Source of the DNA: Gammaproteobacteria bacterium
GTDB lineage: Bacteria > Pseudomonadota > Gammaproteobacteria > Burkholderiales > Rhodocyclaceae
Length of the DNA: 34,386 nucleotides
Assembly (NCBI GenBank): GCA_029289235.1
Contig: JARFTZ010000010.1
Location: forward strand, 1 to 34,386
Direction: 5' to 3'
Under the pieces are notes generated by a model, which was not told the origin of the DNA, made no database searches, and saw nothing but the letters and a program-made list of their open reading frames with translations. Both the position numbers and the translations under genes were made by a program. Numbering within the stretch: the first letter of the stretch is position 1; the number at the start of each line of letters is the position of its first letter. Of this stretch, positions 1 through 34,386 are shown piece by piece.

Positions 1-2650
<2,650 letters not shown>

Positions 2651-2736
2651 ATAACCTTAAGCAGCAACTCGAACCCTGCAATTACAATCACCTTCTTCTC
2701 ATTTTGCGTCTGCTCTCAGAGCAGGCGGACAAGTTA

Positions 2737-2852
2737 TGCTTGGCGGCCATAGCACGTTGGACCCACCCCTTCCCATCCCGAACAGGACCGTGAAACGACG
2801 TCGCGCCGATGATAGTGCACAGCTCGTGTGCGAAAGTAGGTCACCGCCAGGC
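2737..2852 (+). rRNA. rrf: 5S ribosomal RNA
   Basis: The sequence is about 116 nt and starts and ends with complementary arms (tgcttggcgg and ccgccaggct). Internally it has the typical ccatcccgaacaggaccgtgaaac and cgccgatgatagt blocks of bacterial 5S rRNA. It follows 23S after an 86-nt spacer that contains no tRNA I can recognise, and it is followed at once by a terminator. This is the normal end of a bacterial rrn operon. The end positions are uncertain by one or two bases. Confidence 0.96.
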
Positions 2853-2855
2853 TCC

Positions 2856-2898
2856 CCAAAAAAAAGCCCTCCCGCTCTACCGCGCGAGGGCTTTTTTA
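2856..2898 (+). terminator. Rho-independent terminator of the rrn operon
   Basis: A run of A residues precedes the stem AGCCCTC, a GC-rich loop, the matching GAGGGCT and a T run. Because it has A's on one side and T's on the other, it could stop transcription from both directions. It lies four bases after the 5S 3' end. Confidence 0.9.
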
Positions 2899-3283
2899 CT
2901 TCCGAAACCACCTCGGGCACACTCCCACGCGGCACGTCCCATCGTGTGTCGATCAGTAAGCCCCCGGCGAAGTCATCGGTAAATTGAGCGCTTAGCCCGG
3001 GAAAATTCAAGCAGGCGACGCACGAAACCTAGCTTGAGAACAACCGCTATCTGAACATGACGTTCCTCGCGGAGCAAAAAAGGAGTTGTTGAGACTGTCC
3101 GCCTGAACTGGCCGCGCGCTGTCGGCGCTGCTCCGAGCTACGCCCTCCGCGTCGCCGACGCACAAGAAACAACCGACTACGCGATCACCTTTTTTGCACA
3201 ACTTGACGGACACAACTGAAAGCAGATGAAAGCGAATGCCGGTTGATGGATAATTTCGTGCTCACTTTTTCGGGAAGCAAGCG
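2899..3283. other. Intergenic stretch without a convincing gene
   Basis: This is about 385 bp between the rrn terminator and the metallo-hydrolase gene. Short open frames exist on the minus strand, but none has a ribosome binding site or recognisable protein sequence. TTGACG at 3203-3208 resembles a -35 box, but the sequence 17 bp downstream is a poor -10. GATAAT at 3249-3254 resembles a -10 but has no -35 partner. The promoter of the next gene probably lies here but cannot be fixed by eye. Confidence 0.5.
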
Positions 3284-4240
3284 ATGACGAGTGTAGTCTC
3301 ATACGGTGATGGTATCCACGCAATTGATTCGGGTTATGTCCGACCGCGAATGGCGGCTATTCACTTGCTTGTCGAAAACGGCCGCGCAGCCTTGATCGAT
3401 ACCGGCACCAATAGTTCTCTCGACGCGGTATGCGCTGTGCTCAAAGCCTTTTCGCTGACGTCGGACTCCGTTGATTATGTTTGCCTAACCCATGTCCATC
3501 TGGATCACGCAGGGGGCGCCGGTGCGATGATGCGGGCGTTCTCGCATGCACGACTGGTGGTGCATCCGCGCGGCGCAAGGCACATGGTTGACCCGTCCAG
3601 GCTAGTAGACGGTGCTACAGCCGTTTACGGAGCGGTTGAGATGGACCGTCTATACGGTGAAATTTTTCCGGTCGATATGGCGCGGGTCGTTGAAGCTTCC
3701 GACGGAACCGTCATCGAGTTCGGGGGGCGCCGCTTGCGTGCCCTGGATACCCCCGGCCATGCGAGGCATCATCTTTGTTTCCATGACGAGAAGACGGGCC
3801 ATATTTTTACCGGCGACGCTTTTGGGCTTTCGTACCCCGAGTTCGACGTTGAGGGACGGCAGTTCGTGTTTCCGGCGACTACGCCGGTTCAGTTCGAACC
3901 CGAAGCGATGCATGCATCCATCGAGCGTTTGATGGCGCTCGCCCCGAAGGCCGTCTATTTGACACACTTCGGAAGAGTCGATGATCCGGTTCGGGCTGCA
4001 CACGAGTTGCACCGATTGATCGATGCCTACGTGGATATCGCCACTCGCCACCGGGATGTCGGACCCGAGCGACATGCGCGTATTCGCGATGATCTTGCCC
4101 GGTTGATGCTAAGCGAGGTCAGTGCAATGGGGGCTTCTCTTCCCGCAGATCAGGTTCTCGCGCTGGTCGGGGGGGATGTCGAGATCAACGCGCAGGGGCT
4201 CGGCGTCTGGCTCGACAGCGCCTCACGGCGTACAGGTTGA
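3284..4240 (+). CDS. MBL-fold metallo-hydrolase
   Basis: This 318-residue protein of the metallo-beta-lactamase superfamily probably hydrolyses an ester or thioester with a dinuclear metal centre. Visible ligands are the HxHxDH motif (H70, H72, D74, H75), H159 in DTPGHA, D178 in FTGDAFG and H228 in YLTHFG, which together make a complete active site. There is no signal peptide, so it is cytoplasmic. The residues after about 235 form a helical tail with no recognised motif. The start is the first ATG of the frame; GGGAAG about eight bases upstream is a weak ribosome binding site. It stands alone, convergent with tcdA with only four bases between the stop codons. Substrate is unknown. Members of this superfamily range from glyoxalases to lactonases, and nothing here decides between them. 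Base composition looks somewhat less GC-rich than its neighbours. Confidence 0.9.
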   Translation: MTSVVSYGDGIHAIDSGYVRPRMAAIHLLVENGRAALIDTGTNSSLDAVCAVLKAFSLTSDSVDYVCLTHVHLDHAGGAGAMMRAFSHARLVVHPRGARHMVDPSRLVDGATAVYGAVEMDRLYGEIFPVDMARVVEASDGTVIEFGGRRLRALDTPGHARHHLCFHDEKTGHIFTGDAFGLSYPEFDVEGRQFVFPATTPVQFEPEAMHASIERLMALAPKAVYLTHFGRVDDPVRAAHELHRLIDAYVDIATRHRDVGPERHARIRDDLARLMLSEVSAMGASLPADQVLALVGGDVEINAQGLGVWLDSASRRTG

Positions 4241-4244
4241 ACCG

Positions 4245-5033
4245 TTACTCGTGGCCGGCGATCCGGCGTAATGCGACGCTCGCGGCAATCAGTCCGAATG
4301 TCGCGGTCACGCAAACCGAAGAGCCATAGCCCGCGCAGTTGAGTCCGGCGGGGGATGACGGCAGATCACACGCGGAACCAGCTTCCGGGTAGCGCAGCGG
4401 CTCGCTGGAGAAGACAGCGGGGACGCCGAATTTACGTTTCTGGTCGCGAGGGAAGCCGTATTCCTTGCGTAGACGTGAGCGGACCTTAGCCAGAAGAGGA
4501 TCCTGCATGGTACGCGAGAGATCGGCGATTTCGATGCGCGACGGATCGAGTTGGCCGCCTGCGCCGCCGGCTGTGACGATCGGGATCGCTTTTTCCACGC
4601 ACCAGGCGATCATCGCGGCCTTGGTGCGGACCTGGTCGATGGCATCGACGACGTAGTCGAATCCCCCGTCGAGCATCGCGCCCAGATTGTCGGGGGTGAC
4701 GAAATCCTCGACCGTTTCGATTGTGCACGCTGGATTGATTTCCAGGATGCGCGCGGCCATGGCGTCCGTCTTGGCCTTGCCGAATTCGCCTTCCAGAGCA
4801 TGGATCTGCCGGTTGACGTTGGATTCGGCAATCATGTCCAGGTCGATCAGCGTGATGTGGCCGACTGCCGAGCGGGCCAGGGCTTCCGCTGCCCAGGAGC
4901 CGACGCCGCCAATACCGACGACACAGACACGGGCGCGCTGGATGCGCTGAAAAGCGTCTGCTCCGTAAAGACGGCGTACGCCGCCGAAGCGGCGTTCAAG
5001 ATCGGCTATTTCCGTGGTGGTCATGAGCGTCAT
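4245..5033 (-). CDS. tcdA: tRNA threonylcarbamoyladenosine dehydratase TcdA
   Basis: TcdA (formerly CsdL/YgdL) is an E1-like enzyme that uses ATP to cyclise t6A at position 37 of ANN-decoding tRNAs into ct6A. The 262-residue protein matches the usual length of about 268. It has the nucleotide-binding glycine motif VVGIGGVGSWAAEAL and the following LIDLD with NVNRQ, both characteristic of the ThiF/MoeB/E1 superfamily. It also has a C-terminal NCAGYGSS segment followed by a hydrophobic helix, as in E. coli TcdA. The chosen ATG overlaps the stop codon of the upstream HD-GYP gene in an ATGA tetranucleotide, so translation is probably coupled. The frame stays open for 90 more codons upstream, but that part overlaps the HD-GYP gene and is arginine-rich nonsense. 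A second ATG three codons in is possible. Confidence 0.93.
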   Translation of the reverse strand: MTLMTTTEIADLERRFGGVRRLYGADAFQRIQRARVCVVGIGGVGSWAAEALARSAVGHITLIDLDMIAESNVNRQIHALEGEFGKAKTDAMAARILEINPACTIETVEDFVTPDNLGAMLDGGFDYVVDAIDQVRTKAAMIAWCVEKAIPIVTAGGAGGQLDPSRIEIADLSRTMQDPLLAKVRSRLRKEYGFPRDQKRKFGVPAVFSSEPLRYPEAGSACDLPSSPAGLNCAGYGSSVCVTATFGLIAASVALRRIAGHE

Positions 5034-6136
5034 GCGTTGACCGAACGATGGATGACCTGATTGAACGGTTCGATCCACTCCTTGGCGAATTGGTTGTCGC
5101 AGGCATTGACTTCCGCAATGGCCCGCAGCACCGAGCGATTCTTGCCACGGTGGGCGTGCTTCAACATGACCGACTCGAAGGCGTCGACGATGGCGAGAAT
5201 CTTGGCGCCGTCGCAGATACGGTCGGCGCCGAGTCCTTCGGGGTAGCCGTGGCAGTCGGGCATCTCGTGGTGCTGGGCGACCATTTCCGCGGCCGCCTCC
5301 CAACCCGGCATGCGGGCCAGCAGCCCCGCCGCATAGCCGGGATGATTGTGCATTACCTCGATTTCATCAGGCGTCATGTTGCCGATTTTCAACCAGGTTG
5401 ACTCCGGGAGAAACATCATCCCGATGTCGTGCATGTACACCGCCGCCTCGAGTTGTACCGGATCGACCGCCTTGTTCCTGATCTGGTTGGTTTCGCTGGC
5501 CAGGCGCAGCAGTCGCAGGGTACGGCCCTTGAACAGCGGCGAGCGATTTTCCAGTTGATCGGCAAGCGAACGGAAGAAGCGCAAGTCGTCGCTCGTCTGC
5601 GCGGGGGATTTACTGATGGCACTCGGCGAACGCCCGCGCCCCAGTGTCGCTGATTCCGCCGTCGGTCTGAAACCGGTGACGGCCGTGATGACCTCCGCGG
5701 CTTCCCGATCGACGTCCCCCGCCGCGGCATCGGCGAGGCGTTGCAGGCCGGAGACCAGCGCGACAAGTTGCAGGTTCTCGAGCGGGCGGCGCGAGCGCAG
5801 GCCTTCCACGGCCAGCTCGAGCCGATCGATGGCCAGAAGGATCGCTTCGGCGAGAATGGCGCTGAAAGCCAGTTCCCCGTTGCGCAGGCGGGCGAGCAGC
5901 GTTTCGATCGGATGCGCGATGGTGACGGCCAACTCGACCTTGCACAGTGTCGCATCGCCCTTGATGTTGTGCAGCGAACGGAACAGGCTGCCGATGATCT
6001 CCCGGTCATCGGGTGCGCTCCGCAGGCGCGAGACGTCGCGCTCGATGCCGGGGGCGAGGTCGTTCAGGGATTCGATGAATTCGTCCAGCGCGTTGAAATC
6101 GGTGACCGTTGGCGCAATGATCGAGCGGATGTCCAT
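5030..6136 (-). CDS. Hpt domain / HD-GYP domain signalling protein
   Basis: This 368-residue soluble protein is a probable c-di-GMP phosphodiesterase under phosphorelay control. Residues about 1-115 look like a histidine phosphotransfer (Hpt) domain, with H56 in the motif HNIKGDA. Residues about 140-185 are a low-complexity linker. Residues about 190-368 are an HD-GYP domain, with H236-D237 in HDIG, the HPGYAAG block near 265, HHE at 289-291 and GYP at 297-299. In place of the common DGxGYP the protein has DCHGYP, so activity is likely but not certain. There is no receiver domain; the Hpt domain takes its place. A strong ribosome binding site (aggggagg) precedes the ATG at 6136. The frame extends further upstream, but only through the divergent FKBP gene. 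It is followed by tcdA with a 4-nt overlap. Confidence 0.88.
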   Translation of the reverse strand: MDIRSIIAPTVTDFNALDEFIESLNDLAPGIERDVSRLRSAPDDREIIGSLFRSLHNIKGDATLCKVELAVTIAHPIETLLARLRNGELAFSAILAEAILLAIDRLELAVEGLRSRRPLENLQLVALVSGLQRLADAAAGDVDREAAEVITAVTGFRPTAESATLGRGRSPSAISKSPAQTSDDLRFFRSLADQLENRSPLFKGRTLRLLRLASETNQIRNKAVDPVQLEAAVYMHDIGMMFLPESTWLKIGNMTPDEIEVMHNHPGYAAGLLARMPGWEAAAEMVAQHHEMPDCHGYPEGLGADRICDGAKILAIVDAFESVMLKHAHRGKNRSVLRAIAEVNACDNQFAKEWIEPFNQVIHRSVNA

Positions 6137-6271
6137 GTCGCCTCCCCTGAAATAGTTGTTCCCGGAGTTTAGCCGAAAGCGTTGCCAAAGCCGATGGCAA
6201 AGGTGAAATTGAACTGGCCCGGACCGGGCGCGTGGTCTACACTTCCGCACTCTTTCCAAGGAGAACACATC

Positions 6272-6616
6272 ATGTCCAAAACAACGACAGAATCCGGCCT
6301 GTTGATCGAGGAACTCCGCGTGGGCAACGGCGACGAGGCAATGCCGGGCCAGTTCGTCAGCGTGCACTACACCGGCTGGTTGACCGACGGCAGCAAGTTC
6401 GATTCGAGCAAGGACCGCGACGAGCCATTCGAGTTCTCGCTTGGGCAACGCATGGTCATCGCCGGGTGGGACGAAGGCGTGCAGGGCATGCGCGTCGGTG
6501 GTGTCCGCAAGCTGACGATTCCGCCGCACCTCGGCTATGGCGCACGCGGCGCCGGGGGCGTCATCCCGCCGAATGCCACCCTGGTCTTCGAAGTCGAATT
6601 GCTCGATATCCTTTGA
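6272..6616 (+). CDS. FKBP-type peptidyl-prolyl cis-trans isomerase
   Basis: A 114-residue single-domain FKBP that catalyses prolyl isomerisation during protein folding. Typical family sequence is present throughout: [34 protein letters not shown], and the C-terminal [23 protein letters not shown], which carries the aromatic pocket residues. There is no signal peptide, so it is probably cytoplasmic. The ATG at 6272 has a clear AAGGAG 8 bases upstream; an earlier in-frame ATG lies in the intergenic region and lacks family sequence. The gene is divergent from the HD-GYP gene, with 135 bp of shared upstream DNA. Its stop shares one base with the start of the next gene, so the two are translationally linked. 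Confidence 0.95.
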
Positions 6617-7662
6617 TGGCCGAGACTCCACGCAAGACGCTTGGCCTGCCTGCCCGGAAGGAAGGCGAGGAGCGACCGCTCAATCCAAAGCGCAAGCCGG
6701 TTCGAGGTACGGGCGCGGGGCTACGTCGCCCAACGCCGGTCGCCGAGGAACCGAGTGCCGCCGAACCGGCCCGGAAGGTCGACTGGCGCAACAAGTCGAA
6801 AAAGAAGCGGGATGAGCGCCCGACCGGGCGCGCTGCGCCGCAGGCAAGGAAAACCGCGAATCCTGGCGAAGCGCCGCGTCAACCGCGCCCTGTTCCGGCA
6901 AAGCCTGTACCCGCATCGCCTGTTTCGACAGCGCTGGCGGGTGTCCGCGTCTCCAAGCTGATGGCCGAGCGCGGCATGTGCTCGCGGCGCGAGGCGGACT
7001 GCTTCATCGAGCGCGGCTGGGTCTACGTCGACGGCGAACGCGTCAGCGAACTCGGCACGCGCGTCGATCCGGGGGCGAAAATCTCGCTCGACAAGGAAGC
7101 CCGGGCGGCGCAACAGCGCCAGATGACGGTGTTGCTGCACAAGCCGGTCGGTTACGTTTCCGGCCAGCCTGAACCGGGATGCGAGCCGGCGGTGGTGTTG
7201 ATCAAGCCCGAAAACCAGCAGCGCAGTCCCGATACGGCGCTGTTCCACGCGTCGCACCTCAAGGGGTTGGCGCCGGCCGGGCGGCTGGACATCGACTCGA
7301 CCGGCCTGCTGGTCCTGACCCAGGATGGACGCGTGGCCCGGCAGTTGATCGGCGAGAACTCGAAGGTCGAGAAGGAGTACCTGGTTCGCGTCGAGGGGCA
7401 GCTTGTCGACAACGGGCTGGCGTTGCTCAATCACGGGCTGGCTCTGGACGGCAAGCCGCTGAAGCTGGCCAGGGTCGAATGGCTGAACGACGACCAGCTG
7501 CGCTTCATCCTCAACGAGGGGCGGAAACGGCAGATCCGCCGCATGTGCGAACTGGTCGGCCTGCGCGTGGTCGGGCTCAAGCGGGTGCGCATCGGCCGCG
7601 TCCGGCTCGGCGACCTGCCGCTCGGCAAGTGGCGCTACCTGCGGGACGACGAAGCGTTCTGA
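6616..7662 (+). CDS. Pseudouridine synthase, RsuA/RluB/E/F family, RluF-like
   Basis: This 348-residue enzyme converts a specific uridine to pseudouridine, probably in 23S rRNA. Residues 1-108 are a basic, proline-rich low-complexity extension. Residues about 110-157 are an S4 RNA-binding domain (SRREAD). Residues about 170-345 are the catalytic domain, with HKPVGYVSG, the GRLD motif (catalytic D225), the [10 protein letters not shown] block and an end [12 protein letters not shown] that closely resembles E. coli RluF. RluF modifies U2604, but the RluB and RsuA relatives are close, so the exact target is inferred. The long basic N-terminus is unusual, since RluB and RluF often carry such a tail at the C-terminus. 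The start overlaps the FKBP stop (TGATG). The frame also reads open upstream through the FKBP gene, but that is a shadow. Confidence 0.88.
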
Positions 7663-7737
7663 TCCGCGGTTGCCGGCGGCATGGCAAGCCGGTATCGTAA
7701 TGACGGACGTGTTCGTCCGGCCAGACATCGTTGATTC

Positions 7738-8814
7738 ATGACGCTTCTCTCGCGCACCACGGCCCAGCGGCGGGCCGACCAGATTCAGCACTTTCGGCGG
7801 GAACTCCAACAGCTTGCCGAGGAAGGTGTGCTGCAGCTGAACGGCGAGCAGCGTCAGCGTCTCGACGTCCATCACGAGGCGCTGCTGGCGGAATTCGCCG
7901 GTGCCTTCGATATCGATCGCGACGCCCGCTCCCGGCAATTGTCGTGGGGAATGCGGATCGCCTCGCTGCTCGGTGCGCTGGCGCTGGCGGCCAGCGTGTT
8001 TTTCCTCTTCCGACAGTTCTGGGGGCTGTTTTCCGAATGGACCCAGGTCGGCATCCTGGCCGGCGCGTCGCTGGCGACATTCGGCGCCACGCTGATCACT
8101 CGCCAGCGCGATGCGACGGGCTATTTCACCAAGCTGTGCGCGATGGTGGCCTTCGCCTGCTTCGTGCTCAACGTGGCGATGATCGGGCAGATCTTCAACA
8201 TCACGCCGTCGGACAAGGCCTTGCTGCCGTGGGCGGTATACGGCCTGCTACTGGCGTATCTGTGCGACCTGCGCCTGCTGCTGGCGGCCGGCCTCGTCTG
8301 CCTGCTTGCATTCGTGGCTGCGCGTGTCGGCACCTGGAGCGGCGTTTACTGGGTTCACTTCGGCGAGCGTCCGGAAAATTTCTTCCCGGCTGCGCTGGCC
8401 CTGTTCGCGTTGCCGATGTTCTTCCGGCACGAGCGCCATGATCAGTTCCCGGCGGTCTACCGCCTTGCTGGATTGCTTGCCTTCTTCCTGCCAGTGCTGA
8501 TTCTTTCGCACTGGGGGGCGGGCAGTTACCTCGCCTGGCCGGCGACGGCGATCGAGCACGTCTATCAGATTGCCGGCTTCGTCTTCGGCGCCCTGACCAT
8601 CTGGCTCGGCCTGCGCCGGCAATGGACGGAAACGGCCAATGCCGGTGTCGTCTTCTTCGTGATCTTCCTCTACACCAAGTTCTACGACTGGTGGTGGGAA
8701 CTGATGCCCAAGTATCTTTTCTTCCTCGTGCTCGGCTTGACCGCCGTGCTGGTCCTGCTGGTGATGAAGCGCTTGCGGCGGCCGGCGACATTGGCGGACG
8801 GGGAGTCGTCATGA
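7738..8814 (+). CDS. Multi-pass membrane protein, DUF2157-like
   Basis: A 358-residue inner-membrane protein of unknown function. The first 65 residues are soluble and charged, with a helical heptad look (QHFRRELQQLAEEG, the kind of N-terminus seen in DUF2157 proteins). After that come roughly nine or ten hydrophobic segments separated by short loops, with the last near residues 325-345. There is no signal peptide and no catalytic motif. The ATG at 7738 has no good Shine-Dalgarno sequence. The stop overlaps the next start in an ATGA, and the partner is another membrane-anchored protein, so the two probably act as a pair. The family assignment rests on layout and memory of similar proteins and is not certain. 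Confidence 0.75.
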   Translation: MTLLSRTTAQRRADQIQHFRRELQQLAEEGVLQLNGEQRQRLDVHHEALLAEFAGAFDIDRDARSRQLSWGMRIASLLGALALAASVFFLFRQFWGLFSEWTQVGILAGASLATFGATLITRQRDATGYFTKLCAMVAFACFVLNVAMIGQIFNITPSDKALLPWAVYGLLLAYLCDLRLLLAAGLVCLLAFVAARVGTWSGVYWVHFGERPENFFPAALALFALPMFFRHERHDQFPAVYRLAGLLAFFLPVLILSHWGAGSYLAWPATAIEHVYQIAGFVFGALTIWLGLRRQWTETANAGVVFFVIFLYTKFYDWWWELMPKYLFFLVLGLTAVLVLLVMKRLRRPATLADGESS

Positions 8815-9629
8815 AACGAAAGGCTCTTTTGTCGATTGGTGCGCTGCTGGTCATCGTGCTGACCAATGCCGTGGCCCTTGGCGGCGCGTGGTGGAATCGC
8901 TCGGGCGAGGCGGAGAGCCGCCTCGAACTCTCGCAGCGCGAACTGCGTGTGCCGTATCGCGGCATCGACCGGGAGAGCAGTGGTCTGGCGCTATCGCTGG
9001 CCTGGCGGGTTGGCGTCGCCCTCGATGGCGAGGATTCCTACCTGGAGCGGCAGGATAACCGGTCGCCCCGGTGGCTGGATCGGGCGAAGATGGAAAGCCT
9101 CGGTTTCGATCTTCCGGACGATTCCGCTTCGGTGCGCCGCAAGGCGCCGGAACTGGCCCGCGACGTCCTGCTGGTGCTGGAACTCGATGGCGAGGCATTC
9201 AGGCGCTCACTCGAGCGGGCACGGCAGCGAAGAACGGCGGAAGAATTGAAACTCGCTGTGCTGCCCGAGAGTAAGGAAAAAGAGAATCGCCGGAAAAGCC
9301 TCGACAACGAACTGGCCCGAGAGGAGAACGAAAGCAGCCGGCTGTTCGTGATCGATGCGGGGCTTGATTCCGCGGCGCTGCGCACTAAATATCCCGATCG
9401 CGCCCGCTACGCGATTGTGCAGGGGCAGATTCGACCGATGTGGCGGGGGCGTGAGGGCGATCCCGTGCGCGGTTACGTCAGCAGTCTTTCCGTCAGTGCG
9501 ATCAATGTGCCGCATGCGTTGCGGGCGCTTGTGCCTGCGAACGGGGATCGCACGAAGTTTTCGGCGACCGTCGCCTTTGGCCGGCGCCTTGAACCGTGGA
9601 TCGAGCAGGTGACGGTGTCCGGTCGCTGA
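8811..9629 (+). CDS. Membrane-anchored protein, DUF4824-like
   Basis: This 272-residue protein has a single N-terminal hydrophobic segment (residues about 5-26) that could be an uncleaved signal anchor. The remainder would then be a periplasmic domain rich in charged residues, with a highly charged helical stretch at about 140-170. It resembles the DUF4824 family, whose members sit next to DUF2157 membrane proteins; I assign this from pattern memory only. The ATG overlaps the stop of the preceding gene (ATGA), so the two are co-translated. No catalytic residues are obvious. It is convergent with the M23 peptidase gene, with 20 bp between stops. Confidence 0.72.
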   Translation: MKRKALLSIGALLVIVLTNAVALGGAWWNRSGEAESRLELSQRELRVPYRGIDRESSGLALSLAWRVGVALDGEDSYLERQDNRSPRWLDRAKMESLGFDLPDDSASVRRKAPELARDVLLVLELDGEAFRRSLERARQRRTAEELKLAVLPESKEKENRRKSLDNELAREENESSRLFVIDAGLDSAALRTKYPDRARYAIVQGQIRPMWRGREGDPVRGYVSSLSVSAINVPHALRALVPANGDRTKFSATVAFGRRLEPWIEQVTVSGR

Positions 9630-9649
9630 ACGGCGTTGCGGTGGTTGAT

Positions 9650-10483
9650 TCAGCGGCGTTTCAGGAAAAGTTCGGGGTCGACCATCGTGCCATTGAGTAC
9701 CACGCTCCAGTGCAGGTGCGGGCCGCTGGCGCGGCCCGTGGCACCGATCCGGCCGAGCGTCTGGCCTTTACGGAGAGTCTCGCCGGGCTTCACGTCGATG
9801 CGGTCGAGGTGGCAGTACATGCTGAGCAGGCCATTGCCGTGGTCGAGGAAAACCGTCTTGCCGTTGAAGAAATAGTCGTCGACGGCCAGCACTATCGCCG
9901 CTGCCGGCGCACCGACCGGTGTGCCACGACGTGCGGCGACATCCAGGCCGCTGTGCGGCGCGCGCGGCTCGCCGTTGAAGATCCGGCGCAGGCCGAAACG
10001 GCTGGCCAGCCTCCCGGCGACCGGCTTGGCGAAGTCCGTCTCGGTTTCGGCGGACGGTCGCCAGTGCTTTTTCAATGCCTGGATGCGTTCGATTTCGGCC
10101 AGCGCGCGGGCTTCGTCCTCCGGCGACAAGGTGACCTTGCTGGAATCCTTGAGCGTGATGCGTTGCTCGGCGTAGTGTTTCTCCCTGATCTCGAAAGAGG
10201 TCGTCCGTTCTGCGCCGTTGGCGCGCATCCGCAGCGTTTGCCTGCCGGCCCGTGTGTCGAGCGGGACGCCAACGACGGCGATCCAGTGACCGTCCTCGGC
10301 GGCAACCCATACGGGCCGGTCGCCCAGCCACGCCGAGGGGCGATCGGGGCTGTCGAGAACGGTGCCGAGCGTGACCAGGGCAATGCCGCCGGCCACATTC
10401 GATGCGACCGGCAAGGCGATGGCGGGGTGGAACATGAACAACATCAGGGCCGCGGCCAGCGCAGCAAGGTGAATTTTCCTCAC
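9650..10483 (-). CDS. M23-family peptidase, LytM-like, secreted
   Basis: A 277-residue exported zinc endopeptidase expected to cut peptidoglycan cross-links, or to activate amidases if inactive. The N-terminus is a signal peptide (VRKIHLAALAAAL to about residue 25). A middle domain (about 30-140) precedes the M23 domain. The M23 domain has the HSGLDVAA motif, whose H and D are metal ligands, the HGNGLLSMYCHL segment, and GPHLHW with H256 and H258, so the zinc site looks complete. I chose GTG at 10483. It overlaps the upstream gene's stop in a GTGA, has AAGGCGG upstream, and begins exactly at the signal peptide. An ATG nine codons earlier would put unrelated residues in front. It is probably co-transcribed with the neutral zinc peptidase. 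Confidence 0.9.
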   Translation of the reverse strand: MRKIHLAALAAALMLFMFHPAIALPVASNVAGGIALVTLGTVLDSPDRPSAWLGDRPVWVAAEDGHWIAVVGVPLDTRAGRQTLRMRANGAERTTSFEIREKHYAEQRITLKDSSKVTLSPEDEARALAEIERIQALKKHWRPSAETETDFAKPVAGRLASRFGLRRIFNGEPRAPHSGLDVAARRGTPVGAPAAAIVLAVDDYFFNGKTVFLDHGNGLLSMYCHLDRIDVKPGETLRKGQTLGRIGATGRASGPHLHWSVVLNGTMVDPELFLKRR

Positions 10484-11334
10484 AGGGCCGCCGCCTTGAA
10501 CGTGTCGCATTGGCGCAGATCGCCCGAGTCCAGTCCGCGACGGAACCAGCGCATGCGCTGTTCGGAGGTGCCGTGGGTGAATGATTCCGGCACGATGCGC
10601 CCTTGCGACTGTTGTTGCAGCCGGTCGTCGCCAATGGCGGCCGCCGCGGTCAGCGCCTGTTCGATTTCCCCCGGTTCGATGATGTTCTTCGCCGCGTCGG
10701 CGCGATGACCCCATACGCCCGCGAAGCAATCGGCCTGCAGTTCCTGGCGTACCGACAACGCGTTGGCACGGGAGCGGCTGATGCCTTGCTGCGCCTCGCG
10801 CACCTTGTCCGAGATGCCGAGAAGATTCTGCACATGATGGCCGACCTCGTGGGCAATCACGTAGGCCTGGGCGAACTCGCCCGGCGCGTGAAAGCGTTCC
10901 CGGAGATCGCTGTAGAACGACAGGTCGATGTACACCTTCTGGTCGGCGGGGCAGTAGAAGGGGCCCATCGCCGCTTGTCCGGTGCCACAGGCGGAAGGCG
11001 TCGAACCGGAAAACAGCACCAGTTTCGGTTCGCGATAGCGGGCGTCGTTCTCGCGGAAAATCTGTGCCCAGGTTTCCTCGGTGCTGCCGAGTACCTTGGC
11101 CACGAAGCGTCCCATCTCATCCTCGACCGGCGTCTTGCGCGCGCTCACTTGCGCCGACGGCGCGTCGACGTCCGACAGCAGGCCGAGGACGACCATCGGG
11201 TCGATGCCCAGGAAATAGCTGGCGACCAGGGCGACGACGATCGAGCCGATGCCGAGACCGCCTCGTCCGACGCCAAAGCCGCCGCCGCGCCGGTCCTCGA
11301 CGTTGCGGCTTTCCTGTTGGTCATCCAGGCGCAT
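10480..11334 (-). CDS. Neutral zinc metallopeptidase, YpfJ family
   Basis: This 284-residue protein belongs to the YpfJ family of putative neutral zinc metallopeptidases. It opens with a charged, glycine-rich segment (GGGFGVGRGGLGIG), followed by a hydrophobic membrane anchor at about 29-52. The catalytic part should lie on the far side of the membrane. HEVGHH at 162-167 is the HExxH zinc motif. Family segments MGPFYCP, VYIDLSF and QADCFAGVWGH, and the C-terminal FTHGTSEQRMRWF, are all present. Length and layout fit the family. Substrate is unknown. The start has no strong ribosome binding site. The stop overlaps the GTG of the M23 gene, suggesting the two peptidases are made together. Confidence 0.9.
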   Translation of the reverse strand: MRLDDQQESRNVEDRRGGGFGVGRGGLGIGSIVVALVASYFLGIDPMVVLGLLSDVDAPSAQVSARKTPVEDEMGRFVAKVLGSTEETWAQIFRENDARYREPKLVLFSGSTPSACGTGQAAMGPFYCPADQKVYIDLSFYSDLRERFHAPGEFAQAYVIAHEVGHHVQNLLGISDKVREAQQGISRSRANALSVRQELQADCFAGVWGHRADAAKNIIEPGEIEQALTAAAAIGDDRLQQQSQGRIVPESFTHGTSEQRMRWFRRGLDSGDLRQCDTFKAAAL

Positions 11335-11370
11335 GAGAGGGGCTGTTTCGTGCAGTGCGGATCTCGGTCA

Positions 11371-11565
11371 TCAGTCGTTCGCTGGCTCGGACGTTTTTTC
11401 GGCGCGGGCCTTTTTCTGATCCAGTCGCTCGTTCTTGCTGCCGTCGAAGAAAACATAGCGTCCGTAAAGCTCGCAGCCTTTCATGCCGGGATCGCAGGGC
11501 AGGTTCTTGACCTTGCTGCATTTTCCATCGAGTTCGTGTGGGCAACTCCAGCCACCACCAGTCAT
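11371..11565 (-). CDS. Small cysteine-rich protein, unknown function
   Basis: A 64-residue protein with four evenly spaced cysteines (C8, C16, C24, C31) in the first half and a charged lysine-rich tail. There is no signal peptide or membrane segment. Even Cys spacing suggests a metal site, such as zinc, or disulfides; I cannot tell which. The ATG is preceded at a good distance by AAGGCAG. It lies 36 bp upstream of the YpfJ-family gene on the same strand, so the three genes may form an operon. I regard it as real because of its Cys pattern, ribosome binding site and position, but I do not recognise a named family. Confidence 0.65.
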   Translation of the reverse strand: MTGGGWSCPHELDGKCSKVKNLPCDPGMKGCELYGRYVFFDGSKNERLDQKKARAEKTSEPAND

Positions 11566-11728
11566 CGTCTTCTGCCTTGAGTCGGGAAAGACCCGATTCT
11601 CCGCGCTGCGGCATCGCTGTACAAGAGGCGATATCGTTGGCGCCCGGCAATTGAATTATCCCCGGTCATCGCGGTCCATTCAAAGGCGCGCCGTTGGCGC
11701 GTACCGCAAGACAAGGAAGGCAACCACC

Positions 11729-12112
11729 ATGAAAGAACCTCAAGCAATCCTCAAAGCCTGGATGGGCGCCGTCAATGCCGGCGATCTGGAAGGATTGCTG
11801 GCGCTCTACGATGACAGCGCCGTGCTCATCCCGACTTTCTCCAATCGCTTGCTGATCAAGCCCGAGGCCATCCGCGACTATTTCGCCAGGCTCTGCAGCC
11901 GCGAGGAGTTGAGCATCGCCCTGCACGAGAAGACGCTGCACGTTCAGGATGTCGGCGGCGACGTCCATGCCATGAACGGCATTTATTGCTGGCGCTTCGC
12001 CGTCGATGGCGAACTGCTGAGCTTCGAGGCGCGCTTCAGCTACATGCTCGATCTCATTCGCGCCAAGCCGATCGTGCACCATCATTCCTCGCAGATCCCG
12101 CGTATGCTCTGA
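11729..12112 (+). CDS. SnoaL-like / NTF2-fold protein
   Basis: A 127-residue protein with the cone-shaped NTF2-like fold. The opening ILKAWMGAVNAGDLEGLLALYDDSAVLIPTF pattern is typical of SnoaL-like and DUF4440 proteins, followed by an alternating strand pattern ending in HHHSS. The family includes isomerases, cyclases and many proteins of unknown ligand; nothing here identifies the substrate. The ATG at 11729 has an excellent AAGGAAGG just upstream. The frame is open further 5', but that part has no family sequence and overlaps the minus-strand Cys-rich gene. A 26-bp gap separates it from the cupin gene, so they are likely co-transcribed. Confidence 0.87.
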   Translation: MKEPQAILKAWMGAVNAGDLEGLLALYDDSAVLIPTFSNRLLIKPEAIRDYFARLCSREELSIALHEKTLHVQDVGGDVHAMNGIYCWRFAVDGELLSFEARFSYMLDLIRAKPIVHHHSSQIPRML

Positions 12113-12138
12113 GTTTTTCACGCGTTCGGGAGAGAACG

Positions 12139-12468
12139 ATGCAAATGTCAGACATTCCCTTCGGGACGACCGACTGGTCCGCCATTCCGGCGACGGAACA
12201 TCCTGGCGAAACCGGCAAGGCGCTTTGGCGCACCTGCCAGTTCGGTACGATCCGTGTGCGCATGGTGGACTACACGCCCGGCTATCTGGCCGATCACTGG
12301 TGCTCGAAGGGGCACATCCTGCTGTGCCTGGAAGGGGAACTGCACACTGAACTCGATGACGGTCGCACCTTCATTCTCCGGCCGGGGATGAGCTACCAGG
12401 TGGCCGACAATGCCGAAGCGCATCGTTCGTCTACACCGTGCGGGGCGAAACTGTTCATCGTAGACTGA
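12139..12468 (+). CDS. Small cupin, DHCW-motif family
   Basis: This 109-residue single-domain cupin matches the group annotated as DHCW motif cupin-fold proteins. Family hallmarks seen are FGTTDWSAIPATEHPGETG, RTCQFG, YTPGYLADHWCSKGH and CLEGELHTELDDG, ending GAKLFIVD. Histidines H53 and H59 and the acidic residue in LEGEL could bind a metal, as in other cupins, but the function is unknown. GGGAGAG lies seven bases before the ATG; a second ATG two codons later is also possible. It sits between the SnoaL-like gene and the FIST gene on the same strand. Confidence 0.86.
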   Translation: MQMSDIPFGTTDWSAIPATEHPGETGKALWRTCQFGTIRVRMVDYTPGYLADHWCSKGHILLCLEGELHTELDDGRTFILRPGMSYQVADNAEAHRSSTPCGAKLFIVD

Positions 12469-12498
12469 GGGGCCGCCGGGAGCGGAGCGAAGAGGGAG

Positions 12499-13650
12499 AT
12501 GATGACGCAAAAGAGCATTCGTACAGCGCATTCGACGGCGAGCGAGGCACGCACCGCTGTTCGGGAGTTCCGCGAGCAGGTTGGTCAGGAGGCGATGGCG
12601 CTGGTCGTCTTCTTTTGTTCCAGCCGCTACGATCTTGCCGAAATCGCCGACGAGATCAATCGCCAGTTTGCCGGCGTGACGGTGATCGGCTGTACGACAG
12701 CCGGGGAAATTGGCCCGTCGGGTTATCGGGATTTCAGCCTCTCCGGCGCCAGCTTCGCCGCAGGGGATTATGTCGCGGTGGCCGGGGTGTTGAGCGATTT
12801 GCAGGATTTCGAGATGGCCGCCGGGCAAGCGTTCGCCCAGTCGCTGATCCGGCAGATGGAGGCCGGCAATCCCGGCAGCAACGAGCGCAACACGTTTTCC
12901 CTTTTGCTCGTGGATGGCCTCTCGGTGCGTGAGGAGCAGGTGGCGCAGACCCTGAAGGGGGCTCTGGCAAGCATCCCCCTGGTCGGCGGCTCGGCCGGTG
13001 ACGACATCGAGTTCTCCCGCACCTGGGTATTTTGCGATGGCCGTTTTCATCATGACGCCGCAGTCCTGGCACTGCTTTCGACCGATATCCCGTTTTCTGT
13101 GTTCAAGACCCAGCATTTCGTCAGCGACGCCGAACGTCTGGTGGTAACCGAGGCCGATCCGGAGGCGCGGCTGGTGCGCGAGATCAACGGACTTCCCGCC
13201 GCGGAGGAATACGCGCGGGTGATCGGTACCTCGGTCGAGGGGTTGGGCGCCATGCGCTTTGCCGCCTCGCCCATGGTCGTGGTGATCGATGGAACCGACT
13301 ATGTGCGTTCGATCCAGAAGGCCAACCCGGACGGCAGCCTGACCTTCTTTTGCGCGATCGACGAAGGGTTGGTGTTCCGCGTTGCGCACGGGGTCGATCT
13401 GGTGGACAACCTCAAACAATCGGCGCAGGAGCTGGAATCCCGGATCGGGCCGATTCAGGCCGTTTGTGCCTTTGATTGCATCCTGCGCAACCTGGAAATC
13501 CTGCAGCACGGGCAGAAAGACCGGGTCGAGCAGGTATTCCGCAAATACGACTTTTTTGGCTTCAGCACCTACGGCGAGCAGTTCGGTCCCGTTCACGTGA
13601 ACCAGACGCTGACCGGCGTGGCGTTCGGCTACCGGGGGCATGATGGCTGA
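12499..13650 (+). CDS. FIST domain sensory protein
   Basis: A 383-residue cytoplasmic protein with FIST_N and FIST_C domains, a sensory module thought to bind small ligands such as amino acids. The N-terminal half has the typical FFCSSRYDLAEIADEIN and VIGCTTAGEIGPSGY segments. The second half has GGSAGDD, a region around 200-260, and the AVCAFDCILRNLEI segment before the end. There are no membrane spans or catalytic residues. Two adjacent ATGs exist; AGAGGG suits the second (12502) slightly better. The 3' end overlaps the histidine kinase gene by 11 nt, so this protein is almost certainly the input partner of that kinase. Confidence 0.9.
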   Translation: MMTQKSIRTAHSTASEARTAVREFREQVGQEAMALVVFFCSSRYDLAEIADEINRQFAGVTVIGCTTAGEIGPSGYRDFSLSGASFAAGDYVAVAGVLSDLQDFEMAAGQAFAQSLIRQMEAGNPGSNERNTFSLLLVDGLSVREEQVAQTLKGALASIPLVGGSAGDDIEFSRTWVFCDGRFHHDAAVLALLSTDIPFSVFKTQHFVSDAERLVVTEADPEARLVREINGLPAAEEYARVIGTSVEGLGAMRFAASPMVVVIDGTDYVRSIQKANPDGSLTFFCAIDEGLVFRVAHGVDLVDNLKQSAQELESRIGPIQAVCAFDCILRNLEILQHGQKDRVEQVFRKYDFFGFSTYGEQFGPVHVNQTLTGVAFGYRGHDG

Positions 13651-14740
13651 ACGAAACACGTCGCTCGAAGGAGCGAGTGAGCAGCAGTTGCGCGATGAAA
13701 TCGTCCGCCTGAACAAGGTGGTGACCGCGCTGATCAACCGCGCGGAACGCAGCGCCAGCGCCCAGCGCTCGGATTTCTCGCTGTTCCAGACCGCAGTCCT
13801 GCTCGAAGCGCAGATCAAGAAACGGACCGAGGAACTGGAAGCGGCCTTGCGCGAGAACGAGAAGATCAACCGGGCGCTGGTGCACGAGAAGGAAGAGCAG
13901 GCGGCGCTGATCAGGAAGCTCGAACAGGCGCACAACCAGTTGCTGCAATCGGAGAAACTGGCCTCGATCGGGCAACTGGCGGCGGGAGTGGCGCACGAGA
14001 TCAACAACCCGATCGGCTTCGTCAACTCCAACCTCGGCACCTTGCGCGGCTACGTGGAGAACCTGCTGGGGCTGGTTGCACTGTACGAGCAGGGGCAGGA
14101 ATGTCTGGCGTCCATCCCGGAACTCCGCGCGCAGATCGAGGGCCTGCGCCGGGAGAGCGAGATCGACTTCCTGAAGGAAGACGTTCGCCAGTTGATCGAC
14201 GAGTCGATCGAAGGAACGTCCCGGGTGCGGCGCATCGTCCAGGACCTGCGCGATTTCTCGCGGGTCGATAGCCCGGATTGGCAATGGGCCGACCTGCACG
14301 CCGGGCTGGAAAGCACGCTCAACGTCGTGTGGAACGAGATCAAGTTCAAAGCCGATGTGGTCCGCGACTACGGCGACCTGCCGGAGGTCGAATGCCTGCC
14401 GTCGCAGTTGAACCAGGTGTTCATGAACATTCTGGTCAATGCGGCGCAGGCGATTCCCGAACGCGGAGCCATCACGCTGCGCAGCGGCCGCGAAGGTGAC
14501 GGTGTCTGGATTTCGATCAGCGACACCGGTATCGGCATGGCGCCGGAACTGCGGGCGAAGATCTTCGACCCGTTTTTTACCACCAAACCGGTGGGCAAGG
14601 GGACCGGGCTCGGGCTGTCGGTGTCCTACGGTATTGTCGCCCGGCACGGCGGTTTGATCGAGGTTGATAGCGAAGTAGGGCGCGGGACCACCTTCACCCT
14701 CCGGTTACCGATCCGCCAACCCAGGGCGGGCACGGTTTAG
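13640..14740 (+). CDS. Soluble sensor histidine kinase
   Basis: A 366-residue histidine kinase without membrane segments. Residues about 10-105 are a charged coiled coil. The dimerisation and phosphoacceptor region carries H119 in [14 protein letters not shown], typical of the HPK4-type kinases. The ATPase domain follows, with an N box near [17 protein letters not shown], the F box FDPFFTTKP and [14 protein letters not shown]. All boxes are intact. With no sensor domain of its own, it probably receives its signal from the FIST protein, whose gene it overlaps by 11 nt. No response regulator is encoded next to it; the Hpt/HD-GYP protein at 5030-6136 is one conceivable indirect target, but that is speculation. 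It converges on the arsC-like gene with five bases between stops. Confidence 0.93.
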
Positions 14741-14745
14741 GCTGC

Positions 14746-15117
14746 TCAGCCCTCGTTTTCGAGCAGGTCGAGCACCTTCTCCGGCGGCCGGCCGATGACA
14801 GCCTTGTCGCCGCGGACGACGATCGGGCGTTCGATCAGGATCGGGTGGGTGAGCAGAGCGTCGAGCCACTGCTCGTCGTCGAGCGTCTTGCCGGCGTAGT
14901 GTTCCTTGAAGACGTCCTCGCCGCGGCGGACGATTTCTTCCGGTTTCATCCCGAGCTTCTGCAGCAGTGCGCGCAGTTCCGCCCGGGTCGGCGGGGTCTT
15001 CAGGTACTCGACGATCGTCGCTTCGATGCCCCGGCTGGCGACGATTTCGCAGGCCGAGCGGCTCTTCGAGCAACGGGCGTTGTGGTAGATGACGACCGGG
15101 GTGCCTTGACTGTTCAT
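14746..15117 (-). CDS. arsC: ArsC-family arsenate reductase (glutaredoxin-type)
   Basis: This 123-residue protein has the thioredoxin-like ArsC fold. The active-site motif HNARCSKSR contains C16, and the conserved IVEYLKTPPTRAEL, HPILIERPIVV and IGRPPE segments follow, including the arginines that hold the oxyanion. It would reduce arsenate to arsenite using glutaredoxin and glutathione, although the close YfgD-type relatives may have other roles. No arsenite exporter or ArsR regulator is nearby, so an arsenic-resistance role is not supported by context. It is the last gene of a long minus-strand run, 22 bp after the CBS-domain gene. Confidence 0.88.
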   Translation of the reverse strand: MNSQGTPVVIYHNARCSKSRSACEIVASRGIEATIVEYLKTPPTRAELRALLQKLGMKPEEIVRRGEDVFKEHYAGKTLDDEQWLDALLTHPILIERPIVVRGDKAVIGRPPEKVLDLLENEG

Positions 15118-15139
15118 TGAATTTCCTCGTGTTGTTGTT

Positions 15140-15787
15140 TTATCGCCAGATGCTCAGCGGCGGATCGGTGACGACCGCGTGCAGGATGTCGCTGCGCGAA
15201 ACGAAGCCGAGCAGCGCGCCGCCGTCGTTGACGACGGGTACGCCATCCACGCCGCGTTCGAGCATGACGCGGGCGATCCGGCGGATGTCAGTCAGCGGCG
15301 TGGCGGCGACGACCGGCGTGGTCATCACGTCGCCGACCCGCCGGCGCAGGACGTCGCGCACTTCGCCGTTGTCGACATTGAGCACCATCAGCAGGTTCCG
15401 CTCGCTGACGATGCCGACCAGGCGTTGCCCGGCGTCCAGCACCGGTGCCTGATGGATCTGGTGGTCGACCAGCGTCTTCCAGGCGCGGGCCACGTCGTCG
15501 TCGACACTGACCGTGACGACCTCGGGCTGCATGATCTGGTTGGCGTGATACAGCGGGCCGCGTTCGAGGCTCTCCGGCAACATCGCCTGATAGGCCTCCA
15601 CCGCCTGGCGCGAGTGGCCGGCGACGGGTTCGGGAAGCGAGGCGAGTTCTTCGGTGCCGTCCTCGCGCCGGTCGCCGACCCGACGGGCGGCGCGAACCGG
15701 TTCGCGCCGGGTGACCACCGGCAGGCGGGGCAAGGTTTCCAGCGTGCCCTGGAACACCGGGCCGCTGATGCCGTAAATGGAAAACAT
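15140..15787 (-). CDS. CBS-domain pair protein
   Basis: A 215-residue soluble protein. Residues about 1-80 have no recognised domain and are rich in arginine and proline. Residues about 82-210 form a tandem CBS pair (Bateman module): the first repeat contains VVTVSVDDDVARAWKTL and GIVSERNLL, the second VVAATPLTDIRRIARVM and GFVSRSDIL. Such modules usually bind AMP, ATP or other adenosyl ligands and act as energy or redox sensors. No enzyme or channel domain is attached. AAGGA is well placed before the ATG. It lies 44 bp downstream of the hydratase gene and is probably in the same operon. Target unknown. Confidence 0.88.
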   Translation of the reverse strand: MFSIYGISGPVFQGTLETLPRLPVVTRREPVRAARRVGDRREDGTEELASLPEPVAGHSRQAVEAYQAMLPESLERGPLYHANQIMQPEVVTVSVDDDVARAWKTLVDHQIHQAPVLDAGQRLVGIVSERNLLMVLNVDNGEVRDVLRRRVGDVMTTPVVAATPLTDIRRIARVMLERGVDGVPVVNDGGALLGFVSRSDILHAVVTDPPLSIWR

Positions 15788-15831
15788 CGTATTTCCTTGG
15801 TTGCGACGCCCGTCTGACCGGGATCCCTCGC

Positions 15832-16680
15832 TCAGGGTTCCAGCAACGCCTCGGCTTCCATCGAGCGCACACCGTTGCCGAGGATCGCCGTGAGGGTGAC
15901 GCGCTCGCCATCCCGCGTTGCCGCGAGGGTGATCGTCTCGCCCAGCAGGGCGGGGGCGAGGCCGCGGTAGTTGAATTCCCGTAACGGGCGCCCGCCGATC
16001 TCTTCGGCGAAACCGGCGAGCAGTGTTGCGTTCAGCGGCCCGTGGATGACGAGGTTGGCGTAACCCTCGACGTTGCGGCAGTAGTCGAGGTCGTAATGGA
16101 TGCGGTGGCCGTTGAAGGTCAGCGCCGAATAGCGGAACAATGTGGTCGAGGTCGGGGTGAAGGTCTTGCTGAACGGCGCAGACACGCTATCTGTGTGCGC
16201 TGTCGATGGCGCCGGCCGGGAAGCCGCCTTGTAAACGATGTCGTGCTCCTCGCGGAGCAGCGGTGCGCCTTCGACCGAGGCCAGTTCATGCAGCACGGTG
16301 ACGAAGACGAGCTCACCCGAGCGGCCGACCTTGTGCTCGACCTTGATGATGCTTGAAGTCTTGCGTACGCGCGAACCGATCGGAATGGGGCGGAGAAAAC
16401 TCACGCGTCCGCCGGCCCACATCCGGTTCGGCAGCGGCACCGGCGGCAGGAAACCGCCGCGCGCCGGGTGGCCGTCGCGCCCGAGTTCGCCGGGCGGCCG
16501 TCCCTCAAGAAAATACAGCCAATGCCACAGCGGCGGCAGCGGCGCGCCCTCATGGATTGGCGCGATGTCGGCGTCCACGGTGGCGGCCATCAGCCGGGCG
16601 TGGCGCAGTGAAATCACGTCGTCGTCGACCTGCGTCCTGCCGATCCAGGTGCGCAGGTGCTCGATGTCGATCTGGCTCAT
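15832..16680 (-). CDS. MaoC/HTD2-like acyl-CoA hydratase/dehydratase
   Basis: A 282-residue protein with two hot-dog folds, like HTD2-type 3-hydroxyacyl thioester dehydratases and mesaconyl/itaconyl-CoA hydratases. The N-terminal half has a FAS1-like dehydratase look (PPLWHWLYFLEGRPPGELG, LPNRMWAGGRVSFLRPI). The C-terminal half contains YSALTFNGHRIHYDLDYC, which carries the usual hydratase Asn/His pair, and GYANLVIHGPL. It should hydrate or dehydrate a CoA thioester; the substrate cannot be read from sequence. The ATG at 16680 has AAGGGAGG upstream and is preferred to an earlier in-frame codon. It starts 20 bp after the second permease. A metabolic enzyme behind an exporter is odd and may reflect simple adjacency. 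Confidence 0.85.
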   Translation of the reverse strand: MSQIDIEHLRTWIGRTQVDDDVISLRHARLMAATVDADIAPIHEGAPLPPLWHWLYFLEGRPPGELGRDGHPARGGFLPPVPLPNRMWAGGRVSFLRPIPIGSRVRKTSSIIKVEHKVGRSGELVFVTVLHELASVEGAPLLREEHDIVYKAASRPAPSTAHTDSVSAPFSKTFTPTSTTLFRYSALTFNGHRIHYDLDYCRNVEGYANLVIHGPLNATLLAGFAEEIGGRPLREFNYRGLAPALLGETITLAATRDGERVTLTAILGNGVRSMEAEALLEP

Positions 16681-16700
16681 GTTTTTGTCCTCCCTTGTTC

Positions 16701-17906
16701 TCATTCTGCCCGCAAGGCATCGACCGGGTCCAGCCGCGCCGCACGCCGCGCAGGAAGCACGCCGGCCAGAAGGCCGATGCTCATGGCGATGGCCTCGGCG
16801 ATCAGCACGAAGGCGAGCGGCGTATGCACCGGCAGGGCCGGCACCAGCAGATGGATGAGCTGCGCCAGGCCGATGCCGATGATCAGGCCGACGAGCCCGC
16901 CGAGCGCCGACAGGGCGACCGCCTCGCCGAGGAACAGGCCGAGGATCGTGCGGCGCGGCGCGCCCAGCGCGACGAGCAGGCCGATCTCGCCGGTGCGCTC
17001 GGTGACGGCGATGGTCATGATCGTGACGATGCCGACGCCGCCGACGAGCAGCGAGATGCTGCCGAGGGCGCCGACGGCCATGGTCAATACGTCGAGGATG
17101 TTGGACAGCGTGCGCAGCATGTCCTCCTGCGTGGTCAAGGTGAAATCCTCGCGGCCGTGGCGGGCCTTGAGCGTCGCCGTGATCAATGCAGCGATCCGTG
17201 CGGCCGGGACGCCTTCTTCGTAGGCGAGGTCGATGGTCATCAGTCCGTCGCGGTTGAACACCTCCTGCGCGCGCGCAGTCGGGATGTAGGCCGAATCGTC
17301 GAGGTCAATGCCGAGGAACTGCCCCTTCGGTTCCATGACGCCGATCACCCGGAACTGGTAATTGCCGATGCTGACCTTGGCGCCAAGGGCGTTCTCGGCG
17401 CCGAACAGTTCGGTCTTCAGCTTGGCGCCGAGCACGACGAAGGCGCGGGCGCTGTCCGAGTCGTCGGCCGGCAGGAACTGGCCGCTGCGGACCTGCATCC
17501 GGTAAACCTTCGGCATGTCCGCGCTTTGCCCATAGACGATCGACCGCCGCAGCCGCCCGTTGCCCTTGATCTCGGTATTACCCCAGACCACCGCCGTCAT
17601 CCCGGTGACGTGCGGCAGGCGGCTGAGTGCGCGCGCATCGTCGAGCGTCAGCGGTCGCACCGAGGTGGGGATGCCCGTCGGCGCCGGCCCCGAAGTCTTC
17701 ACCTTGCCCGGTGCGACGTTGATCAGGTTGGTGCCGAACTGGGTGAATTCGGCGAGGACGAAGCGGTGGATGCCCTCGCCGATCGAGGTGAGCAGGATCA
17801 CCGCGGCGATGCCGACGGCGATGCCGAGCAACGTCAGGAAACTGCGCAGGCGGTGCGCGGTAATGGCGCGCCAGGCGAGGTGGATCGAGTCGGACGGGCG
17901 GATCAT
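16701..17906 (-). CDS. ABC transporter permease, MacB/FtsX type (second copy)
   Basis: This 401-residue permease has the MacB/FtsX layout: one N-terminal membrane helix (about 20-45, LLGIAVGIAAVILLTSIGEG), a large periplasmic domain of roughly 220 residues, and three membrane helices in the last 130 residues, ending with the characteristic AGVLPARRAARLDPVDALRAE. No ATPase domain is fused, unlike E. coli MacB. It starts 7 bp after the other permease gene, which has the same length and layout, suggesting a heterodimeric channel-less exporter core driven by the separate ATPase. The likely role is mechanotransmission of substrates such as drugs, peptides or lipoproteins out of the periplasm. Substrate unknown. 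Confidence 0.92.
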   Translation of the reverse strand: MIRPSDSIHLAWRAITAHRLRSFLTLLGIAVGIAAVILLTSIGEGIHRFVLAEFTQFGTNLINVAPGKVKTSGPAPTGIPTSVRPLTLDDARALSRLPHVTGMTAVVWGNTEIKGNGRLRRSIVYGQSADMPKVYRMQVRSGQFLPADDSDSARAFVVLGAKLKTELFGAENALGAKVSIGNYQFRVIGVMEPKGQFLGIDLDDSAYIPTARAQEVFNRDGLMTIDLAYEEGVPAARIAALITATLKARHGREDFTLTTQEDMLRTLSNILDVLTMAVGALGSISLLVGGVGIVTIMTIAVTERTGEIGLLVALGAPRRTILGLFLGEAVALSALGGLVGLIIGIGLAQLIHLLVPALPVHTPLAFVLIAEAIAMSIGLLAGVLPARRAARLDPVDALRAE

Positions 17907-17913
17907 GGCGGAA

Positions 17914-19119
17914 TCACCGTTTCGCCAGCGATTCGACCGGATCGAGCCGCGCCGCGCGGCGGGCGGGCAGGACGCCGAAGACGATGCCGGTGACCAGCGC
18001 CGTGCCGAGGCCGGCCAGCGCCGCCCAGTCGGGCGGGTAGGCCGGATACACCGGATAGAGCAGACGGATGGCGCCGGCGCCGGCGTGGCCGAGCAGGAAA
18101 CCGAGGAGCGCGCCGGCCAGCGACAACATCGCCGCCTCGGTCAGGAAAGCGGCGCGGATCGTCCCGCCGGTGGCGCCGAGCGCCTTGAGCAGGCCGATCT
18201 CGGCGGTGCGCTGGGTTACCGAGACGAGCATCACGTTCATCACCAGGATGCCGGCCACCGCCAGGCTGATCGCCGCAATGCCGGCCACCGCCAGGGTCAG
18301 CGTGCCGAGCAGCTTGTCGAAGGTGGACAGCACCGCGTCCTGGGTAATTACCGTCACATCCTCTTCGCCTTCATGGCGCTGCTTGATGATCTCGATCACT
18401 TGGGTCTTGGCCGTTTCGATGGCCTCGCGGCTTTTCGCCTCGACGAGAATCCGGAACAGGGTGTTGCTGTTGAACATGGCTTGCGCCAGCGCCACGGGTA
18501 CGACGACCGTCTCGTCGGTGTTCATCCCCAGTCCTTGCGACGACGCCATCACGCCGACGACGCGGAAGCGCCGGTCGCCGATGCGCACCAGCTGGCCGAG
18601 CGCCGGTTGCGCGCCGAACAGTTCGTCGCGAATCTTCGCGCCGATGATCGCCTCCGCGGCGCCGCGTCGCCAGTCGCCGCCGGACAGGAAGCGGCCCTGC
18701 GCCATTTTCTGGCGGCGAATCTCCTGGTAGTGCACGTTGGTGCCGGCAACGAAGACCTCGCGCAAGCGGCCGCCGTAGCTGATCTCCGAGGTGCCCACCG
18801 CCAGTGGCGCGACCCGGTGCACGGCGCTGCCGCGCAGCAGCGCCAGCGCGTCGTCGATGGTCAGGTCGCGCGTGGTGTTGGTGATCGCGTTGCCCGGGTT
18901 GAAGCCGCCGGTTTCCGAACGTCCGGGCAGGACGATGACCAGGTTGGTGCCGATCGAGGCGAATTCGTTCACCACATAGCGCCGCGCACCGTCCCCGAGC
19001 GCGGTGAGCACGACGACGGCGGCGACGCCGATGGACATCGCCAGTACCAGCAGGAAGGTACGCAGCGGGTTGCCGGCGGCGGCGTCGCGGGCGAAGCGGA
19101 TCAGATCGGGGGCGCGCAT
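17914..19119 (-). CDS. ABC transporter permease, MacB/FtsX type (first copy)
   Basis: A 401-residue permease with the same architecture as its downstream neighbour: an N-terminal helix at about 20-45 (FLLVLAMSIGVAAVVVL), a periplasmic domain, three C-terminal helices and the ending GVLPARRAARLDPVESLAKR. The two permeases are clearly related but diverged, so they probably arose by duplication and work together. The ATG has only a weak GGA upstream. It is separated from the upstream ATPase gene by 139 bp that contain a palindromic repeat, the only sizeable gap in this transcription unit. Confidence 0.92.
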   Translation of the reverse strand: MRAPDLIRFARDAAAGNPLRTFLLVLAMSIGVAAVVVLTALGDGARRYVVNEFASIGTNLVIVLPGRSETGGFNPGNAITNTTRDLTIDDALALLRGSAVHRVAPLAVGTSEISYGGRLREVFVAGTNVHYQEIRRQKMAQGRFLSGGDWRRGAAEAIIGAKIRDELFGAQPALGQLVRIGDRRFRVVGVMASSQGLGMNTDETVVVPVALAQAMFNSNTLFRILVEAKSREAIETAKTQVIEIIKQRHEGEEDVTVITQDAVLSTFDKLLGTLTLAVAGIAAISLAVAGILVMNVMLVSVTQRTAEIGLLKALGATGGTIRAAFLTEAAMLSLAGALLGFLLGHAGAGAIRLLYPVYPAYPPDWAALAGLGTALVTGIVFGVLPARRAARLDPVESLAKR

Positions 19120-19145
19120 CGTGCTTTATCGTCCGGCAAGAGCTT

Positions 19146-19235
19146 CGTCACCCCGGCGCAGGCCGGGGTCCAGTTCGGCCGGTCCGGGATCCTGCTCACG
19201 CCAGGCTGGATTCCGGCTTGCGCCGGAATGACGGG
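19146..19235. repeat. REP-like palindromic element, copy 1 (inside exporter operon)
   Basis: Two hairpin-forming arms face each other. The left arm (19146-19177) contains ACCCCGGC and GCCGGGGT around a short loop; the right arm (19206-19233) contains TTCCGGC and GCCGGAA. The arms are also roughly complementary to each other. A second copy at 31690-31758 shares 31 of 32 bases in the left arm and 26 of 28 in the right, with a shorter centre (9 against 28 bases). It resembles the dispersed intergenic palindromes common in proteobacteria. It lies between the ATPase and first permease genes. Confidence 0.88.
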
Positions 19236-19258
19236 GCATGAAATGGCGTCGTTTGTTT

Positions 19259-19954
19259 TCACTGCCTGGCCGAGTCGTGCCGCAATTCCCCGTCCTCCAT
19301 CCGCAGCTGCCGGCGCGCACGGGCGCCGAGGGCGGCGTCGTGGGTGACGACGATCAGGGTGACGCCTTGCCCGTTCAGTTCTTCGAGCAGGCGCATGACG
19401 TCCTCGCCGGTGGCGCGATCGAGGTTGCCGGTCGGTTCGTCGGCGAGCAGGACGGCCGGCTGCATGATCGTCGCGCGGGCGATGGCGACGCGCTGGCGCT
19501 GGCCGCCGGAGAGCTGGTTGGGGCGATGATCGGCGCGGTTGGTCAGGCCGTAGTCGTCGAGCGCCTGCGCTACACGCGCCTTGCGCTCGGCCGGCGCGAT
19601 ACCGGCCAGGATCATCGGCAGGGCGATGTTTTCCGCCGCCGTCAGCCGCGGTACCAGGTGGAAACTCTGGAAGACGAAACCGATGCGTTCGCGCCGCACC
19701 CGCGCCTGTTCCTCCAGCGTCAGCGTCGTCACATCACGCCCTTCCAGGCGGTAGGTGCCGGAGTTCGGATGGTCGAGCAGGCCGAGCAGGTTGAGCAGCG
19801 TGGACTTGCCCGAGCCGGACGGCCCCATCACCGCCACGTACTCGCCGGCGGCGATGGCGAGGTCAAGCTGGTGCAGGGCGTGCACCTCGCTGTCGCCCAG
19901 GTAAAAGACCCGCTCGATGCCGGACAGCTCGATCAGCGGCGCGCTCGTCGTCAT
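19259..19954 (-). CDS. ABC transporter ATP-binding protein, MacB/LolD type
   Basis: A 231-residue ATPase that powers the two permeases. It has Walker A GPSGSGKST (residues 44-52), the Q loop near FVFQSFHLVPRLT, signature LSGGQRQR (148-155), Walker B VLLADEPTGNLD and the H loop VVTHD. Residues such as GLLDHPNSG and the ALP.ILAG stretch are typical of the MacB/LolD/FtsE branch. The ATG overlaps the stop of the adaptor gene in an ATGA, so it is made together with the adaptor. Length is normal for a stand-alone ATPase of this group. Confidence 0.96.
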   Translation of the reverse strand: MTTSAPLIELSGIERVFYLGDSEVHALHQLDLAIAAGEYVAVMGPSGSGKSTLLNLLGLLDHPNSGTYRLEGRDVTTLTLEEQARVRRERIGFVFQSFHLVPRLTAAENIALPMILAGIAPAERKARVAQALDDYGLTNRADHRPNQLSGGQRQRVAIARATIMQPAVLLADEPTGNLDRATGEDVMRLLEELNGQGVTLIVVTHDAALGARARRQLRMEDGELRHDSARQ

Positions 19955-21111
19955 CGTTTGTCCGTCGTGCCTGTTTCCAGCGTGTAATGCGCGCCGGCCT
20001 TGACCCCGGCGCGTTCAAGCGAGGTGACGACGCGGTCGCCGGCCTCCAGCCCTTCCAGCACCTCGGTGTATTCCCAGTTGGACAGACCCGCCTTGATTTG
20101 CCGCTCTTCCAGCATCCCGTCCTTGTCGGCGACGAGCACGCGGCCGCCTTCGAGCAGTGCGGCGGTCGGCACGCGCACCACGTTTTCGCGAGCTTCGAGG
20201 ACGACCTCGATGTCGGCGCTGTAACCGACCAGCAGCTTGCCCGGTGCCTTGGGGTCGTCGAAGATGGCCTCGATGTCGACCGTGCGCGCCTGCTTTTCGA
20301 CGGCGGATACATACGGCGCCACACGCTTGACCTTGCCGGGGAACGACTGCTTCGGCAGCGCGTCGAGGCTGATGCGCACCGGCTGGCCGGGGCGGATCTT
20401 CGGCGCGTCAACCTCGTCCATCGGCGCCTCGACGTACAGGCAGGTGTCGTCGATCAGGTCGATCGCCGGCGGCGTCGGCACCCCGGGCGGCGACGGCGTC
20501 GAGTACTCGCCGACTTCGCCGACGATCTTGGCGACGATGCCGTCGAACGGCGCGTAGAGGACCGTGCGCCCCTGCTCGACGCGGGTGGCGGCGACCTTGG
20601 CCTCGAATTGCACGACGTCCGCCCTGGCGGCCTTGCAGCCGGCCCGGCGCGCCTCCGCTTCCGTGCGCGCGGCCTCCTCGCGCGAGGCTGACACGAAGCC
20701 CTTTTCGCGCAGCGCGGTCTGCCGCTCCGCCTCGCGTTCGGCATTGGCCGCCTGCGCGCACGCCTCGGCGGCGCGCTGCCGCGCCGTGGCCACCTGGGTG
20801 AGGGCCAGCGCGCTCTGCGCCTGTTGGTCGTCGTTCCACAGCTTCATCAGCAGCTGTCCCTTTTTGACCCGGTCGCCCTCCTTGACGTCGAGCACCTCGA
20901 TGCGCCCGCCCATGATCGTGGACAGCTTGGTGCGCTGGCAGGCCTCGATGGTGCCGGCACGGGTGTTGGCGATGCTGGCTTCGACGGTGCCGCGATCGAT
21001 TTCGCTGGCGACGACGGCGATCGGCTTGGGGCGGGTAAACCACCAGAACGCTGCAGCGAGTGCGGCGATGATGACGAGGGCGATGAGCAGGCGGCGAATC
21101 AAGACGGGCAT
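19951..21111 (-). CDS. Periplasmic adaptor (membrane fusion) protein, MacA/HlyD type
   Basis: This 386-residue adaptor links the MacB-like complex to an outer-membrane channel. It has an N-terminal anchor (residues about 5-25), a first lipoyl half (IMGGRIEVLDVKEGDRVKKGQLLMKL), a long alanine- and glutamate-rich coiled-coil hairpin (about 95-175), a second lipoyl half (LYAPFDGIVAKIVGEVGEY), a beta-barrel domain and a membrane-proximal domain. No outer-membrane TolC-type gene is in the window, so that part must come from elsewhere. The start was chosen at the membrane anchor; the frame is open for 349 more codons, but these are antisense to the gamma-glutamyltransferase gene and are spurious. 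It is the first gene of the minus-strand unit. Confidence 0.93.
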   Translation of the reverse strand: MPVLIRRLLIALVIIAALAAAFWWFTRPKPIAVVASEIDRGTVEASIANTRAGTIEACQRTKLSTIMGGRIEVLDVKEGDRVKKGQLLMKLWNDDQQAQSALALTQVATARQRAAEACAQAANAEREAERQTALREKGFVSASREEAARTEAEARRAGCKAARADVVQFEAKVAATRVEQGRTVLYAPFDGIVAKIVGEVGEYSTPSPPGVPTPPAIDLIDDTCLYVEAPMDEVDAPKIRPGQPVRISLDALPKQSFPGKVKRVAPYVSAVEKQARTVDIEAIFDDPKAPGKLLVGYSADIEVVLEARENVVRVPTAALLEGGRVLVADKDGMLEERQIKAGLSNWEYTEVLEGLEAGDRVVTSLERAGVKAGAHYTLETGTTDKR

Positions 21112-21318
21112 GACGGATCCGATGGGGCGACGAATAAGGCAAAAGCGGGTCAGAACGGCATGTTCGGGGAAAAGAACCGTCGAGGCAAGGGATCCCCGGG
21201 CCGTTGGCGGGATGGCGAAGTCATCCTTCTGCAGTTCTCGTAAAATGCCGTTTGCTGGTTTTGCGCCGCAGCCTCTTTCCGGCAAGACGCTTCCGGCAGT
21301 TTTTTCAAGGAGACAAGC
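21112..21318. promoter_or_regulatory. Divergent intergenic region (exporter operon / ggt)
   Basis: These 207 bp must hold promoters for both directions. TAAAAT at 21241-21246 is a fair -10 for the rightward gene, but no good -35 is seen 17 bp before it. No operator palindrome is obvious. Confidence 0.4.
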
Positions 21319-23109
21319 ATGGCTGTCGCAGGAACGATCCGGCGCGTGGTGGCGAACGCGCTGGTTCTCGCGGTTTTCCCCGTCTTTTTTTCGCAACCCC
21401 TCCTGGCGGCATCGCTGCCCGCGGTGGAAGCCAGAAACGGTATGGTCGTTTCGTCGCAGCATCTGGCGTCGAAGGTCGGCGTCGAGATTCTCAAGGCGGG
21501 CGGCAATGCCGTCGACGCGGCGGTGGCCGTGGGGTACGCGCAGGCGGTGGTCAATCCCTGCTGCGGCAACATCGGCGGTGGCGGATTCATGACCATCCAC
21601 CTGGCAGACGGACGCGATGTGTTCCTCAATTTCCGTGAAAAGGCGCCGACGGCCTCGAGCGCGAACATGTATCTCGATGCCGCGGGGAGCGTCGTGAAGA
21701 ACGCCAGCCTGTACGGCTATCTCGCCGTCGGCGTGCCGGGCACGGTGCTCGGACTCGATACCGCGCTGAAGAAATACGGCACCCTGGGCCGCGAGAAAGT
21801 GATGGCGCCGGCGATCCGGCTGGCGCGCGAGGGCTTCGTCCTCACCCGGGCGGATACCGACATCCTCGATACGACGATCGAGCGCTTCAGACAGGATCCG
21901 GAAGCCGCGCGCATCTTCCTGCGCAAGGACGGCACGCCGCTGCAACCGGGCGACCGCCTGGTGCAGAAGGATCTGGCGAGGACGCTGGAAGCGATCGCGA
22001 AGACCGGCCCGGATGCGTTCTACAAGGGGCGGATTCCGCAGGCCGTCGAAGCGGCGGCGAAGAAGGGCGGCGGCATCCTGACCGCGGCTGATTTTGCCGA
22101 CTATTCGGTCAGCGAAAGTGCGCCGGTGACCTGCGATTACCGGGGCTACGTCTTTCATTCCGCACCGCCGCCCAGTTCCGGCGGGACGACGATGTGCCAG
22201 ATCCTGAACACGCTGGAAGGCTACGACCTAAAGAGCACGGGTTTCAATTCGGCTGAAACCGTTCATCTGATGACCGAGGCGATGCGCCATGCCTACATGG
22301 ATCGCAATACCTACCTCGGCGATCCGGCCTTCGTGAAGAATCCGCTGGAACGGCTGCTGTCCAAGGACTATGCCAAGGCGATCCGGGCGAAGATCACCGA
22401 GATGGCGACGCCATCAAGTGAGGTGAAGCCGGGCAAGTTGCCGCACGAGCCTGTCGAGTCCAAGGAAACGACGCACTACTCGATCGTGGACAAGAATGGC
22501 AACGCCGTGTCTACGACCTACACGATCAACGGCCGCTTCGGTGCGGTGGTCATCGCGCCCGGAACAGGCTTCTTCCTCAACAACGAGATGGACGACTTCA
22601 CCATCAAGCAGGGGGTGAAGAACCTCTACGGCCTGGTGCAGGGCGCAACCAACGCCATCGCTCCGAAGAAGCAGCCGCTGTCGTCGATGTCGCCGACGCT
22701 GATCACCAAGGACGGCAAGACCTTCATGGTGCTTGGTTCGCCGGGCGGCTCGCGGATCATCAGCATCACCTTGCAGACCGCGCTCAACGTCATCGATCAC
22801 GGCATGACTCCGCAGGAAGCGGTGGATGCTCCGCGCATCCACCACCAATGGCTGCCCGACGAGGTGTACTACGAAACGCGCGGCCTGTCCGCCGATACGC
22901 TCAAGGAACTCAAGGTCATGGGCTACAAGATGACCGAGCAGACGCCGTGGGGCGCGGCCGAGGTGATTCTGTACGGAGTGCCGGGGGCGGCCGGTGTGGC
23001 GCCCGCCAGTTCAGGCAACGATGGCGCGGTGTCCGGCAAGGTGCGCGAAGGGTTCATCTACGGCGCCAACGATCCGCGCCGGCCGGCGGGTGCGGCGATA
23101 GGCTATTGA
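21319..23109 (+). CDS. ggt: Gamma-glutamyltransferase
   Basis: This 596-residue periplasmic enzyme cleaves the gamma-glutamyl bond of glutathione and transfers the glutamyl group to water or amino acids. A signal peptide occupies residues 1 to about 31 (VLAVFPVFFSQPLLAAS). The large-subunit part has the GGNAVDAAVA and GNIGGGGFM blocks. Self-cleavage should occur between E383 and T384 in the sequence ETTHYSIVD, making T384 the N-terminal nucleophile of the small subunit. Downstream are the substrate-binding LNNEMDDF, SSMSPT and GSPGGSRI blocks. All catalytic elements are present and the length is normal (E. coli 580). AAGGAG precedes the ATG at the right distance. It is divergent from the exporter operon and followed by the riboswitch region. 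It probably recycles periplasmic glutathione. Confidence 0.95.
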   Translation: MAVAGTIRRVVANALVLAVFPVFFSQPLLAASLPAVEARNGMVVSSQHLASKVGVEILKAGGNAVDAAVAVGYAQAVVNPCCGNIGGGGFMTIHLADGRDVFLNFREKAPTASSANMYLDAAGSVVKNASLYGYLAVGVPGTVLGLDTALKKYGTLGREKVMAPAIRLAREGFVLTRADTDILDTTIERFRQDPEAARIFLRKDGTPLQPGDRLVQKDLARTLEAIAKTGPDAFYKGRIPQAVEAAAKKGGGILTAADFADYSVSESAPVTCDYRGYVFHSAPPPSSGGTTMCQILNTLEGYDLKSTGFNSAETVHLMTEAMRHAYMDRNTYLGDPAFVKNPLERLLSKDYAKAIRAKITEMATPSSEVKPGKLPHEPVESKETTHYSIVDKNGNAVSTTYTINGRFGAVVIAPGTGFFLNNEMDDFTIKQGVKNLYGLVQGATNAIAPKKQPLSSMSPTLITKDGKTFMVLGSPGGSRIISITLQTALNVIDHGMTPQEAVDAPRIHHQWLPDEVYYETRGLSADTLKELKVMGYKMTEQTPWGAAEVILYGVPGAAGVAPASSGNDGAVSGKVREGFIYGANDPRRPAGAAIGY

Positions 23110-23142
23110 CCAACTTTTTGCGAACGATTCTGTTTTCCGGGC

Positions 23143-23171
23143 TGGAGCTCCCCTCGTCCGAAGAGTAGAAT
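23143..23171 (+). promoter_or_regulatory. Candidate promoter for the riboswitch-led operon
   Basis: TAGAAT at 23166-23171 fits a sigma-70 -10 box; a weak -35 (TGGAGC, three of six matches) lies 17 bp before it. The predicted start, near 23178, is just upstream of the first conserved riboswitch bases, which supports the call. Confidence 0.4.
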
Positions 23172-23173
23172 GC

Positions 23174-23264
23174 GCGCTTTGAAGGGCATACCTGACTGAA
23201 AAGCAGGGACGCAAAGCCACCGGCCTAACGATTCATATCCATGGCGGCGGGGTTGCCGGACGCA
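23174..23264 (+). ncRNA. Cyclic-di-GMP-I (GEMM-I) riboswitch
   Basis: The conserved core is very clear: GGGC at 23184-23187, a short stem CCTG/CAGG, GGGACGCAAAGCC at 23206-23218, CCGGCCTAA at 23220-23228, and the hairpin with GGCGGCGGGGTTGCC at 23243-23257. In the last hairpin, GGCG/TGCC replaces the GGTA/TACC of the Vibrio Vc2 RNA, keeping the pairing. The third G of GGGC (23186) corresponds by my alignment to G20 of Vc2, which favours c-di-GMP over the cGAMP-binding variants. Outer-stem ends are approximate. The RNA lies 5' of a chemoreceptor gene and is followed by a terminator, the usual expression platform. Confidence 0.92.
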
Positions 23265-23327
23265 ATCGGAGACGATTCGCGTTCGTCTTGATCGTTGCGC
23301 CTGGATGTTGCGCAATTGCGTATATCG

Positions 23328-23371
23328 AGAAGAAGGCCTCGACCGACAAGGTTCGAGGGCTTCTTTTTTTC
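23328..23371 (+). terminator. Intrinsic terminator downstream of the riboswitch
   Basis: The stem AGAAGGCCTCGACC pairs with GGTTCGAGGGCTTCT (one bulge, one mismatch) around the loop gacaa, and seven T's follow. It lies 64 nt after the aptamer and 137 nt before the chemoreceptor ATG, so read-through is probably set by the riboswitch. I could not identify the competing antiterminator by eye, so whether ligand turns expression on or off is open. Confidence 0.85.
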
Positions 23372-23507
23372 AGCGCGCAGCGATGAGGGGTCCGGTGCGG
23401 CGGTCCCGCGGTTCGGTCGGATGCTGCTTCATTGTTTGTGTCGTTCGTCCGCAGGCCGGTCCGGTCGGCGGGTGGCTTTCCTTTTTGAAGCGATCCGGCC
23501 TCTCTCG

Positions 23508-25133
23508 ATGAAGAATCTTTCCATTGCCCACCGCATCCTCGTCATGATCGCGGTTTCCATCGTCTCACTGCTCGCGGTCGGTGCCGCCGGACTCTACGTG
23601 GCCAACCGCAGCGGCGACAGCCTTGCGCTCCTTAAGGACGACAGCCTCGCCAGCGTACGTACCCTCGCCAATGCCCGGCAGGCGTTCATGCAGATGCGCA
23701 CCATCGTCTATGCGCACATTCTCGCCGTCGATGACGACGGGAAATATATCGCCGCAAAGAACTTCGACCAGAAGGCGGCGGAACTGGCGAAACTTCTGGA
23801 AAGCTACGGCGCGTTGGTGTCAGACGACGCTGACCGGCGTCTTCTGGATCAGAATGCCGCGAACATGAAGGCCTATGTCGACGCGATGAAGGGGAAGCTG
23901 TTTCCACTGTCGCGGGCCAACGACATGGGCGGCGTCCGGGCGTTGATCTTCACCGATATCGCTCCCCTTGCCGCCGGAACCGAAAAGGGCTTCGACGAGC
24001 ATATGTCGCACAACGAGGCGCTGGCAGAAAAGGCCGCGCAGGCGGCGATCAGCGATACGCTGGCCGGCGAACTGGCCGCCCTGGCGGTAATCGTTGCCGG
24101 GGTGCTCGCGGTCGGCGTTATCGGATTTTTCCTGTTGCGCAACATCCGTGCGGCGGTCGGACAGATTCAGTCGATGGTCGCGCAGGTCGAGAGCAACCTG
24201 GATTTCACGGTGCGCGCGACCGTGAAGAACAAGGATGAAATCGGCATGACGGCGCTGGCGCTGAACCGCTTGCTGGAGAAACTCCAGGCGAACCTCCGGT
24301 CGATCGCTTCCGGCGCGCAGTCGGTTGCTTCGGCGGCCAGCCTGATGGCTACCACGTCGTCGCAGGTGGCGACGGCTTCCCAGCAGCAGAGCGAGGCTGC
24401 TTCGGGCGTCGCCGCGACGGTCGAACAGATGACGGTAAGCGTCAACCACGTGTCGGACCGTGCCGAGCAGGCGGAGCGCACTTCCAGCGAGTCCGGGGAT
24501 CTGGCGGTGTCCGGGGAGGCGGTGATCGGCAAGACGACGGCCGATATCCAGGACATCGCCGCGACCGTGCATGAGGCCGCCGGGCTGATTCACGGTCTGG
24601 AAAGGCACAGCCAGCAGATTTCCAGCGTGGTGGAGGTGATCAAGGAGGTCGCCGACCAGACGAATCTCCTTGCCCTGAACGCCGCCATCGAGGCTGCGCG
24701 CGCAGGCGAGCAGGGGCGCGGATTTTCGGTCGTGGCCGACGAGGTGCGCAAGCTGGCCGAGCGGACTACGGCCTCTACCCGGGAGATCGCCGCGACCATC
24801 GAAACGATGCGTCTCGGCGCCGAAAACGCAGTGGCCTGCATGCAAAGCGCCGTCGGCAAGGTCGGTGAAGGCGTCAGTCGAGCCGGTGAAGCAAACGAAT
24901 CAATCCGCCAGATTGGCGAGCACAGTCGCCAGACCGTGGCGATGGTCGAGGAAATCGCCTCGGCGATTCGGGAGCAGGGTGCCGCGACCAACAATATCGC
25001 AGCCCAGGTGGAACATATTGCCCAGATGTCGGAAGAAAGCAGCGCGGCGGCCGGCAACAGTGCCGAGGCCGCTCGCGATCTCGACCGGCTGGCCGCGGAA
25101 ATGCAACGCATCGTGAGCGCCTATCGGCTTTGA
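23508..25133 (+). CDS. Methyl-accepting chemotaxis protein
   Basis: A 541-residue chemoreceptor. TM1 is at about 9-32; a four-helix-bundle ligand domain of about 150 residues in the periplasm (4HB_MCP type) follows; TM2 is at about 188-211; a HAMP domain follows to about 265; and a cytoplasmic signalling domain runs to the end. The signalling hairpin tip is [41 protein letters not shown], the invariant MCP core (cited here as a landmark near residues 380-420). There is no CheR-tethering pentapeptide. No Shine-Dalgarno sequence is seen before the ATG. An upstream frame ends in an ATGA overlap with this start, which may supply coupled ribosomes. Controlled by the c-di-GMP riboswitch and terminator upstream; co-transcribed with the two genes downstream. 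Confidence 0.94.
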
Positions 25134-25153
25134 GGCGCGTTGCCTCCGCGATC

Positions 25154-25807
25154 ATGAACGACAGACAGCTGACAGTGATGACGACCCTGTCGTCCGCTCG
25201 CATCACGCCGGCGCTCGAACGCGTGCTTCAGGCACTCGCACGCCAGTCGAACATGGCGGTGACCGATATCGCCGCGCAGGCCTTTGTCGGCGTGTCGACC
25301 CTGGCTTGTGGCGGCTATATCCGGACGCTGAGGGCGCGCGGGCTGATCCACGTGAGCGGATGGCGCAAGGTCAATGGGCGTTTTTCGACGCCCCTCTACA
25401 GCGTTGGCGACAAGCCCGACGTCGAGCGGCCGCGGATCGATGAAACGAACCGGAGCGCGCCGGGGATGGATCGCATCGTCGATGTCTTGCGTGAGTTCGG
25501 CGGGTTGACCCAGCGAGAGATCGCCGAGCGTTCGGGCCTCTCGCCGCATACCGTGAAGAACAGTGGCTACCTGGATGCCCTGCTGGCCCAGGGACGAATC
25601 CACATCGCGCAATGGCGGCGGTCGCGCAACGGACCCATGTCGCCTGTGTATGTCGCCGGCCCCGGGCGCAGCGTGCCGAAGTCGGCGGTTCTGAGCAAGG
25701 ATGAGCGCAACCGTCGGCACCGGTTGCGCCGCTGTGCATGCGCCGACGGCGCCGAACTGAAGACGCAGCTTGCCGGGCTGACGGGGCGGGCACGGGATGT
25801 CTGCTGA
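25154..25807 (+). CDS. Tandem winged-helix protein, probable DNA-binding regulator
   Basis: A 217-residue protein that I cannot assign to a named family. It contains two similar units of about 60 residues: a helix-turn-helix-like stretch followed by a wing. Unit 1 (about 10-75) ends LIHVSGWRKVNGRFSTPLYSVG. Unit 2 (about 100-165) has LTQREIAERSGLSPHTVKNSGYLDAL and ends RIHIAQWRRSRNGPMSPVYVAG. The shared pattern I-H-hydrophobic-x-x-W-R, then a G and P-hydrophobic-Y-x-hydrophobic-G, marks an internal duplication. A basic tail (NRRHRLRRC) follows. The ATG at 25154 lacks a Shine-Dalgarno sequence; a TTG at 25130 overlapping the MCP stop is an alternative. It overlaps the GGDEF-EAL gene by 11 nt, so it belongs to the c-di-GMP-controlled operon. 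Confidence 0.8.
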   Translation: MNDRQLTVMTTLSSARITPALERVLQALARQSNMAVTDIAAQAFVGVSTLACGGYIRTLRARGLIHVSGWRKVNGRFSTPLYSVGDKPDVERPRIDETNRSAPGMDRIVDVLREFGGLTQREIAERSGLSPHTVKNSGYLDALLAQGRIHIAQWRRSRNGPMSPVYVAGPGRSVPKSAVLSKDERNRRHRLRRCACADGAELKTQLAGLTGRARDVC

Positions 25808-28226
25808 GTCCGCCGGGCAAAGGGCGCGCGACCTGTCCGGTGCCTTGCCGGAAGGACTCGCCGGGCACGATGACCGTCCGGTTCCGCGCAAGCGTTTGCT
25901 CGCGGCGTTGCTCACGCTCAACATCGTCGCCGTGATCGTCGCCGTCGTCGTCCTTCGCCACCTCCATGACCATACGCTTCGGGAAGCGGAAGTGCGCAGT
26001 CAGAACATCGCGCTGGCCGTCGACCTGAATCTCAGCAACGAGATCAACAAGATCGACCTGTCGCTCCGGACCGTCGTGGCCCAGTTGAACCAGCGCGTGT
26101 CGTTGCTACCCTCGCATATCGATCGGCTGATCCTGCAGGGGTTGATCCGGCAACAGCATTCGCTGCTGCCGGAAGCCGAAGCCTGGAGCGTGGTTGACCG
26201 GGAAGGTCAGATCGTAGTTCACGACGGCGACAGCGCGGCGAATTTTTCAATTGCCGACCGCGACTATTTTCAGGATCTCAAATCAGGCCGGTCGCGAGGC
26301 TTGCTGGTCTCCAGGCCGCTGACCAGCCGGCTGACGGGACAGCCGATCATCATCATCGCGCGCGCTTTCCGCGCACCGGACGGTACCTTCGCCGGCATTG
26401 TCGCGGTGCCGTTGCCGCTTTCGTTCATCGACAGCCTGCTTGCGGAGTTCGACGTCGGGCCGCGGGGCGTTTTGGCCTTGCGCGACAGGAATCTCGGCTT
26501 CATCACGCGGGTTCCGGCGCATGCGCGGACGGCAATGCCCAGGGAAGGTGAAGCCCGCGTCTCGTCGCAGTTTCAGCAGCTCGTTGCGGCGGGGAAAGCG
26601 CAGGCGGTCTATCACGCCTCGTCGCCCTTCGATGACGTCGAGCGGATCTTCAGTTTCCGGCGCTTGAGCAATGCGCCCATCCATGTGGTTGCCGGCATCG
26701 CGAAGGATGCGGTGCTTGAAAGCTGGGAGCACACCGCCTGGAGTCTTGCCGGATTCCTCGGGTTTTTTCTGGTGCTCGCCAATGCCGCGGCGGCGCTGGT
26801 GTACCGTCAGTGGCGGCGACAACGCCAGGACGCGCTGTCTCTCGCGGATAGCTATGAGCGCCTGGAGCGCATGGCGTTCTACGACGAATTGACCGGCTTG
26901 CCGAATCGCGCGCTGCTCTCCGACCGGATGCGCCAGAGCATGGCGGAGTGTCGTAGGCGAAACGGCTCGCGGCTGGCCGTCTGCTGTCTTGATCTGGACG
27001 GCTTCAAGGAGATCAACGACCGTTGGGGGCACGCCGTCGGCGATCGGTTGCTGTTCGAGGTCGCCTTGCGCCTGCGTCGCTGTACGCGGGACAACGACAC
27101 CGTTGCCCGGCTCGGCGGCGACGAGTTCGTGGTGCTCTTCAGCGATCTCGGCGATGAGAGCGATGCCTGCGAGGCCGTTTCCCGGCTGATCGACTGCGTT
27201 GGCGAGCCGTGCTCCATCGGCCCGGCCCGGCCGAAGATCGCCCTCAGCGTCGGCGTCACGCTCTATCCCTCGGGGACCGCCGAAGAGCCGGACGCGCTGT
27301 TGCGCCAGGCCGATCAGGCCATGTACGAAGCCAAGCGCAACGGCAGGAATCGCATGCACTTTTTCGATCTCGAAAGCGAGCGTTTCCTGCGCGAGCGCCA
27401 GACGCATTACGATCGCCTCGTCGAAGCGCTGGCGCAGGGGGAGTTCCGGCTGCACTACCAGCCAAAGGTCGATCTGCGCAGCGGGCAGCCGATCGGGGTC
27501 GAGGCGCTCCTGCGCTGGCAGCACCCGCAGCGCGGCCTGCTGCCTCCGTCGGACTTCCTGCCGGTGATCGAATCCTCCGAATTGACCCTGCCCGTTGGCG
27601 AGTGGATCATCCACGAAGCCTTGCGGCAACAACAGCGCTGGCGTGCACATGGCGTGAACATGCGGATCAGCGTCAATCTCTTCGCCCTGCATCTGCAGCG
27701 CCCCGACTTCGTCGAGCGGCTCCGCGACATCCTGCAGGTCTACCCGGATGGCGAACCAGGCATGCTCGAACTCGAAGTGGTCGAGACGACGGCGCTGGAA
27801 GACCTCGACGAGATTACCGCGCGCATCCGCGGCTGCATGGAGCTCGGCGTCGATTTTGCCCTGGATGATTTCGGAACCGGATATTCCTCGCTGACCTACC
27901 TTCGTGAACTGCCGGCCAGGCAGGTCAAGATCGATCGTTCGTTCGTGCGCGACATGCTCGACAACGCGAATGATCGGGCGCTTGTCGAGAGCATCGTCGG
28001 CATGGCCCATACCCTCGGCCGGCAGGTCGTCGCCGAAGGCGTGGAGACACTGGCTCATGGCGTGCCGCTGATCCGTTGCGGATGCGATTGCGCGCAAGGC
28101 TACGGGATCGCCCGGCCGATGCCGCCGGAAGATCTGCCGGGCTGGCTGGCGATATGGAGCATGCCGCCCGTATGGGCGGAGGCCGTCAGGCACGACGTCA
28201 TCTTTTTCGGCAGCGGACTCTCTTGA
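25797..28226 (+). CDS. Cache / GGDEF / EAL cyclic-di-GMP turnover protein
   Basis: This 809-residue membrane enzyme has TM1 at about 33-53, a periplasmic double-Cache sensor (about 60-305), TM2 at about 314-335, a short coil, GGDEF at about 355-520 and EAL at about 535-795. The diguanylate cyclase site is intact (GGDEF at 440-444) with an inhibitory I-site RDND five residues before it. The phosphodiesterase site is also intact: EALLRW from 569, ELEVVET, DDFGTGYSS, VKIDRSFV and VAEGVET. Both activities are therefore possible; the sensor would decide the balance. The gene overlaps the winged-helix gene by 11 nt. Since the operon is led by a c-di-GMP riboswitch, the product is expected to feed back on its own synthesis. 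Confidence 0.95.
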   Translation: MSAESAGQRARDLSGALPEGLAGHDDRPVPRKRLLAALLTLNIVAVIVAVVVLRHLHDHTLREAEVRSQNIALAVDLNLSNEINKIDLSLRTVVAQLNQRVSLLPSHIDRLILQGLIRQQHSLLPEAEAWSVVDREGQIVVHDGDSAANFSIADRDYFQDLKSGRSRGLLVSRPLTSRLTGQPIIIIARAFRAPDGTFAGIVAVPLPLSFIDSLLAEFDVGPRGVLALRDRNLGFITRVPAHARTAMPREGEARVSSQFQQLVAAGKAQAVYHASSPFDDVERIFSFRRLSNAPIHVVAGIAKDAVLESWEHTAWSLAGFLGFFLVLANAAAALVYRQWRRQRQDALSLADSYERLERMAFYDELTGLPNRALLSDRMRQSMAECRRRNGSRLAVCCLDLDGFKEINDRWGHAVGDRLLFEVALRLRRCTRDNDTVARLGGDEFVVLFSDLGDESDACEAVSRLIDCVGEPCSIGPARPKIALSVGVTLYPSGTAEEPDALLRQADQAMYEAKRNGRNRMHFFDLESERFLRERQTHYDRLVEALAQGEFRLHYQPKVDLRSGQPIGVEALLRWQHPQRGLLPPSDFLPVIESSELTLPVGEWIIHEALRQQQRWRAHGVNMRISVNLFALHLQRPDFVERLRDILQVYPDGEPGMLELEVVETTALEDLDEITARIRGCMELGVDFALDDFGTGYSSLTYLRELPARQVKIDRSFVRDMLDNANDRALVESIVGMAHTLGRQVVAEGVETLAHGVPLIRCGCDCAQGYGIARPMPPEDLPGWLAIWSMPPVWAEAVRHDVIFFGSGLS

Positions 28227-28228
28227 GG

Positions 28229-28261
28229 CCGCCATCGGCGACGGCGTGGCGTTGTTTTTTT
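28229..28261 (+). terminator. Possible terminator after the GGDEF-EAL gene
   Basis: CGCCA and TGGCG flank a GC-rich loop, and seven T's follow shortly after. The stem is only five pairs, so this is a modest candidate. If real, it separates the c-di-GMP operon from nap. Confidence 0.4.
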
Positions 28262-28329
28262 AGCAAAGATCAAAGTTTCCTCCTATCCTGACGGGTAGAT
28301 TGCCGGTTCATCGTGAGGTCTCGTGAATC

Positions 28330-28833
28330 ATGGATCCGTCCCGTCGCCGCTTTTTTGGCAGAAGCACGCGCGTTTCGCCGTTCCGGCCGCCCTGGAGCAT
28401 GCCGGAGGCTGTGTTCGTCGACGCCTGCACGCGCTGCGACGATTGCGTTTCCGCCTGCCCGACGGGGTTGTTGAAACGCGGTGACGGCGGCTTCCCGGTG
28501 GCCGACTTCACTGCGGCGGCCTGCACCTTCTGCGGCGAATGCTCGGACGCCTGCGCGACCAGCGCCATATCACGCGAACTGGCCGCGGCTCCCTGGTCTT
28601 TCTCGATTCATATCGCGGACGGCTGTCTCGCGCATCAGCGCGTCGAGTGCCGCGTTTGCGGCGAGCTTTGCGAGACGAAGGTGATCCGTTTCCGACCGAC
28701 GCTCGGTGGCGTCTCGTGCCCCGAGGTCGACCATGCCGCCTGCACCGGCTGCGGCGCCTGTCTGGCGCCGTGCCCGGTCGGCGCCATTACGCGCGTGGCG
28801 CGCCCCTCTCTTCATCCTGCGGAGTTGTCATGA
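28330..28833 (+). CDS. napF: NapF, ferredoxin-type protein of nitrate reductase maturation
   Basis: A 167-residue cytoplasmic iron-sulfur protein that assists NapA maturation. Three cysteine clusters fit [4Fe-4S] sites: CTRCDDCVSACP near 33-44, CTFCGECSDAC near 65-75 and CTGCGACLAPCP near 140-151. An extra CRVCGELC near 108 is also typical of NapF. The N-terminus has the RRRFFG sequence that NapF proteins share. It is the first gene of the nap operon, 103 bp after the GGDEF-EAL gene, and its stop overlaps the napD start (ATGA). GAGGT upstream is a modest ribosome binding site. Confidence 0.93.
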   Translation: MDPSRRRFFGRSTRVSPFRPPWSMPEAVFVDACTRCDDCVSACPTGLLKRGDGGFPVADFTAAACTFCGECSDACATSAISRELAAAPWSFSIHIADGCLAHQRVECRVCGELCETKVIRFRPTLGGVSCPEVDHAACTGCGACLAPCPVGAITRVARPSLHPAELS

Positions 28834-29120
28834 ACATCACCAGTCTGGTGCTGCGCATCCGTCCCGAAACACGAGCCGAGGCCGAAGCCGCGCTGCGCGC
28901 GCTGCCCGGCGTCGAGTGCCATCACATGAGCGACGACGGCAAACTCATTGTCACCGTCGAGGACGCGCCCGGCGCGGCCATGTCTGACACGCTGATCGCC
29001 GTTCATCGCGTGCCGCAGGTGCTGGCTGCGACGCTGGCCTACGAACACTGCGACAACGCCGTTCCAATCACCCCTATCCCGACACCGAGGAATCTGCCCT
29101 GCCAGGAGGCTCAGCCATGA
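28830..29120 (+). CDS. napD: NapD, chaperone for NapA
   Basis: A 96-residue ferredoxin-fold protein that binds the twin-arginine signal of NapA and prevents export before the molybdenum cofactor is inserted. The start [12 protein letters not shown], the middle [20 protein letters not shown] and the end of the fold ([12 protein letters not shown]) match NapD. GGAG lies upstream. Both ends overlap the neighbours by ATGA, so napF, napD and napA are tightly coupled. Confidence 0.92.
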
Positions 29121-31657
29121 CAATCAATCGCCGCGAATTCATCAAGACCCAGGCCATTGCCGCCGCAGCCGCCAGCGCCGGGATCGCGCTGCCCGCCGTG
29201 GCCCAGCAAAAGACGCCGCCGAGTTCCGCCGTGCGTTGGGACAAGGGCGTTTGCCGCTTCTGCGGTACCGGCTGCGCGGTGCTCGTCGGCGTGCAGAACG
29301 GGCGCGTCGTGGCCACCCAGGGCGATCCGGATTCCGAGGTGAATCGCGGCCTCAACTGCATCAAGGGCTATTTCCTGTCGAAGATCATGTACGGCGAGGA
29401 TCGTCTGACGCAGCCGCTCTTGCGCATGAAGAACGGCAAGTACGACAAGGAGGGTGATTTCACGCCGATCTCCTGGGACAAGGCCTTCGACATCATGGCC
29501 GAGAAGTGGAAGGCAGCGCTGAAATCCGACGGTCCGGCCGGCGTCGGCATGTTCGGCTCGGGGCAATGGACGATCTGGGAGGGCTACGCCGCCGCCAAGC
29601 TGTTCAAGGCCGGCTTCCGCTCCAACAACATCGACCCCAACGCGCGCCACTGCATGGCCTCGGCGGTGGCCGGCTTCATGCGCACCTTCGGCATCGACGA
29701 GCCGATGGGCTGCTACGACGACATCGAGCAGGCCGACGCTTTCGTGCTCTGGGGCTCGAACATGGCCGAGATGCACCCGATCCTGTGGACGCGCATCACC
29801 GACCGTCGCCTGACCAAGACCGATGTCGAAGTGCACGTGCTGTCCACCTTCGAGCACCGCAGCTTCGAGTTGGCGGACAACGGCATGATCTTCGCGCCGC
29901 AGACCGACCTCGCCATCCTCAACTACATCTGCAACCACATCATCCAGAGCGGCAAGGTCAACGAGGAGTTCGTCAAGCGCAACGTCAACTTCAAGGTCGG
30001 CGAGACGGACATCGGCTTCGGCCTGCGGCCGGCGCACGCGCTGGAGAAGGATGCCAAGTTCAACGGCTATCCGGGAGCGGACGGCAAGCCGAAGAACAAC
30101 CCGAACGACGCGAGGCCGAGCAGCTTCGAGGAGTTCAAGAAATTCGTCAGCGAATACACGCTGGAGAAGGTTTCCAGGCTGACCGGCACGCAGCCGGAAA
30201 AACTCAAGCGGCTGGCGGAACTCTATGCCGATCCGAAGAAGAAGGTCGTCAGCTACTGGACCATGGGCTTCAACCAGCACACCCGCGGCACGTGGGTGAA
30301 CAACATGATCTACAACGTGCACCTCCTGGTCGGCAAGATTTCCGAGCCGGGCAACGGGCCGTTCTCGCTGACCGGGCAGCCGTCGGCCTGCGGCACGGCG
30401 CGCGAAGTCGGCACTTTCGCCCACCGCCTGCCGGCCGACATGGTGGTGACCAACCCGGCGCACCGCAAGCACACCGAGGAACTCTGGCAACTGCCGGACG
30501 GCACGCTCAACGACAAGATCGGCCTGCACGCCGTGGCGCAGAGCCGCGCGCTGAAGGATGGCAAGCTCAAGTGCTACTGGACGACGACGACCAACAACAT
30601 GCAGGCCGGGCCGAACATCAACGAGGAGATGTATCCCGGCTGGCGCAACCCGGACACCTTCGTCGTCGTCTCCGATGCCTACCCGACGGTTTCGGCACTG
30701 GCCGCCGATCTGGTCCTGCCGTCGGCGATGTGGATGGAGAAGGAGGGCGCCTACGGCAATGCCGAGCGGCGCACACAGTTCTGGCGGCAGCAGGTCAAGG
30801 CGCCAGGCGAGGCGAAATCGGATCTGTGGCAGTACATCGAGTTCTCCAAGCGTTTCAAGATGGAGGAAGTCTGGCCGGCGGCGCTGCTCGACAAAAAGCC
30901 GGAATACAAGGGCAAGACGCTGTACGACGTGTTGTACGCCAACGGCGTCGTCAACAAGTTCCCGAAGGACGAATTGCAGAAGGTCAACGCTCACGCCATC
31001 AAGGACTACACCAACGACGAGTCCGAGGCCTTCGGCTTTTACGTGCAGAAAGGGCTGTTCGAGGAATATGCGAAATTCGGGCGCGGCCATGCGCACGACC
31101 TCGCGCCGTTCGACATGTACCACAAGGCGCGTGGCCTGCGCTGGCCGGTGGTCGACGGCAAGGAGACGCTGTGGCGCTTCCGCGAGGGCTACGACCCGTA
31201 CGTGAAGGCCGGCGAGGGCGTGAAGTTCTACGGGCACAAGGACAACAAGGCGGTGATCTTCGCGCTGCCGTACCAGGATCCGCCCGAGATGCCGGACAAG
31301 GAATTCGACCTGTGGCTGTGCACCGGCCGCGTGCTCGAGCACTGGCATACCGGCTCGATGACCCGCCGGGTCGCGGAACTGCACAAGGCGGTTCCCGAGG
31401 CGCAGGTGTTCATGCACCCGGACGACGCGAAGAAACGCAAGTTGCAGCGCGGCATGCTGGTCAAGGTGATCTCACGGCGCGGCGAGATGACCGCGCGCAT
31501 CGAGACCAAGGGACGCAACAAGCCGCCGGTCGGGCTGATCTTCGTGCCGTTCTTCGACGAGTCGCGACTGGTGAACAAGCTGATCCTCGACGCCACCTGC
31601 CCGATTTCGAAGGAAACCGACTTCAAGAAGGCGGTGGTGAAGGTGGTCCGCGCTTGA
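29117..31657 (+). CDS. napA: NapA, periplasmic nitrate reductase catalytic subunit
   Basis: This 846-residue molybdoenzyme reduces nitrate to nitrite in the periplasm using Mo-bis-MGD and one [4Fe-4S] cluster. A twin-arginine signal (NRREFIK then a hydrophobic stretch, cut near residue 30) is followed by the cluster ligands C46, C49, C53 and C81. C179 in [12 protein letters not shown] is the expected molybdenum ligand. Cofactor-binding blocks later in the chain include [27 protein letters not shown], and the C-terminal [17 protein letters not shown]. Length agrees with the family (E. coli 828). AGGAGG sits upstream of the ATG, which overlaps napD. A 134-bp gap with a palindromic repeat follows before napG. 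Confidence 0.98.
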
Positions 31658-31689
31658 TGAGTCATTAACCACCGAGTCTCTCCAGAGGC

Positions 31690-31761
31690 CGTCACCCCGG
31701 CGAAGGCCGGGGTCCAGTTCGCAGGCCTTTCTGGATTCCGGCTTTCGCCGGCATGACGAGG
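31690..31761. repeat. REP-like palindromic element, copy 2 (between napA and napG)
   Basis: Same element as the one at 19146-19235, here with a 9-base centre. Its left arm (31690-31721) and right arm (31731-31758) each form a hairpin. It begins 33 bp after the napA stop and ends about 30 bp before the napG start, with no T run after it, so it is more likely an mRNA-stabilising or attenuating structure than a terminator. Confidence 0.88.
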
Positions 31762-31791
31762 GATTGAACGAGAGTTCGTGAGCCAGGAACC

Positions 31792-32697
31792 GTGAGTCCG
31801 ACAAAGAAAAGCGCCAACCCGACCAGCGCCGCCGCTTCCCCGGCGTCGCTGGCCCGGCGCAAGTTCATCAACAGCGTCGCCGCCGCGGCCGGCGGCGGTT
31901 GCCTGTTGGCGCTCGGCGCGGGGCTGCTGGCACGGCAGGCCTCGGCCTTGCCGGCGCAGGCGATCCGGCCGCCCGGCGCGCTGGCCGAGGATGACTTCCT
32001 CGCCGCCTGTGTGCGCTGCGGGCTGTGCGTGCGCGATTGCCCGTACGACACGCTGAAACTCTCCGACCTGGGCGACCCGGTGGCGACCGGCACGCCGTAC
32101 TTCACTGCGCGCGACATCCCGTGCGAGATGTGCGAGGACATTCCCTGCGTCAAGGCCTGCCCGACCGGCGCGCTCGACCGCGAACTGACCGACATCACGC
32201 AAGCGCGCATGGGCCTGGCGGCGCTGGTCGATCAGGAGAACTGCCTGAACTTCCTCGGCCTGCGCTGCGACGTCTGCTATCGCGTCTGCCCGGTGATCGA
32301 CAAGGCGATTACGCTGGAGTTGCGGCATAACCCGCGTTCGGACCGGCACGCGCTGCTGCTGCCGACAGTGCATTCGGACGCCTGCACCGGTTGCGGCAAA
32401 TGCGAGAAGTCCTGCGTGCTGCCCGAACCGGCGATCAAGATCTTCCCGCGCAAACTGGCACAGGGCGCCTTGCCGGCGCACTACCGCAAGGGCTGGGAAG
32501 AAAAGGCGCGGCAGGGCGAATCGCTGATCGGCGAACAGATCAAATTGCCGGTACGCGGCTTCGAGGGCACCACGGCCGGCCGTTCAGCGACCGAGACGGT
32601 CGTGGCGCCTGCGACCCCGGCGGCGCCGATCGTGCCGGATGCGCCCGTGCCCGCCCCCGGCAAGGCCGGCACCCTTGATTCGAGGTGGAAGCCATGA
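31792..32697 (+). CDS. napG: NapG, ferredoxin-type electron-transfer protein
   Basis: A 301-residue periplasmic iron-sulfur protein that passes electrons from NapH towards NapB/NapA. The N-terminus has an ARRKFINS twin-arginine motif and a hydrophobic core. Four cysteine groups fit four [4Fe-4S] clusters: [43 protein letters not shown] and [11 protein letters not shown]. The tail after about 245 is proline- and alanine-rich and longer than usual. I accept GTG at 31792, which has AGGA five bases before it; no suitable ATG precedes the Tat motif. The stop overlaps napH by ATGA. Confidence 0.94.
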
Positions 32698-33542
32698 GCA
32701 CGCCGTCCTCGCAATCCGCGCAGCGTTCCTGGTTCGCCCGTCAGCGCTGGCTGCTGCTGCGTCGCGCGAGCCAGTTGACGATCCTGGCGCTCTTCCTCGC
32801 CGGCCCGTGGTTCGGCGTCTGGGTGCTGAAGGGCAACCTCTCGGCGTCGCTGATCCTCGATACCGTGCCGCTGACCGATCCGCTGCTCGCTTTGCAGACG
32901 ATGGTCGCCGGGCATTGGCCGCACGTCACGGCGCTGACCGGCGCGGCGATCGTGCTGGTGTTCTACCTTCTGGTCGGCGGGCGCGTGTTCTGCAGCTGGG
33001 TGTGTCCGGTGAACATGGTGACCGACGCCGCCGCCTGGTCGCGGAGAAAACTGGGGATCAAGACCGGCCGCGTGCCTGATTCCGCCACCCGTTACTGGCT
33101 GCTCGGCGCGATGCTGCTGGCAACCGCCGTGACCGGCGTGCTGGTCTGGGAATGGGTGAATCCCGTCTCCCTGCTGCATCGGGCGCTGATTTTCGGCCTG
33201 TGGGGCTCGCTGCTGGCAATTGCCGGCATCTTCGCCTACGACCTGCTGATCGCCAGCCGCGGCTGGTGCGGTCACCTTTGCCCGGTCGGCGCCTTCTACA
33301 GGCTGCTCGGGCGTTCCGCGCTGATCCGCGTCTCCGCCGCACAGCGGAGCGCCTGCGACGACTGCATGGATTGCTTCACCGTCTGCCCCGAGCCGCAGGT
33401 GATCCGGCCGGCCCTGAAACAGGCCGGGCAGACGCACCCGCTGATTCTTTCCGGCGACTGCACCAATTGCGGCCGTTGCATCGACGTTTGCGACCGCCAT
33501 GTTTTCAAGATGACCCATCGATTCGACCAGAGGAGCGCGTGA
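32694..33542 (+). CDS. napH: NapH, membrane quinol dehydrogenase component
   Basis: This 282-residue inner-membrane protein, with NapG, oxidises quinol for nitrate reduction. Four membrane helices are visible at about 27-45, 82-100, 135-153 and 165-188. Two CxxxCP motifs (CSWVCPVN and [10 protein letters not shown]) face the cytoplasm, and the C-terminal domain has two [4Fe-4S] groups, [12 protein letters not shown] and [14 protein letters not shown] at 32694 has GAGGTGGA upstream and overlaps the napG stop (ATGA). GTG three codons earlier is less likely. The next gene's start shares one base with this stop. Confidence 0.95.
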
Positions 33543-34024
33543 TGAACCAGCCGACCTTCAGTTTTGCCCGACCATTCGCCCTGTTCTGGGCGATCGCCAT
33601 GAGCCTGCTGCTGGCGCTCTCCGGACCGGCCGCGGCCCAGGATAAATTCGAGCCGGTCAAGCTCAAGACGCTGCGCAGCGTCGACATCACCGCCAGCGAT
33701 CCGGCCGGCGACGGGACGCGCTATGCGCCCGACACCTCGGCGTTGCCACGCGATTTCGTGCAGCAACCGCCACTGATCCCGCACACGATCGAGGGCTACA
33801 TCGTCAGCAAGGAGTTCAACAAGTGCATGGACTGCCACGCCTGGTCGCGTGCCGGCGAAGCGAAGGCGACGAAGATCTCGATCACGCACTTCAAGTCGCG
33901 CGAAGGGGCCGAGATGTCGAGCGTCGCGCCGAACCGCTATTTCTGCAACCAGTGCCACGTCTCGCAGACCGACGCCAAGCCGCTGGTGGGCAACACGTTC
34001 AAGCCGGGCGCGGGCTTGCGCTAA
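33542..34024 (+). CDS. napB: NapB, dihaem cytochrome c subunit
   Basis: A 160-residue periplasmic electron-transfer subunit of nitrate reductase. The signal peptide ends at about residue 33 (GPAAAQ then DKF). Two haem-binding motifs are CMDCH (C95, C98, H99) and CNQCH (C135, C138, H139), as in all NapB proteins, and the PPLIPHTI segment before the first motif is conserved. A good GAGGAG lies upstream of the ATG. The frame is open upstream, but that region is napH in another frame. Confidence 0.96.
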   Translation: MNQPTFSFARPFALFWAIAMSLLLALSGPAAAQDKFEPVKLKTLRSVDITASDPAGDGTRYAPDTSALPRDFVQQPPLIPHTIEGYIVSKEFNKCMDCHAWSRAGEAKATKISITHFKSREGAEMSSVAPNRYFCNQCHVSQTDAKPLVGNTFKPGAGLR

Positions 34025-34045
34025 GCGGTCAGAGGGAGAGGACGC

Positions 34046-34386
34046 ATGAATTTCGAAAAACTCAAAAGCGTAGCGGCCGCTGTGTTGCGCCGCATCCATG
34101 CGGCCCGGTGGGTCGGTGTGGGGGCGTTGTTCATCGCCGGCATCGTCTCGTGGATCGGCTTCAACTACGCGCTGGAAACGACCAACACCGAGGAGTTCTG
34201 CATTTCCTGCCACGAGATGAAGGTCAATTCCTACGAGGAATACCGCCTGACCACGCACGCCTCCAGCCGCACCGGTGTCCGGGCGACCTGTCCGGATTGC
34301 CACGTGCCGAAGGCGTTCGGGCCGAAGATGTACGCCAAGATCCGGGCCTCCAAGGACGTCTATCACAACATCCTCGGTACCATCGA
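34046..34386 (+). CDS. napC: NapC, membrane tetrahaem cytochrome c (3' end cut by window)
   Basis: The first 113 residues of a NapC/NirT-family quinol dehydrogenase. A membrane anchor spans about 21-42, followed by FCISCHEM (C52, C55, H56) and the second haem motif TCPDCHVP (C82, C85, H86) with the usual spacing. The frame runs off the window, so the two remaining haem motifs are not seen. GAGGGAGAGG precedes the ATG, 21 bp after napB. With both NapGH and NapC present, the system has two possible electron inputs. Confidence 0.95.
   Translation, partial: MNFEKLKSVAAAVLRRIHAARWVGVGALFIAGIVSWIGFNYALETTNTEEFCISCHEMKVNSYEEYRLTTHASSRTGVRATCPDCHVPKAFGPKMYAKIRASKDVYHNILGTI

Follow-up and report, generated by a model that had tools for sequence, protein, structure and literature searches.

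The stretch of DNA analysed here (the window, 34,386 nucleotides), which was assigned to Propionivibrio (Rhodocyclaceae), carries on its plus strand a c-di-GMP-I aptamer, an intrinsic terminator and the genes for a 4HB chemoreceptor (MCP), a tandem winged-helix protein (WH) and a Cache-GGDEF-EAL enzyme, in that order. Very probably, an RNA switch sensing c-di-GMP governs all three genes. As the best explanation of the whole, with a probability that we put slightly below 60%, we propose a chemoreceptor operon that responds to c-di-GMP by attenuation, which would be off at high c-di-GMP and in which the MCP-WH pair would be the conserved target. Its features are the following.

23166..23171, plus strand: -10-like box TAGAAT abutting the 5' side of the aptamer, the proposed promoter (recurs in four leaders)
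23175..23260, plus strand: c-di-GMP-I (GEMM-I) riboswitch aptamer (Rfam RF01051)
23257..23285, plus strand: hairpin CGGACGC/GCGUUCG, a putative alternative to P1 that captures its 3' strand (7-8 bp helix in five leaders)
23330..23370, plus strand: intrinsic terminator between the aptamer and MCP (inverted repeat, folding energy, recurrence in leaders)
23508..25133, plus strand: chemoreceptor (MCP), 541 aa, with a 4HB ligand domain, HAMP and the MCP signalling domain (Pfam)
25154..25807, plus strand: WH, 217-aa protein with two winged helices in tandem, a recurrent partner of chemoreceptors (HTH_24, AlphaFold2, gene neighbourhoods)
25797..28226, plus strand: dCache-GGDEF-EAL enzyme, 809 aa (Pfam; alignment to 4rnh)
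28237..28260, plus strand: weak terminator-like hairpin and T run 3' of the last gene (7 pairs, 3 of them G-C)

In a search of the whole window against 4227 families, the model RF01051 matched over its full length (model positions 1-87 of 87) with 70.3 bits against a gathering cut-off of 35 (E = 5e-12), which bears out the GEMM-I aptamer proposed in a first-pass annotation of this DNA. The GAAA tetraloop of P2 and the conserved GACGCAAAG core are both present in the aptamer alignment (CUGAAAAG, GGGACGCAAAGCC). At model position 11, taken to discriminate c-di-GMP from cGAMP, the window has a G, unlike the cGAMP (GEMM-Ib) riboswitches of Geobacter, which have an A at this putative discriminator position. 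A reading as a cGAMP aptamer was rejected on this ground, and judged by its sequence the aptamer is an ordinary c-di-GMP-I riboswitch. We take model position 11 to be G20 of Vc2, from our own alignment of the Vc2 and cGAMP-aptamer letters. The J1/2 numbering used for this mapping is that of a passage of PMC6274999, while the passages of PMC9262584 on the Geobacter riboswitches describe the same fold and an initial annotation as c-di-GMP riboswitches.

The arrangement of aptamer, terminator, MCP and WH was found in four genomes, namely that of the window, P. soli SG131 (L029), Ca. Accumulibacter UBA704 (L036) and Propionivibrio D159 (L040). No GGDEF-EAL gene lies beside the riboswitch, MCP and WH in the latter three, two of which have a FliL-like gene at the locus. 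Since the pair recurs with the riboswitch and the enzyme does not, the conserved target of the riboswitch appears to be the chemoreceptor-WH pair. A similar aptamer-terminator leader in another genus (L158) stands before an unrelated gene. Altogether, 4 of 53 c-di-GMP-I loci, the same four as above, had a window-like chemoreceptor within flanks of up to 1.5 kb. The 53 loci comprise all 24 of the genus and 29 further ones from a search that had a match in 148 of 297 genomes; one of them (L103) offers only 254 nt downstream. The expectation that c-di-GMP-I RNAs commonly precede chemoreceptors here was rejected on this count, which a very dissimilar chemoreceptor could escape. That GEMM-I RNAs before chemoreceptors are already known, as the first-pass annotation had it, is supported by one passage of the review PMC6366702. 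A published case, compared by its description only, likewise has a chemoreceptor gene behind a c-di-GMP riboswitch; it differs from the window in coming from another phylum, and the description mentions no WH or GGDEF-EAL partner.

All four riboswitch-MCP-WH leaders have TAGAAT or TAAAAT at the same site. Transcription would start at this -10-like box abutting the aptamer, and given its position the RNA would begin at the aptamer. By eye, the -35 is poor in the window and better in L029 (TCGACA, 18-bp spacer), and a 9-of-12 promoter scan did not list the box. P1 of the aptamer is weak and imperfect (-7.5 kcal/mol in the window, -3.8 to -6.9 in the leaders of the four relatives). Its best pairing in the window takes bases of the -10-like box and just 3' of it (23167-23174) and thus extends upstream of the implied RNA start, which leaves two possibilities: a start still further upstream, or a P1 other than this pairing.

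The terminator, also predicted at first pass, was recovered as an inverted repeat with 13-nt arms (23330-23342 and 23353-23365, 92% complementary, 10 nt between) and T's to 23370, and a hairpin between aptamer and first gene is found in all five leaders (the window and four relatives). The last 50 nt of the window leader fold at -24.9 kcal/mol. A simple terminator scan of the plus strand did not list it, probably because the loops in that scan are limited to 3-8 nt. The terminator lies about 70 nt downstream of the aptamer, and in each of the five leaders it forms at equilibrium from strands separate from the aptamer and P1. The best upstream partner of its 5' arm, the aptamer's GCGGGGUUGCC, was rejected as an antiterminator, as shuffled arms did equally well in all five leaders: of 300 shuffles each, 117 (window), 97 (L029), 178 (L036), 191 (L040) and 56 (L158) matched the GCGGGGUUGCC pairing, and 233, 208, 220, 237 and 83, in the same order, did so for the best of all upstream partners. 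This pairing test may still be compatible with an antiterminator that is weaker or made of several strands.

Since no antiterminator rose above chance and P1 conflicts with the promoter, we infer both the mechanism and the direction of the switch. A terminator built without any strand of the aptamer or of P1 points to an arrangement like that of Cd1 (OFF) of Clostridioides difficile rather than of pilM (ON). Passages of PMC6366702 describe Cd1 as an OFF switch ahead of the flgB flagellar operon. According to PMC9262584, its terminator can form alongside the aptamer, and the cGAMP-responsive pilM is an ON switch whose terminator uses the aptamer-stabilising strand. The riboswitch of the window resembles Cd1 in its aptamer class, in a terminator able to coexist with the aptamer and in the motility-type genes downstream (PMC6366702, PMC9262584, each as to the passages on Cd1). 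It differs in heading one chemoreceptor unit instead of a flagellar operon, in the c-di-GMP enzyme within the operon and in that no antiterminator was found. Our analysis makes an OFF switch at high c-di-GMP the more likely direction, at about 60:40 over the reverse, with the caution, given in a passage of PMC6366702, that switch direction is not to be extrapolated across species. At high c-di-GMP the aptamer would fold and the terminator would halt transcription ahead of the chemoreceptor; at low c-di-GMP polymerase would read through MCP, WH and GGDEF-EAL.

It is rather unlikely, by our estimate, that the RNA is instead an ON switch, in which c-di-GMP binding would block termination and the chemoreceptor, WH and enzyme would be made at high c-di-GMP, for example for surface sensing when attached. 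ON switches with this aptamer fold are known from passages on Bc2, which responds to c-di-GMP (PMC6366702), and on pilM (PMC9262584). In addition, a hairpin competing with P1 is possible in all five leaders, through which the ligand could rearrange the linker. This 7-8 bp helix starts at the same nucleotide in each leader, with two pairs changed on both sides (by eye). Of 2000 shuffles each, 367 (window), 112 (L029), 176 (L036), 203 (L040) and 31 (L158) reached it, so that in the window alone the hairpin is non-significant. The ON direction is at odds with the separate strands of the terminator in the five leaders, which set them apart from pilM as that passage describes it.

Downstream of the leader, the chemoreceptor scored above the Pfam cut-offs for PF00015 (MCPsignal, 147.4 bits), PF00672 (HAMP, 31.5 bits) and PF12729 (4HB_MCP_1, 81.6 bits); its start was set at 23508 because the tblastn alignments of three relatives begin at residue 1. 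The compact operon described at first pass was confirmed, with a gap of 20 bp between MCP and WH and an overlap of 11 bp between WH and the GGDEF-EAL gene. As to separate downstream promoters, which would have argued against a single unit, a sigma-70 promoter-like scan of 22900-28400 listed no site before WH or the GGDEF-EAL gene; the same scan, however, was also blank before the aptamer, and its one match, with 0.6 expected by chance, fell inside the GGDEF-EAL gene. Terminator-like sites such as that 3' of the last gene are little above chance in the region (6 against a shuffle mean of 3.9, sd 2.1).

The middle gene, noted at first pass as probably DNA-binding, indeed encodes a winged-helix protein. 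WH matched HTH_24 of Pfam at 33.9 bits (cut-off 21.9), and its AlphaFold2 model (pLDDT 88.9) has the order HHHEE-HHHEE followed by a C-terminal helix, i.e. two winged helices; the basic C-terminal segment is conserved by eye. A chemoreceptor lies in the same apparent operon as WH at 20 of 33 evaluable loci, upstream at 16, downstream at 2, and upstream with a GGDEF gene between at the other 2. Among the 16, two chemoreceptors lie across a FliL-like gene and two are only fragments at a contig end (L131, L133). The 33 loci are those left of 35 after setting aside L106 and L132 (<200 nt upstream), and the 35 exclude three matches of 31.8 to 44.2 bits (L067-L069). A genus-wide recount, which overlaps this set, found WH in 13 of 28 genomes, with 20 copies in all; of the 19 that could be evaluated (L207 lacks upstream sequence), 14 have a chemoreceptor. 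The linked chemoreceptors are very divergent; a correlation of WH and chemoreceptor distances covered 16 of the 22 loci that have both proteins, omitting L150, L185 and four loci where the chemoreceptor is only a short piece (L137, L218, L220 and L221). WH, the least familiar component of the operon, is thus a recurrent chemoreceptor partner in the relatives of the window bacterium, and fold and linkage suggest that it could regulate the chemoreceptor unit by binding DNA.

Alternatively, though we think this rather unlikely, WH might not be a transcription factor at all, but a passenger of phage origin or an adaptor between proteins that merely uses winged-helix folds. The best Foldseek matches of WH are unnamed phage proteins (E 1.6e-10, 19% identity), and the PDB fold matches include the adaptor ScpB (3w6j, 4i98); among the 50 PDB matches listed, the TM-score normalised by WH length is at most 0.30. 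Tandem winged-helix proteins of the Burkholderia phages Maja and BCSR52 (uncharacterised, BFVD models) align in Foldseek over 217 and 208 columns, with 16-17% identity and TM-scores < 0.4 that indicate differently placed winged-helix units. WH has no good PDB sequence match: when PDB sequences were searched with a profile, two TFE chains came within E <= 1 (best E 0.18) and ScpB was not among the hits, and membership in a ScpB/TFE-like family was rejected, the match being one of fold only. Assignment to a known family was rejected as well, with all NCBIfam models below their cut-offs and only weak PHROG matches (best E 9.1e-5). Despite the phage-like fold, a phage or plasmid gene was likewise rejected on sequence: at E 1e-5 none of the 50,697 phage and 72,556 plasmid records holds a relative, and of 17 IMG/VR stretches fitting the WH pattern tblastn confirmed none. 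The 13 of 33 evaluable loci where the apparent operon has no chemoreceptor would also suit a passenger or adaptor. Against either role stand the HTH_24 match above cut-off and the conserved basic segment, and the linkage to divergent chemoreceptors at 20 of 33 loci argues that the function of WH is tied to chemoreceptors.

For the last gene, Pfam gave dCache_1 at 46.3 bits (a marginal pass against the cut-off of 45), GGDEF at 161.9 and EAL at 232.3; among the best 25 of 29 NCBIfam rows for the enzyme, the GGDEF domain model alone is above cut-off. The motifs RDND (RxxD I-site), GGDEF, EALLRW, SVN, ELEVVE, DDFGTGYSS, KIDRSF, AEGVE and QGY are intact, and we assume the usual catalytic and I-site roles for their residues. 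Residues 356-780 align at 330 bits, the catalytic motifs being preserved, to 4rnh ('Motility regulator' of Pseudomonas aeruginosa, which we take to be MorA), in agreement with the intact GGDEF, I-site and EAL read at first pass. The enzyme thereby resembles 4rnh and other sensor-GGDEF-EAL proteins in its GGDEF-EAL half; the 4rnh chain comprises that half only, and the sensor half of the window enzyme is one dCache.

With this gene at the end of the operon, the same switch would in this strain adjust a c-di-GMP enzyme. If the enzyme were mainly a phosphodiesterase, the loop would be positive and sharpen the motile state; if mainly a cyclase, the loop would be negative. The case for the feedback loop suggested at first pass is weakened. 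The loop is not conserved, since the enzyme is missing beside the pair in three riboswitch-bearing relatives, and the GGDEF-EAL enzyme, with any feedback loop, is specific to the window among the loci compared. Moreover, scoring 36 of 58 candidates in the same genome gave at least 18 matches to the enzyme at E <= 1e-40, the enzyme among them, so that one enzyme need not set the c-di-GMP pool.

These same two observations favour an incidental enzyme, to which we give somewhat less than even odds: the riboswitch would be kept for MCP-WH, and the GGDEF-EAL gene would be an add-on reading the same sensory setting, either regulated separately or with hardly any effect on the pool. In one genome (G027), four places (L197-L200) where a chemoreceptor gene and a GGDEF-EAL gene are neighbours, with neither WH nor riboswitch, fit this as well. 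The overlap with WH and the blank promoter scan before the enzyme speak against it, as does the recurrence of the chemoreceptor-WH-GGDEF order at two places in another genome (G010:C48, G010:C26) and, with a truncated WH, in P. dicarboxylicus (G002:C17 = L150). No c-di-GMP-I RNA was found at these three trios; the order, unfamiliar at first pass, is therefore not unique to the window and recurs without the riboswitch. A Dechloromonas MAG (L148) was rejected as the same trio, having two ORFs between WH and the GGDEF-EAL gene.

In the open-access literature we found neither an earlier description of this operon or of a WH linked to chemoreceptors, nor a paper on Propionivibrio, chemotaxis and c-di-GMP. 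With a c-di-GMP enzyme gene inside a riboswitch-controlled operon, the RNA could tune the very messenger that it senses. In Propionivibrio and Accumulibacter relatives, the WH family is a concrete, testable candidate for a protein that connects individual chemoreceptors with DNA. In its boldest form, which we regard as a long shot, a phage-like tandem winged-helix family in Rhodocyclaceae would be a dedicated chemoreceptor partner that provides individual receptors with a DNA-bound output or with expression control of their own; in one lineage receptor, partner and enzyme would in addition be gated jointly by a c-di-GMP riboswitch. If true, a chemosensory unit would be tied to the second messenger at the level of RNA, DNA and enzyme.

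Across the whole window, cmscan returned a c-di-GMP-I aptamer as the sole cis-regulatory RNA at gathering level, scoring 70.3 bits where the cut-off is 35. Both the riboswitch proposed in the first-pass annotation and the terminator and compact three-gene operon proposed with it were borne out, and the locus is a real, well-formed c-di-GMP-I riboswitch operon with the following parts:

Immediately 5' of the aptamer, + strand: -10-like TAGAAT, matched in three relatives
23175-23260, + strand: c-di-GMP-I aptamer
23330-23342 and 23353-23365, + strand: arms of an intrinsic terminator 3' of the aptamer, with T's to 23370
23508-25133, + strand: chemoreceptor, 541 aa, with 4HB, HAMP and signalling domains
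25154-25807, + strand: winged-helix (WH) protein, 217 aa
25797-28226, + strand: dCache-GGDEF-EAL protein, 809 aa

The chemoreceptor and WH genes are separated by 20 bp, and the WH and enzyme genes overlap by 11 bp. A promoter scan of 22900-28400 found one sigma-70-like site, inside the dCache-GGDEF-EAL gene, where 0.6 were expected by chance. Downstream on the same strand (28330-31657) lie genes for a 4Fe-4S ferredoxin and a molybdopterin oxidoreductase, presumably NapF-like and NapA-like. The chemoreceptor matches PHROG family phrog_8572 over its whole length (251 bits); a chemoreceptor-like family, with no function assigned, is therefore present in phage records.

The host genome (3.8 Mb, 63 contigs) contains two c-di-GMP-I RNAs, 19 chemoreceptor matches, at least 18 hits for the GGDEF-EAL protein with E <= 1e-40, the window enzyme included, and two WH genes, each directly 3' of a chemoreceptor. 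Its second riboswitch (L003 8264-8349; G000:C32:50263-50348) lies 5' of a 776-aa DUF1631 protein (PF07793, 499.7 bits).

We compared 28 species of the genus, including P. soli SG131, P. dicarboxylicus DSM 5885, Propionivibrio D159 and Ca. Accumulibacter UBA704, and found 24 c-di-GMP-I copies in 16 of the 28 genomes. A chemoreceptor followed by WH stands 3' of four of these copies: the window, L029 (SG131), L036 (UBA704) and L040 (D159). The L036 and L040 operons carry a FliL-like gene between the two (L036 4623-5036; PF03748, 53.3 bits; hydrophobic N-terminal stretch). Their receptors are 77% identical to that of the window, and the L029 receptor 58%. In a 31-row chemoreceptor tree, printed with no support values, the L029 receptor (row L140) groups with receptors lacking a neighbouring WH gene or riboswitch, so receptors of two separate lineages have this leader in front of them. 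In a different genus of Rhodocyclaceae, L158 (reverse strand from 7143) carries a comparable leader of aptamer and terminator, there before an unrelated gene, lipoprotein-like by eye. Searching 395 family genomes for the aptamer-subtype pattern with up to three mismatches gave matches in seven: those of the window and L158, G004, G005, and three with other genes downstream and, by eye, no such terminator.

The WH protein is predicted to form two HHHEE units followed by a C-terminal helix (AlphaFold2, 27 aligned sequences; mean pLDDT 88.9, pTM 0.69). Its structural matches in the PDB were generic (ScpB, Pol III and TFIIIC subunits, SelB), and the best among viral models were uncharacterised phage proteins (lowest E 1.6e-10). 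Sequence matches occurred in 21 of 297 family genomes, three of them weak; among 300 genomes drawn from across the order, full-length matches were confined to the window's own genome, and four others had partial ones. Scanning genome contigs yielded 27 loci, all labelled as Rhodocyclaceae or unplaced Betaproteobacteria/Pseudomonadota. Among 33 evaluable loci (35 unique), a chemoreceptor shares the apparent operon in 20 and is absent in 13, a linkage for which we found no description in open-access papers. Where aligned in full, these receptors are 31-77% identical to that of the window. Across 16 loci, receptor and WH distances correlate (Mantel r 0.52, a value reached in 1 of 5000 permutations), which is what joint inheritance would give; shared species history alone would also produce it.

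A same-strand GGDEF/EAL gene lies near WH at six of the 33 loci (the window, L150, L108, L115, L122 and L148), in L148 at a distance of about 1.6 kb, across two intervening ORFs. When the order of the trio was sought in other genomes, chemoreceptor-WH-GGDEF was recovered at three loci, but none had the riboswitch: G010:C48 (WH 62% identical), G010:C26 and P. dicarboxylicus (L150), where WH is a 138-aa open stretch only. L150 also contains two cobalamin riboswitches close together on the minus strand (1186-1450 and 2654-2876), the nearer about 1.4 kb 5' of the chemoreceptor. Chemoreceptor and GGDEF-EAL neighbours lacking WH occur at four separate places in genome G027 (L197-L200); L200 has a 180-aa ORF between them, and the other three have no listed ORF of at least 110 aa. 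Together, these arrangements show repeated association among the trio's components; the full set with the riboswitch was seen in the window only.

Because its motifs are intact, the window enzyme may both make and break c-di-GMP, neither activity being indicated as dominant. The proposed feedback loop through riboswitch and enzyme is possible, but it is not conserved: a GGDEF-EAL gene beside the chemoreceptor-WH pair is absent from all three riboswitch-bearing relatives (L029, L036, L040).

The aptamer has G at model position 11, which we take, from an alignment of aptamer letters, to be the discriminator between c-di-GMP and cGAMP; c-di-GMP is therefore the ligand expected from sequence. The mapping used the J1/2 numbering of PMC6274999. 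Two other copies in the genus have A at this position (L025 1501-1586, G010:C71; L026 1501-1586, G005:C94) and are candidate cGAMP-type aptamers of the c-di-GMP-I family. Directly 3' of them are proteins of 785 or 749 aa with EAL domains (212 and 206 bits) and a GGDEF domain (Pfam 79 bits) in which the GGDEF motif itself is missing.

All five leaders (the window, L029, L036, L040, L158) comprise a -10-like sequence adjoining the aptamer (in L158 by eye), the aptamer and a terminator. In all five, the 3' strand of P1, the helix closing the aptamer, has an alternative partner of 7-8 bp just downstream, from the same starting nucleotide, and two pairs show changes on both sides (by eye). Among 2000 shuffles, 367 (window), 112 (L029), 176 (L036), 203 (L040) and 31 (L158) reached this hairpin, so its predicted formation draws moderate support from the set of leaders, not from the window alone. 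The terminator uses neither an aptamer strand nor the P1 strand. According to PMC9262584, aptamer and terminator can coexist in the OFF switch Cd1 and are mutually exclusive in the ON switch pilM. The window leader resembles Cd1 and not pilM in this respect, which favours the OFF direction. Against OFF, however, the obvious antiterminator pairing was no better than chance, the terminator dominates at equilibrium, and in the window the best P1 would draw on bases within the -10-like box, which makes promoter and P1 incompatible as drawn. We infer both the mechanism and the direction of switching.

Chemoreceptor control by such riboswitches is of a known general kind; less usual here are the c-di-GMP enzyme within the controlled operon and the chemoreceptor-linked winged-helix family.
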